From: Pseudomonas parafulva
Lineage (GTDB): Bacteria; Pseudomonadota; Gammaproteobacteria; Pseudomonadales; Pseudomonadaceae
Assembly: GCF_002021815.1 (NCBI RefSeq)
Contig: NZ_CP019952.1
Span: 1,581,001-1,645,000, forward strand
Reading direction: 5' to 3'
DNA length: 64,000 nucleotides
Shown here: one piece after another, positions 1-64,000 of the stretch
Layout of the letters: every line of letters begins with the position of its first letter
Position numbering within the stretch: position 1 is the first letter of the stretch
Notes under the pieces: model-generated
Told to the model about the DNA's origin: nothing
The model's input: the letters and a program-made list of their open reading frames with translations, nothing else
Databases searched by the model: none
Translations under genes and position numbers: made by a program

Positions 1-222
1 AAGCTCATGCAGGGTCTCCTCTTCAGATGACGTCTGGTATCAACCTTGCGCCTGGCAGATCGTCGACGCGGGTGCGGCGCAACCTGAGGCTGGGCCATAG
101 TCCACCAGAGATGGCGAACAAGTGCCAGAGCGCGGTTAGAACAATAGGCTATAGCCGCGCCAGACAGTTCCGTACTGCGGCATGAATGGTAGGCTGCATG
201 TTCCGCCTTCGAGAGCAGATCC
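1..222. other. left flank, no gene recognised
   Basis: The first 222 bases hold no convincing coding sequence. Frames open here on the minus strand are antisense to the exporter that follows. The stretch presumably carries the exporter's promoter and the end of whatever lies further left; I see no clear hairpin or box. Confidence 0.5.
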
Positions 223-1983
223 ATGGCCTCTACAACTCCGCGCCCCAGCCGCGCTTTGCGCCTTGGTTGGCATTTTCTTCGCCCATATCGGCGGCGCCTG
301 GTGCTGGCCTTGCTGGCACTGGTGGTGACTGCCGGCATTACCCTGTCCATGGGGCAAGGCATCCGCCTGCTGGTGGATCAGGGGTTCATGACCGGTTCCG
401 TCCATCAGCTCAACCAGACCCTTGGCCTCTTCCTGCTGCTGGTGCTGGCCTTGGCGGTAGGGACCTTCAGTCGGTTCTACCTCGTCTCCTGGATAGGTGA
501 GCGGTGCGTGGCGGACATTCGCCGCGCCGTTTTTGACCATCTGCTCGAGCTTCATCCGGGTTTTTTCGAAGACAACCGCAGCTCGGAAATACAGTCTCGG
601 TTGACGGCCGACACCACATTGCTGCAATCGGTGATTGGCTCTTCCCTGTCCATGTGCCTGCGTAATGCGCTGATGGTGGTGGGGGGTGTGGTCTTGCTGT
701 TCATCACCAACCCGAAACTGACCAGCATCGTGGTCGTGGCATTGCCGGTGGTGCTGGCCCCGATCCTGCTGTTCGGTCGTCGTGTGCGCAGCCTCTCCCG
801 CCAGAGCCAGGACCGGGTGGCAGATGTGGGTAGCTATGTGGCCGAAACCCTGGGCCAGATCAAGACCGTGCAGGCCTACACTCATCAAGCCCACGACCGG
901 GCACTGTTCGCCGAGACGGTGGAGTCGGCATTTGCAGTGGCCCGCCAGCGCATTACGCAGCGGGCCTGGCTGATTACCGTGGTGATTGTGCTGGTGCTAG
1001 GCGCTATCGGCGCAATGCTGTGGGTCGGCGGCCTGGACGTTATCGCCGGGCGTATGTCGGGGGGTGAGTTGGCGGCGTTCGTGTTCTACAGCCTGGTAGT
1101 GGGCAGTGCGTTCGGTACACTCAGCGAGGTGATTGGCGAGCTCCAGCGTGCTGCTGGAGCAGCAGAGCGCATAGCCGAATTACTGGCTGCGCAAAGCCAG
1201 ATTCTGGCGCCGTCCAGTGCGCGGCTGCTGACGGGAGGTCGTGCACGGGGCTGCCTGACGTTGCAGCGCGTGGTGTTTGCCTATCCCTCGCGACCCGAGC
1301 ACAAGGCTATCGATGACCTGAGCCTGGCCATCCAGGCAGGCCAGACGCTTGCATTGGTCGGTCCCTCCGGTGCGGGTAAATCCACCCTGTTCGACCTGCT
1401 TCTGCGGTTCTATGACCCTCAGCACGGGCAGATTCTGCTCGATGACCACCCCATCGACCAACTCGACCCCGACCACCTTCGCCAGCAGTTTGCATGGGTC
1501 GCACAGCAACCGGCACTGTTTCGAGGTACGGTGGCGGACAACATTGCCTACGGACGCCCTGGCGCTTGCCTGACCGACATCGAAGCAGCCGCGCGCGCAG
1601 CCCATGCCGACGGGTTCATACGCCAGTTGCCGCAGGGCTACCAGACTTGCCTGGGGGAGGGCGGGGTGGGTTTATCCGGTGGGCAGCGCCAACGGTTGGC
1701 GATTGCCCGTGCGTTGCTGGTGGATGCCCCGATCCTGCTGCTTGACGAGGCGACCAGCGCGCTCGACGCTCACAGTGAGCACCTGATCCAGCAAGCTTTG
1801 CCGCGCCTGATGGCGGGGCGGACAACGGTGGTGATCGCGCACCGTTTGGCCACGGTACAACACGCCGACCGCATTGCCGTGGTCGACCAAGGCAAAGTAG
1901 TCGCCACTGGGACCCACAGTGAGCTGATTGAAGCCAGCCCGTTGTATGCACGGCTGGCAGCGCTGCAATTTACGTCCGCTTGA
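223..1983 (+). CDS. ABC exporter half-transporter (membrane domain fused to ATPase)
   Basis: This 586-residue protein is a type-IV ABC exporter half-transporter that should work as a homodimer in the inner membrane, moving a lipid or drug outward. The N-terminal ~310 residues carry about six hydrophobic helices (e.g. LVLALLALVVTAGITL near residue 27). The ATPase follows, with Walker A GPSGAGKST near residue 379, signature LSGGQRQR near 484, Walker B ILLLDEATSALD near 505 and the H-loop in IAHRLAT near 541. Length and order match MsbA/BmrA-like exporters, but this is not necessarily MsbA itself, since no lpxK neighbour is present. The ATG at 223 has only a weak purine-rich stretch upstream. 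A strong hairpin terminator follows the stop codon. The substrate is unknown. Confidence 0.9.
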   Translation: MASTTPRPSRALRLGWHFLRPYRRRLVLALLALVVTAGITLSMGQGIRLLVDQGFMTGSVHQLNQTLGLFLLLVLALAVGTFSRFYLVSWIGERCVADIRRAVFDHLLELHPGFFEDNRSSEIQSRLTADTTLLQSVIGSSLSMCLRNALMVVGGVVLLFITNPKLTSIVVVALPVVLAPILLFGRRVRSLSRQSQDRVADVGSYVAETLGQIKTVQAYTHQAHDRALFAETVESAFAVARQRITQRAWLITVVIVLVLGAIGAMLWVGGLDVIAGRMSGGELAAFVFYSLVVGSAFGTLSEVIGELQRAAGAAERIAELLAAQSQILAPSSARLLTGGRARGCLTLQRVVFAYPSRPEHKAIDDLSLAIQAGQTLALVGPSGAGKSTLFDLLLRFYDPQHGQILLDDHPIDQLDPDHLRQQFAWVAQQPALFRGTVADNIAYGRPGACLTDIEAAARAAHADGFIRQLPQGYQTCLGEGGVGLSGGQRQRLAIARALLVDAPILLLDEATSALDAHSEHLIQQALPRLMAGRTTVVIAHRLATVQHADRIAVVDQGKVVATGTHSELIEASPLYARLAALQFTSA

Positions 1984-2034
1984 AAGGCTGGCCCGCTGGT
2001 GCGCGATGCAGGTATGAGCCTGAGTCGTGAACAA

Positions 2035-2062
2035 CAAAAAACCCGCACAAGGCGGGTTTTTT
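2035..2062. terminator. bidirectional intrinsic terminator
   Basis: An A-tract, a GC-rich stem (CCCGC at 2042-2046 pairing with GCGGG at 2052-2056) and a T-tract form a symmetric hairpin. It can end the exporter transcript on the plus strand and the tRNA-Pro transcript on the minus strand, whose 3' end lies 9 bases away. Confidence 0.8.
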
Positions 2063-2070
2063 GAAGGACT

Positions 2071-2147
2071 TGGTCGGAGAGACAGGATTCGAACCTGCGG
2101 CCTTCTCGTCCCGAACGAGACGCGCTACCTGGCTGCGCTACACTCCG
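2071..2147 (-). tRNA. tRNA-Pro (anticodon CGG)
   Basis: A 77-base cloverleaf reads on the minus strand, with the CCA end encoded at 2073-2071. The anticodon stem TCTCG/CGAGA encloses the loop TTCGGGA, giving anticodon CGG for proline CCG codons. The T-loop GGTTCGAATCC and a D-arm of the usual form are present. The acceptor stem CGGAGTG/CTCTCCG pairs except at position 6-67, which is a U-U mismatch. Confidence 0.93.
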
Positions 2148-2228
2148 ATGAACAAAATCCTACTGCATCCGAAATTTGCCCGCAAGTCCTTGTAAAAGAA
2201 CGAAGCTTTGGCCAACTCGGATGGGCTA

Positions 2229-2450
2229 TCAGAGTTCTTTGACGGTGCGAATCTGGTCTTTATTCAGACGCATGCGCTTGCCATCGAGCTGCTCGAACTC
2301 GTAGAAGCCGGAATCTTCATCATAGGACGGCTTGTCCACCGCCTGGATTTCGCGACCGTCGTTCAAGGTGATGACGGTTGGGGTCGAGCAACCGGCCAGG
2401 GTAGCCAGGCCCAGGGCGAGCATAAAGGCGGGAAGGGTCCGTTTGATCAT
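2229..2450 (-). CDS. small YgdI/YgdR-type lipoprotein (DUF903)
   Basis: This is a 73-residue precursor lipoprotein. A short signal sequence ends in the lipobox LAGC (Cys21), so the mature protein of about 53 residues should be lipid-anchored. The mature part, with TVITLNDGREIQAVDKPSYD and FYEFEQLDGKRMRLNKDQI, is the small SH3-like beta-barrel fold of the DUF903 family (YgdI/YgdR). The start codon at 2450-2448 has GGAG 8 bases upstream. The frame is open much further upstream, but only this start gives a signal peptide. It sits alone between tRNA-Pro and the divergent moaB. Function in this family is poorly known; a link to the cell envelope is inferred. Confidence 0.9.
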   Translation of the reverse strand: MIKRTLPAFMLALGLATLAGCSTPTVITLNDGREIQAVDKPSYDEDSGFYEFEQLDGKRMRLNKDQIRTVKEL

Positions 2451-2633
2451 CGTGTTTCTCCAGTGCGATGGTGCAAGATGACTGTTAAGACGCGGGACGT
2501 TAGTGCAAGTTCCTTGCGCGTGCAGCATAACGGCATTCGCTCGGCGCGATCCAGTGAAGACAGCGCTCCTCACGCCGGCGGGGGTGCGCTGTGATATAAC
2601 TGCCGTCATTGCCATTACCAGTGACCGATACCT

Positions 2634-3173
2634 ATGAAAGCCTCGGCAGACACCCCGTTCGTTCCTCTCAATATCGCCGTGCTCACGGTCAGCGATACCC
2701 GCACGTTCGACAACGACACATCGGGCCAGGTCTTCGTAGACCGGCTGACAGCGGCGGGCCACCGGCTCGCCCAACGCGTACTGCTCAAGGATGATCTCTA
2801 CAAGATCCGCGCCCAGGTCGCGACCTGGATCGCCGATGACACCGTGCAGGTGGTGCTCATTACTGGCGGTACCGGTTTTACCGGACGTGACAGTACGCCT
2901 GAGGCGGTTACTTGCCTGCTCGACAAGCAGGTCGACGGCTTTGGCGAGCTGTTCAGGCAGATCTCCGTGGCGGATATCGGTACCTCGACCGTGCAATCGC
3001 GGGCACTGGCAGGGTTGGCCAACGGTACCCTGGTGTGTTGCCTGCCCGGCTCGACCAATGCGGTGCGCACCGGTTGGGACGGTATCCTGGCCGAACAGCT
3101 CGATGCACGGCACCGTCCCTGCAATTTCGTCGCCCATCTGAAGCAGGCGGCGGCCTGTGAAAGCCGTGGCTGA
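2634..3173 (+). CDS. moaB: molybdenum cofactor biosynthesis protein MoaB
   Basis: This 179-residue member of the MoaB/MogA family (molybdopterin adenylyltransferase fold) acts in late molybdenum cofactor synthesis in the cytoplasm. It shows the family pocket VLITGGTGFTGRDSTPEA around residues 74-91 and a second motif LPGSTNAVRTGWDGIL near 142-157. Length is typical. The gene overlaps the start of moeA by 17 bases, so the two are translationally coupled and act in consecutive steps: adenylation of molybdopterin, then molybdate insertion. The ATG at 2634 follows a possible -10 (TATAAC near 2595). Confidence 0.93.
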   Translation: MKASADTPFVPLNIAVLTVSDTRTFDNDTSGQVFVDRLTAAGHRLAQRVLLKDDLYKIRAQVATWIADDTVQVVLITGGTGFTGRDSTPEAVTCLLDKQVDGFGELFRQISVADIGTSTVQSRALAGLANGTLVCCLPGSTNAVRTGWDGILAEQLDARHRPCNFVAHLKQAAACESRG

Positions 3174-4383
3174 GGCCGTGCAGCCCAGGCCACTGATGCC
3201 GGTGGAACAGGCCCTCGAGCAATTGCTGGCCTTGGCAGATGCTGCGCCGATTCGCGACATCGAGCGCGTGGCGTTGGCCGAGGCACAAGGCCGAGTGCTG
3301 GCCACTGCCCTGGTGGCTTCGCTCGATCTGCCGCCTTGGCCCAACAGCGCAATGGACGGCTATGCCCTGCGCCGGGCCGACTGGCAGGGGGCGCCGCTGC
3401 CGGTCAGCCAGAGAATCTTTGCCGGCCACGCACCTGGCCCACTGCAGCCTGGCACCTGTGCGCGGATCTTCACGGGTGCACCGGTTCCCGAAGGCGCCGA
3501 CTGCGTGGAGATGCAGGAAAACACCCAGGTTCAGGCCAATGGCCATGTGCAGTTTCTGCACCCCCTCAAGGCGCTGCAGAACATTCGCCCGCAAGGACAG
3601 GAAACCCGCAAGGGTGAGCAGGTGCTCGACGCCGGCACGCGTCTTGGGCCAATCGAGTTGGGCTTGGCCGCCACCCTGGGTCATGGTCAGCTCGATGTGG
3701 TACGCAGGGTGCGGGTGGCAGTGCTGTCGACTGGGGATGAACTGGTCGAGCCAGGGCTGCCGCTGGGGCCTGGGCAAATCTACAACAGCAATCGTCGCTT
3801 GCTGGTGAGTTGGTTGCAGCGCCTGGGATGCGACGTCACCGACGCCGGTATCCTGCCTGATGACTTGGCCCGTACCCGCGCGAGCCTGGCTCAGTTGCAA
3901 GGGGTGGACCTGATCCTCTCGACAGGTGGCGTCTCGGTGGGCGAGGCCGATTATCTGGGCGCGGCCCTGCGCGAGGCCGGTGAGCTGGCCTTGTGGAAAC
4001 TGGCGATCAAACCCGGCAAACCGTTGACCTTCGGCCACTTCCAGGGCGTGCCAGTGATCGGCCTGCCCGGTAACCCGGCCTCTACCCTGGTGACCTTCGG
4101 CCTGCTGGCGCGCCCCTACTTGTTGCGTCGTCAGGGTGTGATCGATGTCGCCCCGCTGCGTGTGTGCCTGCCCGCCGGTTTCGATTGGCCCAAAGCTGGG
4201 TCACGGCGTGAGTATCTGCGTGCGCGCATCGAGCAGGGCAAGGTATGCCTTTACCCTAACCAGAGCTCTGGCGTGTTGCGCAGCGCAGTGTGGGCCGATG
4301 GGCTGGTCGAGGTGCAGGAGGGCACTACGCCTGGTCAAGGTGACCTCGTACCCTTCATTCCCTTCAGTGACCTACTCGGTTGA
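3157..4383 (+). CDS. moeA: molybdopterin molybdenumtransferase MoeA
   Basis: This 408-residue MoeA ligates molybdenum to adenylylated molybdopterin. Family hallmarks in order are LPPWPNSAMDGYAL near residue 59, FTGAPVPEGAD near 105, STGDELVEPG near 192, STGGVSVGEADYL near 255, KPGKPLTFG near 287 and GLPGNPAST near 302. Length matches E. coli MoeA (411). The start is taken as the GTG at 3157, inside the end of moaB; an in-frame ATG at 3196 is the alternative and would lose 13 residues. It forms a two-gene operon with moaB. Confidence 0.93.
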   Translation: MKAVAEAVQPRPLMPVEQALEQLLALADAAPIRDIERVALAEAQGRVLATALVASLDLPPWPNSAMDGYALRRADWQGAPLPVSQRIFAGHAPGPLQPGTCARIFTGAPVPEGADCVEMQENTQVQANGHVQFLHPLKALQNIRPQGQETRKGEQVLDAGTRLGPIELGLAATLGHGQLDVVRRVRVAVLSTGDELVEPGLPLGPGQIYNSNRRLLVSWLQRLGCDVTDAGILPDDLARTRASLAQLQGVDLILSTGGVSVGEADYLGAALREAGELALWKLAIKPGKPLTFGHFQGVPVIGLPGNPASTLVTFGLLARPYLLRRQGVIDVAPLRVCLPAGFDWPKAGSRREYLRARIEQGKVCLYPNQSSGVLRSAVWADGLVEVQEGTTPGQGDLVPFIPFSDLLG

Positions 4384-4507
4384 CGCACGCCAGCGGCGCA
4401 GGCTCGCTCCAGTGCGCGAGCCCTGCGCCGCAATATTTGAACGACCGTGCAACAATTGGTAACGGCTAAGAGTCAAGATGCAGGTGGTCAATTATGGAGG
4501 CACCTAC

Positions 4508-5395
4508 ATGCAAGCGCGCAAGGCAATGCTGATTCTGCACGGCAAGCAAGCCATGAACGAAGACGTACGCACCGCCGTGCATGATCTGCGCGACACTGGC
4601 TGGGCATTGGACGTGCGCGTAACCTGGGAGGGCGGTGATGCCCAGCGCCTGGTCAAGGAGGCACTTGCCGCCGGTTACAGTCACATTGTCGCCGGCGGTG
4701 GTGACGGCACCTTGCGGGATGTGGCCGAAGCCATGGGCCTGGCGGGCACCGAAGCCAGCCTGGTGTTGCTGCCGCTTGGAACCGCCAACGACTTTGCCAA
4801 GGCGGCCGGTATTGCGCTGGAGCCTGCCCAGGCACTGGCGCTGCTCAATGAACCGGCGCAGGCAGTTGATCTTGGGCAAGTGGGCGAGCAACTGTTCCTT
4901 AACATGGCGACCGGCGGCTTTGGCAGCCAGGTCACAGCCAGTACGTCCGAAGACCTGAAGAAGTTGATGGGGGCCGCCGCCTACGTATTCACCGGCTTGT
5001 CACGCTTCAGTGAACTGGAGGCAGCCTCGGTCGAGTTGAAAGGCCCGGATTTCCATTGGCAGGGTGAGTTGCTGGCGCTAGGGATCGGCAACGGTCGCCA
5101 AGCCGGGGGAGGGCAGGAGTTGTGTCCGGATGCGGTGGTAGATGACGGGTTGCTGGATGTTGCGATCCTGCCCAAGCCGCAGGAAGTGGTCGGCGCATTA
5201 CGCGATTTGCTGGCAGGCGATGGGCTGTTCATTCGCACACGGTTGCCGTGGGTAGAGATCAACAGTCAACAGGGCCTTGATATCAACCTCGATGGCGAAC
5301 CGCTCAAGGCGGACAGCTTGCGTTTCGAAGCGCGGCCCCAGGCGTTGCGCCTGCACCTGCCGCAAGGCTGTCCATTGCTCAGTCATCGAGGCTGA
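4508..5395 (+). CDS. yegS: YegS-like lipid kinase (diacylglycerol kinase catalytic domain)
   Basis: This 295-residue protein belongs to the YegS/DAGK family of lipid kinases, which phosphorylate phosphatidylglycerol or related lipids at the membrane. The nucleotide-binding motif GGGDGTLRDVAEA lies near residue 62 and LLPLGTANDFA near 87, both diagnostic. C-terminal GNGRQAGGGQELCPDAVVDDGLLDV is the usual lipid-kinase segment. The start at 4508 is preferred over an in-frame ATG at 4478 because GGAGG sits about 9 bases before it and the resulting length matches E. coli YegS (299). The last 17 bases overlap the convergent response regulator. Confidence 0.9.
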   Translation: MQARKAMLILHGKQAMNEDVRTAVHDLRDTGWALDVRVTWEGGDAQRLVKEALAAGYSHIVAGGGDGTLRDVAEAMGLAGTEASLVLLPLGTANDFAKAAGIALEPAQALALLNEPAQAVDLGQVGEQLFLNMATGGFGSQVTASTSEDLKKLMGAAAYVFTGLSRFSELEAASVELKGPDFHWQGELLALGIGNGRQAGGGQELCPDAVVDDGLLDVAILPKPQEVVGALRDLLAGDGLFIRTRLPWVEINSQQGLDINLDGEPLKADSLRFEARPQALRLHLPQGCPLLSHRG

Positions 5396-6038
5396 TGATC
5401 TTTTCGCGCACCGCGAACAGCACCAGCCCGGCGACGTCGTGAATTTGCAGACGTTTCATCACTTGCGAGCGATGGGTTTCGACTGTCTTGATCGACAGCC
5501 CCAGACCGTTGGCGATTTCGCGGGTGGACTTGCCGCGCACGATCAGGCGCAGAATTTCCAGCTGCCTGGCAGTCAGGTTGTGTCGCTCGCACGCCGGACG
5601 TCTGGCGGGTCTAGTATGACGCAAGGCCTGATTGATGACGGTGTGGGCAATGGCCGGGCTTAGGTAGCGCTCCCCGTTGCGCACCGCGCTAAGCGCCTGC
5701 TCAAGTTCAGAGGCGCTGGTGTCCTTGAGCAGATACCCATGGGCACCGCCCTCAAGGGCGCGCATGATCAACTCCGGGTCCGTGTGCATGGAGAGGATCA
5801 GCACCTTGCAGGCGCTGCCGCTGGCATTGAGCTGGGTCAAGGCGTCCAGCCCGCTGGTTGATCGCATGGAGAGGTCCAGCAGGATGATATCGGGCATCAA
5901 CGTCCGCGCCTGATCCAGCAACTGCCCGCCATCGTCGGCCTCGCCGACTACCTCGTACCCGGGTATGTCACTGACCAGGGCGCGGACCCCCGCCCTGATC
6001 AACGAATGGTCATCCACCAGCAACAATCTACAGGTCAT
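5379..6038 (-). CDS. NarL/FixJ-family response regulator
   Basis: This 219-residue regulator has a receiver domain (residues 1-120; acidic pocket VDDH at 8-11, phospho-acceptor Asp55 in IILLDLSMR, Lys near 104 in YLLKDTSA) and a LuxR-type helix-turn-helix (LTARQLEILRLIVRGKSTREIA, approximately residues 155-200). It should bind DNA after phosphorylation by the histidine kinase encoded just upstream, whose 3' end overlaps its start by 11 bases. The start is the ATG at 6038-6036, because the receiver begins there directly. Its 3' end overlaps yegS on the other strand. Target genes are unknown. Confidence 0.92.
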   Translation of the reverse strand: MTCRLLLVDDHSLIRAGVRALVSDIPGYEVVGEADDGGQLLDQARTLMPDIILLDLSMRSTSGLDALTQLNASGSACKVLILSMHTDPELIMRALEGGAHGYLLKDTSASELEQALSAVRNGERYLSPAIAHTVINQALRHTRPARRPACERHNLTARQLEILRLIVRGKSTREIANGLGLSIKTVETHRSQVMKRLQIHDVAGLVLFAVREKIISLDD

Positions 6039-6969
6039 GGGTATCCACTCGGTCAGCGCGTTGCCGGCTACGGGGCGGCCAGGGGAACACGGCATCGATG
6101 CGGGTGCCCTGGCCAACATCGCTGGTAATCTTCAAGCTGCCGTCAAGGGCAGTGACCCGCTCGAGCATGCCAGCCAGTCCACGCTGACTGGCAAGGTGCG
6201 GTTCTCGGGCAGGCTTGAAGCCGCAGCCATCGTCCTCGATCGACAATGCCAGGCCCAGCTCCGTACGCCGTAGGTGGATGACGAGATTGCGCGCCCCAGC
6301 GTGGCGCAACATGTTGGTCACCGCCTCCTGGGTGATGCGAAACACTGCCATTGCGACATTTTCGGCAATGCCCCCAAGGCGTTGCTTGCAAGACAGGCTC
6401 CATTGCACGCCGCTACCGTCCAAGGTGCGCAGCAAGTGCGCGCGCAGGCTGGCCTCAAGACCAAGGCTGGCCAGCTGACGGGGGTTGAGCAGGGCAGAAA
6501 CGTCGCGCACAGCGCTCAACGTATCGTCCAGCGTGGCATGCAAGGCATCGCAATGCCCCTGCACATCCCCGGGCGTTCGTCGCTGCAGCCATTGCAGCTG
6601 CAATTTCGCAGCGGTCAGCAGCTGGCCGATGTCGTCATGAAGCTCCCGGCTCAGGTGCTGGCGTTCATCTTCTTGCACTTTTAGCAGGCGCTCGGCGAGT
6701 TCCGCAGGGCGCAAGCTGATCGAGCGCGCCCCCGTACGCAGTTGCACGGCAGCGACCAATACACCGGTCAGCTGCAGCACCACCAGGCTGATGGGTACGG
6801 GGCGCTCAGTCAGGTGCAACACCAGGCAGGCGATGCAGGAAACCACACTGATGCCTGCCGTGGCCCAGCACAGCCTGGTGTACGGGGGGCTACAACGAAA
6901 AGAGGTCATCAAGCGTGGGAACATAGGTAGGGGAGCCGCTGAAGTATTGCTGATGGGGGCCTTGCACAT
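6028..6969 (-). CDS. membrane sensor histidine kinase, HisKA_3 (NarX-like) type
   Basis: This protein of up to 313 residues is the partner kinase of the overlapping NarL-type regulator. Two hydrophobic segments (residues ~35-53 and ~60-77) place it in the inner membrane with almost no periplasmic loop, so it probably senses a membrane or cytoplasmic signal. The phospho-acceptor region ERQHLSRELHDDIGQLLTA holds His111. The ATPase domain follows, with EAVTNMLRHA (N box), DDGCGF (G1) and GLAGMLERV (G2). The start is uncertain: ATGs at 6969, 6924 and 6909 are in frame and none has a strong Shine-Dalgarno. No known Pseudomonas pair can be named with confidence. Confidence 0.85.
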   Translation of the reverse strand: MCKAPISNTSAAPLPMFPRLMTSFRCSPPYTRLCWATAGISVVSCIACLVLHLTERPVPISLVVLQLTGVLVAAVQLRTGARSISLRPAELAERLLKVQEDERQHLSRELHDDIGQLLTAAKLQLQWLQRRTPGDVQGHCDALHATLDDTLSAVRDVSALLNPRQLASLGLEASLRAHLLRTLDGSGVQWSLSCKQRLGGIAENVAMAVFRITQEAVTNMLRHAGARNLVIHLRRTELGLALSIEDDGCGFKPAREPHLASQRGLAGMLERVTALDGSLKITSDVGQGTRIDAVFPWPPRSRQRADRVDTHDL

Positions 6970-7325
6970 TACTGCTCAGAAGCTTTTGCGCCGTACTTTC
7001 GATGTTTTTTCGACCACGTTTCATTCAACCTTGTGTCAAGTTGAAGCGTTTCGGTGGGGCATACTACCACCTCGAATACCCGAGGTCGCCGCCGAAGACG
7101 ACTTCACCTAGATAATTCTTATTGTTGTGAATTGCCCCATAGCGGCGCCTGACTTGCTTGTCTGAGGCTATTTCCTACAACTTTGTAAATTAAAGCTACA
7201 ACTTTCCAGTTTCGCCAAAGTTGTACTTCTGGCATGCAACTGCAGGGTGGCAAATTGCCCTACGGTTTGTCGCCAAGGTCGGGCTCTTGGCGGTCATGCG
7301 CTGCACCGTCACCTGTTAACCAGGC
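6970..7325. other. intergenic region with one inverted repeat
   Basis: These 356 bases separate two minus-strand genes and should contain the kinase promoter and the end of the Hpt-like gene's transcript. The only structure I see is an inverted repeat, CGCCAAG/CTTGGCG at 7271-7292, without a T-tract. AT-rich sequence around 7100-7210 is a likely promoter area, but I cannot assign boxes. Confidence 0.5.
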
Positions 7326-7739
7326 TTATGCCAGAGAAGATCGAACCGCCCTGGCCAGTTCGCCCAGCAACACAAATTGTTCTCCAGCGTCCAGGTCCAG
7401 CCGCCCCGTGTGTGCGTCCAGTAGCTCGAGCTGCCAGGCCAGCAGCCTCAGGCATGCGGCAGTAGTACGCAGCGTGTCAAGATGCAGGCATGCGCCTTGG
7501 CAGCAGGGTGCCAGTATCTGCTGAAGGGAAGTAGTGAAGTGGGCCACTTCAAGCAGCCCCAAACGCTGTGCGTCATGTGCCAAGTCGCTTAACGCAGCGT
7601 CCAGACACCTGCAGGCATCAGGGTCATTTTCGATGAGCTCAAGATGCTGCAAGCAGTCCTCTGCTCTGTGGAGGCGCTTCTGAGCCTTCTCGCGAAAACC
7701 TTCAAGCGCCTCCGAGAAGGGTAAGGCACTGTCCATCAT
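7326..7739 (-). CDS. small Hpt-like (histidine phosphotransfer domain) protein, degenerate
   Basis: This 137-residue all-helical, leucine-rich protein resembles an Hpt four-helix bundle: a segment of the form LSDLAHDAQRLGLLEVAHFTTSLQQIL matches the pattern of the phospho-His helix and following LGL...AH helix in CheA-type Hpt domains. However, the HxxKG motif is not intact (HDAQRLG instead of H-T-L-K-G plus spacer), so phosphotransfer is doubtful. The start at 7739 is chosen because GGAGG stands 4 bases upstream; an in-frame ATG at 7811 lacks one. It lies upstream of and divergent from cheV, which may hint at a chemotaxis role, but that is inference only. Confidence 0.65.
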   Translation of the reverse strand: MMDSALPFSEALEGFREKAQKRLHRAEDCLQHLELIENDPDACRCLDAALSDLAHDAQRLGLLEVAHFTTSLQQILAPCCQGACLHLDTLRTTAACLRLLAWQLELLDAHTGRLDLDAGEQFVLLGELARAVRSSLA

Positions 7740-8009
7740 GGCGCCTCCATGGGCAGGACAGGCGATAGAGACGGGCACGCCGTTACGATAGCTAGCAAAG
7801 CCTGACTCCATTCATGCAGTGAGAATGGCGTCACATTAATGGCTAAAAGATAGAGCGAACATCAGGTTGTACCTGAGTGCCGCTAGGGGTTTCCCTGATA
7901 GGCAAGAAAAAAACGGAACTTTTCAGCCCGTGGGAGTGGTATTAGGAAACCCGTTAAGCATGCTGTTAAAGTGACATCAAATAAGGGGGGGTGTAGCGTT
8001 TACTAGGGG

Positions 8010-8035
8010 TCAAGATGCTACGCCAACTGCCGATA
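8010..8035 (+). promoter_or_regulatory. candidate sigma-28 (FliA) promoter of cheV
   Basis: TCAAG at 8010-8014 and GCCGATA at 8029-8035, 14 bases apart, fit the Pseudomonas FliA consensus closely. Transcription would start near 8043, giving a leader of about 40 bases before the cheV ATG at 8082. This would place cheV in the late flagellar regulon. The remaining bases between 7740 and 8009 show nothing else I can name. Confidence 0.7.
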
Positions 8036-8081
8036 CACACACAATCGCGCATATTTTCGACATGAGCCTGGGGGCTTACCA

Positions 8082-9017
8082 ATGGCTGGCATTCTCGACA
8101 CGGTAGACCAACGCACACAACTGGTAGGTGAGAACCGGCTGGAAATCCTGATGTTCCGGCTGGCTGGGCGTCAGCTTTTCGCAATCAACGTCTTCAAGGT
8201 GCAGGAGGTGTTACAGCTGCCCAAGCTGACCCTGATGCCGCAGCGCCACGCGTTCGTCTGCGGTGTGGTCAACCTGCGAGGCCAGACCCTCCCGGTCATC
8301 GACCTGTCCCAGGCAATCGGCATGCGCCCCATTCAGCCAGGCCCTGACAGCACCATCATCGTCACTGAATACAACCGCTCGGTGCAGGCGTTTCTGGTGG
8401 GCGGGGTCGACCGCATCGTCAACCTCAACTGGGAGTCCATCATGCCGCCACCGACCAGTGCCGGCCGTCAGCATTACCTGACCGCCATCACCAAGGTGGA
8501 CGACAAGCTGGTAGAGGTGATCGATGTGGAAAAGGTGCTCGCCGAGATCGTGCCTTACAACGCTCGCGTTTCGGGCGAGAAGCTGGCCGATCCGGTTCTG
8601 GCAAGGGCACGTGGTCGCGAGGTGCTGCTGGTGGACGATTCCAGCGTGGCCCTGGCCCAGTTGCGCGACACGCTCTCGCAGTTGGGGATGAAACTGCACG
8701 TTGCCAGTGATGGCCTCAAGGCGTTGCGCATGCTCAAGGCTTGGGCCGATGCCGGGGAGGACATGTGCGAAAAGCTATTGATGATCTTTACCGATGCTGA
8801 AATGCCGGAAATGGACGGTTATCGCCTGACCACCGAGATCCGCGAGGATGCGCGCCTGCGTAAGCTGTACGTCGTACTGCACACGTCGTTGTCGGGCAGC
8901 TTCAACGAATCCATGGTCAAGAAGGTGGGTTGCGACAATTTTCTGTCCAAGTTTCAGCCTGATCGCCTGGTCGATGTGGTCAAGCAGCGCCTGTTGCTGG
9001 ACAACACCAACGCGTGA
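8082..9017 (+). CDS. cheV: chemotaxis protein CheV (CheW-receiver fusion)
   Basis: This 311-residue coupling protein joins a CheW-like domain (residues ~15-160; FRLAGRQLFAINVFKVQEV, GVVNLRGQTLPVIDL) to a CheY-like receiver (residues ~180-305; VDDSS pocket at 184-188, phospho-acceptor Asp238 in FTDAEMPEMDGY). It links chemoreceptors to CheA at the cell pole and adapts signalling through its receiver. Length is typical for CheV. It stands as a single gene away from the main chemotaxis cluster, which is usual in Pseudomonas where several CheV paralogues are scattered. A FliA-type promoter precedes it. Confidence 0.93.
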   Translation: MAGILDTVDQRTQLVGENRLEILMFRLAGRQLFAINVFKVQEVLQLPKLTLMPQRHAFVCGVVNLRGQTLPVIDLSQAIGMRPIQPGPDSTIIVTEYNRSVQAFLVGGVDRIVNLNWESIMPPPTSAGRQHYLTAITKVDDKLVEVIDVEKVLAEIVPYNARVSGEKLADPVLARARGREVLLVDDSSVALAQLRDTLSQLGMKLHVASDGLKALRMLKAWADAGEDMCEKLLMIFTDAEMPEMDGYRLTTEIREDARLRKLYVVLHTSLSGSFNESMVKKVGCDNFLSKFQPDRLVDVVKQRLLLDNTNA

Positions 9018-9072
9018 TCGCGCGCCCTGCCGGGTATAAGCTGACGTTTTTGTGAATTATGAGGCGGCAGGG

Positions 9073-9870
9073 ATGTTTCTCAGCAAGCTCTATCGGTATC
9101 CGGTCAAGTCAGGGCGGGCACAATGCCTGCAAGCCTCTCCCGTGGGTCTGCTTGGACTGGAAGGAGACCGTCGCTGGATGCTGGTGGAGGAAGAAAACGG
9201 GCGCTTCCTGACCCAGCGTGCCTGGCCGCAGCTCGGGCAGCTCGAAGCAGTGGAGTCACGCGGGGCACTGTTGCTGCGGGCGCCTGGGCAAGTGCCGCTG
9301 AATGTGGTGGCCCCAGCCGAGGATGCCCCGCTGCGAGGGGTGACCTTGTGGCGCGACACCTTGCGCGTGCCGGATGCCGGCGATGAGGTCGCCGGCTGGC
9401 TCAGTGGCTGGCTAGGCAAACCGGTGAGGTTGGTCTACTGCCCGCAGCAGCGGGCCAGGTACCTGCCCAATGGCTATGGCACCGACCGTGACCGTGCCGC
9501 CTTTCCCGACGGTTTCCCGTTGTTGCTCATTGGCCAAGGGTCGCTCGATGAGCTCGATCGCCGTATCGGCCGGCCCATGGACATGCTGCGGTTCAGGCCC
9601 AACCTGGTGGTTCAAGGGGCCGAGGCTTTTGCAGAGGATGGCTGGAAACGCATTCGCATCGGTACGGTGGAGTTTCGTGTTCTGAAGCCAAGCGTGCGCT
9701 GTATTTTCACCACCATCGACCCTGCCACCGGGGAGCGCAGCCCTGAGCGGGAGCCCATGACCACGCTTAGGACGTTCCGGGAAAAGGAAGGGGACATACT
9801 GTTTGGGCAAAACCTGGCCGCCGATGGCAGCGGGCACCTGGAAGTTGGCATGAAGGTGCAGGTGCTCTGA
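9073..9870 (+). CDS. MOSC domain protein (YcbX-like, short form)
   Basis: This 265-residue protein has an N-terminal MOSC_N beta-barrel (LSKLYRYPVKSGRAQ at the start) and a MOSC domain with the conserved cysteine in LKPSVRCIFTTIDPATGE. Such proteins bind molybdenum cofactor through that cysteine and reduce N-hydroxylated compounds, as E. coli YcbX and human mARC do. Unlike YcbX (369 residues) it lacks the C-terminal 2Fe-2S ferredoxin domain, so electrons must come from another protein. The ATG at 9073 is preferred over the GTG at 9052 because the domain begins there and a purine-rich AGGCGGCAGGG precedes it. It uses the cofactor made by the nearby moaB-moeA, though it is not in the same operon. 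Confidence 0.88.
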   Translation: MFLSKLYRYPVKSGRAQCLQASPVGLLGLEGDRRWMLVEEENGRFLTQRAWPQLGQLEAVESRGALLLRAPGQVPLNVVAPAEDAPLRGVTLWRDTLRVPDAGDEVAGWLSGWLGKPVRLVYCPQQRARYLPNGYGTDRDRAAFPDGFPLLLIGQGSLDELDRRIGRPMDMLRFRPNLVVQGAEAFAEDGWKRIRIGTVEFRVLKPSVRCIFTTIDPATGERSPEREPMTTLRTFREKEGDILFGQNLAADGSGHLEVGMKVQVL

Positions 9871-9932
9871 GTCGCCGGGCAGCTGGACGCCGGTGTGACC
9901 GGCGCCCAGGCTTGATCAGCCGGCAGTGGCCC

Positions 9933-11858
9933 TTACATGTCGTCGAAGTAGCGCTCGTGCCAGTCCACCAGAGGTTGTGGCATGTTGAGCTTCTGCCCGT
10001 AGATCACCGAGTAGGACAGCACGTTCTGAACGTACTGACGGGTTTCATCGAACGGAATGGACTCGACCCACACGTCGAAGCTCAGGTGCTTGGCACCTTT
10101 GAGCCATTGCCGCACGCGGCCTGGGCCTGCGTTGTAAGCCGCTGACGCCAGTACTCGGTTGCCGTTGAACTGGCTGTGCACTTGGCTGAGGTAGGCGGCC
10201 CCCAGCTGGATGTTCTTGTCCGGGTTCAGGACCTGTGCGGGCGATGCCAGTGGGATGCTGAACTTGCGCGCCGTTTCTTTGGCTGTAGCAGGCATCAACT
10301 GCATGAGCCCGCTGGCGCCCACGGGGGAGCGAGCATCTTCCATGAAGGCGCTTTCCTGACGGGTGATTGCGAACACCCAGCTTGAATGCAGGCCGCGCAC
10401 CTTGGCTTCGCGTACCAGGGTGTCGCGGTGCGCCATGGGGAAGCGCACATCCAGGTCATCCCAGTACTTGGCCTGGCTGATGGTGCGAATGGCCGGGAAA
10501 TACCAGCGCAACTCGTAACCCAGGCGCGCCTGGGCAACCATTTCGTCGCGGTTGAAGTGACGGCTAACGTGATACCACTCGCGGCGACCTTCGACGATCT
10601 GACCGCGAGCATGGAATTCAAGGGCGCGTTGGATGCCAGGGGTGTTGCGCACTTTCTTGACCAGCTGTGGGCTGAGCACCAGGGGCTTGTTGTTCAGCTG
10701 GTAAGGGGCTTGCGCACGGTCCGCAGCCAGGAAGCCATAGAAATCACGCTCGCGGGCAACGGCCTTGTACAGCTGCGGGACTTGCGGATTCTTCGGCTGT
10801 GCCAGCTCCAGGCTGCGCGCCTGCCAGTACTTCCAGCGACTGCTCTGGGCCAGGTCGCCGCTCAGGCGCTTGGTGAGCGCGTAGGCGTCTTCCCAGCGGC
10901 CCAGGCGCAGCAACAGGCGCAAGCGCCATTCACTGACGGTGTCGTCCCGCAGCTCCGGGTCGTAGCGGGTCATCAGGTCAAGCGCGCGCGGGTCATAGCG
11001 CCGGGCCAGGGTCAGGCCGATCTCGCGGGCAATGGCCACTTTTTCATCGCGGGAAAAGTGCATGCGCTGGGCGTAGTCGTCAAGCAGCCCCATGGCGCGC
11101 TCCGGGTCCTGCCGTGCAAGGCGGCGCAGGCCGAGGCTGACGACGTCCGAGGTGGCCTCGTCGGCCTGGGTGAAGCGTGATGGCTGGTTGAGCAGTTCGG
11201 GTTTCTGCGCCACATCGATCAGCAGGCGGCCTTGTGGCGCCAGCGTGGTCAGGGTCTTGACCAAGTTCTCGGCCAGGCCGTAGTTGCGCGCCTGGGCAGC
11301 AAGCTTGGCCCGTTCCCAGCGTTTGCCCTCCGTGAGTTGCCCCTCTGCGGCCCACATGGCGAACAACGGGTCGCAGGCAGCAGGCTGGGACTTGCCCACC
11401 GACCACAGCTTGTCTGCCGTGGCAAAGCCTTCGGTGCGCATCCCGTGGCTAAGCTGGTACTGGCCGTTCAGGCAATCGAGCTCGGTGAAGTTGAGCTTGG
11501 GATCGTAGTAGTTAGCGAAGGTCTGCCACTCGCCGCGTTCGGCCAGCCAGCGCAACCAGCGCAGTTTCATCCAGTTGGCTTGCGGCAGATCGCCATGCTT
11601 GGCCAGGAAACCCTCGATCTCCTCGTTGCTGGCAGATTTCAGGCGCGCGGTCAGTTCGTCATAGGCCAGGTAAGGTGTCAGCGGATAGTCGCTCAACGCC
11701 TGGGCATAGCGCAGGTACGGGCCCTTGTCGCCCTTGGCCAGCGCACGCTTGGCTTCATCGTAGTATTGACGTTGCACGGTGATGTCGGTGGCCTGGGCCG
11801 CGCCGGTGGCAGCGGTGAGCAACAGGCATGAAGCAATTTGTAACAGGCGGCTGCGCAT
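9933..11858 (-). CDS. slt: soluble lytic murein transglycosylase Slt
   Basis: This 641-residue Slt70-type enzyme cleaves peptidoglycan in the periplasm to 1,6-anhydro-muropeptides. A signal peptide (MRSRLLQIASCLLLTAATGAAQA) starts at 11858; an in-frame ATG at 11882 would spoil its charged N-terminus. The long alpha-helical superhelix spans residues ~25-450, and the C-terminal catalytic domain holds the Glu in ITRQESAFMEDARSPVGASG and the motifs GLMQLMPATA and AYNAGPGRV. Length matches E. coli Slt (645). It is transcribed away from uup, with 223 bases between them, and faces the MOSC gene with a weak GCCGG/CCGGC hairpin (near 9890-9904) between the two ends. Confidence 0.94.
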   Translation of the reverse strand: MRSRLLQIASCLLLTAATGAAQATDITVQRQYYDEAKRALAKGDKGPYLRYAQALSDYPLTPYLAYDELTARLKSASNEEIEGFLAKHGDLPQANWMKLRWLRWLAERGEWQTFANYYDPKLNFTELDCLNGQYQLSHGMRTEGFATADKLWSVGKSQPAACDPLFAMWAAEGQLTEGKRWERAKLAAQARNYGLAENLVKTLTTLAPQGRLLIDVAQKPELLNQPSRFTQADEATSDVVSLGLRRLARQDPERAMGLLDDYAQRMHFSRDEKVAIAREIGLTLARRYDPRALDLMTRYDPELRDDTVSEWRLRLLLRLGRWEDAYALTKRLSGDLAQSSRWKYWQARSLELAQPKNPQVPQLYKAVARERDFYGFLAADRAQAPYQLNNKPLVLSPQLVKKVRNTPGIQRALEFHARGQIVEGRREWYHVSRHFNRDEMVAQARLGYELRWYFPAIRTISQAKYWDDLDVRFPMAHRDTLVREAKVRGLHSSWVFAITRQESAFMEDARSPVGASGLMQLMPATAKETARKFSIPLASPAQVLNPDKNIQLGAAYLSQVHSQFNGNRVLASAAYNAGPGRVRQWLKGAKHLSFDVWVESIPFDETRQYVQNVLSYSVIYGQKLNMPQPLVDWHERYFDDM

Positions 11859-12081
11859 GATACGTCCGGGCAGTTGAACCATGGGAAAGTGGCGGCTGGG
11901 CCAGCACTGTTGGGAACGATGGCCCTAGCTTAGCCGTTTGCGGATGACAGGTGAAAGCACTGTGCTTGTATCGGGATATTAAGTTCGACCGGATGTCGCC
12001 GTGGGTGGCAGGCGCTGGCCTTGCGGATGTCGGCGCAGGGCCAACTCAGGTAGAATGCGCGCCCGATTTATGGAGACGAAC

Positions 12082-14007
12082 ATGACCCTGCTCAAATTCA
12101 GCGATGTGTCCCTCGCATTCGGCGCCATGCCGCTGCTGGACAAGGTGTCCTGGCAGATCGCTCGTGGCGAGCGGGTGTGCATCATCGGCCGCAACGGCAC
12201 CGGCAAGTCGAGCATGCTGCGCCTGGTCAAGGGCGAGCAGAAAGGCGATGACGGCGACATCTGGCGCGCCCCTGGGCTGAAGATCGGCGAGTTGCCCCAG
12301 GAACTGCCATTGGCCGACGAGCGCACGGTGTTCGACGTGGTGGCGGCAGGCCTGGATGGCGTTGGCGAGCTGTTGGCACAGTTTCATCACCTGAGTCAGA
12401 ACATCCAGGGCGATGAAGACCTGGAAAAGCTGATGCACGTGCAGCACGAGCTGGAGGCCCGCGATGGCTGGCGCCTGCAGCAGGTGGTTGAAAGCACCCT
12501 GAGCCGCCTGCAGTTGCCGGCGGACAAGACCTTGGCGGAGTTGTCCGGCGGCTGGCGCCGTCGTGTATTGCTGGCCCAGGCACTGGTGTCCGAGCCCGAC
12601 CTGTTGCTGCTCGACGAACCGACCAACCACCTGGACATCGGTGCCATCGCCTGGCTTGAGGAAGCACTGCGCGGGTTCAACGGCGCTGTGTTGTTCATCA
12701 CCCACGACCGATCCTTCCTGCAGAACCTGGCCACCCGCATCCTCGAGCTCGACCGAGGCGGCCTGATCGACTGGAACGGCGACTACGCCAGTTTCCTGGT
12801 GCACAAGGAGGCCGCGCTGGCCGCCGAGGAAACCGCCAACGCCCTGTTCGACAAACGCCTGGCCCAGGAAGAGGTGTGGATCCGCCAAGGCATCAAGGCC
12901 CGTCGCACCCGTAACGAGGGCCGCGTGCGGGCACTCAAGGCGCTGCGCGTTGAGCGCGGCGAGCGCCGGGAGCGGCAGGGCAAGGCCAACATCCAGATCG
13001 AGGCGGCCGACAAGTCGGGCAAACAGGTCATGGTGCTCGAGCACGTCAGCTTCTCGCACCCGGACGGGCCGATGCTTGTCAAGGATTTTTCCATGGTGCT
13101 GCAGCGCCAGGACCGTATCGGTCTGCTGGGGGCCAACGGCACCGGCAAGACCACCTTGCTCAAGCTGATGCTGGGTGATCTGGAGCCCACGTCGGGCAAG
13201 ATCGAACGCGGCACCAAGCTTGAAGTCGCCTATTTCGACCAGATGCGCCATCAGCTGGACCTGGAAAAGACCGTCATCGATAACCTCGCCGAAGGCCGTG
13301 ACTTCATCGAGATCGAGGGGCAGAGCCGGCATGTGCTGAGCTACCTGGGTGACTTCCTGTTCAGCCCGCAGCGGGCCCGCACCCCGGTCAAGGCATTGTC
13401 CGGCGGCGAGCGTGCGCGTCTGCTGCTGGCCAAGCTGTTCAGTAAGCCGGCCAACCTCTTGGTGCTCGACGAACCCACCAACGACCTGGACGTGGAAACC
13501 CTCGAGTTGCTCGAAGAGGTGCTCTCCAACTACAAGGGTACCGTGCTGATGGTCAGCCACGACCGAGCGTTTCTCGACAACGTCGTGACCAGCACCCTGG
13601 TGTTCGAAGGCGATGGCTTGGTCCGCGAGTACGTGGGCGGTTACGAAGACTGGATTCGTCAGGGCGGTTCGCCAAAGCTGCTTGGGGTCACCGAGAGCAA
13701 GGGCGGCAAGTCAACGCTCAACAGTGCGGTGGTGGAGAAGGTCGAGGCCAAGCCGCAAGCCGTCGCTGCGCCAGTGGTCGAGGAGTCGAAGAAAAAGCTC
13801 AGCTACAAGCTGCAGCGTGAGCTGGAGATGCTGCCAGGTCAGATCGACGCGCTGGAACAGCGCATGGCCCAGGCTCAGGAAGAGGTGAGCGCGGCCGGTT
13901 TCTATCAACGTCCGATCGCGGAGACGTCAGCGGTGCTGGCGAACATCGAGAAGCTGCAAGGTGAGCTCGATGCCCTGGTGGAACGCTGGGCCGAGTTGGA
14001 AGGCTAA
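12082..14007 (+). CDS. uup: ABC-F ATPase Uup
   Basis: This 641-residue soluble protein has two ABC ATPase domains and no membrane segment. Domain 1 has GRNGTGKSS (residue ~36), LSGGWRRRVLLAQAL and LLLLDEPTNHLD; domain 2 has GANGTGKTT (~353), LSGGERARLLLAKL and LLVLDEPTNDLD. A coiled-coil C-terminal domain (residues ~575-641, rich in E/Q/L) is the DNA- and ribosome-binding arm typical of Uup. ABC-F proteins act on the ribosome, and Uup is also linked to transposon excision and Holliday-junction processing. The ATG at 12082 with GGAG 10 bases upstream is preferred over an open extension to 12001. Confidence 0.93.
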   Translation: MTLLKFSDVSLAFGAMPLLDKVSWQIARGERVCIIGRNGTGKSSMLRLVKGEQKGDDGDIWRAPGLKIGELPQELPLADERTVFDVVAAGLDGVGELLAQFHHLSQNIQGDEDLEKLMHVQHELEARDGWRLQQVVESTLSRLQLPADKTLAELSGGWRRRVLLAQALVSEPDLLLLDEPTNHLDIGAIAWLEEALRGFNGAVLFITHDRSFLQNLATRILELDRGGLIDWNGDYASFLVHKEAALAAEETANALFDKRLAQEEVWIRQGIKARRTRNEGRVRALKALRVERGERRERQGKANIQIEAADKSGKQVMVLEHVSFSHPDGPMLVKDFSMVLQRQDRIGLLGANGTGKTTLLKLMLGDLEPTSGKIERGTKLEVAYFDQMRHQLDLEKTVIDNLAEGRDFIEIEGQSRHVLSYLGDFLFSPQRARTPVKALSGGERARLLLAKLFSKPANLLVLDEPTNDLDVETLELLEEVLSNYKGTVLMVSHDRAFLDNVVTSTLVFEGDGLVREYVGGYEDWIRQGGSPKLLGVTESKGGKSTLNSAVVEKVEAKPQAVAAPVVEESKKKLSYKLQRELEMLPGQIDALEQRMAQAQEEVSAAGFYQRPIAETSAVLANIEKLQGELDALVERWAELEG

Positions 14008-14035
14008 GCAGACAGTGCGCTTAGGGCCTGCGCGT

Positions 14036-14091
14036 GGCGGGCGAGCCCGCTACCAGGTGCCGGAGGGAGGAGACAAACCCGAGGCACCTGG
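14036..14091. repeat. REP-like element plus perfect inverted repeat downstream of uup
   Basis: GGCGGGCGAGCCCGCTACC (from 14036) resembles the core of the Pseudomonas putida REP element, whose hallmark is GCGGG-loop-CCCGC followed by T(C/A)CC. Directly after it, CCAGGTGCC (14053-14061) is repeated inverted as GGCACCTGG (14083-14091) around a 21-base loop. The structure lies between the convergent uup and usp genes and could end or protect both transcripts. No T-tract follows. Confidence 0.55.
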
Positions 14092-14123
14092 CGTTGCGGC
14101 TTGACGTGCCGCGATGGACAGGT

Positions 14124-14564
14124 TCAGTCCTTTTTCTGCAGTCGCACTGCCAGCACATCGCAGGGTGCGCCATGCAAAACGTCATTGGCCGTGGAGCCCA
14201 GTAGCAGCGCCAGGCCGTGGCGACCGTGGCTGCCCACGACGATCAGGTCGCATTTCTGGTCTTTGGCCAATTGATGAATTTCCTGACGGGGCTGTCCGTA
14301 AGTCAAGTGCGAGTCGCCGCGCTGAATGTCCGGATATTTGTTGAACAGGCGATCCATGCGTTCCTTGGCCTGGTCGAACTGCTGCTGTTGCAATTGCGAC
14401 AGATCCATCGGCACGTCCCCGCCAAACGCCATGGCCATGGGTTCGACGATGTGCACCAGTGAGACCTTGGCGTTGGTTGGCTGGGCCAGCGCCATGGCGC
14501 GCTTGATCACAGGGTCGCATTCTTCCGTCAGGTCGACGGCGACCAGCAGATGTTGGTAGGTCAT
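14124..14564 (-). CDS. universal stress protein (UspA family)
   Basis: This 146-residue single-domain UspA-type protein is cytoplasmic and expected to dimerise and bind ATP. The nucleotide motif G-2x-G-9x-G(S/T) is seen in VVGSHGRHGLALLLGSTANDVLH, and the N-terminus LLVAVDLTEECD is typical. Members like this accumulate on growth arrest and protect against oxidative or other stress, but the exact role here is unknown. The start is the ATG at 14564 (GGAG 10 bases upstream); an in-frame ATG at 14582 would add six residues. It is a single gene, convergent with uup. Confidence 0.92.
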   Translation of the reverse strand: MTYQHLLVAVDLTEECDPVIKRAMALAQPTNAKVSLVHIVEPMAMAFGGDVPMDLSQLQQQQFDQAKERMDRLFNKYPDIQRGDSHLTYGQPRQEIHQLAKDQKCDLIVVGSHGRHGLALLLGSTANDVLHGAPCDVLAVRLQKKD

Positions 14565-14674
14565 GAGCTCTACTCCAGGCAATCGCTATAGAAGAAGTAT
14601 GGTCGCTTTCGGGCGGGTCATGCGTGAAAAATGGCTAACCAGCTCATTTGCAACGGTTTATGGGAACTACTGAT

Positions 14675-15112
14675 ATGACGGTATTGCTGGTGGTGTCAAT
14701 CCTTGCGCTGATTCTCAGCCCGCTCTCCTGGCTGCGCAACTCGCGCAATCAGAGCGAGCAGATGCGCTTGCGCCTGGAGGCGCGGCGCATGGGTCTGGCC
14801 ATGCAGCTGGCGCCTCAGCAGTGGCCGTACTGGTTGGAAAAGCAGCCGCCGAGCCCATGCCCGCAATATCATCGGGCCCGCAAGCGGGGGCATGTCGACA
14901 GCTTCAGCTTCTGGCAGATCAGCCCTGGCGTATGGTGCAACCAGTGGCGAGAACCTTGCGAAGACCCACGCTTCATGCAAGCGCTGGCCCGTCTGCCGGC
15001 AAGCGCCTACAAGGTCGAGGCCGATGCGCGGATGATAGCGCTCTACTGGACGGAGCGCGGAGATACGGCTGGATTGCAGGACGTTGCCTATGTGCTGGAG
15101 ACACTGGCCTGA
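14675..15112 (+). CDS. small membrane-anchored protein of unknown function
   Basis: This 145-residue protein begins with one hydrophobic helix (TVLLVVSILALILSPLSWL) followed by a basic region (RNSRNQSEQMRLRLEARR), so the bulk should face the cytoplasm. The soluble part is rich in Trp and Pro (QQWPYWLEKQPPSPCPQY, FSFWQISPGVWCNQWREPC) and carries three cysteines. I do not recognise a domain. Similar small proteins beside fadBA in Pseudomonas are sometimes labelled YajC-like on the strength of the single helix, which I consider unproven. In-frame ATGs at 14648 and 14660 are alternatives; 14675 places the helix right at the N-terminus. Confidence 0.75.
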   Translation: MTVLLVVSILALILSPLSWLRNSRNQSEQMRLRLEARRMGLAMQLAPQQWPYWLEKQPPSPCPQYHRARKRGHVDSFSFWQISPGVWCNQWREPCEDPRFMQALARLPASAYKVEADARMIALYWTERGDTAGLQDVAYVLETLA

Positions 15113-15636
15113 CCCCAAAGGCACTCGGCGGGCTGTCCAAGACACCCTGAGATGCGGTGCAACGACACAGCGGCGATTCGGCGGTCCCTGACAGGGGCCT
15201 GCTCAATCGCCGCTTTGTCATTCTGCCTCAAGCGAAGGCGGGGCAGGCCAGTGAATTCATCGCGTCATGTGGGGGCTGGCGCTTGTGCCCGGATCAGCCA
15301 GACTGCAGAGCACGCCAAGGCTGACAAGGTTTGAAAATTGCCAGCATGAATGGGCAGCGATCAGCCCCATGATCGGTCGTGCCCGGCCTGTGGAAAGTGA
15401 CCGCAAAGTCGGCTTTTCTGCCGTGGGTGCAGCATTTGACAATGCAGATCTTTTCGGAGAATGTGTGCACACCCAAATCAAACGGGCGTATGAATTGAGC
15501 GTTTGCATTGCACGTCACTCATTCATGTGCTCGACTCGCGCGCTGACGGGTGTGCCTGGGGCAGGTGGCCATGATGGCTGCGATGCCGCAGCGATCGGCG
15601 TGTACAGTTCAGCTTCCATATCTTGGAGATCAGTTG
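15113..15636. other. 524-base intergenic region with hairpin and fadB promoter
   Basis: No gene is convincing here. A structured inverted repeat (AGCGGCGATT at 15169-15178 with AATCGCCGCT at 15205-15214, enclosing a smaller hairpin) is a likely terminator of the upstream gene. Nearer fadB, TTGACA at 15436-15441 could be a -35 box with a poor -10 at about 15459. A GTGTGCACAC palindrome lies at 15463-15472, and CAAAC (15479-15483) and GTTTG (15501-15505) are arranged as inverted half-sites like those of PsrA. The leader of fadB is otherwise featureless. Confidence 0.5.
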
Positions 15637-17784
<2,148 letters not shown>

Positions 17785-17800
17785 GCGGTCAACGAGCTAG

Positions 17801-18991
<1,191 letters not shown>

Positions 18992-19011
18992 GGCGCAGGA
19001 GAAGGACAGCG

Positions 19012-19042
19012 ACCGGGGCCTTGTGCCCCGGTTTTGTTTTTT
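19012..19042 (+). terminator. fadBA terminator
   Basis: ACCGGGGC (19012-19019) pairs with GCCCCGGT (19025-19032) around a 5-base loop and is followed by TTTGTTTTTT. It is a textbook Rho-independent terminator. Confidence 0.9.
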
Positions 19043-19072
19043 CGGTTTCAATCGAACCAGGAGGTAGTCCAC

Positions 19073-19324
19073 ATGCAGATCCAGCCAGGTGTGTACCGGC
19101 ATTACAAGGGCCCGGAGTACCGTGTGTTCAGTGTCGCGCGGCACTCTGAGAGCGAGGAGTGGATGGTGTTCTACCAATGCCTGTATGGTGATTACAGCTT
19201 CTGGGTGCGCCCGCTGTCGATGTTCCGCGAGTCGGTGGAAGTCGACGGCGAACAGGTGCCACGCTTTGCGTTGATCAAGGCCGAAGAGGGGTTGTGCGGG
19301 ACGTCGGCCAAGTCGCAGGCGTGA
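19073..19324 (+). CDS. DUF1653 family protein
   Basis: This 83-residue protein is of the DUF1653 family, with QPGVYRHYKGPEYRVFSVARHSES near the N-terminus and YGDYSFWVRPLSMFRESVEVDG in the middle, which together define that fold. No catalytic function is established for the family. The ATG at 19073 has a strong GGAGG 8 bases upstream, so the longer open frame from 19034, which overlaps the fadA terminator, is rejected. It stands between fadBA and topA, with a promoter for topA right behind it. Confidence 0.88.
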   Translation: MQIQPGVYRHYKGPEYRVFSVARHSESEEWMVFYQCLYGDYSFWVRPLSMFRESVEVDGEQVPRFALIKAEEGLCGTSAKSQA

Positions 19325-19334
19325 TGTTCTGAAC

Positions 19335-19363
19335 TTGACCTCGCAGTTTCGCCACTATATATA
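19335..19363 (+). promoter_or_regulatory. candidate sigma-70 promoter of topA
   Basis: TTGACC (19335-19340) and TATATA (19358-19363) are separated by 17 bases, near-ideal for sigma-70. The A/T-rich -10 (CTATATATAG, itself a palindrome) would be easily melted and sensitive to supercoiling, which fits topA control. The leader would be about 55 bases. Confidence 0.6.
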
Positions 19364-19424
19364 GCGGTGCCGCGTCTGGTACCTGACGTGTTTTCAATCT
19401 TCAGATTCAGGAATACTCCGATCC

Positions 19425-22034
19425 ATGGGCAAATCGCTGGTCATTGTGGAATCCCCGGCCAAGGCCAAGACCATCAACAAGTACCTGGGCAACCAGTACG
19501 TGGTGAAGTCGAGTATCGGCCATATCCGAGACCTTCCCACCAGCGGTTCGGCGAGCGCGAGCAAAGAGCCGGCCGCCAAGCGTGGCAAGGCGGCGGGTGA
19601 GGCACCGGCCCTTTCGCCCAAGGAAAAGGCGCGCCGCCAATTGGTTGCACGCATGGGCGTCGACCCGGACCAGGGCTGGAAAGCCAAGTACGAGATCCTT
19701 CCTGGCAAGGAAAAGGTGATCGACGAGCTGCGCCGCCTGGCCAAGGATGCCGACACCATCTACCTCGCGACCGACTTGGACCGCGAAGGGGAGGCAATCG
19801 CCTGGCACCTGCGTGAGGCCATCGGTGGCGACGATACCCGCTACAAGCGCGTGGTGTTCAACGAAATCACCAAGAAGGCCATTCAGGAAGCGTTTTCGCA
19901 GCCTGGTGAGCTCGACATTGATCGGGTCAACGCGCAGCAGGCGCGTCGTTTTCTCGACCGTGTGGTGGGCTACATGGTGTCCCCGCTGCTGTGGTCCAAG
20001 ATTGCCCGCGGCCTGTCGGCCGGGCGGGTGCAGTCGGTAGCCGTCAAGCTGGTGGTCGAGCGTGAACGCGAGATTCGCGCCTTCATTCCTCAGGAATACT
20101 GGGAAATCCATGCCGATCTCGGCACCGCCAAGAACGCCAAGGTTCGCTTCGAAGTCGCCCGTGAAAATGGCGAGGCCTTCAAGCCGCTGAACGAAACCCA
20201 GGCCATGGCCGCGCTGGAGAAGCTCAAGGCATCGAGCTACAGCGTCGTCAAGCGTGAAGACCGCCCGACTAGCAGCAAGCCATCGGCGCCCTTCATCACC
20301 TCGACCCTGCAACAGGCAGCGAGCAATCGCCTGGGGTTCGGCGTGAAGAAAACCATGATGATGGCCCAGCGTCTGTACGAAGCGGGTTACATCACCTACA
20401 TGCGTACCGATTCGACCAACTTGTCGAGCGATGCGCTGGAAATGGCGCGCAGCTACATCGAGCGCGAATTCGGCAAGCAGTACCTGCCCGAAACGCCGCA
20501 GGTGTACGGCAGCAAGGAAGGGGCCCAGGAGGCGCACGAAGCCATCCGGCCGTCGGACGTGAGCACCCACCCGACCAAGCTCAGCGGTATGGAGCGCGAT
20601 GCCGAGCGGTTGTACGAGCTGATCTGGCGTCAGTTCCTGGCCTGCCAGATGCCGCCGGCCCAGTACCTGTCCACCAGCGTGACCGTGGCAGCGGGCAGCT
20701 TCGAGCTGCGTGCCAAGGGCCGCATCCTGAAGTTCGACGGTTACACCCGCGTGTTGCCGCAGCAGAGCAAGCCTGGCGAAGACGACGTGCTGCCTGAGAT
20801 GGTGCAGGGTGAAGCGCTCAAGCTGATGCAGCTTGACCCTAGCCAGCACTTCACCAAGCCGCCTGCCCGGTTCACCGAGGCCAGCCTGGTCAAGGAAATG
20901 GAAAAACGCGGCATTGGCCGACCATCGACCTACGCGGCGATCATCTCGACCATTCAGGACCGTGGCTATGTAACGTTGCACAACCGTCGCTTCTATTCGG
21001 AAAAGATGGGCGACATCGTGACCGAGCGGCTCTCCGAGAGTTTCTCCAATTTGATGGACTACGGTTTCACCGCCGGCATGGAGGAAAACCTCGACGACGT
21101 CGCCCACGGCGAGCGCGACTGGAAGAACGTGCTGGACGAGTTCTACGGCGACTTCAGCAAGAAATTGCAGACGGCCGAATCCAGCGAACACGGCATGCGT
21201 GCCAATCAGCCGACGATGACCAACATTCCTTGCAAGGAGTGCGGTCGCCCGATGATGATTCGTACAGCGTCCACGGGCGTGTTCCTGGGCTGCTCCGGTT
21301 ACAGCCTGCCACCTAAAGAGCGCTGCAAGTCCACGGTCAACCTCGTGCCTGGTGACGAGATCGCTGCTGACGATGAGGGCGAATCGGAGTCGCGCGTGCT
21401 GCTTGGCAAGCACCGCTGCCCAGTTTGCGCAACGGCGATGGACGCTTACCTGCTCGATGAAAAGCACAAGCTGCACATTTGCGGGAACAACCCTGATTGC
21501 CCGGGTTACGAGATCGAAGAGGGCAGCTATCGCATCAAGGGCTACGAAGGCCCAAGCCTTGAGTGCGACAAGTGCGGCAGCGAAATGCAGCTCAAGACCG
21601 GACGCTTCGGCAAGTTCTTCGGGTGCACCAACCCTGCGTGCAAGAACACCCGCAAGCTGCTCAAAAGCGGTGAAGCGGCGCCGCCGAAGATGGACAAAGT
21701 CGACATGCCCGAGCTTAAGTGCGAGAAGGTGGACGACACCTATGTGCTGCGCGATGGTGCTTCGGGGCTGTTCCTGGCTGCCAGCCAGTTCCCGAAGAAC
21801 CGCGAAACACGTGCGCCCCTGGTGTGCGAGATTGTCCCGCACAAACATGAAATCGATCCCAAGTACCATTTCTTGTGCGAAGCGCCGCAGAAAGACCCCG
21901 AGGGTCGACCAACCGTAATTCGCTACAGTCGCAAGACCAAGGAGCAGTACGTCCAGTCGGAAGTGGACGGCAAGCCCACGGGTTGGAAAGCGTTTTACGA
22001 TGGCAAGGCCTGGAAAGTCGAAGACAAGCGCTGA
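19425..22034 (+). CDS. topA: DNA topoisomerase I
   Basis: This 869-residue type IA topoisomerase relaxes negative supercoils. It shows the Toprim domain at the N-terminus ([18 protein letters not shown]; acidic [15 protein letters not shown] near 125), the catalytic Tyr325 in [14 protein letters not shown], and three C-terminal zinc-ribbon repeats with paired cysteines (CKECG...[14 protein letters not shown]...[24 protein letters not shown]...[11 protein letters not shown]). A basic C-terminal tail follows. An insert of about 50 residues rich in A, K and S after residue 40 is usual for pseudomonads. The gene has its own promoter and a very strong terminator. Confidence 0.97.
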
Positions 22035-22052
22035 GTTCCAGCGTCCAGGGAT

Positions 22053-22118
22053 GGGGCCGTGCTGCGGTCTTTCGTGAGCTGATATCACGAAAGGCCGCAG
22101 CACGGCCCCTTTCATTTA
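22053..22118 (+). terminator. long-stem terminator of topA
   Basis: GGGGCCGTGCTGCGG and CTTTCGTGA on the left pair with TCACGAAAG and CCGCAGCACGGCCCC on the right (stem about 24 bp between 22053 and 22109, one bulge, 7-base loop), followed by TTTCATTT. It is one of the strongest hairpins in the window. Confidence 0.9.
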
Positions 22119-22160
22119 TGATGCAGCAATCCGCTAAGCCACTTGATGGGAGGGCAGCAC

Positions 22161-22676
22161 ATGGCCCAGGAGCTCTATACCCGCACTAATCAAAAACTGT
22201 ACTTTGCCGGGCTGGCACTGGAATCGATGGCCAGGGCTGAACAGAGCCAGGCCATGAACGCCCAGGGGCTGGTGCAGGCTGAGCGGGAGTCGGCCTTGTT
22301 TCATCTGCATGGTGCCTTGCTTGGCCTATGTCACGAAATCAGTGGTTACTACCGCTTGCCTGCGCTGGCAAGCGTTGAGCAGGCTCTGGCGCAGGACGCC
22401 TTCAATGGCATCGCCATACCAGAAGTTGCCGAGCTCCTGGAGCTTGCCCGGCAACGGGAAACCTGGCTGGCGCAGATGCTGGCTGCCTATGCTGACTTGT
22501 TCCGAGCGCCTGTGATGCGCAAACCACCCAAGACTGACGTCACCCAGCCGTTGATCCAGGCGGTCAGCCTCGATGAGCAGGTGCCTGCGCCGCTGTCCCG
22601 TGCCGAGCTTGAGGCGTGGCGCAGCGATCTCAAGGCACTCGTCAGGCGTTTTCGCGATGCGTTGAGTGAGTGCTGA
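22161..22676 (+). CDS. DUF6586-type conserved protein between topA and sulA
   Basis: This 171-residue soluble, largely helical protein of unknown function belongs to a family conserved in Pseudomonas at this place beside topA and sulA-lexA. It is rich in Ala, Leu, Glu and Gln (YFAGLALESMARAEQSQAMNAQGLVQAERESALFH... in its first half) with no membrane segment or recognisable active site. The ATG at 22161 is chosen because GGGAGGG precedes it by 6-7 bases; ATGs at 22143 and 22146 are upstream. Nothing in the sequence says what it does. Confidence 0.8.
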   Translation: MAQELYTRTNQKLYFAGLALESMARAEQSQAMNAQGLVQAERESALFHLHGALLGLCHEISGYYRLPALASVEQALAQDAFNGIAIPEVAELLELARQRETWLAQMLAAYADLFRAPVMRKPPKTDVTQPLIQAVSLDEQVPAPLSRAELEAWRSDLKALVRRFRDALSEC

Positions 22677-22726
22677 CAGCGTCGAGCGCTGGTACAATGC
22701 TCGCCTTTCGTGGAGAACCGCCCTTT

Positions 22727-22960
22727 ATGTCTACGTCTTTTCTGGAAATTGTCGAGTTGCCTGATGGCCGCATCGAACTGCGTCGCGCCGAGGATGAAGG
22801 CTCACTGGTAACCCTGGATTTCTCAGAGGATGCCAAAGTATTCCTGCAGGGTCAGCACGTCGAGGTGGCCAAAGCCATGCTCAGCGTGGGTGTGCAGATG
22901 GCTGGACGGCTTGTGGATGGCGAGCTCGAACGTGACGAAGGGCCGCGCGTTCTGCACTGA
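22727..22960 (+). CDS. small conserved protein of unknown function
   Basis: This 77-residue acidic protein (FLEIVELPDGRIELRRAEDE..., ending in a segment with DGELERDEGPRVLH) has no signal sequence or membrane helix. It probably folds as a small alpha/beta domain. It lies 50 bases after the preceding gene on the same strand and has GGAGAA 10 bases before its ATG; a TACAAT at 22692-22697 might be its own -10 box. Homologues sit next to sulA-lexA in other pseudomonads, but no function is known to me. It is not obviously LexA-controlled. Confidence 0.8.
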   Translation: MSTSFLEIVELPDGRIELRRAEDEGSLVTLDFSEDAKVFLQGQHVEVAKAMLSVGVQMAGRLVDGELERDEGPRVLH

Positions 22961-23043
22961 AACGCGCAGTCGTGAGATGGCTGCCACCGGCCTGGCCGGT
23001 GTCGGCGGCAAACGTATCGAACAAATGAGTGTGGGAGTGTCGG

Positions 23044-23061
23044 AAAAGCGTTGCGCTTTTT
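23044..23061. terminator. short hairpin between convergent genes
   Basis: AAAAGCG (23044-23050) and CGCTTTT (23054-23060) flank a 3-base loop, giving A- and T-tracts on both sides. It could terminate the small plus-strand gene and, from the other strand, the sulA-lexA transcript. The stem is only 7 bp, so the call is tentative. Confidence 0.5.
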
Positions 23062-23130
23062 GGGCGTTCTTTACTCGTCATGGCGAGCATGGCCTGGAGC
23101 GGTCAGGCCGGTAGTACGAATGCCGCAGTG

Positions 23131-23607
23131 TCAGCCGAAACGAATGTTCAGGCTTTGCGCGTTACCTACGCTTGCCGCACGCAACAGCAGCTGACGTGCG
23201 TTGGCATTGATGCTCCCCAACCAGCTGACCACGGTATGGCTACGGCCCAGGCGCAAGGCTTCGCACGCCAACTGCAAGGGAAGCTGGTTGCCCCGCGGAT
23301 GAAGCAGCAGAATGCGTTCGCGGTTGAGCCCAGCCCTGCGCAGCCAGGCCTGTGTCAGGCTCGACGGTGGTGCAATGAGGGTCAACCAGCGTGTTTCGTC
23401 TTCTTCGCTGAGTTCGCGTAGCACAGGTGCCAGCAAGGTGTGACAGTGACTAGGGGCGCCGTGCAGTGACAATTCGCTGAACAGGTCGGGCATGTCGCTC
23501 TTGCGCGCCAGTTCGCTGGCCTTGAGGCCAGGCAGGACAGGCTGGGCGAGGAATGCTTCGAACAGCGGCAACTGGACTTGCTCGGTTGTATGGGTGAATG
23601 GCTGCAT
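23131..23607 (-). CDS. sulA: SOS-induced cell division inhibitor SulA
   Basis: This 158-residue SulA-type protein blocks FtsZ polymerisation during the SOS response. It has the family's RecA-like fold, with ETRWLTLIAPPSSLTQAWLRRAGLNRERILLLHP and a following ALRLGRSHTVVSWLG. Length is close to P. aeruginosa SulA (161). GGAGG stands just upstream of the ATG at 23607. It lies 13 bases after lexA, so both are expressed from the LexA-controlled promoter upstream of lexA. This lexA-sulA operon order is characteristic of Pseudomonas; in E. coli sulA is a separate unit. Confidence 0.92.
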   Translation of the reverse strand: MQPFTHTTEQVQLPLFEAFLAQPVLPGLKASELARKSDMPDLFSELSLHGAPSHCHTLLAPVLRELSEEDETRWLTLIAPPSSLTQAWLRRAGLNRERILLLHPRGNQLPLQLACEALRLGRSHTVVSWLGSINANARQLLLRAASVGNAQSLNIRFG

Positions 23608-23620
23608 GACGCCTCCTGAT

Positions 23621-24229
23621 TCAGCGGCGAATGACGCCGACGCTCAAGCCCTCGATCACCAGTTCCTGATCTTTCAGGTTGACTTCGATAGGGGCAAATT
23701 CCGGGTTTTCGGCCAGCAGCCAAACCTTGTTGCCTTCGCGCTTGAAGCGCTTGACGGTGACTTCGTCGCCGATGCGCGCCACGACGATCTGGCCGTTGCG
23801 GGCTTCGCGGCAGGTATGCACCGCCAATAGGTCGCCATCGAGGATACCGACGTTCTTCATGCTCATGCCGTGCACACGCAATAGATAGTCGGCCTGGGGG
23901 TGGAAGAAGGCTGGGTTGATGTTGCAGGATTGCTCGATATGTTGCTCGGCAAGGATCGGGGCGCCGGCAGCAACGCGGCCGATGATCGGGAGCCCGGCTT
24001 CTTCGGCCTTGGCTTCGAGGCCGGGAATGCGAATGCCTCGGGAGGCGCCTGGCGTCATCTCGATAGCGCCTTTACGGGCCAGCGCCTTGAGATGCTCTTC
24101 GGCGGCATTGGGTGACTTGAAGCCCAGCTCCTGGGCAATCTCGGCACGAGTCGGCGGAAAGCCGTTATCCTCGAGGCTGCGCTTGATGAAGGCGAGGATT
24201 TCGGCTTGGCGTGGCGTCAGTTTCAACAT
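23621..24229 (-). CDS. lexA: SOS repressor LexA
   Basis: This 202-residue repressor-protease has an N-terminal winged helix ([29 protein letters not shown]) that binds SOS boxes and a C-terminal S24 peptidase domain that self-cleaves when RecA is activated. The scissile bond is Ala88-Gly89 in RVAAGAP, the nucleophile is Ser123 in [10 protein letters not shown], and the base is Lys160 in EVTVKRF. Two LexA boxes lie 11-45 bases upstream, so the gene is autoregulated. sulA follows on the same transcript. Confidence 0.97.
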
Positions 24230-24239
24230 GATCAGCGCT

Positions 24240-24255
24240 CTGTCTTTTTGTACAG
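24240..24255 (-). promoter_or_regulatory. LexA box 1 (proximal)
   Basis: CTGTCTTTTTGTACAG fits the gammaproteobacterial SOS box CTG-N10-CAG. It lies 11 bases before the lexA start codon, where bound LexA would block elongation or initiation. Confidence 0.85.
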
Positions 24256-24258
24256 TGC

Positions 24259-24274
24259 CTGGGATTATATACAG
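24259..24274 (-). promoter_or_regulatory. LexA box 2 covering the lexA -10
   Basis: CTGGGATTATATACAG (CTG-N10-CAG) contains, on the minus strand, the hexamer TATAAT (complement at 24264-24269). This is the likely -10 of lexA, with TTGCGG 16 bases upstream. Binding here would directly occlude RNA polymerase. The two boxes are 3 bases apart. Confidence 0.88.
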
Positions 24275-24390
24275 TATTCAGCTCGCCGCAAGCTCTCCCA
24301 CCGCCCAGGCCAGCTGATGGCCACGGATTACACCGCGTTCGCCGCCAAACGCCCTCGCATCGGTATGGTTGACCGGCCGGTCACGAACGC

Positions 24391-24434
24391 TTGACAGAAG
24401 GGGGGTTGAAACGTATGTTTCAAACACCTGTTTG
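24391..24434 (+). promoter_or_regulatory. psrA promoter with tandem PsrA operators
   Basis: TTGACA (24391-24396) and TATGTT (24414-24419), 17 bases apart, form a good sigma-70 promoter. Over its -10 lie two palindromes sharing one base: GAAAC-N4-GTTTC at 24408-24421 and CAAAC-N4-GTTTG at 24421-24434. Both match the published PsrA motif (C/G)AAAC-N2-4-GTTT(G/C), so PsrA should repress its own gene. Confidence 0.82.
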
Positions 24435-24458
24435 TATGGCGGAGTGCTTGGAGTAGTC

Positions 24459-25172
24459 ATGGCCCAATCGGAAACCGTTGAACGCATCCTCGATGCTGCC
24501 GAGCAGCTGTTCGCCGAGCGCGGGTTCGCCGAAACCTCGTTGCGGCTGATCACCAGTAAGGCCGGCGTTAACCTGGCGGCGGTGAATTACCACTTCGGTT
24601 CCAAGAAAGCGCTGATCCAGGCGGTCTTCTCTCGTTTCCTGGGGCCATTCTGCGCCAGCCTTGAGCGCGAGCTGGAGCGGCGCCAGGCCCGCCCCGAGCA
24701 CAAGCCTACCCTCGAAGAGTTACTGGAGATGCTGGTCGAGCAAGCCCTTGCCGTGCAGCCGCGCAGCAACAACGACTTGTCGATCTTCATGCGGCTGCTG
24801 GGCCTGGCGTTCAGCCAGAGCCAAGGCCATTTGCGCCGCTACCTCGAAGACATGTATGGCAAGGTGTTCCGCCGCTACATGTTGCTGGTCAACGAAGCCG
24901 CGCCACGCATTCCTCCGCTCGAATTGTTCTGGCGTGTGCATTTCATGCTCGGGGCTGCTGCGTTCAGCATGTCGGGCATCAAGGCGCTGCGAGCCATCGC
25001 CGAGACTGACTTTGGCATCAACACCTCCATCGAGCAGGTGATGCGCTTGATGGTGCCGTTCCTGGCTGCCGGCATGCGTGCCGATACCGGCGTCACCGAT
25101 GCGGCCATGGCCAGCGCCCAGTTGCGCCCGCGCAGCAAGACTGTCAGCGGTGCAGCCCCCGCCAAGGCATGA
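24459..25172 (+). CDS. psrA: TetR-family fatty-acid-responsive regulator PsrA
   Basis: This 237-residue TetR regulator has an N-terminal helix-turn-helix (ERILDAAEQLFAERGFAETSLRLITSKAGVNLAAVNYHFGSKKALIQA) that is nearly the PsrA signature, and a C-terminal all-helical ligand domain. In P. aeruginosa and P. putida PsrA activates rpoS and represses fadBA and itself until long-chain acyl ligands release it. The start at 24459 follows GGAG and places the helix-turn-helix at the usual distance; an in-frame ATG at 24369 precedes the promoter and is rejected. The position between lexA and nagZ is also the one seen in P. aeruginosa. The C-terminal tail (LRPRSKTVSGAAPAKA) looks unstructured. Confidence 0.94.
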   Translation: MAQSETVERILDAAEQLFAERGFAETSLRLITSKAGVNLAAVNYHFGSKKALIQAVFSRFLGPFCASLERELERRQARPEHKPTLEELLEMLVEQALAVQPRSNNDLSIFMRLLGLAFSQSQGHLRRYLEDMYGKVFRRYMLLVNEAAPRIPPLELFWRVHFMLGAAAFSMSGIKALRAIAETDFGINTSIEQVMRLMVPFLAAGMRADTGVTDAAMASAQLRPRSKTVSGAAPAKA

Positions 25173-25229
25173 ACTCGCCAGTCGCCAGCCCTAAGCGGGC
25201 TTTCCCCTGTCTCTATTGAAGGATTTCTC

Positions 25230-26240
25230 ATGACCGCCAGCCTGCAAGGCTCCTTGATGGTGGATATCGCCGGTACTTGGCTGACCGCCGAAGACCGGCA
25301 GCTGTTGCGCCAGCCCGAAGTGGGGGGGGTGATCATCTTCGCCCGCAACGTCGACAGCCCGCGCCAGGTGCGTGCGTTGTGCGCGTCCATTCGTGCGCTG
25401 CGCCCGGACCTGATCCTGGCCGTCGACCAGGAGGGCGGTCGGGTACAGCGTCTGCGCCAGGGGTTCGTGCGCCTGCCGGCGATGCGTGCCCTGGCCGACA
25501 CTGCCAATGCCGAGTACCTAGCCGAGCAATGTGGCTGGTTGATGGCGACCGAAGTCCTTGCCGTTGGCCTGGACCTGAGCTTCGCTCCGGTGCTGGACTT
25601 GGATCACCAGCGCAGCGCGGTGGTGGGCAGCCGCGCCTTCGAAGGTGATCCGCTGCGGGCTACGCAATTGGCCGGCGCGTTCATCCGCGGCATGAACGCG
25701 GCAGGCATGGCTGCCTGTGGCAAACATTTCCCAGGCCATGGTTGGGCAGAAGCCGATTCCCACGTGGCGATACCCACTGACGAGCGTAGCCTGGAGCAAC
25801 TGCGTGGGGCAGACCTGGTGCCGTTCAGCCGCCTGAGCGGTCAACTGGCGGCAGTGATGCCTGCCCATGTGATCTACCCGCAGGTCGACAACCGTCCGGC
25901 AGGCTTTTCCCGCCGGTGGCTGCAAGATATTTTGCGCGGCGAGCTAGGTTTCGACGGGGTCATCTTCAGTGACGACCTGTCCATGGCCGGTGCTCATGTG
26001 GTCGGTGATGCGGCCAGCCGCATCGAGGCCGCGTTCAGTGCCGGGTGCGACATGGGGCTGGTTTGCAACGACCGTGCTGCGGCCGAACTGGCGCTGGGTG
26101 CTGCTCAGCGTATGCGGGTCACGCCGTCACCTCGGATCGCCAGCATGCGCGGCCAAGGCACCGCCTGCACCGATTATCGCCAGCATCCGCGTTGGCTGCA
26201 GGCGCTGTGTGCGCTCAAGGACGCGCAGTTGATCGACTAG
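25230..26240 (+). CDS. nagZ: beta-N-acetylhexosaminidase NagZ
   Basis: This 336-residue glycoside hydrolase family 3 enzyme removes N-acetylglucosamine from anhydro-muropeptides in the cytoplasm during peptidoglycan recycling. The catalytic loop GKHFPGHGWAEADSH near residue 165 contains the family's His dyad; the nucleophile Asp is in DGVIFSDDLSMAGA near 245. The start follows AAGGA at proper distance. Muropeptide products of NagZ can induce AmpC beta-lactamase in bacteria with AmpR. It shares a substrate route with slt, encoded 13 kb away. It is convergent with the helicase gene, with a long hairpin between them. Confidence 0.95.
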   Translation: MTASLQGSLMVDIAGTWLTAEDRQLLRQPEVGGVIIFARNVDSPRQVRALCASIRALRPDLILAVDQEGGRVQRLRQGFVRLPAMRALADTANAEYLAEQCGWLMATEVLAVGLDLSFAPVLDLDHQRSAVVGSRAFEGDPLRATQLAGAFIRGMNAAGMAACGKHFPGHGWAEADSHVAIPTDERSLEQLRGADLVPFSRLSGQLAAVMPAHVIYPQVDNRPAGFSRRWLQDILRGELGFDGVIFSDDLSMAGAHVVGDAASRIEAAFSAGCDMGLVCNDRAAAELALGAAQRMRVTPSPRIASMRGQGTACTDYRQHPRWLQALCALKDAQLID

Positions 26241-26253
26241 CCGCTCATCGTCC

Positions 26254-26306
26254 AGCAGTCTGTCGGAACGCGTATACCCAGCGGGTACGCGTTCCGACAG
26301 CTGCTA
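26254..26306. terminator. long hairpin between nagZ and helicase gene
   Basis: CTGTCGGAACGCGTA on the left (from 26260) pairs with TACGCGTTCCGACAG on the right (to 26300), with TACCC/GGGTA pairing inside and AGCAG/CTGCT outside, for a stem over 20 bp. It overlaps the stop codon of the minus-strand helicase. No T-tract is present, so it may act as an mRNA 3'-end stabiliser or a weak bidirectional terminator. Confidence 0.55.
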
Positions 26307-29300
26307 CCGACCGCGCTTGCCCGGCAACGGCGCAAACAGCGCCTCTATTTCCTCGTCCCCCAGTCGCCATTGCCCGGCCTTGCCACCGTCTAGCAGGCTG
26401 GCAGCCAGCGCTGCTTTTTCCTGCTGCAACAGCTGAATCTTTTCCTCCACCGTGCCGCGGGTGATCAGCTTGAACACGAACACGGGCTTGTCCTGGCCAA
26501 TGCGGTAGGCCCGGTCGGTCGCCTGGTTTTCGCTGGCCGGGTTCCACCACGGGTCGTAATGGATGACGGTGTCGGCTGCTGTCAGGTTCAATCCCACCCC
26601 GCCTGCCTTGAGGCTGATCAGAAAGACCTGGCTGTCCCCCTCCTGGAACTGCTGGACAGGGGTGCGGCGGTCGCGAGTGTCGCCGGTCAACAGGCTGTAA
26701 CGGATGCTGCGCTTTTTCAGTTCCTGCTCGATCAACGCCAGCATCGAGGTGAACTGGGAGAACAGCAGCACGCGGCGGCCTTCGCCCATCAGCTCTTCGA
26801 GCATCTCCAGCAGCGCGCCCAGCTTGCCCTTGTCGCTCTGGTTGCCCTTGATGTCCACGCCCTTGACCAGGCGCAAGTCGCAACACACCTGGCGCAGCTT
26901 GAGCAGTGCATCGAGGATGACGATCTGGCTGCGTGCGGCACCGTTGCGGGCTACCTCGTCGCGAACCTTCTTGTCCATCGCCACCCGCACGGCCTCGTAG
27001 GTGTCCCGCTGTGCGTCACTCAGTTCGACCCAGTGCACCAGCTCTGTTTTGGCTGGCAGCTCGGTGGCGACTTGCTCTTTTGTGCGGCGCAGCAGGAAGG
27101 GGCGAATGCGCGTGATCAGGTGGGTCAGGCGCTCGGTATTGCCCTGGCGCTCGATAGGCGTGCGGTAGTCCTGATTGAAGCGCTTGAGGTCACCCAGCCA
27201 GCCGGGCATCAGGAAGTGGAAGATCGACCACAGCTCGCCGAGATTGTTTTCCATCGGTGTACCGGTCAGGCACAGGCGCTGGGTAGCCTGCAGTTGGCAC
27301 ACGGCCATGGCTGCCTTGCTGGTGCTGCTCTTGATGTTCTGCGCCTCGTCGAGCAACAGCAGGTGCCATGGCTGTGCACGCAAATGCGCAAGATCGCGGG
27401 GTACCAGTGCATAGGTGGTCAGGATGAGGTCGTAATCGTGCAGGCGGGCGAAATGCTTGCTGCGGGCTGGCCCGTGCAGGGCCAGCACCCGAAGGCCGGG
27501 TGCGAAGCGCTGCGCCTCGTCCAGCCAGTTGGGTATCAGGCTGGTCGGCATGACAGCCAGTGCTGGCGCGCCTAAACGGCCCGCTTCTTTTTCCAGCAGC
27601 ACATGGGCCAGGGCCTGCAAGGTCTTGCCCAGGCCCATGTCATCCCCAAGGATGCCACCGGTGCCCATTTCCCGCAGTGCTTGCAGCCAGTTGAGCCCTT
27701 GCTGCTGGTAGCCGCGCAGGTTGGCTTGCAAGCCGGCAGGGGGGGCGACCTGCAGATCCCTGGCATCGCGCAGGCGGCGACCCAGGTCGCGCACATGCTC
27801 ACCGCCTTCCCAATGCAGGGGCAGCGCTTCGATCCCGTTCAGGCGCGCAGCGTCTGCTCGGCTCATGCGCAGTGCCGTCCCGGCCTCAGGTTCGCTCAGG
27901 TAGAGCTCGCCCAAGGTCGCCATCACGGCCTTGACCCGGCCATAAGGCAGAGCTACGCGCAGGGCAGGGGCATCGATCCGGCCGCGGTTGAGATCGATCA
28001 GCAGGTGCTCCTCGTCGTTGCGCTTGGCCAGTTCGCTCGGGCGTAGCAGCTCAGGGCTGTTGCGCAACAGTTGCAGGACGATGGGCAGCAGGCTGTGCCG
28101 CTGCCCTTCGACAACGATACCCAACTTAAGGTCGAACCATTCATGGCCGGGCGTTTCATCGACCGTGGCGTACCAGTCTTCTACCTCCTGCAAGTCGAAC
28201 GCGAAGTCGCGGTTGACGTCCACCTGCCAGCCCGCTTCACGCAGCTGGGGCAGGTTGGTGCGCACGAATTGCAGCCAGGCCTCGTCGTCGGGAAGCAGGA
28301 ACATTTCGCCGGCGCTGTCGGGCAGTGCCTTGCTCTGCCGGGTCGCGACCTTGAACCCCATGTCACGCAGGACATTGCGCAGGGCTTGCTCAGCCTTGGG
28401 CTGGCGGCTGATGCGCTGGCTCACGCTGCCCACCAGGCGCGTCAGCGGCTTGTCGGTATTGCCGCTGGCCGACAGGCCGTCGTAGTCGAACGACAGCGCG
28501 GCGCGGTGCTGCGTCTGGCGCTGCATGCGACCGGTCTTGGGCATGTAGGCGGTGAACTCCAGGCTCCCAAGTACCAGGTGCGCGGAGGGCTGGATGTCAT
28601 CGACGTGTTGCTCCTGGACCTCGGTCGGCGTCGGCACGGCATGGCTCAAGGCGTTGAGCTTGTGGCTGAGCGGCACGACCAGGTGCTCCGGCACCTCGGG
28701 TGCGAGGGTCAGTTGCATCGCAACGTGGGAGTTGAGCCCATGTTCCAGGACACCGATCTCATGGGTGACCAGGTCCAGGTAGTACAGCGGAAGCAATGGG
28801 ATGACGCAGTTGGATTCATCTTCGCCGGTGAACCACAAGCCACGGTATGCACCGTTGTCTAGGCGCACCCAGCGAAACTCGCCCTGGCGCACCGGCCCAG
28901 GCCGCAGTTGTGGCTGAGTGTCTAGCAGGTACAGCCGGCCCGTGTCGATAATGCGCTGGAGCAACTCGCCGCCTTCGGCCCCTGTCAACCTGTAGCCCCG
29001 CTCTTGGCCGCCCCCCTGGTTGAGCGAGGAGAGCAGACGCAGGATGCGCGCGTCTTCTTCGGTCACGAATTTTGGCCGGTCATATAGGAAGTCGTAGACC
29101 GATTGCACCCGGCTGAAGCGAATGCCGTCTTCTGTTTCGGTGCCCTTGCGCACGACCACCGAGCAACTGGCATCGTCCTGGAGGTTCAGGTTGTAGCAGA
29201 CCGAGCGCCCACGCTTGTCCTTGCCAGGTTCGGCCGGTGCGGGCGCTTGTTCGAGGTTGCTGAGCCAATGCTGGAGCTCGGCTGACATCTGCGCAGAGGT

Positions 29301-29630
29301 GGGCTTGGCTATCAGTGGCTTGTCGAAGGGATCGCTGATCAGCAGCAGCGCGGCTGCGCAGTGCTTGCAGTTGCGCGCAACAGGGCAACTGCACCGGCCT
29401 TCTACAAGGAGGCGCCCGGCATGCACGCTTACTTCGATGTTCTGCCGGTAGGTTTGTCCTGCACTGCCTTTGCACAGAGCGGAAAACCTTCGCCCGTTTA
29501 GGTGCTCCAGCTCAGCCATGCCCTCGCTCGCGTAAACCTCGCCTCGCCTCAGAGTGCCTGCGTCGAAACATTCGATCCAGTTGGGGTACTCGTTCAGCAG
29601 CTCGAAGGCATCAGGTCCGTTACGGCTCAT
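26304..29630 (-). CDS. SNF2-family helicase with SWIM zinc finger
   Basis: This is a 1108-residue Swi2/Snf2-type ATPase. It has an N-terminal SWIM zinc finger ([12 protein letters not shown] near residue 80) and a long middle region of unknown fold. The helicase core shows Walker A [14 protein letters not shown] near 660, motif II [10 protein letters not shown] near 760, motif III [10 protein letters not shown] near 785, and C-terminal motifs [37 protein letters not shown] and TDRAYRIGQ near 1000-1055. Such proteins translocate on double-stranded DNA to remodel bound proteins; the specific role is not known. It starts 3 bases after the CsiV-like gene and so probably shares its transcript with mfd. 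Confidence 0.92.
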   Translation of the reverse strand: [1108 protein letters not shown]

Positions 29631-29633
29631 GGG

Positions 29634-30200
29634 CTACTGCTCCAGCATGTCCAGCGATGGCATCTTGGGTGTGCCGGGTGGGGTTATCTTTAGGAGCATG
29701 GCCAGATGACCGCCGTCCAGGTAGGTCAGTTGTCCGCCTTTCACATTGCTGTTGGCCTGCCGAAACTGCTCGCTCTGCAGCACGCTGCCGTTGCCGTCGA
29801 GCTGGTTGACCCAAAGGTTGGCTTCGACCTGGATGAAGCGACCCTGGGTGATGCTCAGGTTGCCCTCGATCGGGAAATGGCCGAACTGCTCGGTACCTTC
29901 ACCGAATGCGATGCGACTGGGCCCATCGCCTACCTGCTGTTGCCAGGCCCGGTGCATGAGTACCGTGTAGTCGGCCGTGGCGCTCAAGCGTGTGGCCTCG
30001 TCTTCGAGCACCGGGCGCTGCTCTGCGCCTTTGTCCAGCCGTGGCGCGCCAGCGCTCCAGTCTTCAGGCGCGAACGGGCTGGTGAACGCGGGTACGTTGT
30101 TCTGCCTTACCAGGATCATTTCGACCTGATACGGGCCCTGGGCGAATGCCGCTGGGGCAAACGCCACCAGCAGCAGGGTCAGACAGCGAATGGCGCGCAT
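29634..30200 (-). CDS. CsiV-like periplasmic protein
   Basis: This 188-residue protein has a clear signal peptide (MRAIRCLTLLLVAFAPAAFA). It matches the CsiV family in having, after processing, YQVEMILVRQNNVPAF at the N-terminus, a middle segment LSATADYTVLMHRAWQQ and SITQGRFIQVEANLWV. In Vibrio, CsiV stimulates the peptidoglycan synthase PBP1a via LpoA; in Pseudomonas the role is untested. The frame is tightly packed: 9 bases after mfd and 3 bases before the helicase start. GGAAGATCC precedes the ATG. Confidence 0.8.
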   Translation of the reverse strand: MRAIRCLTLLLVAFAPAAFAQGPYQVEMILVRQNNVPAFTSPFAPEDWSAGAPRLDKGAEQRPVLEDEATRLSATADYTVLMHRAWQQQVGDGPSRIAFGEGTEQFGHFPIEGNLSITQGRFIQVEANLWVNQLDGNGSVLQSEQFRQANSNVKGGQLTYLDGGHLAMLLKITPPGTPKMPSLDMLEQ

Positions 30201-30209
30201 GGATCTTCC

Positions 30210-33659
<3,450 letters not shown>

Positions 33660-33842
33660 GGGAGATTGCACTCCAAGCGTTTCGGCAAAGAGACCGATTG
33701 TACCGGTGACGCTGGCGGCTGTCAGGCTCCAATGGGGCAGGATGATCGATGTGCGTGACCACGACAGGCGCTCATTGCCGGTTACGCATCGGGGCGTCAT
33801 AATGTAGCCCCTTTTTTCTGTCCCTACATGTGGAAGGTTCCC

Positions 33843-35291
33843 GTGACTCAGAAGCCCGACCAGTGTCTTGGTGAGTGGATCGATCGTGAAGCCCTGGCTG
33901 AAGCGATGATCCCGCTTATCGGTCAGCTCTACCGCAACAACAATGTGGTGAGCTCGATCTATGGCCGCAGCCTGATCAACCGTTCGGTTATCTCGATCCT
34001 CAAGGCACACCGCTTTGCGCGTCATCGCCAGACCGACGAAACCGAACTGTCCGTTCACGAGACATTCCCCCTGCTCAAGGCCATGAGCGAGCTGAAACTG
34101 GGCGCCGCCTCGGTCGACCTGGGCAAGCTGGCCAACAAGTTCAAGCTCGAAGGCAACGGCCGCAGCGCCGAGCAGTTCGTGCGTGAAGAACTGGCTGACG
34201 TGGTGGGCCAGCAGAACGCCGCCGCGCGCAAAGGCACCGACGTCGTGCTGTATGGTTTCGGCCGTATCGGTCGCCTGCTGGCGCGTATCCTGATCGAGAA
34301 GACCGGTGGTGGCGACGGCCTGCGCCTGCGTGCCATCGTCGTGCGCAAAGGCGCCGAGAACGATCTGGTCAAGCGTGCCAGCCTGCTGCGTCGTGATTCG
34401 GTGCATGGGCCGTTCGATGGCACCATCACCATCGACGAAGCCAACAACACCTTGACGGCCAACGGCAACCTGATCCAGATCATCTACGCCAAGAACCCGA
34501 GCGAAGTCGACTACACCCAGTACGGCATCGACAACGCGCTGATCGTGGACAACACCGGCGTATGGCGTGATGCCGACGGCCTGGGCCAGCACCTGGCCTG
34601 CCCGGGTGCCAGCCGCGTGATCCTCACCGCACCTGGCAAGGGTGCCCTGAAGAACATCGTGCATGGCATCAACCACGGCGAGATCACGGCCGATGACAAG
34701 ATCATCTCCGCCGCCTCCTGCACCACCAACGCCATCGTGCCGGTGCTCAAGGCCGTCAACGACCAGTACGGCATCGTCAACGGCCACGTCGAAACCGTTC
34801 ACTCGTTCACCAACGACCAGAACCTGATCGACAACTTCCACAAGGGCAGCCGCCGTGGCCGCGCCGCGCCGCTGAATATGGTCATCACCGAAACCGGTGC
34901 TGCCACCGCCGCCGCCAAGGCCCTGCCTGTGCTCAAGGGCAAGTTGACCGGCAACGCCATTCGCGTGCCGACGCCGAACGTGTCGATGGCAATCCTCAAC
35001 CTGAACCTGGAAAAGGCCACCAGCCGCGAGGAAATCAACGAGTACCTGCGCCAGACGGCCATGCACTCGGACCTGCACAAGCAGATCGACTATGTGAGCT
35101 CCCAGGAAGTGGTCTCCACCGACTTCGTGGGTTCGCGCCACGCCGGTGTGGTAGACGCCGAAGCCACCATCTGCAACGACAATCGCGTCGTGCTCTACGT
35201 GTGGTATGACAACGAGTTCGGCTACAGCTGCCAGGTCGTGCGCGTGATGGAAGACATGGCCGGGGTCAACCCGCCTGCCTTTCCACGCTGA
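33843..35291 (+). CDS. gapB: long-form glyceraldehyde-3-phosphate dehydrogenase
   Basis: This 482-residue GAPDH homologue is about 150 residues longer than the usual 330. Residues ~1-120 are an extra N-terminal domain with no signal sequence (EWIDREALAEAMIPLIGQLYRNNNVVSSIYGRSL). The catalytic part follows: NAD-binding VVLYGFGRIGRLLARIL near 128, catalytic Cys in SAASCTTNAIVPVLK near 298, and WYDNEFGYSCQVVRVMEDM at the end. Pseudomonads carry this as a second GAPDH beside Gap-1; a gluconeogenic or NADP-linked role is suggested for similar enzymes but not shown here. GGAAGG precedes the GTG at 33843, which I choose over the ATG at 33828. It is divergent from mfd and has its own terminator. Confidence 0.9.
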   Translation: MTQKPDQCLGEWIDREALAEAMIPLIGQLYRNNNVVSSIYGRSLINRSVISILKAHRFARHRQTDETELSVHETFPLLKAMSELKLGAASVDLGKLANKFKLEGNGRSAEQFVREELADVVGQQNAAARKGTDVVLYGFGRIGRLLARILIEKTGGGDGLRLRAIVVRKGAENDLVKRASLLRRDSVHGPFDGTITIDEANNTLTANGNLIQIIYAKNPSEVDYTQYGIDNALIVDNTGVWRDADGLGQHLACPGASRVILTAPGKGALKNIVHGINHGEITADDKIISAASCTTNAIVPVLKAVNDQYGIVNGHVETVHSFTNDQNLIDNFHKGSRRGRAAPLNMVITETGAATAAAKALPVLKGKLTGNAIRVPTPNVSMAILNLNLEKATSREEINEYLRQTAMHSDLHKQIDYVSSQEVVSTDFVGSRHAGVVDAEATICNDNRVVLYVWYDNEFGYSCQVVRVMEDMAGVNPPAFPR

Positions 35292-35688
35292 TCGGCCAGT
35301 CAGACGCTGAACACACGGGAACCTTTGGGTTCCCGTTTTCGTTTGCGCTGCCGTGCAAGGGCGCTTGTCCTAGCAGAGCGCAGGGGGTCATCGAGTGACT
35401 CAGCGCAACATTTCAGGGACAATAACCGCCGTTTCGCAGGTGCCTGGGCGGTTTTTCCGTCTGAGCAGGCAGTGCAAGGTGGTCGAAAGCGTGGACAAGG
35501 ATGATTGCCGCCAGGGAGACGGTGCTTTATGTAGTGCGGGCGAAATTGGCCTACGACGCGACCAAGGGTTAATGTGCGCGCCGTTCACGCTTGATTAGAC
35601 TGCACCCGATTTTTCTCATGGCGCCGAGGCGGCATGATCGTGCGCCGCAAGCGACCGTGGCTTGCGGGCCAGTTCTGAAGGAGTACGC
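35292..35688. other. intergenic region gapB-sthA
   Basis: Nearly 400 bases without a supported gene. It begins with the gapB terminator. Short open frames here (for instance 35395-35598) have no ribosome-binding site or recognisable protein. The promoter for sthA must lie in the second half, but I cannot assign convincing boxes. Confidence 0.5.
35316..35345 (+). terminator. gapB terminator
   Basis: CGGGAACC (35316-35323) pairs with GGTTCCCG (35328-35335) around a 4-base loop, followed by TTTTCGTTT. It is an intrinsic terminator 24 bases past the stop codon. Confidence 0.9.
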
Positions 35689-37083
35689 ATGGCTGTCTAC
35701 AACTACGACGTAGTGGTGCTGGGTTCCGGCCCGGCCGGGGAAGGTGCGGCAATGAACGCCGCCAAAGCAGGGCGCAAGGTGGCAATGGTCGACACCCGTC
35801 GCCAGGTCGGGGGGAACTGCACCCACCTGGGCACCATCCCGTCCAAGGCACTGCGTCACTCGGTGCGGCAGATCATGCAGTTCAACACCAACACCATGTT
35901 CCGCGCCATCGGCGAGCCGCGTTGGTTCTCTTTCCCGGACGTGCTCAAGAGCGCCGAAAAGGTCATCGCCAAGCAGGTGGCCTCGCGCACGGGCTACTAC
36001 GCCCGCAACCGCGTCGACCTGTTCTTCGGCACCGGCAGCTTCGCTGACGAGCAGACCGTCGAAGTGGTCTGCCCCAATGGCGTGGTGGAAAAACTCAACG
36101 CCAAGCACATCATCATCGCCACCGGTTCGCGCCCCTACCGACCAGCAGACATCGACTTCAACCACCCGCGTGTGTACGACAGCGACACCATCCTCAGCCT
36201 CAGCCACACCCCGCGCAAGCTGATTGTGTATGGCGCCGGCGTGATCGGGTGCGAGTACGCCTCGATCTTCAGCGGCCTTGGTGTGCTGGTCGAGCTGGTG
36301 GACAACCGAGGGCAACTGCTCAGTTTCCTGGATTCGGAAATCTCCCAGGCCCTGAGCTACCACTTCAGCAACAACAACATCACCGTGCGCCACAACGAAG
36401 ATTATGAGCGGGTCGAGGGCCTGGACAACGGCGTCATCCTGCACCTGAAGTCGGGCAAGAAGATCAAGGCCGATGCCTTGCTCTGGTGCAACGGGCGGAC
36501 CGGCAATACCGACAAGCTTGGGCTGGAGAACATCGGCATCAAGGTCAACAGCCGCGGTCAGATCGAAGTGGACGAGGCCTACCGCACCAGCGTGCCGAAT
36601 ATCTACGGCGCAGGCGACGTGATCGGCTGGCCGAGCCTGGCCAGTGCCGCGCACGACCAGGGCCGCTCGGCCGCAGGCAGCATCGTCGACAACGGCAGCT
36701 GGCGTTTCGTCAACGATGTGCCGACGGGCATCTATACCATTCCGGAGATCAGCTCGATCGGCAAGAACGAGCAGGAACTGACCCAGGCCAAGGTGCCCTA
36801 TGAAGTGGGCAAGGCCTTCTTCAAGAGCATGGCCCGGGCGCAGATCGCCGGTGAGCCCCAGGGCATGCTGAAAATCCTGTTCCACCGCGAGACCCTGCAG
36901 GTGCTGGGTGTGCACTGCTTCGGCTACCAGGCATCCGAGATCGTGCATATCGGCCAGGCAGTGATGAACCAGCCAGGCGAGCTGAACAACCTCAAGTACT
37001 TTGTGAACACCACGTTCAACTACCCGACCATGGCAGAGGCCTATCGGGTAGCGGCCTATGACGGTCTGAACCGGCTTTTTTGA
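35689..37083 (+). CDS. sthA: soluble pyridine nucleotide transhydrogenase SthA
   Basis: This 464-residue FAD-dependent enzyme transfers hydride between NADPH and NAD+ in the cytoplasm. It has the FAD-binding [17 protein letters not shown] at residue ~12, the redox-site equivalent [15 protein letters not shown] near 45, the NAD-binding [20 protein letters not shown] near 180, and the dimerisation domain with [18 protein letters not shown] near 410. Only one of the two redox-active cysteines of the disulfide oxidoreductase family is present, as expected for SthA. The ATG at 35689 has GAAGGAG 8 bases upstream. It balances NADPH, which is relevant beside a GAPDH gene. Confidence 0.96.
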
Positions 37084-37087
37084 GCGG

Positions 37088-37116
37088 CTCCGACCGGTGG
37101 CCTGAGCCGGTCGGAG
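37088..37116. terminator. hairpin between sthA and phosphodiesterase gene
   Basis: CTCCGACCGG (37088-37097) and CCGGTCGGAG (37107-37116) form a perfect 10-bp stem with a 9-base loop between two convergent genes. No T-tract follows, so termination may be inefficient or Rho-aided. Confidence 0.55.
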
Positions 37117-37125
37117 AGACCGAAT

Positions 37126-37848
37126 TCAACCCTGCCCGAGGGTGGTCCTGGCCAAACCGGGAAAGTCTGTAATCAGGCTGTCCACGCCAAAATCAGCGAG
37201 CCTGCGCATCAGCGCCGGCTCGTTGACCGTCCATACCGATACGTGCAAACCCTGCTTCTGCGCTTTTTGCAGGCGTTCCGGGGTGCACAACGTCCAATTC
37301 AGTGCCAGCATCTGGCAACCATAATTCTGTGCAACCTTCAGCGGGTCGAGCCAGGCGTATTCGGCCACCAGGCCGCGTTGCACGTCCGGCACCAATTCTT
37401 GAGCGGCGCCCAGCACTTCGCGTGAACTTGAGGTGATCGTCACCTTGTCCAGCAAGCCGAACTGCTGGGCCAGCTCGCGTATGGCCAGCACCGTAGTGGC
37501 TGCGCGGGTGCGCGAGGCGCTCTTGACTTCCAGCTGCCAGTGCTCGAACGGGCACTTCTCGAACAGCTCTTCCAGGCGTGGGATGGGGCAGGGCTGGACC
37601 CAGCCCGGGCCACCCTGACGTGCGTCGAGCTTGACCAGGTCTTCGGCCGGGTGCTCGACCACCTTGCCGCGCTTGCCGGTGGTGCGCTTGAGGGTAGGGT
37701 CATGGATCACCATCAGCTGGTTGTCGGCCGACAGGTGCAGATCCAGCTCGCAGCGCATGATGCCGTGGGACAGGCACTGGCGGAAGCTGTTCAGGGTGTT
37801 CTCGGGTGCTTCGCCCTTGGCGCCGCGATGGCCGTAGATCAGGGTCAC
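37126..37848 (-). CDS. glycerophosphodiester phosphodiesterase (cytosolic, UgpQ-like)
   Basis: This 240-residue GDPD-family enzyme hydrolyses glycerophosphodiesters to glycerol-3-phosphate and an alcohol. The diagnostic motif is at the N-terminus: HRGAKGEAPENTL (two catalytic residues, His8 and Arg9) and then ELDLHLSADNQLMVIHDPTLKRTT with the metal ligands and general acid. No signal peptide is present, so it is cytosolic like E. coli UgpQ, not periplasmic GlpQ. The start is the GTG at 37848, with GAAGGA upstream; the frame upstream of it is open but meaningless. The PilZ gene ends 27 bases before it on the same strand. Confidence 0.9.
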   Translation of the reverse strand: MTLIYGHRGAKGEAPENTLNSFRQCLSHGIMRCELDLHLSADNQLMVIHDPTLKRTTGKRGKVVEHPAEDLVKLDARQGGPGWVQPCPIPRLEELFEKCPFEHWQLEVKSASRTRAATTVLAIRELAQQFGLLDKVTITSSSREVLGAAQELVPDVQRGLVAEYAWLDPLKVAQNYGCQMLALNWTLCTPERLQKAQKQGLHVSVWTVNEPALMRRLADFGVDSLITDFPGLARTTLGQG

Positions 37849-37874
37849 GTTCGTTCCTTCAGTGAGAAAATGAG

Positions 37875-38459
37875 TCAGGGTGATGGGGCGTTCTGTTCCA
37901 GTTGCTGGCGTCTTTGCTGTTGCTGGCGTTGCAGAATGTAGCGGGCAAGCAGTTGGCGCTGGGCATCGACCATGTCGATGAATTCGATGCCGACCTCGAA
38001 GCCGCCCTGGGGCCTGGCCTCGCAATGGGCGATCTTGCCGCGCAACAGCAGGCCGTGGGCGCGCGGCATCAGCACCATTTGTACCTTCACCTGGGTACCC
38101 TGTGCAAAGGGCTCTGGCTGGATGCACTCCAGGCCACCTTCGGACACCACGACTGCCTGCGGCTGGCCTACCTCGCCCAGCAGGGTATGGGCGACCACGG
38201 CGCTGAGCACGTCCAGGCGCTTGTTTTGTACCCGCAAAAACGCTGCAAGGGTGCGGTCCTTGTCGCTGAGCTGGCGCAGCAGGTGCTGGGCCTCGAAGTC
38301 GGCCAGGTGCAGCTCGCTGAGCAGATTGAACAGCGGGGAATCATCCTGCAACACATCTGGATCCAGGGCTTCGGCCGCGCTCAATGGGCTGATTTGAAGT
38401 GCGATCCGATCGGCGATGCGGTAGTATTCGCGGCGATCTTCTTCGTCTAATGTCGTCAT
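37875..38459 (-). CDS. PilZ domain protein (flagellar brake/YcgR-like arrangement uncertain)
   Basis: This 194-residue protein has a PilZ domain in its C-terminal half (residues ~95-175, with PFAQGTQVKVQMVLMPRAHGLLLRGKIAHCE and GGFEVGIEFIDM). The N-terminus DEEDRREYYRIADRIALQI carries a basic RxxxR-like stretch that in PilZ proteins contacts cyclic di-GMP. The middle third is helical, and the C-terminus is Gln-rich (QRQQQQRRQQLEQ). It may respond to c-di-GMP, but its target is unknown. The ATG at 38459 is chosen over an open extension running antisense to lolC. It is divergent from lolC with 93 bases between them. Confidence 0.85.
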   Translation of the reverse strand: MTTLDEEDRREYYRIADRIALQISPLSAAEALDPDVLQDDSPLFNLLSELHLADFEAQHLLRQLSDKDRTLAAFLRVQNKRLDVLSAVVAHTLLGEVGQPQAVVVSEGGLECIQPEPFAQGTQVKVQMVLMPRAHGLLLRGKIAHCEARPQGGFEVGIEFIDMVDAQRQLLARYILQRQQQQRRQQLEQNAPSP

Positions 38460-38552
38460 GGCGAACCCATGGTAGCGGCGGTGGTCCGAGTGTAAAGCCG
38501 CCATAGGCGCCTCGCCACAAGGACGTTCCCTTCCATCCGAACAAGCCCCGAC

Positions 38553-39803
38553 ATGTTCAGACCTCTTTTCGCATTCATCGGCACGCGTTATACCCGTGCC
38601 AAACGTCGCAATCACTTCGTCTCGTTCATTTCCCTGACCTCGATGATCGGCCTCGCCCTGGGCGTGGTAGTCATGATCGTGGTGCTGTCGGTGATGAACG
38701 GGTTCGACCACGAGATGCGCACCCGCGTGTTGGGCATGATCCCTCACGCCACGCTCGAGAGCGGCCAGCCCATCGCCGACTGGCCTGCCCTTGCCGAACA
38801 AGTAAAGCAGAATCGGCAGGTGGTGGCGGTCGCGCCCTTCACCCAGATGCAGGGTCTGCTCACCCATGACGGCAAGGTGCAGAAGGTCCTGCTCAACGGC
38901 ATCGATCCGGCCCGGGAACGGGAGGTGTCGATCATCGACAACTTCGTCCAGCAGGGCCGGCTGGACCAGTTGGCGCCCGGCGAGTGGGGCATCATGATCG
39001 GTGACAAGGCCGCGGCCAAGTTGGGTGTGGCCGTAGGCGACAAACTCACCTTCGTGGCCCCGGAGGTCAGCGTCACGCCGGCCGGCATGTTCCCGCGCAT
39101 GAAGCGCTTCACCGTGGTGGGCACCTTCCATGTGGGGGCCGGCGAGATCGACGGTTACCTGGGGCTGACCAACATCGCCGACCTGTCGCGCCTGCACCGC
39201 TGGAAGCCCGACCAGGTGCAGGGCCTGCGCTTGAAGTTCGATGACCTGTTCCAGGCCCCGCGCGTGGCCTACGACATCGCCCAACAACTGGGTGACCAGG
39301 ATTTCTATAGCCGCGACTGGACCCGTACCCATGGCAATCTCTACCAGGCCATTCGCATGGAAAAAGCCATGATCGGCCTGCTGTTGCTGCTGATCGTCGC
39401 GGTTGCCGCGTTCAACATCATTTCCACACTGGTGATGGTGGTCAACGACAAGCGGGGGGACATCGCCATCCTGCGCACGTTGGGCGCCACCCCTGGGCAA
39501 ATCATGCTCATCTTCATGGTGCAGGGCACTGTGATCGGTGTGGTGGGCACGTTGATCGGGGCCGTGGTGGGCATCATTGCGGCGCTCAACGTCAGCACGG
39601 TCATCGCCGGTATCGAGCACCTGATCGGCCACAAATTCCTCAACGCCGACGTGTATTTCATCGATTACCTGCCCTCGCAGATCCAGGCCCAGGATGTGTA
39701 CATGGTCTGTGGTGCGGCATTGGTCCTGAGTTTCTTCGCCACCCTGTACCCTGCCTGGCGTGCGGCACGCACCCAGCCGGCAGAGGCGTTACGTTATGAG
39801 TGA
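38553..39803 (+). CDS. lolC: lipoprotein-releasing ABC transporter permease LolC
   Basis: This 416-residue MacB/FtsX-type permease, with LolD and LolE, extracts outer-membrane lipoproteins from the inner membrane and hands them to LolA. It has an N-terminal cytoplasmic stretch and helix ([37 protein letters not shown]), a large periplasmic domain (residues ~45-270) and three C-terminal helices ([62 protein letters not shown]). It is the first gene of lolCDE and overlaps the lolD start region. It is paralogous to LolE, to which it is aligned over its whole length. Confidence 0.95.
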
Positions 39804-39810
39804 GTCGCGC

Positions 39811-40494
39811 ATGAGTGATAAAGCCGTTCTGAGTTGCCGCAACCTGGGCAAGTCCTACGATGAGGGCCCCGAGTCGGTGCAGGTCTTGTCTGGCCTGAAC
39901 CTGGAACTGCACGCCGGCGAGCGCATCGCCATTGTCGGCAGTTCGGGGTCGGGCAAAAGCACCTTGCTCAACCTGCTGGGCGGCCTGGATCGCCCCACCC
40001 GGGGCAGTGTCTGGCTGGCCGGCGAAGAGCTGTCGGCGTTGGGCGAGCGCGCCCGGGGCCTGCTGCGCAACCGCGAGTTGGGCTTCGTGTACCAGTTTCA
40101 TCACCTGCTGCCCGAATTCACGGCCCTCGAGAACGTGTGCATGCCACTGCTGATAGGCCGTACGGCTATTCCAGAGGCGCGTGAACGTGCCGAGGCGCTG
40201 CTCAAACGCGTTGGGCTGGGGCATCGCCTCAATCACAAGCCGGCCGAGCTGTCTGGCGGCGAGCGTCAGCGAGTGGCCATCGCACGTGCGCTGGTCAACC
40301 GCCCAGGCCTGGTGATGCTGGACGAACCCACCGGGAACCTCGATCACCATACTGCACAGGGCATCCAGGAGTTGATGCAGGAACTGTCCAGCGCTTCGCG
40401 CACGGCGTTCCTGGTGGTGACCCACGACCTGAGCCTTGCGCGTCAGATGGACCGTGTACTGAAACTCGACAATGGCCACCTGGTGGCGATCTGA
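39811..40494 (+). CDS. lolD: lipoprotein-releasing ABC transporter ATPase LolD
   Basis: This 227-residue ATPase powers LolCE. It shows Walker [10 protein letters not shown] near residue 44, signature [15 protein letters not shown] near 148, Walker [13 protein letters not shown] near 170 and [10 protein letters not shown] with the switch His near 202. The start at 39811 gives the known family length; an ATG at 39796 (five more residues, overlapping the lolC stop) is possible. lolE follows 59 bases later. Confidence 0.95.
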
Positions 40495-40553
40495 CCGACC
40501 GAGCGGGGTGACCCTTTCATCCCGCGACCTGTTTTGATTGGGTGTATCCGCAC

Positions 40554-41795
40554 ATGTTCAGACCCCTGCCCATCTTCATCGGCGCGCGCTATACCCGGGC
40601 CAAGCGTCGCAACCATTTCATCTCGTTCATCTCCATGACCTCGATGATCGGCCTGTCCCTGGGCGTGCTGGCCATGATCGTGGTGCTGTCGGTGATGAAC
40701 GGCTTCCAGCGCGAAATGAGCTCGCGCATCCTGGGCCTGGTACCCCACGCGGCCATCCTGGGCCAGCAGCCGCTGGACAACTGGCAGCAGGTGGCCGATG
40801 CGGCCATGAAAAACCCTGCCGTGGTTGCCGCGGCCCCGATCACCGAAATGGAAGGCATGCTGTCCTACAAGGGCGCCATGCAGCCGATTCAGGTTGGCGG
40901 TATCGACCCGGCCGAGGAAAACAAGGTGTCGATCGTAGGGCGGCACATCGTTCAGGGCCGCCTGCAGGACTTGCAGCCGGGCGAGTTTGGCGTGGTGATC
41001 GGCGAGCTGACGGCCCGCCGCTTTCGGCTGAATACCGGGGACAAACTGACCTTGATCGTGCCGGAGATCAGCAGCGAGCCTGGCGGGATCACCCCACGCA
41101 TGCAGCGCTTGACCGTGGTGGGCATCTTCAAGGTGGGCGCCGAACTCGATGGTTCCCAGGCCTACATTCACATGGCCGATGCCGCGAGCATGCAGCGTTG
41201 GGCGCCCGGCCAGGTGCAGGGTGTGCGGCTGAAACTGCATGACCTGTACGCCGCCCCGCAGGTGTCCAAGGCCATCGCAGCGCAGCTGGGTGAGGGCTAT
41301 CGGGCAGATGACTGGTCCCATACTCAAGGTAGCCTGTTCAGCGCCATGAAGATGGAAAAGACCATGATCGGCCTGTTGCTGCTGATGATCATTGCCGTGG
41401 CCGCGTTCAACATCATCGCCACCTTGGTCATGGTGGTAAACGACAAAGGGCCGGATATCGCCATCCTGCGTACCCTCGGGGCAACGCCTGCGCAGATCAT
41501 GGGTACGTTCATGGTCCAGGGCAGCTTGATTGGCGTGGTCGGCACGCTGATCGGCGGCGTGCTGGGGGTGATCGCCGCGCTCAACGTGAGCCAGATCGTG
41601 GGCTGGCTGGAGCGGATCAGCGGTCAGCATATCTTCACCTCCGACGTGTACTTCATCAGCAGCCTGCCATCGGAGCTGCAAAGCGGGGACGTGGTGATGA
41701 TCTGCGCGGCGGGGCTGGTGATGAGCTTCTTGGCTACCCTCTACCCAGCCTACCGGGCTTCCCAGGTACAACCGGCCATTGGCTTGGCGGTTTGA
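40554..41795 (+). CDS. lolE: lipoprotein-releasing ABC transporter permease LolE
   Basis: This 413-residue permease is the LolC partner and close paralogue. The N-terminus ([51 protein letters not shown]) mirrors LolC almost residue for residue. A periplasmic domain follows, then three helices ([65 protein letters not shown]). Assignment of C versus E rests on gene order lolC-lolD-lolE. The start at 40554 is taken because it aligns with LolC; a GTG at 40542 adds four residues. It is convergent with cinS. Confidence 0.93.
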   Translation: MFRPLPIFIGARYTRAKRRNHFISFISMTSMIGLSLGVLAMIVVLSVMNGFQREMSSRILGLVPHAAILGQQPLDNWQQVADAAMKNPAVVAAAPITEMEGMLSYKGAMQPIQVGGIDPAEENKVSIVGRHIVQGRLQDLQPGEFGVVIGELTARRFRLNTGDKLTLIVPEISSEPGGITPRMQRLTVVGIFKVGAELDGSQAYIHMADAASMQRWAPGQVQGVRLKLHDLYAAPQVSKAIAAQLGEGYRADDWSHTQGSLFSAMKMEKTMIGLLLLMIIAVAAFNIIATLVMVVNDKGPDIAILRTLGATPAQIMGTFMVQGSLIGVVGTLIGGVLGVIAALNVSQIVGWLERISGQHIFTSDVYFISSLPSELQSGDVVMICAAGLVMSFLATLYPAYRASQVQPAIGLAV

Positions 41796-41803
41796 CGGAG
41801 CCT

Positions 41804-43147
41804 TTACCGGCCTGTGAAGTCCAGCGTGAAGCGGGTCCAGTCGGACTCGCTCGCCACCTGAATCCGCCCGCCATGGGCCTGCACGATCGACTGCGTGATC
41901 GCCAGGCCCAGGCCGGCGTGTTCGCCGCCGTCATGCCTGGAAGGGTCTACCCGGTAGAAACGATCGAACAGCCGTGGCAGTGCCGTCGCCTCGATGGCGC
42001 TGCCGGTGTTGGCCACGGTAATGCTCGGCCCTGCCGCCAGTGTGATCCGCACCTGTCCGCCCGCCGGCGTGAAGCGCAAGGCGTTGTCGAGCAAGTTGCA
42101 AAGTGCCCGGCGCAGCATGGTCCGGTCGCCGGGCAGCCACGCTTGCCCCTCTCGTGTCAGCTGCACGGCCGCTTCTTCAGCCGCCAGGGCGTAATACTCC
42201 AACAGCGAATCCACTTCATCATGCAGCGCCAGTGGAGTGTCACCGGGTGCCAATAGCCCCTGGTCGGCTTTGGCCAGGAAGAGCATGTCATTGATCATCT
42301 GCGCCATTGCTTGCAGCTCTTCGAGATTGTCATGCAAGGCCTCCCGGTAGGCGTCGAGGCTGCGTGGACGAGTCAGGGTGACCTGGGTGTGGGTCAGCAG
42401 GTTGGACAGCGGCGTACGCAGTTCATGGGCGATATCGGCCGAAAACGCCGACAGGCGCTGAAACGCATCGTCCAGGCGCTGCAGCATGGCATTGAGGCTG
42501 TCAGCCAATTGGGCCAGTTCGGCAGGCATCTGCTCCACAGGTAGGCGAGTGGTGAGCGAGCGGGCAGAGACGCGTGCGGTGATGCGCCCCATCTGCCTCA
42601 AGGGGCGCAGGCCACTACGTGCTGCCCAGCCGCCCAGCAGGGCGGTGACCAGCGCCGACAGCCCGACTGTCAGCCAGACCAGACGCTGCATGCCTTGCAG
42701 AAAATGCTGGTGATGGGTGATGTCAAGGTACAGCACAAGGTGCGGTGAGGCGCTGCCGGGCATCAGCGCCACAGCAAGGCTACGGTAGTCCGTGCCCTGC
42801 GCGTGCAGCGTGTTCAAACCCGTGGAGGAGGGCGCAGGGGGGAGGCCAGCGCGGCTCTCGAACCAGGTGGCGCCATTGCCTGAGGTGACCCGCACGGACA
42901 GGTCGGCCTGATGACTCAGCTCCTCGTGCAGGGCAGGCAGGCGGGTTTGCAGATCGGCTTGTGTGCCGACGTCAGTGAGGTGACGGCGCAACAATGACAG
43001 GCGCGACGCCAGCAACTGCTGGTCGAGTTCGATGAAATGCTGCTCGCTGGCCTGATTGAACACAAGGCCCGCCCCTAGCGAAACCGCAGCTGTGCAGGCG
43101 GCGAACAGCAGCGCCAGGCGGCTGGTCAGCGAAATGCGGCGCCTCAC
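41804..43147 (-). CDS. cinS: copper-sensing histidine kinase CinS
   Basis: This 447-residue kinase has helix 1 at residues ~10-31, a periplasmic sensor domain, helix 2 at ~156-173, a HAMP linker, the HisKA box [16 protein letters not shown] with phospho-acceptor His241, and an ATPase domain ([30 protein letters not shown]). The arrangement is that of P. putida CinS, reported to sense copper through periplasmic His37 and His147. Here His37 is present, and a cluster HHQH spans 145-148. The start is the GTG at 43147, which makes that numbering fit and overlaps cinR by 4 bases (GTGA). Its job would be phosphorylation of CinR when copper (or silver) rises. Confidence 0.9.
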
Positions 43148-43824
43148 GATGAACGCACTTCCAGCACATAACCCATGCCGCGCACCGTGTGGATCAGCTT
43201 GTCGTCGTAGGCATCGTCCACCTTGGCCCGCAGTCGCCGAATGGCCACTTCGATCACGTTGGTGTCGCTGGCAAAGTTCATGTCCCATACCTGGGACGCG
43301 ATAAGCGCCTTGGACAGCACTTCACCCTGACGGCGCAACAGCAGCTCGAGCAAACCGAATTCTTTCGCGGTCAGGTCGATGCGCTGGCCGCCGCGCTCGA
43401 CACGCCGGCGAATCAGGTCAAGGCGCAGGTCCGCCACCGCCAGCGAGGTATCGGCACTGGGCGTAGCCCCGCGCCTGAGCAGGCTGCGCACACGCGCCAG
43501 CAGCTCCGAAAAGGCGAATGGCTTGATCAGGTAATCATCGGCGCCCAGTTCCAAGCCATGTACCCGGTCCTCGATGGCATCGCGGGCGGTCAGAAACAGC
43601 ACAGGCGTATCGATACCGGCTTGTCGCACGGCCTTGAGGATCTGCCAGCCGTCGCGCCCTGGCAGCATCACATCCAGGATCAGCAGATCGTGATCGCCCG
43701 TCAGGGCCAGGAACTGGCCTGTCTCGCCATCGGTGGCCAGCTCTACCGTGAAGCCGGCCTCGCTCAGGCCCTGATGCAGGTACTGGCCAGTACGCACTTG
43801 GTCTTCGACGATCAACAGTTTCAT
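43144..43824 (-). CDS. cinR: OmpR-family response regulator CinR
   Basis: This 226-residue regulator has a receiver (EDQ pocket at 7-9, phospho-acceptor Asp51 in [14 protein letters not shown], Lys in YLIKPFAF near 101) and a winged-helix DNA-binding domain ([53 protein letters not shown]). It is the partner of CinS, with coupled stop/start overlap, and belongs to the CopR/CzcR/CusR group. The start is the ATG at 43824; the frame is open upstream but the receiver begins here. Its targets should include the divergent cinA gene. Confidence 0.92.
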
Positions 43825-43920
43825 TGAGGCAAGCTCCGGCTGGCGATGCGGCGCCGCGGTGGAGTCCAGCCGGCGCACAGGTGCCAGGATCATACGTGAC
43901 CTGCGCGGCGTTCGGCCAAA

Positions 43921-43937
43921 CTGACAGGCTTGTAATG
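43921..43937 (+). promoter_or_regulatory. candidate CinR (CusR/CopR-like) binding box
   Basis: CTGACAGGCTTGTAATG contains an imperfect inverted repeat TGACA-N4-TGTAA, like the CusR/CopR boxes (TGACA-N4-TGTCA). It lies midway between the divergent cinR and cinA starts, where such a box should be. Assigned by form and place only. Confidence 0.5.
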
Positions 43938-44007
43938 CAGCGGTCAGGTTCATGGCAGTCGCATGGGCTTAACATCGCGCTGTTCAATCCAACGAATGGA
44001 AACCCCG

Positions 44008-44523
44008 ATGTCTCGCTTTATCTTTGCCTGCGCACTGACGCTGGCCAGTAGTCTTGCTCAGGCAGGCACCGCCCATACACTGGCTTTCGGTGAGCCTGCG
44101 CCAGCCGAAAAAGCCACCCGCACGGTCGAGGTGAGGCTCAAGGACATCGCCTTCGAGCCCGCCAGCCTCACTGTCAAGGCGGGTGAGACGGTGCGCTTCG
44201 TGTTGATCAACGAAGGGCAATTGCCCCACGAGTTCAACCTGGGTGACAAGGCCATGCATGCCGAACACCAGAAGCAGATGATTGCCATGCAAGGCGAGCT
44301 GTTCACTGCGGCCGTAGGCGAACAGGGCATGGGGCATGGCGCCATGAGCGGACATGATCATGGCGCAGGCCATGGGCATGGCGGCGGTAACACGGTGCTG
44401 GTGATGCCTGGCCAGCGCGCCGAGTTGACCTGGACCTTCAAGGCCTCTGCACCCATCGAATTCGCCTGTAATGTGCCAGGCCATTACCAAGCGGGCATGG
44501 TGGGGCCGCTGATCATCGAATGA
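44008..44523 (+). CDS. cinA: copper-inducible cupredoxin CinA
   Basis: This 171-residue precursor is exported (signal peptide MSRFIFACALTLASSLAQA). The mature protein is a plastocyanin/azurin-like fold: VEVRLKDIAFEPASLTVKAGETVRFVLINEG, and a type-1 copper site formed by His74 (LPHEFNL), Cys154, His159 and Met164 (ACNVPGHYQAGM). A His/Met/Gly-rich insert (GMGHGAMSGHDHGAGHGHGGG, residues 107-127) could bind further copper. It matches P. putida CinA, induced by copper through CinSR. An in-frame ATG at 43996 is less likely, as it adds residues before the signal peptide. queF follows on the same strand after 137 bases; cinA and cinQ (queF) are reported to be one operon. Confidence 0.9.
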   Translation: MSRFIFACALTLASSLAQAGTAHTLAFGEPAPAEKATRTVEVRLKDIAFEPASLTVKAGETVRFVLINEGQLPHEFNLGDKAMHAEHQKQMIAMQGELFTAAVGEQGMGHGAMSGHDHGAGHGHGGGNTVLVMPGQRAELTWTFKASAPIEFACNVPGHYQAGMVGPLIIE

Positions 44524-44660
44524 GTGGCGCTGCAAGGCGGCAAGCAAAAGGGTAGACTGGGCGCCCTACGCGTCATCCTGTACACGACACGATTGCCCCA
44601 GAATGGGGGCGCGCACCGTACGAACGCTAGCGTCCACTCCACACTTTCAGGTCAGTTCCA

Positions 44661-45491
44661 ATGCACCCTGCCGCCGAACACTCCCCGCTGGGCAAGTCCA
44701 GTGAATACGTCGCCACCTATTCCCCGGAGCTGTTGTTCCCGATCCCACGCACCGCCAAGTGGGCGGAGCTGGGTGTCACCGCGCAGACGCTACCGTGGCA
44801 AGGTGTGGATTACTGGAATTGCTTCGAGCTGTCCTGGCTGCTGCCCTCGGGCAAGCCCGTGGTAGCCATAGGCGAGTTCGCCATCCCGGCTGATTCGCCC
44901 AACATCATCGAATCGAAGTCATTCAAGCTTTACCTGAACTCGTTGAACCAGACCGTTTTTGCGGGCATTGAGCCGTTGCAGGCGTGCCTTGAGAGGGATC
45001 TCTCGGCGGCCGCCGGCAAGGCGGTAGGGGTCAAGGTCAAAACGCTGGAAGAGGTTGAGGCCCAAGGCGTGGTCGCTTTGCCAGGCACCTGCATCGATGG
45101 GCTGGACGTGGCTATTTCCAACTATGCGCAGCCGCAACCGGAGCTGTTGCAATGCGATGCCCATCAGGTGGTCGAAGAGACGCTGCACAGCCATTTGCTC
45201 AAGTCCAACTGCCCGGTCACCGGACAGCCTGACTGGGGGAGTGTGGTAGTGGCCTACAAAGGCAGCGCGCTTGATCATGCCAGCCTGCTGACCTACCTCA
45301 TCAGCTTCCGCCAGCATGCGGACTTCCATGAGCAATGCGTGGAGCGCATCTATCTGGACCTGAAAAATCTAGTGCAGCCTGAGCACTTGACCGTTTATGC
45401 CCGGTATGTGCGCCGAGGTGGGCTGGACATCAACCCCTACCGCAGCATGGGGGAAATCGTCGTGAACAATGGGCGGCTGGCCAGGCAGTGA
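44661..45491 (+). CDS. queF: NADPH-dependent 7-cyano-7-deazaguanine reductase QueF (CinQ)
   Basis: This 276-residue bimodular QueF reduces the nitrile preQ0 to preQ1 in queuosine synthesis. It has the substrate motif [15 protein letters not shown] near residue 84 in the first half, and the catalytic Cys184 and Asp191 in [13 protein letters not shown] of the second half, with ERIYLDL further on. Length is standard for the long form (E. coli 282). It lies downstream of cinA; in P. putida this gene was named cinQ and found copper-inducible along with cinA. I see no preQ1 riboswitch in the 137-base leader. Confidence 0.95.
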
Positions 45492-45627
45492 CCGCCGCAG
45501 AGGTGCGCCTGCGTTGAACTGCAGCCGATCCTGACAGCAGGCCATGTGCTGTTCGCCTCTGGCCTGAGTGCGGGTCAAGACAGGCCACTGCGCTGCGCTG
45601 GGCGCGCAGCAGCCCGAGCGGTATGTT

Positions 45628-45891
45628 TCAGATACCCATGCTGTGCAGCGAGTTGGCAATGCTGCGCAGGGTGGCCGTCAGGTCAGGGTGGTCGGCTTCA
45701 AATCGCTCCACGGCGAGGTTCACACCGTCGGCCAGGTTGTTGTCAGGCGTGGCGTTTTCCAGCTTCAGTTGCGCTTCGATCTGGCGCGCTTCTTCGTGGA
45801 GCGCAGCCAGCTCTTCGTCCGAAAGTGGCACGTTGCGATCCAGTTGCTCGCGCAGGCTGTTGAGGCGCTCTTGCAATTCGCGGGCAGGCAT
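45628..45891 (-). CDS. DUF4404 family protein
   Basis: This 87-residue helical, probably coiled-coil protein (ARELQERLNSLREQLDRNVPL, LHEEARQIEAQLKLE) is of the DUF4404 family, common in Pseudomonas and with no known function. It has no signal peptide or membrane helix. GGAGAA stands 6 bases before the ATG at 45891; upstream open frame is ignored. It is convergent with queF and divergent from mlaA. Confidence 0.85.
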   Translation of the reverse strand: MPARELQERLNSLREQLDRNVPLSDEELAALHEEARQIEAQLKLENATPDNNLADGVNLAVERFEADHPDLTATLRSIANSLHSMGI

Positions 45892-46247
45892 TGGCAATTC
45901 TCCATCATGGGTTTGGCAAGCCATGGACCTCAGCGAGGCGGCAAAGGTTCTGGCCTGTATTGAGCGTAAACCCTTCGCCTTGGATTTGCATGACTGGCAG
46001 CCGCTGGGCTGTGTCTGTATTTCTCGCGTATCAACTGCCAAGCGATGATTTTCATCCACAAGGCAGGCGACCAATGGCTTTTCCGCTGAATCTTGCAGCC
46101 ATCGCGTAGCACGACTGACGCAACACTTGGTCACATTAAACTTCATGGCTGCCGAAAGCTGTCTATCGGCCTGCAAAACTCTATACTGCCGCACTACAGC
46201 AGCGCGCCCGTTGCGCTTGCGGCCGATAATCCTGATGGAGAAACACT
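45892..46247. other. intergenic region upstream of mlaA
   Basis: 356 bases between the divergent DUF4404 and mlaA genes. It contains a possible 41-codon frame (45923-46048) and, for mlaA, a candidate -10 TATACT at 46182-46187 with a poor -35. No hairpin or operator stands out. Confidence 0.5.
45923..46048 (+). CDS. possible 41-residue small protein
   Basis: A short frame reads MDLSEAAKVLACIERKPFAL and continues with a Trp/Cys-containing half (LHDWQPLGCVCIS). Its codons look like those of the neighbouring genes and its composition is protein-like. No strong Shine-Dalgarno is visible before the ATG at 45923. It could be a small gene, a remnant of a longer one, or chance. I do not recognise it. 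Confidence 0.3.
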   Translation: MDLSEAAKVLACIERKPFALDLHDWQPLGCVCISRVSTAKR

Positions 46248-46955
46248 ATGCGTAGGATCGGTGCCAGTGTGATCGAACGAGTCACCCAGGCCTGTGTATG
46301 CGCCAGCATGCTGCTGGCGCCCGTGGCGGCTACCCAGGCCGCGACCGAAGAAGACCCCTGGGAAGCGGTCAATCGCCCGATCTTCCGCTTCAACGATACC
46401 CTCGATACCTACGCGCTCAAGCCGCTCGCCAAGGGCTACGACACCGTGACGCCGCAGTTTCTCGAAGACGGCATTCACAATATGTTCCGCAACCTGGGCG
46501 ATGTGACCAACCTGGCCAACAACGTCCTGCAGCTCAAGCCCCATGCGGCAGGGGTGGACACGGCGCGCCTGATCGTCAACACCACCTTCGGCCTGGCGGG
46601 GTTCTTCGATGTCGGCACCAAGATGGGCCTGCAGCGCAGCGATGAAGACTTCGGTCAGACCCTGGGCTACTGGGGTGTACCCAGCGGCCCGTACGTGGTC
46701 ATTCCGTTGCTCGGCCCCAGCACCGTGCGCGATGGCGTAGCCAAGTACCCGGACACCTTCACCCGGCCTTATCGCTACGTGGACCATGTCCCTACCCGCA
46801 ACTCGGCCTTCGCCCTGGATGTGGTGGATACCCGTGCGAGCCTGCTGCCGGCCGAGAAGCTGATTCAGGGGGACAAATACATCTTCATTCGCAACGCCTA
46901 CCTGCAGAACCGTGAGTTCAAGGTGCGCGACGGCGAAGTCGAGGACGATTTCTAA
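46248..46955 (+). CDS. mlaA: intermembrane phospholipid transport protein MlaA (VacJ)
   Basis: This 235-residue MlaA/VacJ removes misplaced phospholipids from the outer leaflet of the outer membrane. Family motifs are EDPWEAVNRPIFRFNDTLD near residue 35, NMFRNLGDVTNLANNVLQ near 78, GLAGFFDVGTKMGL near 112 and GQTLGYWGVPSGPYVVIPLLGPSTVRDGV near 130. The signal peptide (to about residue 32) contains cysteines at 16 and 18 but no ordinary lipobox, unlike the E. coli lipoprotein. GGAGAAACACT precedes the ATG. The remaining mla genes are not in the window. It ends 2 bases before a convergent PilZ gene. Confidence 0.93.
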   Translation: MRRIGASVIERVTQACVCASMLLAPVAATQAATEEDPWEAVNRPIFRFNDTLDTYALKPLAKGYDTVTPQFLEDGIHNMFRNLGDVTNLANNVLQLKPHAAGVDTARLIVNTTFGLAGFFDVGTKMGLQRSDEDFGQTLGYWGVPSGPYVVIPLLGPSTVRDGVAKYPDTFTRPYRYVDHVPTRNSAFALDVVDTRASLLPAEKLIQGDKYIFIRNAYLQNREFKVRDGEVEDDF

Positions 46956-46957
46956 CC

Positions 46958-47257
46958 CTACCGCATGGCCAGGATGCGCAGCCCGAACGTATGCTGCCCA
47001 TCCGCCTGGGCCGCGATCCACACCACTTCCGCCGTGGCGTGCAAGCCTTCGAGCGACGGGTGATCAGACTCCAGGCGCACCTCCAGCCGATCCCCGACCT
47101 GGAACGGCTGAGGGGCTTTTACTTGCATCCCGCTACTGGACAGGTCGAGACACACGGCGGCGATGACGTTACCCTCGTGCACCAGGGTGACCGGCGTGTC
47201 GATGCGCATGCGGATGAAATCGCGTTTCTCGCTGTGGCTGGTGGCGGTATCGAGCAT
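46958..47257 (-). CDS. single-domain PilZ protein
   Basis: This 99-residue protein is a single PilZ domain. The c-di-GMP motifs are seen as KRDFIRMRIDTPV (RxxxR, residues 12-17) and DLSSSGMQV (D/NxSxxG near 38-43), so it should bind the second messenger. There is no extra domain or signal sequence. The target is unknown; similar stand-alone PilZ proteins act on type IV pili, flagella or alginate. It precedes the divergent rssB gene with 270 bases between. Confidence 0.9.
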   Translation of the reverse strand: MLDTATSHSEKRDFIRMRIDTPVTLVHEGNVIAAVCLDLSSSGMQVKAPQPFQVGDRLEVRLESDHPSLEGLHATAEVVWIAAQADGQHTFGLRILAMR

Positions 47258-47527
47258 GCTGCATCCTTCCTGTGAGGTTACATCGTGAAGGTTTCTTATA
47301 AGTCTCGGTGATTTGCCCTGTAAAGCCGCTCAAGCGTACCGTTCGATGCTTGAAACCCCTGGCGGATGGGAGTACCGTCTGCGCCTTACACCGCATATCT
47401 CTCAGTTGCCGGGTAGGCCTTCTTGCCCTACAACTGCAAAGAGCCTGCGACCTGTTAAGAATTCCCGCAGCTGTTGGTCTGCCTTACCGGCTCGCTGCAC
47501 AAACCCCAATCGGCGCCGTTCGCCCAC

Positions 47528-48712
47528 ATGCAGAAAACCAGTGCAACGCTGCTGATCATCGATGACGACGACGTGGTCCGTGCAAGCCTCGCCGCGTATC
47601 TTGAAGACAGTGGCTTCAGCGTTCTCCAGGCTGGCAATGGCCAGCAGGGGCTTCAGGTCTTCGAAGAACACCAGCCTGATCTTGTGATCTGCGATTTGCG
47701 CATGCCGCAAATGGGCGGGCTCGAACTAATTCGTCAGATCAGCGCGCGTGCACCGCAGTTACCCGTGATCGTGGTGTCGGGTGCCGGTGTCATGGCCGAT
47801 GCGGTGGATGCATTGCGCCTGGGCGCTGCGGACTACTTGATCAAGCCACTCGAAGACCTGGCGGTGCTGGAGCACTCGGTGCGCCGTGCGCTGGATCGCG
47901 CCCACCTTGTGCTGGAAAACCAGCGCTACCGCGAGAAGCTCGAGGCTGCCAACCGCGAACTGGAGGCCAGTCTGCACCTGTTGCAGGAAGACCAGACCGC
48001 CGGTCGGCAAGTGCAGATGAACATGTTGCCCCAGAGCCCTTGGCATGTGGGTGATTTTGCCTTCGAGCACCAGATCATCCCGTCGCTGTATCTGTCAGGT
48101 GACTTCGCCGACTACTTCCGTGTGGATGAGCGGCGCATTGTTTTTTACTTGGCCGACGTGTCCGGGCACGGCGCTTCTTCGGCCTTTGTCACCGTGCTGC
48201 TGAAGTTCATGACCACCCGCCTTCTGTTCGAATTCAAGCGTGGCAAAAACATGCGCGAGTTCCAGCCTTCTGAAGTACTCAGCCACATCAACCGTGGGTT
48301 GATCAACTGCAAGCTGGGCAAGCACGTGACCATGGTGGGCGGGGTGATCGATGAGGACACCGGGTTGCTGACCTATGCCGTAGGCGGGCACTTGCCGCTG
48401 CCGGTGCTGCACACGCCCGAGCACACCCGCTACCTTGAAGGCCGCGGCTTGCCGGTGGGGCTGTTCGAGGAGGCCCGCTATCAGGACCTGGTGATCGAAC
48501 TGCCACCGCGTTTTAGCCTGAGCCTGATGTCCGATGGCATCCTGGACCTTTTGCCAGGTGATACGCTCAAAGATAAAGAAGCCGCGTTGCCTGAAATCGT
48601 CAGGGCGGCAGAGGGTAGCCTGGATGGGCTGCGTCAACGTTTTGGATTGGCTACGCTAGGGGAGATGCCGGATGATATCGCCCTATTGGTGTTGAGCAGG
48701 AACCTTCAATGA
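47528..48712 (+). CDS. rssB: response regulator with PP2C-type phosphatase domain RssB
   Basis: This 394-residue protein joins a receiver (residues 1-120; DDDD at 12-15, Asp56 in LVICDLRMP, Lys in YLIKPLED near 106) through a coiled coil to a PP2C/SpoIIE-like phosphatase (residues ~185-392; DVSGHGASSAF, MVGGVIDEDTG, MSDGILDLL, PDDIALLVL). The form and partner gene fit RssB of Pseudomonas, which with the STAS protein RssC is linked to RpoS control. The ATG at 47528 begins at the receiver; the open extension to 47474 is rejected. The stop overlaps the next start by 4 bases (ATGA). Confidence 0.9.
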   Translation: MQKTSATLLIIDDDDVVRASLAAYLEDSGFSVLQAGNGQQGLQVFEEHQPDLVICDLRMPQMGGLELIRQISARAPQLPVIVVSGAGVMADAVDALRLGAADYLIKPLEDLAVLEHSVRRALDRAHLVLENQRYREKLEAANRELEASLHLLQEDQTAGRQVQMNMLPQSPWHVGDFAFEHQIIPSLYLSGDFADYFRVDERRIVFYLADVSGHGASSAFVTVLLKFMTTRLLFEFKRGKNMREFQPSEVLSHINRGLINCKLGKHVTMVGGVIDEDTGLLTYAVGGHLPLPVLHTPEHTRYLEGRGLPVGLFEEARYQDLVIELPPRFSLSLMSDGILDLLPGDTLKDKEAALPEIVRAAEGSLDGLRQRFGLATLGEMPDDIALLVLSRNLQ

Positions 48713-49191
48713 GTACCGGTAGAATCCAGTTCGCCGAGCAGGACGGTACCTTCGTACTGAAGTTCGTCGGTGAAGTGCGCCTGACCTTGTGTTCGGCGCT
48801 CGATGCAACGATCGAGCGAATATTCACCGCGCTGAATTTCTCGACCATCGTGATCGACCTGACCGAAACCGAAAGCATCGACAGCACCACCCTTGGCTTG
48901 CTCGCCAAGTTGTCGATCCTGTCGCGACAGAAAGTGGGTCTGCTGCCGACCGTCGTGACTACCAACCCGGATATTTCCCGCCTGTTGCAATCGATGGGGT
49001 TCGATCAGGTGTTCAACATCGTCGACCGCCCCATCCCATGCCCCGAATGCCTGTCCGACCTGCCATCCCAGGATCAGAACGAGGAGGTGGTGCGCGCCAA
49101 GGTGTTGGAAGCGCACCGTATTCTGATGGGCTTGAATGAGTCCAATCGCGAAGCCTTTCATGACCTGGTGAGTGCGCTGGAGCGCAGTTGA
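48709..49191 (+). CDS. rssC: STAS-domain anti-sigma factor antagonist RssC
   Basis: This 160-residue protein has a STAS domain with the phosphorylatable serine at residue 59 (ESIDSTTLGLLAKLS), the site that the RssB phosphatase could dephosphorylate in a partner switch. The C-terminal part (CPECLSDLPSQD, two cysteines) is an extension after the domain. It is coupled to rssB by a 4-base overlap. No anti-sigma kinase gene is adjacent. In P. aeruginosa the next gene, as I recall it, is the transaldolase tal; here the conserved order ends at this gene. Confidence 0.9.
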   Translation: MSTGRIQFAEQDGTFVLKFVGEVRLTLCSALDATIERIFTALNFSTIVIDLTETESIDSTTLGLLAKLSILSRQKVGLLPTVVTTNPDISRLLQSMGFDQVFNIVDRPIPCPECLSDLPSQDQNEEVVRAKVLEAHRILMGLNESNREAFHDLVSALERS

Positions 49192-49268
49192 CCCTGTTCG
49201 CTGCATTGTGACGGGCCAATGGCCGCTTCACCAGAAGTGGCCAACTACGCGGTAGCTGTAAGCGTGCG

Positions 49269-49287
49269 CTGATGGCAGGGCCATCAG
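49269..49287. terminator. hairpin in the gap before the sulfur cluster
   Basis: CTGATGGC (49269-49276) and GCCATCAG (49280-49287) form an 8-bp stem with a 3-base loop within the 227-base gap between rssC and the convergent rhodanese gene. No T-tract. Otherwise the gap shows nothing I can name. Confidence 0.45.
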
Positions 49288-49418
49288 GCAACATTGAGCA
49301 GGTGGCGCCTCTTTTTGACTGACAGCAGCCGGTGAACACGTGTCGTTTAGCTGCTGCGCTACCTGTACCCGGTGCAAGCCTACGAGGGCACAGGCTGCAG
49401 GCCAATGCCTGCGGTAAA

Positions 49419-51002
49419 TCAAACCACCCTGAAACGGTGGGTGCCATCGCGGCCGAGCTGATCGACCAAGCCAAATTCCCAATCCAGATATCCCTGCATG
49501 GCCTCCCGGGGATTGTCCGTGCCTTCGTAAGGTCGTCGGTAGCGATCGCTACGCGGCACGGCAAGCCGTGACTCACCGCTCTCCAGCGGATTCCCGGCAG
49601 CGATCCACTGTGCAGTGCCGCCTTCAAGCAGGTAGACGGGCGTGCGCGTGAGGGCTTCGAGGTCACGGGCGGCGAAGCGTGCCAGCAGGCCGCTGCCGCA
49701 GGTCAGCACAAACCGGCTTGCCTGTGGCACGTTTTCCAAGACTTTCGGCAGTTGGGCACGGATGGCCCAATAGGCACCTGGGATGTGGCGATTAACGTAG
49801 TTGGCGCTGGTGGTGAAATCGAGCAATACGGTATCGCCTTCTTCCAACCAGGCTGCCAGTTGCTCCACCTCAACCGTGCTGACCGGTGGTAACGCTGGCA
49901 ACGGTGGCTGCCACTGGCCGGTGGCGGTGAAGTCAGCAGCGTGCAAACCGTCGAGTACTGCCACCTGCCAGCCCATCTGCGCCAGCCACGAGGCCGTCAT
50001 GTTCGCGCGCACGCCGTCGTCATCGACCAGCACGACTCTCGCGCCACGTACACTGGCGACGTGGTCGGTTTCCTGTACCAGCTGGCCACCTGGCACCGAG
50101 CGGCTACCTGGCAGGTGGCCTGAGCCATATTCCTCGGGCGTGCGCACATCCAACAGGTAAGTGGTGCGGCTGGTATCAGCCTGCCATTGGGCAAGCCCGG
50201 CGCGGTCGATCCTCAGGACACCGGCACGGTCGGCCACTGCGCGAGCCTTGACTCCAGCCTGGGCCTGGGTGCCTGCCTCGACTTCGCTGAAGCGTCGCTG
50301 CTGGCCGTGGGCCAACTGCTGGCCCGCCAGCGTCCAGCCGATGGTACCGTTGCGCAGCGCTGCCACGGGGTTGGGGATGCCCGCATTGACCAATGATTGA
50401 GTGCCGATGATGCTGCGAGTACGGCCAGCACAATTGACGATCACCTGGGTGCTCGGGTCCGGTGCCAGCTCAGCCACCCGCAGCACCAGCTCGGCGCCAG
50501 GTACGCTGACACTGCCCGGGATGCTCATGGTCTGGTATTCATCGAAGCGGCGCGCGTCCAGCACCACCACGTTGGCTTCTTGCTCCAGCAACGCCTGTAC
50601 CTGCTCGGCGCTCAGCGATGGCGTGTGCCGCACACTTTCCACCAGTTCACCAAAGGCCTTGCTTGGTACATTCACGTCGCGGAACAGCTCCCCACCTGCA
50701 GCCTCCCAGCCGGCCAGTCCCCCTTCAAGAAGCGCCACGTCGCTGTAGCCCAGTGACCGTAGCCGCTGCAAGGCTTCTGCTGCCAGGCCCTCGCCGTTGT
50801 CGTATACGGTGATGGCGGTGTCTGCCCGCGGCACTCTGGCCAGCACTTCCAACTCCAGTTTTGACAGGGGAATGTTGGCCGCAAACAGGGGGTGGGCTTG
50901 GGCAAAGGGGGCTTCTTCGCGCACGTCGATCAGGGCTAGCTCTTCTTGCGCCAGGAGGGCACGGCGGATGTCTTGGTAGTGGCGTGTGCTGACGGTGCTC
51001 AT
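49419..51002 (-). CDS. four-domain rhodanese-like sulfurtransferase
   Basis: This 527-residue protein consists of four rhodanese-homology domains. Each has the repeated LLDVR/D and G...P landmarks: domain 1 ALIDVREEAPF, 2 VVLDARRFDEYQ, 3 YLLDVRTPEEYGSGHLPGS, 4 VLLDFTTSANYVNRHIPGA. An active-site cysteine is present only in domain 2 (Cys191, VIVNCAGRTRSIIG) and domain 4 (Cys435, LTCGSGLLARFA); domains 1 and 3 have Asp/Gly loops there and are probably structural. It would carry sulfane sulfur as a persulfide in the cytoplasm. Its start overlaps the thiol dioxygenase stop by 4 bases, so sulfur handling by the two is coupled. Confidence 0.9.
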   Translation of the reverse strand: MSTVSTRHYQDIRRALLAQEELALIDVREEAPFAQAHPLFAANIPLSKLELEVLARVPRADTAITVYDNGEGLAAEALQRLRSLGYSDVALLEGGLAGWEAAGGELFRDVNVPSKAFGELVESVRHTPSLSAEQVQALLEQEANVVVLDARRFDEYQTMSIPGSVSVPGAELVLRVAELAPDPSTQVIVNCAGRTRSIIGTQSLVNAGIPNPVAALRNGTIGWTLAGQQLAHGQQRRFSEVEAGTQAQAGVKARAVADRAGVLRIDRAGLAQWQADTSRTTYLLDVRTPEEYGSGHLPGSRSVPGGQLVQETDHVASVRGARVVLVDDDGVRANMTASWLAQMGWQVAVLDGLHAADFTATGQWQPPLPALPPVSTVEVEQLAAWLEEGDTVLLDFTTSANYVNRHIPGAYWAIRAQLPKVLENVPQASRFVLTCGSGLLARFAARDLEALTRTPVYLLEGGTAQWIAAGNPLESGESRLAVPRSDRYRRPYEGTDNPREAMQGYLDWEFGLVDQLGRDGTHRFRVV

Positions 51003-51607
51003 CGGGCAGGGTTCTCTTTGGACAGGTCCCAGATATTGGGCAGGTGGGCATTGGAGTAGCCGGAGATGAAGGGTTTTTCGCTTCCGTCCACGGTGTACAC
51101 GGCGCGCGTGACGGCCCCGATGTTGGCGCCGTAGACGTGAATGCTGATCGACACCTGGTCGGCGAAGGCATTGCTGACTTGATGGATGTCCCCAAGGGCC
51201 GGCGATACCGCTTCGACCTGGCCAGGCTCTAGGCGTACCGGCGCGCCCTCGGTCTGCAACGCACCGTATGCACCGCGCGCGAAGCCTTGAGCGAGCTCAG
51301 CGCCACGCAGCATGCCGATCAGGCCCCAGACGCGATGGTCATGGATGGGGGTGCGCTGCCCGGGGCCCCAGACGAAGCTGACCACCGAGAAGCGTTGGCG
51401 TGAGTCACAGTGCAGCAGGTATTGCTGATAACGCTCTGGATCGGGTTGGGCAAGATCGACTGGCAGCCAGTCGTCATGGACTACCAATTCAGCCAGCAGA
51501 TGCTTGCCCCGATCAAGCAGGGTTATCTCGTCAGGCTGTTGGTCGAGCAATGTGGCGAATTGGTCGATAAAGCGGCGCAGGCGCTCCGGGCGAAGGGGGT
51601 GGGGCAT
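50999..51607 (-). CDS. thiol dioxygenase, 3-mercaptopropionate dioxygenase type
   Basis: This 202-residue cupin of the cysteine dioxygenase family oxidises a thiol to a sulfinate with O2 and non-haem iron. Iron ligands are His89 and His91 (TPIHDHRVWG) and His142 (GDIHQVSN); His157 and Tyr159 (SIHVYGANIG) complete the site. The Gln at residue 62, where animal cysteine dioxygenase has Arg, and the close likeness to P. aeruginosa PA2602 suggest preference for 3-mercaptopropionate. It overlaps the rhodanese gene by 4 bases, a pairing also found in P. aeruginosa. It is divergent from the SsuA-like gene across an AT-rich region. Confidence 0.88.
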   Translation of the reverse strand: MPHPLRPERLRRFIDQFATLLDQQPDEITLLDRGKHLLAELVVHDDWLPVDLAQPDPERYQQYLLHCDSRQRFSVVSFVWGPGQRTPIHDHRVWGLIGMLRGAELAQGFARGAYGALQTEGAPVRLEPGQVEAVSPALGDIHQVSNAFADQVSISIHVYGANIGAVTRAVYTVDGSEKPFISGYSNAHLPNIWDLSKENPAR

Positions 51608-51904
51608 GGGTCAGGCTCGGTGGTCCAGGATTTGAAAGACCCTAACAAATCGGTAATATATTCGCAAAATGCAAAATAGTAATAACCTAATATGTAAATT
51701 GAGAATATAAAGATTAGGGGGTTTGCGCTTGCGCAAAAGATGAATCTTGCATGAGGTTATGCCTAAAGCGCATTTCACAAGCTGATATTTGCGCATTAGA
51801 TTATAAAAAACTGAATGTTAATGCTTTGAAGCTATAACCTGACCACCGGCCAGACCGCACGCGCGGATCGCCTCACATCCCCTAATGGGTCTACGGAGAC
51901 GAAC
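51608..51904. promoter_or_regulatory. AT-rich divergent promoter region of the sulfur cluster
   Basis: This 297-base gap is markedly AT-rich compared with the window. It contains a palindrome TTTGCGC-TT-GCGCAAA (51722-51737), further GCGCA motifs at 51765-51775 and 51788-51795, and ATAACCT three times (two direct near 51686 and 51834, one inverted near 51754). Such symmetrical sites are what a LysR-type regulator could bind to control both divergent units. No exact promoter could be assigned; TATAAC at 51833-51838 is a candidate -10. Confidence 0.5.
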
Positions 51905-52861
51905 GTGCGCTATCTCAAACACCTGACAGCCACCGTGCTGGCCACAACCTTCAGCCTCGCCGCCGCTGCCCAGGCGCTGGTCGTGGGCGATCAGAGCTAC
52001 AACGCCCGCGCCGTCATGGAAGCCGCCGGCGTGCTGGACAATCTGCCCTATTCACTGGAGTGGAAGCAGTTCACCGCAGGCTCGCCGGTGGCCGAGGCGC
52101 TCAATGTTGGCAGTCTGGACATCGGCTTGCTCGGCGATGCGCCGCCGCTGTTTCTGGGCGCCCTGGGGGCGCCGATCAAGGTGATCGCCGTCAGTCGGCA
52201 GAACCTTGCGGGGGTGGCCATCCTGGTGCGCAAGGACTCGCCGATACGTAGCCTCCAGGATCTACGCGGCAAACGCGCCGCAATCTGGAAAGGTTCGTGG
52301 AGCCAGCAACTGCTGTTCAGTGCCTTGGACAAGGCCGGCGTGCCCCGCGATACCCTCCAGCTGCGCTACCTCAGTGCACTGGACGCCTCCCATGCGTTGG
52401 ATGGCGCAGCTGTGGATGTGATCGCTACCTGGGAGCCCTATGTCACCCAGCAGGAGCGCCAAGGTGCTCGGGTACTGGCTACCGCCGAGGGTGTGATACC
52501 GGCGCAAAGTTTCGTGGTCGCCAACAGCCAGGCCGTGGAGCACAAGCGTGCGCAGATAGCCGACTTCCTCGAGCGCCTGAAAAAAGCCCGGGAGTGGGCT
52601 CTGAGCGACCCTGCCCATACCGAAGCCTATGCCGACGCCTGGGCTCAGCGCACCCGCGCCGATCGAGACATCGCCCGCGTATGGTTCGCCCGCGCGCGCA
52701 CTGACCTTGCGCCACTGGACCAGCAGGTGATCGCCGACGCGCAGAAAACCGTGGAGTTCTTCGCAGGATTGGGCCTGATCAAGGCCTATCCGGCGGCAGA
52801 CCTGTTCGACACCTCGTTTGGTGCGGCCTTGGCGGGCCACGCTTCGACCGCAATTGACTGA
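51905..52861 (+). CDS. SsuA/TauA-like substrate-binding protein, orphan
   Basis: This 318-residue periplasmic binding protein has a signal peptide (MRYLKHLTATVLATTFSLAAAAQA) and the aliphatic sulfonate binding-protein fold: AGSPVAEALNVGSLDIGLLGDAPPLF, GVAILVRKDSPIRSLQDLRGKRAAIWKGSWSQQLL and VIATWEPYV. It should bind a sulfonate or similar compound in the periplasm. The start is the GTG at 51905, with GGAG 10 bases upstream. No SsuB/SsuC-type permease or ATPase lies beside it, so it would need a transporter elsewhere. The monooxygenase gene follows after 9 bases. Confidence 0.88.
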   Translation: MRYLKHLTATVLATTFSLAAAAQALVVGDQSYNARAVMEAAGVLDNLPYSLEWKQFTAGSPVAEALNVGSLDIGLLGDAPPLFLGALGAPIKVIAVSRQNLAGVAILVRKDSPIRSLQDLRGKRAAIWKGSWSQQLLFSALDKAGVPRDTLQLRYLSALDASHALDGAAVDVIATWEPYVTQQERQGARVLATAEGVIPAQSFVVANSQAVEHKRAQIADFLERLKKAREWALSDPAHTEAYADAWAQRTRADRDIARVWFARARTDLAPLDQQVIADAQKTVEFFAGLGLIKAYPAADLFDTSFGAALAGHASTAID

Positions 52862-52870
52862 AGGTTCCCC

Positions 52871-54190
52871 ATGAGCAAACGACAGATCAAACTCGGCGCG
52901 CTGACCATGGGATGCGGTGGTCCGGGGCGGCATAACCTGTGGCTTGACCCCGAGCTGCCCGCAGACGCCAGCGTCAATATTGATTGGTACATCGACATCG
53001 CTCGTCAGGCAGAGGCCGCGCTGTTCGACCTGATGTTCATTGTCGACAGCCAGTTCATCACCGAAGGTTCACCCTCGCACTACCTCAATCGCCTGGAGCC
53101 GCTGACGCTTCTGTCCGCGCTGGCGGTCAGCACTCGCCACATCGGCCTGGTCGGCACGCTTACCACGTCCTACAACGCGCCATTCAACGTCGCCCGCCGG
53201 CTCGCCTCCCTGGACCTGATCAGCAAAGGCCGAGCCGGCTGGAACGTGGTCACCAGCGGCGATGCCGGCACGGCAGGCAACTACGGCCTGGATGAGCACT
53301 ATGACTACGACACCCGCTACGCCCGCGCCCAGGAGCATGTAGAGGTGGTGCAAGGCCTGTGGCATTCCTATGAGGAGGATGCCTTCCCACGCGAGCGGGC
53401 CAGTGGCCGTTTTCTGGACCCCTCGAAGCTGCATCGTCTGGATCACAAAGGGGAACACTTCTCGGTCGAGGGCCCTTTGAACATTCAGCGCTCGCCCCAG
53501 GGGCAGCCGGTGATATTCCAGGCGGGCGATTCCGAGCAGGGCCGCGACCTGGGCGCCGCCACTGCCGATGTGGTATTCACCCACGCCGCCAGCATCGAGC
53601 AGGGGCAGGCGTTCTACCGGGACATCAAGGGCCGTGCCCAGCGCTTGGGGCGGGACCCGGAGCAATTGCTGGTGCTGCCGGGGGCGGAGATCTACGTAGG
53701 CGATACCGACGAAGCTGCCCGAGAGATCGAACGTCACTACCATCAGGTCGACCACAGCTTCGAACTGGCCCTCAAAGAGTTCGGGCGCAATTTTGGGTGG
53801 CATGATTTCAGTCAGTACGACCTGGACGCACCCTTCCCGCAGCAGAGTCTGGACTACGCGCGCAGCAGTTTTTACACCAACGCCAAGCGCATTGCCGACC
53901 AAGCCCGTGAGAAAGGCTTCAGCTTGCGCCAGGCGGTGGAATTCGGGCGTCAGCTGCGCCCGGGCGCGTTCGTGGGGTCGCCCTCGACCGTAGCGGCCAA
54001 GATGGCCGAGTGGTTCGAAGCCAGGGCCCTGGACGGTTTCAACATCTACATTGGGCACCCTGGGCAATTTCGCCGCTTTACCCAGCAGGTAGTACCGTTG
54101 CTGCAAGAGCGCGGGATCTATCGCACGGCTTATGAAGGCAGCACGTTGCGCGAAAGCCTTGGGCTGACCATCCCGCGGTTCAACCGGTAG
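52871..54190 (+). CDS. NtaA/SnaA/DszA-family FMNH2-dependent monooxygenase
   Basis: This 439-residue luciferase-like monooxygenase is of the NtaA/DszA/SoxA group. Hallmarks are KLGALTMGCGGPGRHNLWLDPELP at the start, NRLEPLTLLSALAVSTRHIGLVGTLTTSYNAPFNVARRLASLDLISKGRAGWNVVTS, the segment NYGLDEHYDYDTRYARAQEHVEVVQGLWHSYE and GFNIYIGHPGQFRRFTQQVVPLLQERG at the end. Family members oxidise organosulfur or amine compounds with FMNH2 from a separate reductase; no flavin reductase gene is nearby. It is cotranscribed with the SsuA-like protein. Substrate unknown. Confidence 0.9.
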   Translation: MSKRQIKLGALTMGCGGPGRHNLWLDPELPADASVNIDWYIDIARQAEAALFDLMFIVDSQFITEGSPSHYLNRLEPLTLLSALAVSTRHIGLVGTLTTSYNAPFNVARRLASLDLISKGRAGWNVVTSGDAGTAGNYGLDEHYDYDTRYARAQEHVEVVQGLWHSYEEDAFPRERASGRFLDPSKLHRLDHKGEHFSVEGPLNIQRSPQGQPVIFQAGDSEQGRDLGAATADVVFTHAASIEQGQAFYRDIKGRAQRLGRDPEQLLVLPGAEIYVGDTDEAAREIERHYHQVDHSFELALKEFGRNFGWHDFSQYDLDAPFPQQSLDYARSSFYTNAKRIADQAREKGFSLRQAVEFGRQLRPGAFVGSPSTVAAKMAEWFEARALDGFNIYIGHPGQFRRFTQQVVPLLQERGIYRTAYEGSTLRESLGLTIPRFNR

Positions 54191-54272
54191 ACCCCAGACA
54201 CCCACACGCGGGTATGGGATGACGCCCAGGCGGGTCGGGCACTGTTTGACAGCGCTCGAACCCGCGTACACC

Positions 54273-55373
54273 CTAGCCCAAGCGTGTCTGGCGCTGCGCC
54301 TCGAATCGCTCCACCTGCTGACGAATGCGCGGAATCAGGTCCTGGCCGTATTCCACTGCATCGCGCAGCTGCTCGAACCCCCGAAACAGGAACGTGCTCA
54401 CGCCCAATTCGTAGTAGGCCAGCGCGGCCTCGGCCACTTGCTCGGCGGTGCCCACCAAGGACGTGGAATTGCCGGCCCCGCCGCCCAGGGCTGCGATCTC
54501 GGTCCACAGCCGGGTGTCATGCACTTTGCGTTCCTTGGCGAGCTGAACCAGGCGCTCGGACCCTGCATTGCTCTTGCCGAAGTTCTTTTCGCGGCGGTTG
54601 CCTTGACGGATGCCGATAGTGTTCTGGGCGTCGGCCAGAATGCGCTCGGCACGCGCCCAGGCTTCTGCTTCTGTGGCGCCGAGGATCGGGCGCAGCGACA
54701 GGCTGAAGCGAATGTGATGTTCTCGCCCGTAGCGGGCTGCAGCCTTGCGCACCTGTCTAATGCGCTCGCGCACTTGCGCCAGTGGCTCGCCCCACATCAT
54801 GTACACATCGGCGTGCTTGGCCGCGACCTCCACTGCTGCCTCCGAGGCGCCCGAGAAGTAGACGGGTAATTTGCCGACGGGCTTGACCAGTGTGAGGTTG
54901 TCTTCAACTTGGTAATGGGTGCCGTGATGATCGAAGGCAGTGCGCTGCGTCCAGGTGTTGTGCATCACCTCCAGGTACTCGTCGGTGCGGGCGTAGCGGG
55001 CATCCTTGTCCAGATAGTCGCCGTCGCGCTGCAGGTCACCGCTGTCGCCGCCCGTGATCACGTTGATCGCGGCGCGGCCACCGCTCAATTGGTCGAGGGT
55101 GGCGAACTGCCGGGCGGCGAAGGTGGGCGCCTGAAAACCGGGCCTATGCGCCACCAGAAGGCCAATGCGGTCGGTCAGCGCAGCGACGTAGCTGGCCAGG
55201 ATCATCGAGTCCGGCGCACTGGTGCTGACCGCCAGCAGCGCTTTGTCGAAACCGGCGTATTCCTGCGCCTGGGCGAATGCCTTGATAAACGCCAGATCGA
55301 CAAGCGGGCCACGGGGCGCTTGCGATTCACTGCTTTCCTGAGGGCCGATCAGGCCGATGAATTCGAGGGTCAT
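54273..55373 (-). CDS. SsuD-like alkanesulfonate monooxygenase family protein
   Basis: This 366-residue LLM-class flavin monooxygenase is close to SsuD/MsuD. VAHRPGFQAPTFAARQFATLDQLSGGRAAINVITGGD (near residue 85) is the family core, with DARYARTDEYLEVMHNTW and PVYFSGASEAAVEVAAKHADVYMMWGEPL following. SsuD cleaves sulfonates to sulfite and aldehyde using FMNH2. The start at 55373 with GGAG upstream is chosen over the ATG at 55415. It is the last gene of the minus-strand series and is separated from the ATPase gene by 91 bases. It is convergent with the NtaA-type gene. Confidence 0.9.
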   Translation of the reverse strand: MTLEFIGLIGPQESSESQAPRGPLVDLAFIKAFAQAQEYAGFDKALLAVSTSAPDSMILASYVAALTDRIGLLVAHRPGFQAPTFAARQFATLDQLSGGRAAINVITGGDSGDLQRDGDYLDKDARYARTDEYLEVMHNTWTQRTAFDHHGTHYQVEDNLTLVKPVGKLPVYFSGASEAAVEVAAKHADVYMMWGEPLAQVRERIRQVRKAAARYGREHHIRFSLSLRPILGATEAEAWARAERILADAQNTIGIRQGNRREKNFGKSNAGSERLVQLAKERKVHDTRLWTEIAALGGGAGNSTSLVGTAEQVAEAALAYYELGVSTFLFRGFEQLRDAVEYGQDLIPRIRQQVERFEAQRQTRLG

Positions 55374-55464
55374 TGGGGTGATACTCCTGCTCCAGTGGGG
55401 AAGACGCCAAGCCATGTGGCTTGACAGGCGTTAGGTAGTGCAGTGGACGGGCGCGGCGCAGTGG

Positions 55465-57084
55465 TCAGATCGCTACCGGCAGCACGCTGCGCGAGTGCCC
55501 TGGTATGGCCTGGATCAGTGCCCGCGTGTAGGCGCTGGCGGGTCGGCCGAACACCTCTGCGGCCGGGCCCTGTTCGACGACCTGCCCGTGTTGCAGCACC
55601 AGCACGTGGTCGGCCATGCTTGCCACCACTGCCAGGTCGTGAGAGACCAGCACGTAGGCCATGCCCAGGTCGCGCTGTAGTTCTGAGAGCAGGGCAAGAA
55701 TCTGTGCCTGCACCGACACATCCAAGGCACTGACCGGTTCGTCCAGCAGCAGTAGATCCGGCTCCAGTGCCAGGGCTCGGGCAATGGCCACGCGCTGGCG
55801 CTGGCCACCTGACAGCTCATGCGGCAGGCGATCCAGGAAATGCACAGGCAGGTGCACCTTGGCGATCAATTCCCGCGCCCTGCGCTCCAGTGCCTCACCT
55901 TTGCCCAGGCCGAACGACACCAGCGGCTCGACGATGCTGTCGTACACGGTGAAGCGTGGATCCAGCGCGGCAAACGGGTTCTGTTGCACCAGCTGGATGC
56001 GCCTGCGTAAGGGACGCAGCTGCTGCCAACTCAATGCGCTGACAGGTTGCCCTGCCAATTCCACATGGCCTTGGCTCGGCGTTTCCAGCCCCAAAGCAAT
56101 ACGCAGCGCTGTGCTTTTACCCGAGCCAGACTCGCCTACGATGGCCAAGGTCTGGCCCGCGTGCACGGTAAGGTTCAGGTCATGCAGGGCGGTGAACGGG
56201 CTGGGCTGCCCAGGCAAGACAAAGCGTTTGCAGATGTTGTGCAGCCGAAGCAGGGGAGGCTTATCGGTTGGCAAGACGGCGCTGCGTCGCGACACGAAGG
56301 CGGGCGCTGCCGCCAGCAGTTCACGGGTGTAGGGCTGCTGCGCACCCCAGAGAATCTGCCTGGGCGAGGCGTGCTCGATGAGCTTGCCGTGCTTCATTAC
56401 CAGCAGGCGGTCAGCACGGTCGCACGCCATGCCCAGGTCATGGGTGATGATTAGCAGCGAGATGCCGCGCTCGGCCGTCAGGTGTTGCAGGTGGTCGAGG
56501 ATCCGCCGCTGCACCGTGACATCCAGGGCGCTGGTGGGTTCGTCAGCCACGATCAACTTGGGCTCGCCGGCCAGCGCGATGGCAATCAGTACCCGCTGGC
56601 GCATGCCACCGGACAACTCGTGGGGGTACTGGCGAGCGCGCTGCGCGGGCTGGTCCAGACCTACCTGGGCCAGCAGAGCCTGAATGTCTGTGGCCAGGCC
56701 GGGATAACGACGGCCTCGGGCCAACACCAGTGCTTCACCGATCTGCTGGCCGATGCGCAGGGTAGGGTTGAGGCTGACCATTGGATCCTGCGGCACCAAG
56801 GCAATGGTGCGCCCACGCAAGCGGCGCCTGGTGCGCTCGTCAGCCTGGGCCACATCGACCCCGTCCACCCACAACTGACCTTGATCGATCTGGGCGCTGA
56901 TCGGCAGTAGGCCGAGCAGGGCGTTGGCGAGGGTCGACTTGCCGGAGCCAGACTCCCCGACAATAGCCAGTGTTTCGCCTTTGGCCAGGCTGAACGAAAG
57001 CTGGCTCACGGCCTGGGTGCGCTGCCCTGCAACGGCGTAGCTGATGGTCAGGTTGCGCACCTTGACCAAGGGTTGCTGGCTCAT
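55465..57084 (-). CDS. fused double ATPase of dipeptide-type ABC importer
   Basis: This 539-residue protein carries two oligopeptide-type (DppD/DppF, OppD/OppF) ATPase domains in one chain. Domain 1 (residues ~7-260): [36 protein letters not shown]. Domain 2 (~275-535): [49 protein letters not shown]. Both domains keep all ATPase motifs. Its start overlaps the DppC-like permease stop by 4 bases, and it powers the importer with the two permeases and the lipoprotein upstream. Confidence 0.93.
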
Positions 57085-57995
57085 CGGGCATGCTCCTCGG
57101 CGCTACGCGCCAGGTGATTGAGGCTGAACACCACGGCCACCACGAACAGCCCCGGCAGCAGGGATACCCACGGCGCTGTAACGAGAAAATGGCGCCCGTT
57201 GGCGATCAGCGTGCCCCACTCAGCAGCGGGCGGCGCTGCGCCGAAGCCCAGAAAGCTGAGCCCAGCGGTGGCCAGGATCGCGGCGCCAAAGTCCAGGGTG
57301 GCCAGTACCGCCACCGGGCCCCACGCATTGGGCAGTACGTGGCGCATCAGGGTGCGCGTCCAACTGGCGCCGGCTAGGCGCGCCGCTTCGACGTACGCCA
57401 GCGATTTGATGCGCAGCACCTCGGCGCGGGTCGTGCGGGCGAAGCCTGGAATGATCCCGACACCCACCGCAACGGCCACGGGCACCGTGCCAAAGCCGAT
57501 GGCCGTGACGATCGCCAGCGCCAACAGCAAGCCGGGTAGGGCAAGCAAGACGTCGATCAGGCGCATCAGGGCTGCATCCAGGTGCCCTCCGGCAAATCCC
57601 GCCAGTACGCCAAGGCCAAGGCCGCCCACCAGGGCGATGGCCACTGCCAGCAATGCCGCCATCACCGACAGGCGCGCGCCATACACCACCCGCGTGTACA
57701 GGTCGCGGCCCAACTCGTCGGTACCGAACCAATGCACCAGGTTTGGAGGCGTGAGCTTGTCGGCGGGTGCCGTGGCGTAGGGGTCGAAACTGGTGAGCAG
57801 CTGAGGTGCCAGTGCGGCAAATAAAGCGAACAAGACGATCAGCAGCGCCAGGCTGAAGCCAGGGCGGCGCAACAGCGGCGTCAAGGCGCGATGGACGCGC
57901 TGATACCGCGTGCGTCGTTCCCAGATGCGGCGTGTGCACGGCTCATCGCTGGTTGAGGCGGCGTCGGGTGCGATCAGGGGAATATCCATGGTCAT
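57081..57995 (-). CDS. DppC-like permease
   Basis: This 304-residue inner-membrane permease of the dipeptide/nickel importer family has an N-terminal cytoplasmic stretch, a helix (LALLIVLFALFAALAPQLL), the conserved FGTDELGRDLYTRVVYGARLSV motif, and five further helices. The cytoplasmic coupling segment EAARLAGASWTRTLMRHVLPNAWGPVAVL is the EAA loop that meets the ATPase. It pairs with the DppB-like permease, ending 2 bases upstream of this start. Confidence 0.92.
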   Translation of the reverse strand: MTMDIPLIAPDAASTSDEPCTRRIWERRTRYQRVHRALTPLLRRPGFSLALLIVLFALFAALAPQLLTSFDPYATAPADKLTPPNLVHWFGTDELGRDLYTRVVYGARLSVMAALLAVAIALVGGLGLGVLAGFAGGHLDAALMRLIDVLLALPGLLLALAIVTAIGFGTVPVAVAVGVGIIPGFARTTRAEVLRIKSLAYVEAARLAGASWTRTLMRHVLPNAWGPVAVLATLDFGAAILATAGLSFLGFGAAPPAAEWGTLIANGRHFLVTAPWVSLLPGLFVVAVVFSLNHLARSAEEHAR

Positions 57996-57996
57996 C

Positions 57997-58947
57997 TCAG
58001 TTCACCTTGGCCGTAGGGGTGATGCGAGGGTCGAGGTAGGGGTAGAGCAGATCGACGATCAGGTTGACGAGCACGAAAGCGGCCGCCGATACCGCGACAA
58101 TCGCCAGCACTACCGGTATGTCCTGACGCAGCACGGCTTCCTGGGCCAACCGGCCTACGCCATTGCGCGAGAAGATGGTCTCGACCAGCACGGCACCGGA
58201 CACCGTGTTGCCGACCTGCAGGCCGATCAGGGTCAGCAGCGGCAGCGTGGCGTTGCGCAGGCCGTGGCGGGCCTGGACCTGGGCGCGGCTGAGCCCTTTG
58301 GCGAAGGCGGTGGTGATGTAGGGTTCCTGCCACACCCCTTGAAAGCCCCGCTGCAACACTTGGGCATACACAGCGGCGCTGGGTATCGCCAGGGTGATTG
58401 CCGGCAGCACCAGGCTGGCAAAACCTTGGCTGCCAGTGGCCGGGAACCAGCCCAGCGCGAAGGCGAAGACCTGGATCAGCAACAGGCCCATCCAGAACAC
58501 GGGGATGGAAAAGCCCAGCGAAGGCACCCGGGCGAGTGCCGTCTTGAGCGGTCGCCATTGCAGGTAGGCGGTCAGGTAGGCAAGGCCGACCCCACCCACC
58601 ACCGACAGCACGATGGCAGAGCCCGCCAGCGCCAAGGTTTGCGGCAAGCGTTCGGCCAGCAGCGCGGTAACAGGTCGCCCCAGCGACAGCGACTGCCCCA
58701 GATCACCGTGCAGGGCACGCCACAGCAGGTCGATGTATTGCTCGAACAGGCCTTTGTCTAGCCCATAGAAAGCACGGGCCTTGGCCAATGCTTCGGGTGA
58801 CAGGCCATCGGCCTCCATGCCGGAGGCACTGAGCATGATCGTCAGGGTGTCGCCAGGCAAAAGGTAGAGGATGAAATACGTGATGGTGTACGCGCCCCAC
58901 AGTACCAGCAGCGCCTGACCCAAGCGGGTGATCAGATAGCGCTTCAT
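57997..58947 (-). CDS. DppB-like permease
   Basis: This 316-residue permease starts with the typical MKRYLITRLGQALLVLWGAYTITYFILYLLPGD helix and carries the family segments LPQTLALAGSAIVLSVVGGVGLAYL, LGFSIPVFWMGLLLIQVFAF and the coupling loop SRAQVQARHGLRNATLPLLTLIGLQVGNTVSGAVLVETIFSRNGVGRLAQEAVL. Start and the lipoprotein stop overlap by 4 bases. It is the first permease of the importer. Confidence 0.93.
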   Translation of the reverse strand: MKRYLITRLGQALLVLWGAYTITYFILYLLPGDTLTIMLSASGMEADGLSPEALAKARAFYGLDKGLFEQYIDLLWRALHGDLGQSLSLGRPVTALLAERLPQTLALAGSAIVLSVVGGVGLAYLTAYLQWRPLKTALARVPSLGFSIPVFWMGLLLIQVFAFALGWFPATGSQGFASLVLPAITLAIPSAAVYAQVLQRGFQGVWQEPYITTAFAKGLSRAQVQARHGLRNATLPLLTLIGLQVGNTVSGAVLVETIFSRNGVGRLAQEAVLRQDIPVVLAIVAVSAAAFVLVNLIVDLLYPYLDPRITPTAKVN

Positions 58948-60563
58948 GGCTGGCTGACCTCGATGTCGCTGAACAGCGCAAAGCCCTCGGCGGTCCAGCG
59001 GAAATCCTTGACCCGAGGTGCGGTGGCGGCTTGCCAGACGCGCTCGTACAGCGGGAAGGCGGAGGCTTCGTCGATCAGCAGGTCTTGCAGCTGCCCGTAG
59101 GCTTGGGCCCGTTGCGCATCGTCAGTCGCGGTGATGCCACTGTCGAGCAGCGCCTGTGCCCGGGTCAGGGTCTGCGGCTCGTAGGTATTGGTGGCCAGCG
59201 TGGCGCTGTTGGCCGAACGTGGGTCAAGAATCGTCTGCAAAATGATCGGGTCGGCACGGGTCATGTAGGTGGAAGTCAGGTCATAGCTGCCTGCTGCGTT
59301 ACCCGCGACCCATTCGGCGCGGGTCAGTACATTGAGTTTCAGGTCAATGCCGACCTTGCGCAGTTGGTCCTGCACCAACACGTCACCGGCGCTTTCGGCC
59401 GGGGTGAGGTTGTAGCGCAATGTCAGGCGCTTGCCGTTCTTGTACCGGTAACCGTCTTTGCCCTTGGGCCAACCGGCAGCTTCGAGCAACTGTTCGGCGC
59501 CAGCCGGATCATAGACGAGCTTGTTGGCCTGGGGCTTGAAGTACGGCGTGGTGACGTCGTACACGCCGCTCACGACGGGGAACTGCGCGTTGTACACGGT
59601 ATGCGCATAGCTGGTGCGATCGATGGCTTTTTGCAGCGCAAGGCGAACCTGTCGGTCAGCCAGCAAGCGGTTGTCACGGGTGTTGGGGTAGAGGTTCAAC
59701 GCGGGGCCTGGCAAGGACCGGCTCTGGATGGTGGCGCCCTTGGCCTGGAACAGTTTGAGATCGACCTCCGAGAAGGGGTTGCGCGGCCACAGGATATCGG
59801 CCTTGCCCTGAAGGAACAGGCCATTTCGCACACTTTCTTCAGGGATGTAGCTGATGTTGATGGCGTCCACATGCGCAGCGCCCCGGTTATGTACGTTGGC
59901 CGAGGGCCATGCGTAGTCGCTGCGCTTGACCAGGCGGGCGCCCACTTCGGGTGTGTAGTGGTCGAGGGTGAACGGTCCCGTCCCGATGATGTTGCCCAAT
60001 GAGCGCGCTTTGGCGGGCAGCTGGTACGAAGCTGGGGCGAGGATAGCCAGGTTGGTGGTGGACGTGGCCTGCAGAAAGCCTGCATTGGGTCGCAATAGCA
60101 CCAGGCGCACGGTGAAGTCATCGACCACCTCGGCATGGTCGTAGCCTGCCAGGTAGGTAGCGCCGAAGGTGGCGGGCAACTGAGCCGCGAATGCCTTGTT
60201 GCTGTCGAAGGCTGCTTTGACGGCGTGCGCGTCAAAGCGCTCGCCATTGCTGAACGTGACGTCCTGACGCAGGTGGAAGGTGTAGCTCAGGGCGTCGGCA
60301 CTGACTTCCCAGCTTTTGGCCAGCCAAGGGATGATCTGCCCGCTGTCGGGGTCTTGATCCGTGAGCGACTCAGCCACGTTGCGCAGCAGCACACGGTGCT
60401 CCAACCAGTAGACCTGGAAGGGATCGAGGCTGACCAGGGTGGTGTTGTCGCCCCAGAAGGCGATGTTGAGTGTTTTGCCAGCACTGGCTTCATTGCCAGG
60501 GGAGCAGGCAGTGAGGGCCAGGGTCAGGGCGCCGAAGGCAAACAGGTGGTGCAGTGGGGGCAT
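58944..60563 (-). CDS. DppA-like extracytoplasmic solute-binding lipoprotein
   Basis: This 539-residue family 5 solute-binding protein has a lipoprotein signal (MPPLHHLFAFGALTLALTAC, lipobox LTAC) and should be anchored at the outer face of the inner membrane. The binding fold shows LVSLDPFQVYWLEHRVLLRNVAESLTDQDPDSGQIIPWLAKSWEVSADALSYTFHLRQDVTFSNGERFDAHAVKAAFD. Such proteins bind peptides, nickel or other small solutes. Start at 60563 with GAAGGA upstream is chosen over the ATG at 60635, which would bury the signal peptide. It leads the importer genes, 149 bases after the aldolase gene. Confidence 0.92.
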   Translation of the reverse strand: MPPLHHLFAFGALTLALTACSPGNEASAGKTLNIAFWGDNTTLVSLDPFQVYWLEHRVLLRNVAESLTDQDPDSGQIIPWLAKSWEVSADALSYTFHLRQDVTFSNGERFDAHAVKAAFDSNKAFAAQLPATFGATYLAGYDHAEVVDDFTVRLVLLRPNAGFLQATSTTNLAILAPASYQLPAKARSLGNIIGTGPFTLDHYTPEVGARLVKRSDYAWPSANVHNRGAAHVDAINISYIPEESVRNGLFLQGKADILWPRNPFSEVDLKLFQAKGATIQSRSLPGPALNLYPNTRDNRLLADRQVRLALQKAIDRTSYAHTVYNAQFPVVSGVYDVTTPYFKPQANKLVYDPAGAEQLLEAAGWPKGKDGYRYKNGKRLTLRYNLTPAESAGDVLVQDQLRKVGIDLKLNVLTRAEWVAGNAAGSYDLTSTYMTRADPIILQTILDPRSANSATLATNTYEPQTLTRAQALLDSGITATDDAQRAQAYGQLQDLLIDEASAFPLYERVWQAATAPRVKDFRWTAEGFALFSDIEVSQP

Positions 60564-60712
60564 TGCGTGGTCCTTCAAGGAGATGAGTGCGTCGGTGTCC
60601 GGCCACGCGCAAGGCGAGCCGGTCGCCACTGACAACGTGTCGATCGTCGGAACATGGAGGCGCCTGAGCGGGCGAGCTTGCCCCTAGCGCAGGCACATCC
60701 AGCCTGGAGCGA

Positions 60713-61507
60713 TCAGTTCTGGTAGTCGCGGCTCTCGCGATCCAGTTGCCGGATCAACGCGTCCCAATGCCGCTGGATGCCTTCCCCCTTGCCATCGGAA
60801 AAGCGCTTGGATTGCTCATGCACCTTGGCAATGGCCGCCTGCGATGCATGCAGCAATTGATCGTTGCCCCCGGCCTGGGCGGCCACCTGAATATTGCAGG
60901 CACGCTCTAGCCCATGCAGTTCGCGAAATGCATGTTCCACGCTGATGCCCCCGGTCAGCAGCCCATGGTTGCGCAGGATGAGGATATTGCTGTCACCGAG
61001 GTTGGCCACCAGTCGCTGCTGCTCGTCCAGGTCCAGGGCCACGCCCTCGTAATCGTGGTAAACCACCCGGCTGTAGTACGCCAGGGCATGCTGGGAAATG
61101 GGCAGCAGGCCGGCGCGCTGGGCTGACACCGCTGCGCCGTCACGGGTGTGGGTGTGCAGCACAGCCTTGAGGTCGGGCCGGGCGCGGTGAATGGCGCTGT
61201 GAATTACATAGCCGGCCTGGTTGATGCCCAGGCCCAGCGGGTCGTCGATGATGGTGCCGTCGACGTCCACCTTGACCAGGTTCGAGGCGCTGATTTCGTC
61301 GAACAGCAAGCCAAAGGCATTGATCAGGAAATGTTCCTCCGGCCCTGGTACACGGGCGGAAAAGTGCGTGTAGATATGGTCAGTCCAGCGGAACAGGGCC
61401 GCCAGGCGGTAGGCGGCGGCCAGCTTGACACGCACCTCCCATTCTTCGGTGCTGACCCGGTCGCGCACGTTGTTGGCGGTGGGCTTGACGGCAGACAGTG
61501 AACTCAT
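60713..61507 (-). CDS. class II aldolase/adducin-family protein
   Basis: This 264-residue protein belongs to the class II (zinc) aldolase/adducin family: AAAYRLAALFRWTDHIYTHFSARVPG, then LINAFGLLFDEISASNLVKVDVDG, the metal ligands HTHTRDG near residue 118 and LRNHGLLTGG near 180. Members split or epimerise hydroxylated carbon chains such as fuculose phosphate or hydroxy acids. This gives no exact substrate here. The gene lies between a dehydrogenase gene (18 bases upstream) and the importer, so it probably handles part of the imported compound's carbon skeleton. Confidence 0.88.
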   Translation of the reverse strand: MSSLSAVKPTANNVRDRVSTEEWEVRVKLAAAYRLAALFRWTDHIYTHFSARVPGPEEHFLINAFGLLFDEISASNLVKVDVDGTIIDDPLGLGINQAGYVIHSAIHRARPDLKAVLHTHTRDGAAVSAQRAGLLPISQHALAYYSRVVYHDYEGVALDLDEQQRLVANLGDSNILILRNHGLLTGGISVEHAFRELHGLERACNIQVAAQAGGNDQLLHASQAAIAKVHEQSKRFSDGKGEGIQRHWDALIRQLDRESRDYQN

Positions 61508-61525
61508 TGAGGTGTTCTCCGGTGA

Positions 61526-62470
61526 TCAGTAACCACGGGCGGTGTCGACCAGATTGGTCAGGGGTGCTCGCTCGCGGTAGCGGTGGAAATTGGCGATGAA
61601 GGCTTCGAGAAACGCCGGGTAACCTTCATCGGAAATGGCCGAGGTGTGGGGCGACAGGAACACGCGTGGGTGGTGATAAAGCGGGTGGTCAGCGGGCAGC
61701 GGCTCGGGATCGGTCACATCCAGGCTGGCGCGGGCGATTACACCGCTGTCCAGCGCCTCCAGCAGCGCCTGCTGATCGATCAGCCCGCCACGGGCGACAT
61801 TGATCAGGTGCAAGCCTGGTCGGGCCTCGTTCAGTACGTGCCGATCGATCAGCCCACGGGTGTCACGGGTGAGTGGGGCGGCCAGCACGAGGTGGTCGCT
61901 CTGTGCGAACAACTGTCGTAGATCGTTGGCGCGCTCCACGCCGCGCACCTGGGTGATAGGCTGCCCTGGCCGGCTCAGGGCCGTTACCCGCATGCCGAGC
62001 GCCACGGCCTTATGAGCAAGGCTCTGGCCAATACTGCCGAAGCCCAGAATGCCCAAGGTGCGCCCGCGCAAAGGCGCCAGTGCGGTGAGGCGCCAGTCGG
62101 CGTTCTTGACCCAGAGGCTTGGCAATTGCTTTGCCGCGGCGAACATCAGTGCCAACGCGAACTCGGCCACTTGCTCGGCATTGGCGCCCTTGCCGCTGGT
62201 GACAGGGGGCCCGCCAAAGATCCATTCGGGGTAAAGATCGATGCCCGAAGACACCAGTTGCACCCACTTCAACCCCCAGGGCCACTGTACCGGCGGGCTG
62301 TCGATCCGCTGACCCCGCACATTGATCGGGCGCAGGATGAACACGTCGGTGGCCACTTCAAGGCTCAGCTGACCGGGAGGAACATCGATGACTCGATGAC
62401 CCGGTAACTGCTTGCGCAGGTAGTGATTGGCCTGGGCGTCGAGGTGGCTGGCAATCGTTGAATGGCTCAT
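61526..62470 (-). CDS. D-isomer-specific 2-hydroxyacid dehydrogenase
   Basis: This 314-residue NAD(P)-dependent dehydrogenase shows the Rossmann motif LGILGFGSIGQSLAHKAVALG near residue 140, catalytic Arg in INVARGGLIDQQALLEAL, the acidic helper in DVTDPEPLPADHPLY and catalytic His in FLSPHTSAIS near 283. It would interconvert a 2-hydroxy acid and a 2-keto acid. The start is the ATG at 62470, overlapping the flavoprotein stop by 4 bases. The aldolase gene follows after 18 bases. Substrate unknown. Confidence 0.9.
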   Translation of the reverse strand: MSHSTIASHLDAQANHYLRKQLPGHRVIDVPPGQLSLEVATDVFILRPINVRGQRIDSPPVQWPWGLKWVQLVSSGIDLYPEWIFGGPPVTSGKGANAEQVAEFALALMFAAAKQLPSLWVKNADWRLTALAPLRGRTLGILGFGSIGQSLAHKAVALGMRVTALSRPGQPITQVRGVERANDLRQLFAQSDHLVLAAPLTRDTRGLIDRHVLNEARPGLHLINVARGGLIDQQALLEALDSGVIARASLDVTDPEPLPADHPLYHHPRVFLSPHTSAISDEGYPAFLEAFIANFHRYRERAPLTNLVDTARGY

Positions 62471-63609
62471 GCCTGCACCTGTGCCAGTGCGGCTCGGCCG
62501 GCCTGGCTGAAGACGACGTCGTCCTGGGGGGTGTGGATGCGGCTGCAGAGCACGTCGCGGTAGTGCCGTTCCAGGGCATTGTGCCGCGAAAGCCCAGGGT
62601 TGCCCGCCGCTTCGACCGCCAGCGTCACGGCCTCGATGGCATTGGCGCTGACCAGCTGCTTCAGTTGCCCGGCATGGTGGGCTGCGGTGTGCCCGGCGAC
62701 AGCGCCATCGAGCAGGCTCTGGTTGGCAAAGAGCAGGGTATCGATGCGCCCGATCGTCTGCTGAAAACGCGGCAGACTCGCCAGAGGTGCACCCAGGTTC
62801 GACGGTGTGCGCTGCGTGAGAAATGCCACCAACCAATCGCGCGCCGCCTGTGCCACCGCGTCGTAGACCGCTGGCAGCAGTACGCTCATCCACAGCAGGC
62901 TGTCTTCATCGAGTTCGGCTTTCGGGGCGTTGGTCGGGCTGACGCTGACGGCATGATCAAGCGGGATCAGCACGTCCTCGAAATGCACCTGATGGCTGCA
63001 GGTGGCACGCATGCCCAAGTGGTCCCAGTCCTCGACGATGCTGATGCCGGGTGTGTCGCGGTGTACCAGAAAGCCGCCTACCAAAGGGACAGCGTCGTCG
63101 CTGCGGCCCCAGACCAGGAACCAGGTCAGACCATGGCTGCCCGTGGAGTAGATCTTGCGCCCGCTCAGGCGCCAGCCCTGCGCCGTGCGGCGCGCCACGG
63201 TGGCGGGCAAGCCGCCGCGGGTCGGGGTGCCAAGTTCGGGCTCGACGCGCAGCGCATTGATCAGTGCACCGTGTTCCACGGCGTCGCGGGCGATGCGGTG
63301 ACGCAGGCGTTCCGGCCAGTCTGCTGCCCGATGCGCACGGACATGCTGCAAGTACTGCATCACCAGGATAAGCCCGGTGGCCGGGTCGCCCTTGGAAACT
63401 GCGCTGATCACGCGGCGCGCGCTCGCCAGGTCCGCACCGCCACCGCCAAGGTGGCGCGGCACTGTGTAGGCGAGCAGCCCGTGGCGGTGCAGCAGGTCGA
63501 AATTGTCCTGAGGGAACCGAGCGCTGCGGTCATAGCGCTCGGCATTGGCCGCAAGGGCCTGCGTCAGCTCGGCGAGCGCGCTGCCTGAGGGGTGACTCAT
63601 GGGTTTCAT
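62467..63609 (-). CDS. acyl-CoA-dehydrogenase-fold flavoprotein (DszC/SfnB-like)
   Basis: This 380-residue protein has the acyl-CoA dehydrogenase fold (LHRHGLLAYTVPRHLGGGGADLASARRVISAVSKGDPATGLILVMQYLQH, LSGRKIYSTGSHGLTWFLVWGR, GMRATCSHQVHFEDVLIP). The C-terminal ERHYRDVLCSRIHTPQDDV resembles group D monooxygenases such as DszC (dibenzothiophene) and SfnB, not true acyl-CoA dehydrogenases, and no CoA-pathway gene lies near. It is therefore probably an FMNH2-dependent oxygenase acting on sulfur compounds. It may start at 63609 or at the ATG at 63600. It is the first gene of the minus-strand operon. Confidence 0.82.
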   Translation of the reverse strand: MKPMSHPSGSALAELTQALAANAERYDRSARFPQDNFDLLHRHGLLAYTVPRHLGGGGADLASARRVISAVSKGDPATGLILVMQYLQHVRAHRAADWPERLRHRIARDAVEHGALINALRVEPELGTPTRGGLPATVARRTAQGWRLSGRKIYSTGSHGLTWFLVWGRSDDAVPLVGGFLVHRDTPGISIVEDWDHLGMRATCSHQVHFEDVLIPLDHAVSVSPTNAPKAELDEDSLLWMSVLLPAVYDAVAQAARDWLVAFLTQRTPSNLGAPLASLPRFQQTIGRIDTLLFANQSLLDGAVAGHTAAHHAGQLKQLVSANAIEAVTLAVEAAGNPGLSRHNALERHYRDVLCSRIHTPQDDVVFSQAGRAALAQVQA

Positions 63610-63777
63610 CCCTGAATGACGGTGTGTTCCTTAAGACCGTATTCGTATGGATGAACGCTGTAAAAGTCTTTTTGGTTCTATGCTAATTATCAGTAAATAG
63701 AATTTAATCCAAATTTAGTTATGCGATTTACGTATATCGTGCGTTGAGTTTCATCACCCTGATGATTCAGGTTTAGA
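63610..63777. other. AT-rich promoter gap with inverted repeat
   Basis: This 168-base gap before the operon is AT-rich, with a run around 63672-63720. ATCACCCTG (63753-63761) is repeated inverted as CAGGGTGAT (63783-63791), bracketing the LysR stop codon, and may act as its terminator. CGTAT motifs recur at about 63641, 63646 and 63731. No promoter boxes can be named with confidence. Confidence 0.5.
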
Positions 63778-64000
63778 TCAGCCAGGGTGATAGCAGCCCT
63801 GCAAACGTTGCCCGGCCACGTTGCCGAACAACTCTACCGGCTCCTGAAGATTACCCAGGTAGCGAGGATGAAAAAGCCACAGGTCTACCTGTGGCTTGAA
63901 ATCACTGACGGTGAGTACATCGAGCGAATCGCGGTGCCGGCTGGCTTGCAGCAAGGGCTCCGGAACCAGCCCCAGCCCCTGACCATTTGCGACCAACCCC
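63778..64000 (-). CDS. LysR-family regulator, C-terminal part only
   Basis: The frame enters from beyond the right edge and ends at 63778. The visible ~74 residues (GLVANGQGLGLVPEPLLQAS..., FHPRYLGNLQEPVELFGNVAGQR) are the end of a LysR substrate-binding domain, where V-A-x-G-x-G-L-G-L-V-P is typical. The DNA-binding half lies outside. Being next to the operon and on its strand, upstream of it, it is likely to be its regulator, but a true start and target are not visible. Confidence 0.8.
   Translation of the reverse strand, partial: GLVANGQGLGLVPEPLLQASRHRDSLDVLTVSDFKPQVDLWLFHPRYLGNLQEPVELFGNVAGQRLQGCYHPG

Follow-up and report, generated by a model that had tools for sequence, protein, structure and literature searches.

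3-Mercaptopropionate is an intermediate of 3,3'-thiodipropionate and dithiodipropionate catabolism in Variovorax and Advenella, where it is oxidised by 3-mercaptopropionate dioxygenase (3MDO). In Pseudomonas protegens CHA0, a rhodanese gene and the 3MDO gene form an apparent transcription unit; passages of that 2026 report describe a 3MDO mutant that builds up 3-mercaptopropionate, a deletion of the rhodanese gene whose effect on extracellular 3-mercaptopropionate is not significant, and biosynthetic enzymes of this thiol that are yet to be reported (PMC12947264). Moreover, the Cmo pathway of Bacillus includes, in the passages available, acetylation and deacetylation steps (PMC10863075).

Results

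Gene content of the cluster

The window, that is, the whole 64,000-nucleotide stretch of Pseudomonas parafulva DNA analysed here, holds at 49419–64000 (about 14.5 kb) every gene that the sequence-only reading had named, all with open frames, the LysR gene running beyond the window end. The GC content from 48 kb onward is about 60–66% in 2-kb steps, which is ordinary for the window. The cluster begins with a four-domain rhodanese (49419–51002, minus strand; four stretches of Pfam Rhodanese), in which our reading of the sequence places the loop Cys in domains 2 and 4 only, and 3MDO (50999–51607, minus). These are followed by the SsuA-family binding protein SBPa (51905–52861, plus; TIGR01728, 183 bits, cut-off 163.5), an NtaA/DmoA-family FMN monooxygenase (52871–54190, plus; TIGR03860, 506.8 bits, cut-off 279.7) and a SsuD-like luciferase-fold monooxygenase (54273–55415, minus; Pfam Bac_luciferase). 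The importer (55465–60635, all minus) comprises an ATPase with two ABC domains (55465–57084; ABC_tran twice, oligo_HPY), permeases of the Opp/Nik C type (57081–57995) and B type (57997–58947), both from profile matches, and a SBP_bac_5 binding protein (58944–60635; TIGR04028, 275 bits against a cut-off of 468.5; nikA, 173 bits). Next come a class II aldolase/adducin-family protein (60713–61507, minus; NF005451, 362 bits, cut-off 207; PDB code: 3ocr), a D-2-hydroxyacid dehydrogenase (61526–62470, minus; 2-Hacid_dh_C), a DszC/SfnB-like oxygenase of the acyl-CoA-dehydrogenase fold (62467–63609, minus) and the LysR-type regulator (63778–64000 in the window, continuing to about 64764, minus; L003:4778-5764). 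Beyond the LysR gene, outside the window, two further SsuA-type binding proteins, SBPb and SBPc, also exceed the TIGR01728 cut-off (230 and 208 bits).

Identity of the enzymes

The 3MDO protein aligns with the solved 3-mercaptopropionate dioxygenase (PDB codes: 3uss/4tlf) across 198 residues with 321 bits, and residues H89, H91, H142, S155, H157, Y159 and R168 are kept. The protein thus combines high similarity to the solved enzyme with three His ligands, the Ser-His-Tyr triad and Arg168. The triad itself is named for 3MDO in PMC10966181.

Among solved relatives, the NtaA-like protein scores 406 bits with YtnJ, 257 with DszA, 206 with DmoA and 199 with EDTA monooxygenase. YtnJ is presumably CmoJ, a C-S monooxygenase; the NtaA-like oxygenase is therefore probably CmoJ-like, and C-S cleavage of a sulfoxide is a candidate function. 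Labels given earlier to the other two oxygenases had to be loosened. The likeness of the luciferase-fold enzyme to SsuD is distant (243 bits with TIGR03565, cut-off 518; 247 with NF001939, cut-off 510; 208 and 186 bits with the solved alkanesulfonate monooxygenases 7jv3 and 1m41), so SsuD-like, not SsuD, is the appropriate term. For the acyl-CoA-dehydrogenase-fold enzyme, the DszC/SfnB name expresses no more than a likeness, with scores far under both cut-offs (SfnB, TIGR04022, 106 vs 431 bits; DszC, NF043015, 48.5 vs 850 bits).

No FMN reductase was found among the window proteins scanned. An FMN_red-family gene lies about 600 bases from a place matching the SsuA-type gene of the cluster. The best match to 3-sulfinopropionyl-CoA desulfinase (NF042439) in the same genome reaches 277 bits, the cut-off being 600, and 14 control genomes were likewise all under it; with no desulfinase above the cut-off, the known downstream route from the sulfinate is unsupported in this genome.

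The importer

The profile models nearest to the importer are Nik/Opp-like; the permeases and the SBP_bac_5 protein stay below every cut-off. Of the proteins with an assigned function, NikA is the closest to the SBP_bac_5 protein (PDB code: 4oer, 127 bits). Also, of 14 loci with a stand-alone importer, 10 have a TonB receptor upstream of it. The earlier proposal that a peptide-type importer points to a thioether or conjugate is thereby weakened: with a TonB receptor and a NikA-like binding protein, chelates or large molecules would fit equally well. In a search run without a positive control, no relative of the L334 TonB receptor was found in the window's own genome at E 1e-60.

Distribution and joint inheritance

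In a sample of 149 Pseudomonas genomes that includes the window's own, 54 have 3MDO, 51 have the DszC-like oxygenase and 50 have both (Fisher p = 1e-33), and all 27 genomes with the importer also hold 3MDO and the DszC-like gene (p = 6e-16), these counts depending on the cut-offs used. The best match to the DszC-like protein is 62–85% identical in the other 50 genomes holding the gene. Joint change was assessed with independent pairs on a gyrB tree of 110. Across 20 pairs differing in 3MDO, the DszC-like gene changes in the same direction in 17.8 and in the opposite one in 0.1 (median p = 8e-6); for the importer and the DszC-like gene, the values are 10.2 and 0 of 15 (p = 0.002). The control organosulfur gene sfnG gives 5.5 same and 2.5 opposite changes of 20 with 3MDO (p = 0.5), its association on raw counts being weak but present (p = 0.010). 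This indicates that many Pseudomonas species gain and lose the gene set jointly. Part of the co-inheritance is owed to physical linkage; in 17 of the 27 genomes, importer and 3MDO are separated by more than 25 kb or sit on different contigs.

Across many Pseudomonas species, the greater part of the set is found again, in two main layouts, and a Paraburkholderia plasmid carries seven of the genes in a row (SsuD-like, aldolase, 3MDO, rhodanese, LysR, binding protein and DszC-like). The impression of an unusual, one-off composition in the sequence-only reading gives way to that of a recurrent set. The assignment of the importer to this set also held, by its presence in 27/27 genomes with 3MDO and the DszC-like gene and by the operator-like core at seven of the 14 stand-alone operons.

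An operator-like element

A 31-base operator-like element lies between the DszC-like and LysR genes (63677–63707, plus strand) and is the only match in the 4.69-Mb genome to a pattern drawn up after viewing this site and its counterparts in other species. An operator-like core, ATAACCTAAT, is found in the 3MDO/SBPa intergenic region (51682–51691, plus). In 1.69 Mb of loci, 65 of 68 exact cores of the 10-base element ATAASCTAAT precede a module gene by at most 500 bases, six stand-alone importer operons included, and none occurs in simulated sequence (one simulated copy per locus). The exact core is present at seven of 14 stand-alone importers, six of these seven loci being closely related (receptor 92–100% identical); the other seven have weak matches only (scores 5.7 to 17.0).

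Since intergenic regions are AT-rich, simulated sequences are too weak a control, and 200 column-shuffled matrices were added to the operator scan. With a matrix from other species, the window site scores 26.3, and 100 column-shuffled matrices reach at most 20.0; the score of 15 at another site, 51775, does not exceed that of the best column-shuffled matrix. Shuffled matrices place 10 of 14 best matches correctly on average, and the operator matrix is in part a detector of AT-richness. Also, the 12 real loci used as negatives are not clean, six scoring above 10, three of these six lying 300 bases or less ahead of an NtaA-like or aldolase gene. Sigma-54 promoters were considered for the window and set aside (two matches, 4.4 expected by chance). 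From its position and conservation, ATAASCTAAT is a putative operator, which we take the LysR protein to bind, and it offers a sequence motif for locating the whole regulon.

Discussion

A proposed module for organosulfur scavenging

The comparison shows that the genes recur and are inherited jointly as a set, and that several units, some of them apart on the chromosome, have a short putative promoter element in common; the substrate, the binding by the regulator and the order of reactions are what we infer from it. The proposed function in organosulfur handling is supported, and an organosulfur-scavenging regulon is very likely. That it is one LysR-controlled module scavenging sulfur from an imported organosulfur compound is the explanation we favour, with reasonable though limited confidence. 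In this module, the SsuA-type binding proteins, working with a Ssu-type permease encoded elsewhere, would import one or more compounds with carbon-bonded sulfur, as would the Nik/Opp-type importer, in many relatives together with a TonB receptor. The DszC-like oxygenase would S-oxygenate a thioether, and the CmoJ-like enzyme, possibly also the SsuD-like one, would cut the C-S bond with FMNH2 that may be supplied in trans. 3MDO would oxidise the thiol set free in this step, 3-mercaptopropionate or a close analogue, to a sulfinate from which sulfite would arise; the rhodanese may handle sulfane sulfur, the aldolase and the 2-hydroxyacid dehydrogenase would process the carbon fragment, and the LysR protein would bind the element common to the units. 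Chances are even that C-S cleavage feeds 3MDO, and it is doubtful that the steps follow exactly this order.

A more specific and as yet undescribed version, in which a large or metal-binding organosulfur substrate passes a TonB receptor and the Nik-type importer to S-oxygenation, CmoJ-type C-S cleavage and 3MDO under one LysR protein, is unlikely; if true, it would give the Pseudomonas 3MDO a physiological source of a 3-mercaptopropionate-like thiol. The window's own genome seems to be without such a receptor.

Alternative explanations

Two unrelated sulfur units, the conserved pair of 3MDO and rhodanese on the one hand and an independent cluster of the sulfonate type on the other, could have come together by chance in this lineage. 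The pair is described on its own in CHA0 in the passages available (PMC12947264). In genome G023, 3MDO-rhodanese occurs in the absence of the DszC-like gene and with the SBPa/NtaA pair about 95 kb away, and three further genomes (G072, G127 and G145) likewise hold 3MDO but, at the cut-off used, no DszC-like gene. However, 3MDO is present in 50 of the 51 genomes holding the DszC-like gene, the gyrB tree shows joint change, there is a shared putative promoter element and the Paraburkholderia row contains genes from both halves, which leaves this explanation improbable.

We give a similarly low probability to uptake and degradation of an aminopolycarboxylate or opine metallophore, for which the EDTA operon (EppABCD importer and EmoA) is a precedent in the passages available (PMC7312458). 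The NtaA family membership of the oxygenase, the Nik-like binding protein and the receptor at 10 of 14 stand-alone loci would suit such a role, as would the presence of amine oxidase and RidA genes both in the cluster of G024 and near a Ketogulonicigenium NtaA-importer operon. Nonetheless, the window and its 15-kb flank contain neither amine oxidase nor RidA, the NtaA-like protein is far nearer YtnJ than EDTA monooxygenase, 3MDO is co-inherited, rhodanese and three SsuA-type proteins adjoin, and the receptor search described above, itself without a positive control, was negative. Salvage as in the Bacillus Cmo/Yxe systems, with S-alkylcysteine or S-(2-succino)cysteine as substrate, would explain why YtnJ is the closest solved relative, and a second oxygenase could take the CmoO role; this reading is improbable as well: the pathway offers no place for 3MDO, and a Pfam scan of 12 window proteins gave no candidate for its acetylation and deacetylation steps.

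Comparison with known systems

The possible equivalents of the cluster genes in KT2440 are presumably within PP_3218 to PP_3228 (six tags), and no open-licence PMC paper was found with at least two of these six tags. Neither was a description of the whole set found in the titles, abstract starts and some passages of the open-licence PMC literature. The earlier claim that no pathway with this gene set is described stands for the whole set in that literature, but the rhodanese-3MDO pair is already described in the available part of PMC12947264. The main text, as far as available, of a PAO1 sulfur-starvation paper leaves PA2590-PA2609 unnamed, and passages on root-exudate transcriptomes mention ssu and tau genes and no rhodanese or aldolase (PMC8079746). 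In the part available of a chromate proteomics study of P. putida F1, an aliphatic-sulfonate ABC protein (Pput 2245) and a LysR protein (Pput 2545) are raised (PMC2996968); neither could be tied to the cluster, and they are unused as evidence. Also discarded as a precedent was prometryne strain DY-1, which, in the passages available, uses a Baeyer-Villiger enzyme and not this gene set (PMC8230428).

With the ssuEADCB alkanesulfonate system, the cluster shares SsuA-type binding proteins and a luciferase-fold oxygenase, but it is without the Ssu-type ATPase, permease and FMN reductase, and its oxygenase is far under the SsuD cut-off. The Variovorax and Advenella thiodipropionate route differs in its 3-sulfinopropionyl-CoA desulfinase, for which this genome has no match above the cut-off. 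The Chelativorans EDTA operon also pairs a NikA/OppA-type importer with an NtaA-family monooxygenase (available part of PMC7312458), whereas the oxygenase here is nearer YtnJ and the cluster contains sulfur genes. Like CmoO/CmoJ salvage in Bacillus subtilis, the cluster has an NtaA-family putative C-S monooxygenase nearest YtnJ, and sulfoxidation followed by C-S cleavage would be a workable model (PMC10863075, in part); in contrast, it is without acetyltransferase and deacetylase and adds 3MDO, rhodanese, aldolase, 2-hydroxyacid dehydrogenase and an Opp/Nik-type importer. Finally, P. protegens CHA0 3mdo-tst and P. aeruginosa PA2602-PA2603 are the same two genes, with 3MDO upstream of rhodanese (PMC12947264, in part), whereas here co-inheritance and the common element tie the pair to oxygenases, importer and LysR. 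For the natural thiol source of 3MDO in Pseudomonas, this co-inherited set, with its common promoter element, C-S-type oxygenases and importer, would provide a short list of partners.

Gene content of the cluster

The cluster that closes the window is a real, recurrent and jointly inherited organosulfur module, all of whose parts belong to known families. Family scans recovered at 49419-63609 the genes that the sequence-only reading had described, being a four-domain rhodanese, a thiol dioxygenase (50999-51607), an SsuA-family binding protein (SBPa), an NtaA/DmoA-family oxygenase (NtaA-like, 52871-54190), an SsuD-like oxygenase (54273-55415), a four-gene importer with a two-domain ATPase (55465-60635), a class II aldolase, a 2-hydroxyacid dehydrogenase and an oxygenase of the acyl-CoA-dehydrogenase fold (DszC-like, 62467-63609). 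The LysR gene extends beyond the window end and is followed by two further SsuA-family proteins (SBPb and SBPc). Past the last of these, in the locus that spans the window end and a 15-kb flank (L003:8112-9416), a 434-residue ORF matches neither Pfam nor NCBIfam models at the thresholds applied.

From its sequence and active-site residues, the thiol dioxygenase is assigned as a 3-mercaptopropionate dioxygenase (3MDO). The family names SsuD, SfnB and DszC used in the sequence-only reading turned out to express mere likenesses, all three scores being far below the curated cut-offs. For the NtaA-family enzyme, YtnJ is the nearest solved structure, well above the dimethyl-sulfide and EDTA monooxygenases, with 3sdo, a nitrilotriacetate monooxygenase entry, ranking little behind it.

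Recurrence and co-inheritance

The search for a conserved gene order that had been proposed from the sequence shows that the module recurs in the genus in two main layouts, and also on a plasmid of Paraburkholderia largidicola, where the SsuD-like, aldolase, 3MDO, rhodanese, LysR, binding-protein and DszC-like genes are consecutive. The surroundings of 3MDO were compared in 53 genomes besides the window's (46 plus 7 loci, some of them cut by contig ends). In fluorescens and syringae relatives (layout 1), the genes are usually arranged as SsuD-like, aldolase, LysR, 3MDO, rhodanese, binding protein, NtaA-like, DszC-like and dehydrogenase, with gaps in many genomes. Putida relatives and the window (layout 2) carry one block with the DszC-like gene, dehydrogenase, aldolase, importer and SsuD-like gene, and another with 3MDO-rhodanese, SBPa and the NtaA-like gene. 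Exceptions exist, such as L119 and L123, where 3MDO has few or no further module genes inside the stretch viewed. Within 10 kb either side of the DszC-like gene, in the best 80 named loci of at least 587 and at identity thresholds set by the analyst, we found an SBPb-type protein in 65, the NtaA-like gene in 54, LysR in 54, the dehydrogenase in 53, the rhodanese in 52, 3MDO in 44, the aldolase in 41, the SsuD-like gene in 35 and the importer binding protein in 17.

Searches of 149 genomes of the genus, including the window's, at E 1e-30 for 3MDO, 1e-100 for the DszC-like gene and 1e-150 for the importer binding protein detected these in 54, 51 and 27 genomes, respectively; SfnG, the control organosulfur gene, is present in 67. 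At these cut-offs, 3MDO and the DszC-like gene occur together in 50 genomes, the latter standing without 3MDO in G079 only and 3MDO without it in G023, G072, G127 and G145; all 27 importer genomes hold both. On a gyrB tree built with FastTree for 110 genomes (54/54 with 3MDO and 56/95 without), 3MDO undergoes at least 23 changes. In independent pairs on this tree, the DszC-like gene moves with 3MDO in 17.8 of 20 and against it in 0.1, and for the importer and the DszC-like gene, 10.2 of 15 pairs agree and none disagrees. For the SfnG control, the pairs are 5.5 same to 2.5 opposite of 20 with 3MDO (p 0.5) and 5.5 to 2.5 of 21 with the DszC-like gene (p 0.45); its raw counts are weakly associated with both (p 0.010 and p 0.006, respectively). 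Part of the association between 3MDO and the DszC-like gene is linkage, because they lie at most 25 kb apart in 41 of the 50 genomes. For 3MDO and the importer this distance is observed in only 10 of 27, the remaining pairs being farther apart on one contig (8) or on different contigs (9), which broken assemblies could partly explain.

In the open-licence literature searched, no report of this gene combination, its tie to 3MDO or the shared element described below was found.

A shared upstream element

The module is probably co-regulated, as suggested by a sequence element shared among its parts. In layout 1, a conserved block, TATAASCTAATCAT...GCATATTA, lies upstream of 3MDO. A matrix of 15 distinct blocks from other species was scanned over the window plus 15 kb, and its six best scores fall inside or at the edge of the intergenic regions DszC-like/LysR, 3MDO/SBPa and LysR/SBPb. 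Five simulated sequences reached at most 6.9, a value passed only by the top three scores (26.0, 16.0 and 15.1), two of which come from a single site scored on both strands. Of 100 column-shuffled matrices, none scores above 20.0, and only the site at 63677, at 26.3, lies higher than this. A 31-base pattern, composed after this site was seen, has its single match in the 4.69-Mb genome at 63677.

The core ATAASCTAAT was counted in 90 loci (1.69 Mb) that were chosen for holding module-type genes and whose related genomes are not independent samples: 68 copies are observed in 52 loci. Of these copies, 65 lie 500 bases or less upstream of a module gene; one simulated version of each locus contains none. 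The window and its flank contain two copies, at 51682 and 64781, both inside the cluster. In all 14 stand-alone importer loci, the best matrix match is upstream of the importer. Its score averages 17.4, and none of 200 column-shuffled matrices averages above 13.3, although the shuffled matrices, too, place their best match upstream of the importer in a mean of 10 of 14 loci; the exact core occurs at seven of these loci, six of which are close relatives. A near-perfect copy of the 31-base element (score 59; L041:281) also precedes an aldolase gene of genome G022 at a distance of about 270 bases, on a contig (C57) other than the one with that genome's 3MDO.

Transport and proposed chemistry

Where the importer stands alone, the gene directly upstream of its binding protein encodes a TonB-dependent receptor in 10 of 14 loci; the receptor has about 805 residues and was called by Pfam for two loci and by homology for the rest. 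In genome G024, that of a close relative, the interval between the SsuD-like and NtaA-like genes holds a related receptor along with an amine oxidase and a RidA protein (L034:14889-19513), and genes of the latter two kinds stand beside an NtaA-importer operon on a plasmid of the alphaproteobacterium Ketogulonicigenium vulgare (L084). These neighbouring genes keep in play the alternative that importer and oxygenase form an EDTA-like or metallophore-like system (cf. PMC7312458). Nonetheless, no relative of the receptor from locus L334 was found in the window's genome at E 1e-60, in a search run without a positive control; amine oxidase and RidA do not occur in the window or its 15-kb flank. We regard this alternative as improbable and favor the organosulfur module.

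No flavin reductase was detected among the window proteins scanned, and the known sulfinate desulfinase was not found in a search of the window's genome. In addition to permeases, a second sulfur-type region of the same chromosome (G000:C1:242000-264500) contains two genes of the acyl-CoA-dehydrogenase type, one of the FMN reductase family and an SsuA-like match. There, a match to the cluster's SsuA-type gene, at 261952, comes about 600 bases after the FMN_red-family gene (260933-261355). Also, about 5 kb past the last SsuA-type gene of the cluster lies a minus-strand run (L003:13147-16866, about 72147-75866 in window coordinates and thus outside the window) in which a binding protein and two permeases of the amino-acid type accompany a protein of the argininosuccinate-lyase family. 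This run resembles S-(2-succino)cysteine lyase operons. The lyase-family protein scores above the cut-off of the argH model, and its gene may be an ordinary argH.

According to PMC12947264, a 3MDO mutant of CHA0 builds up 3-mercaptopropionate, and the effect of a rhodanese mutation is not significant. For alkylcysteine sulfoxides, PMC10863075 describes production by CmoO and cleavage by CmoJ. By analogy with this pair, the DszC-like enzyme of the module would form a sulfoxide, which the NtaA-like enzyme would cut, and the resulting thiol would be oxidised by 3MDO.
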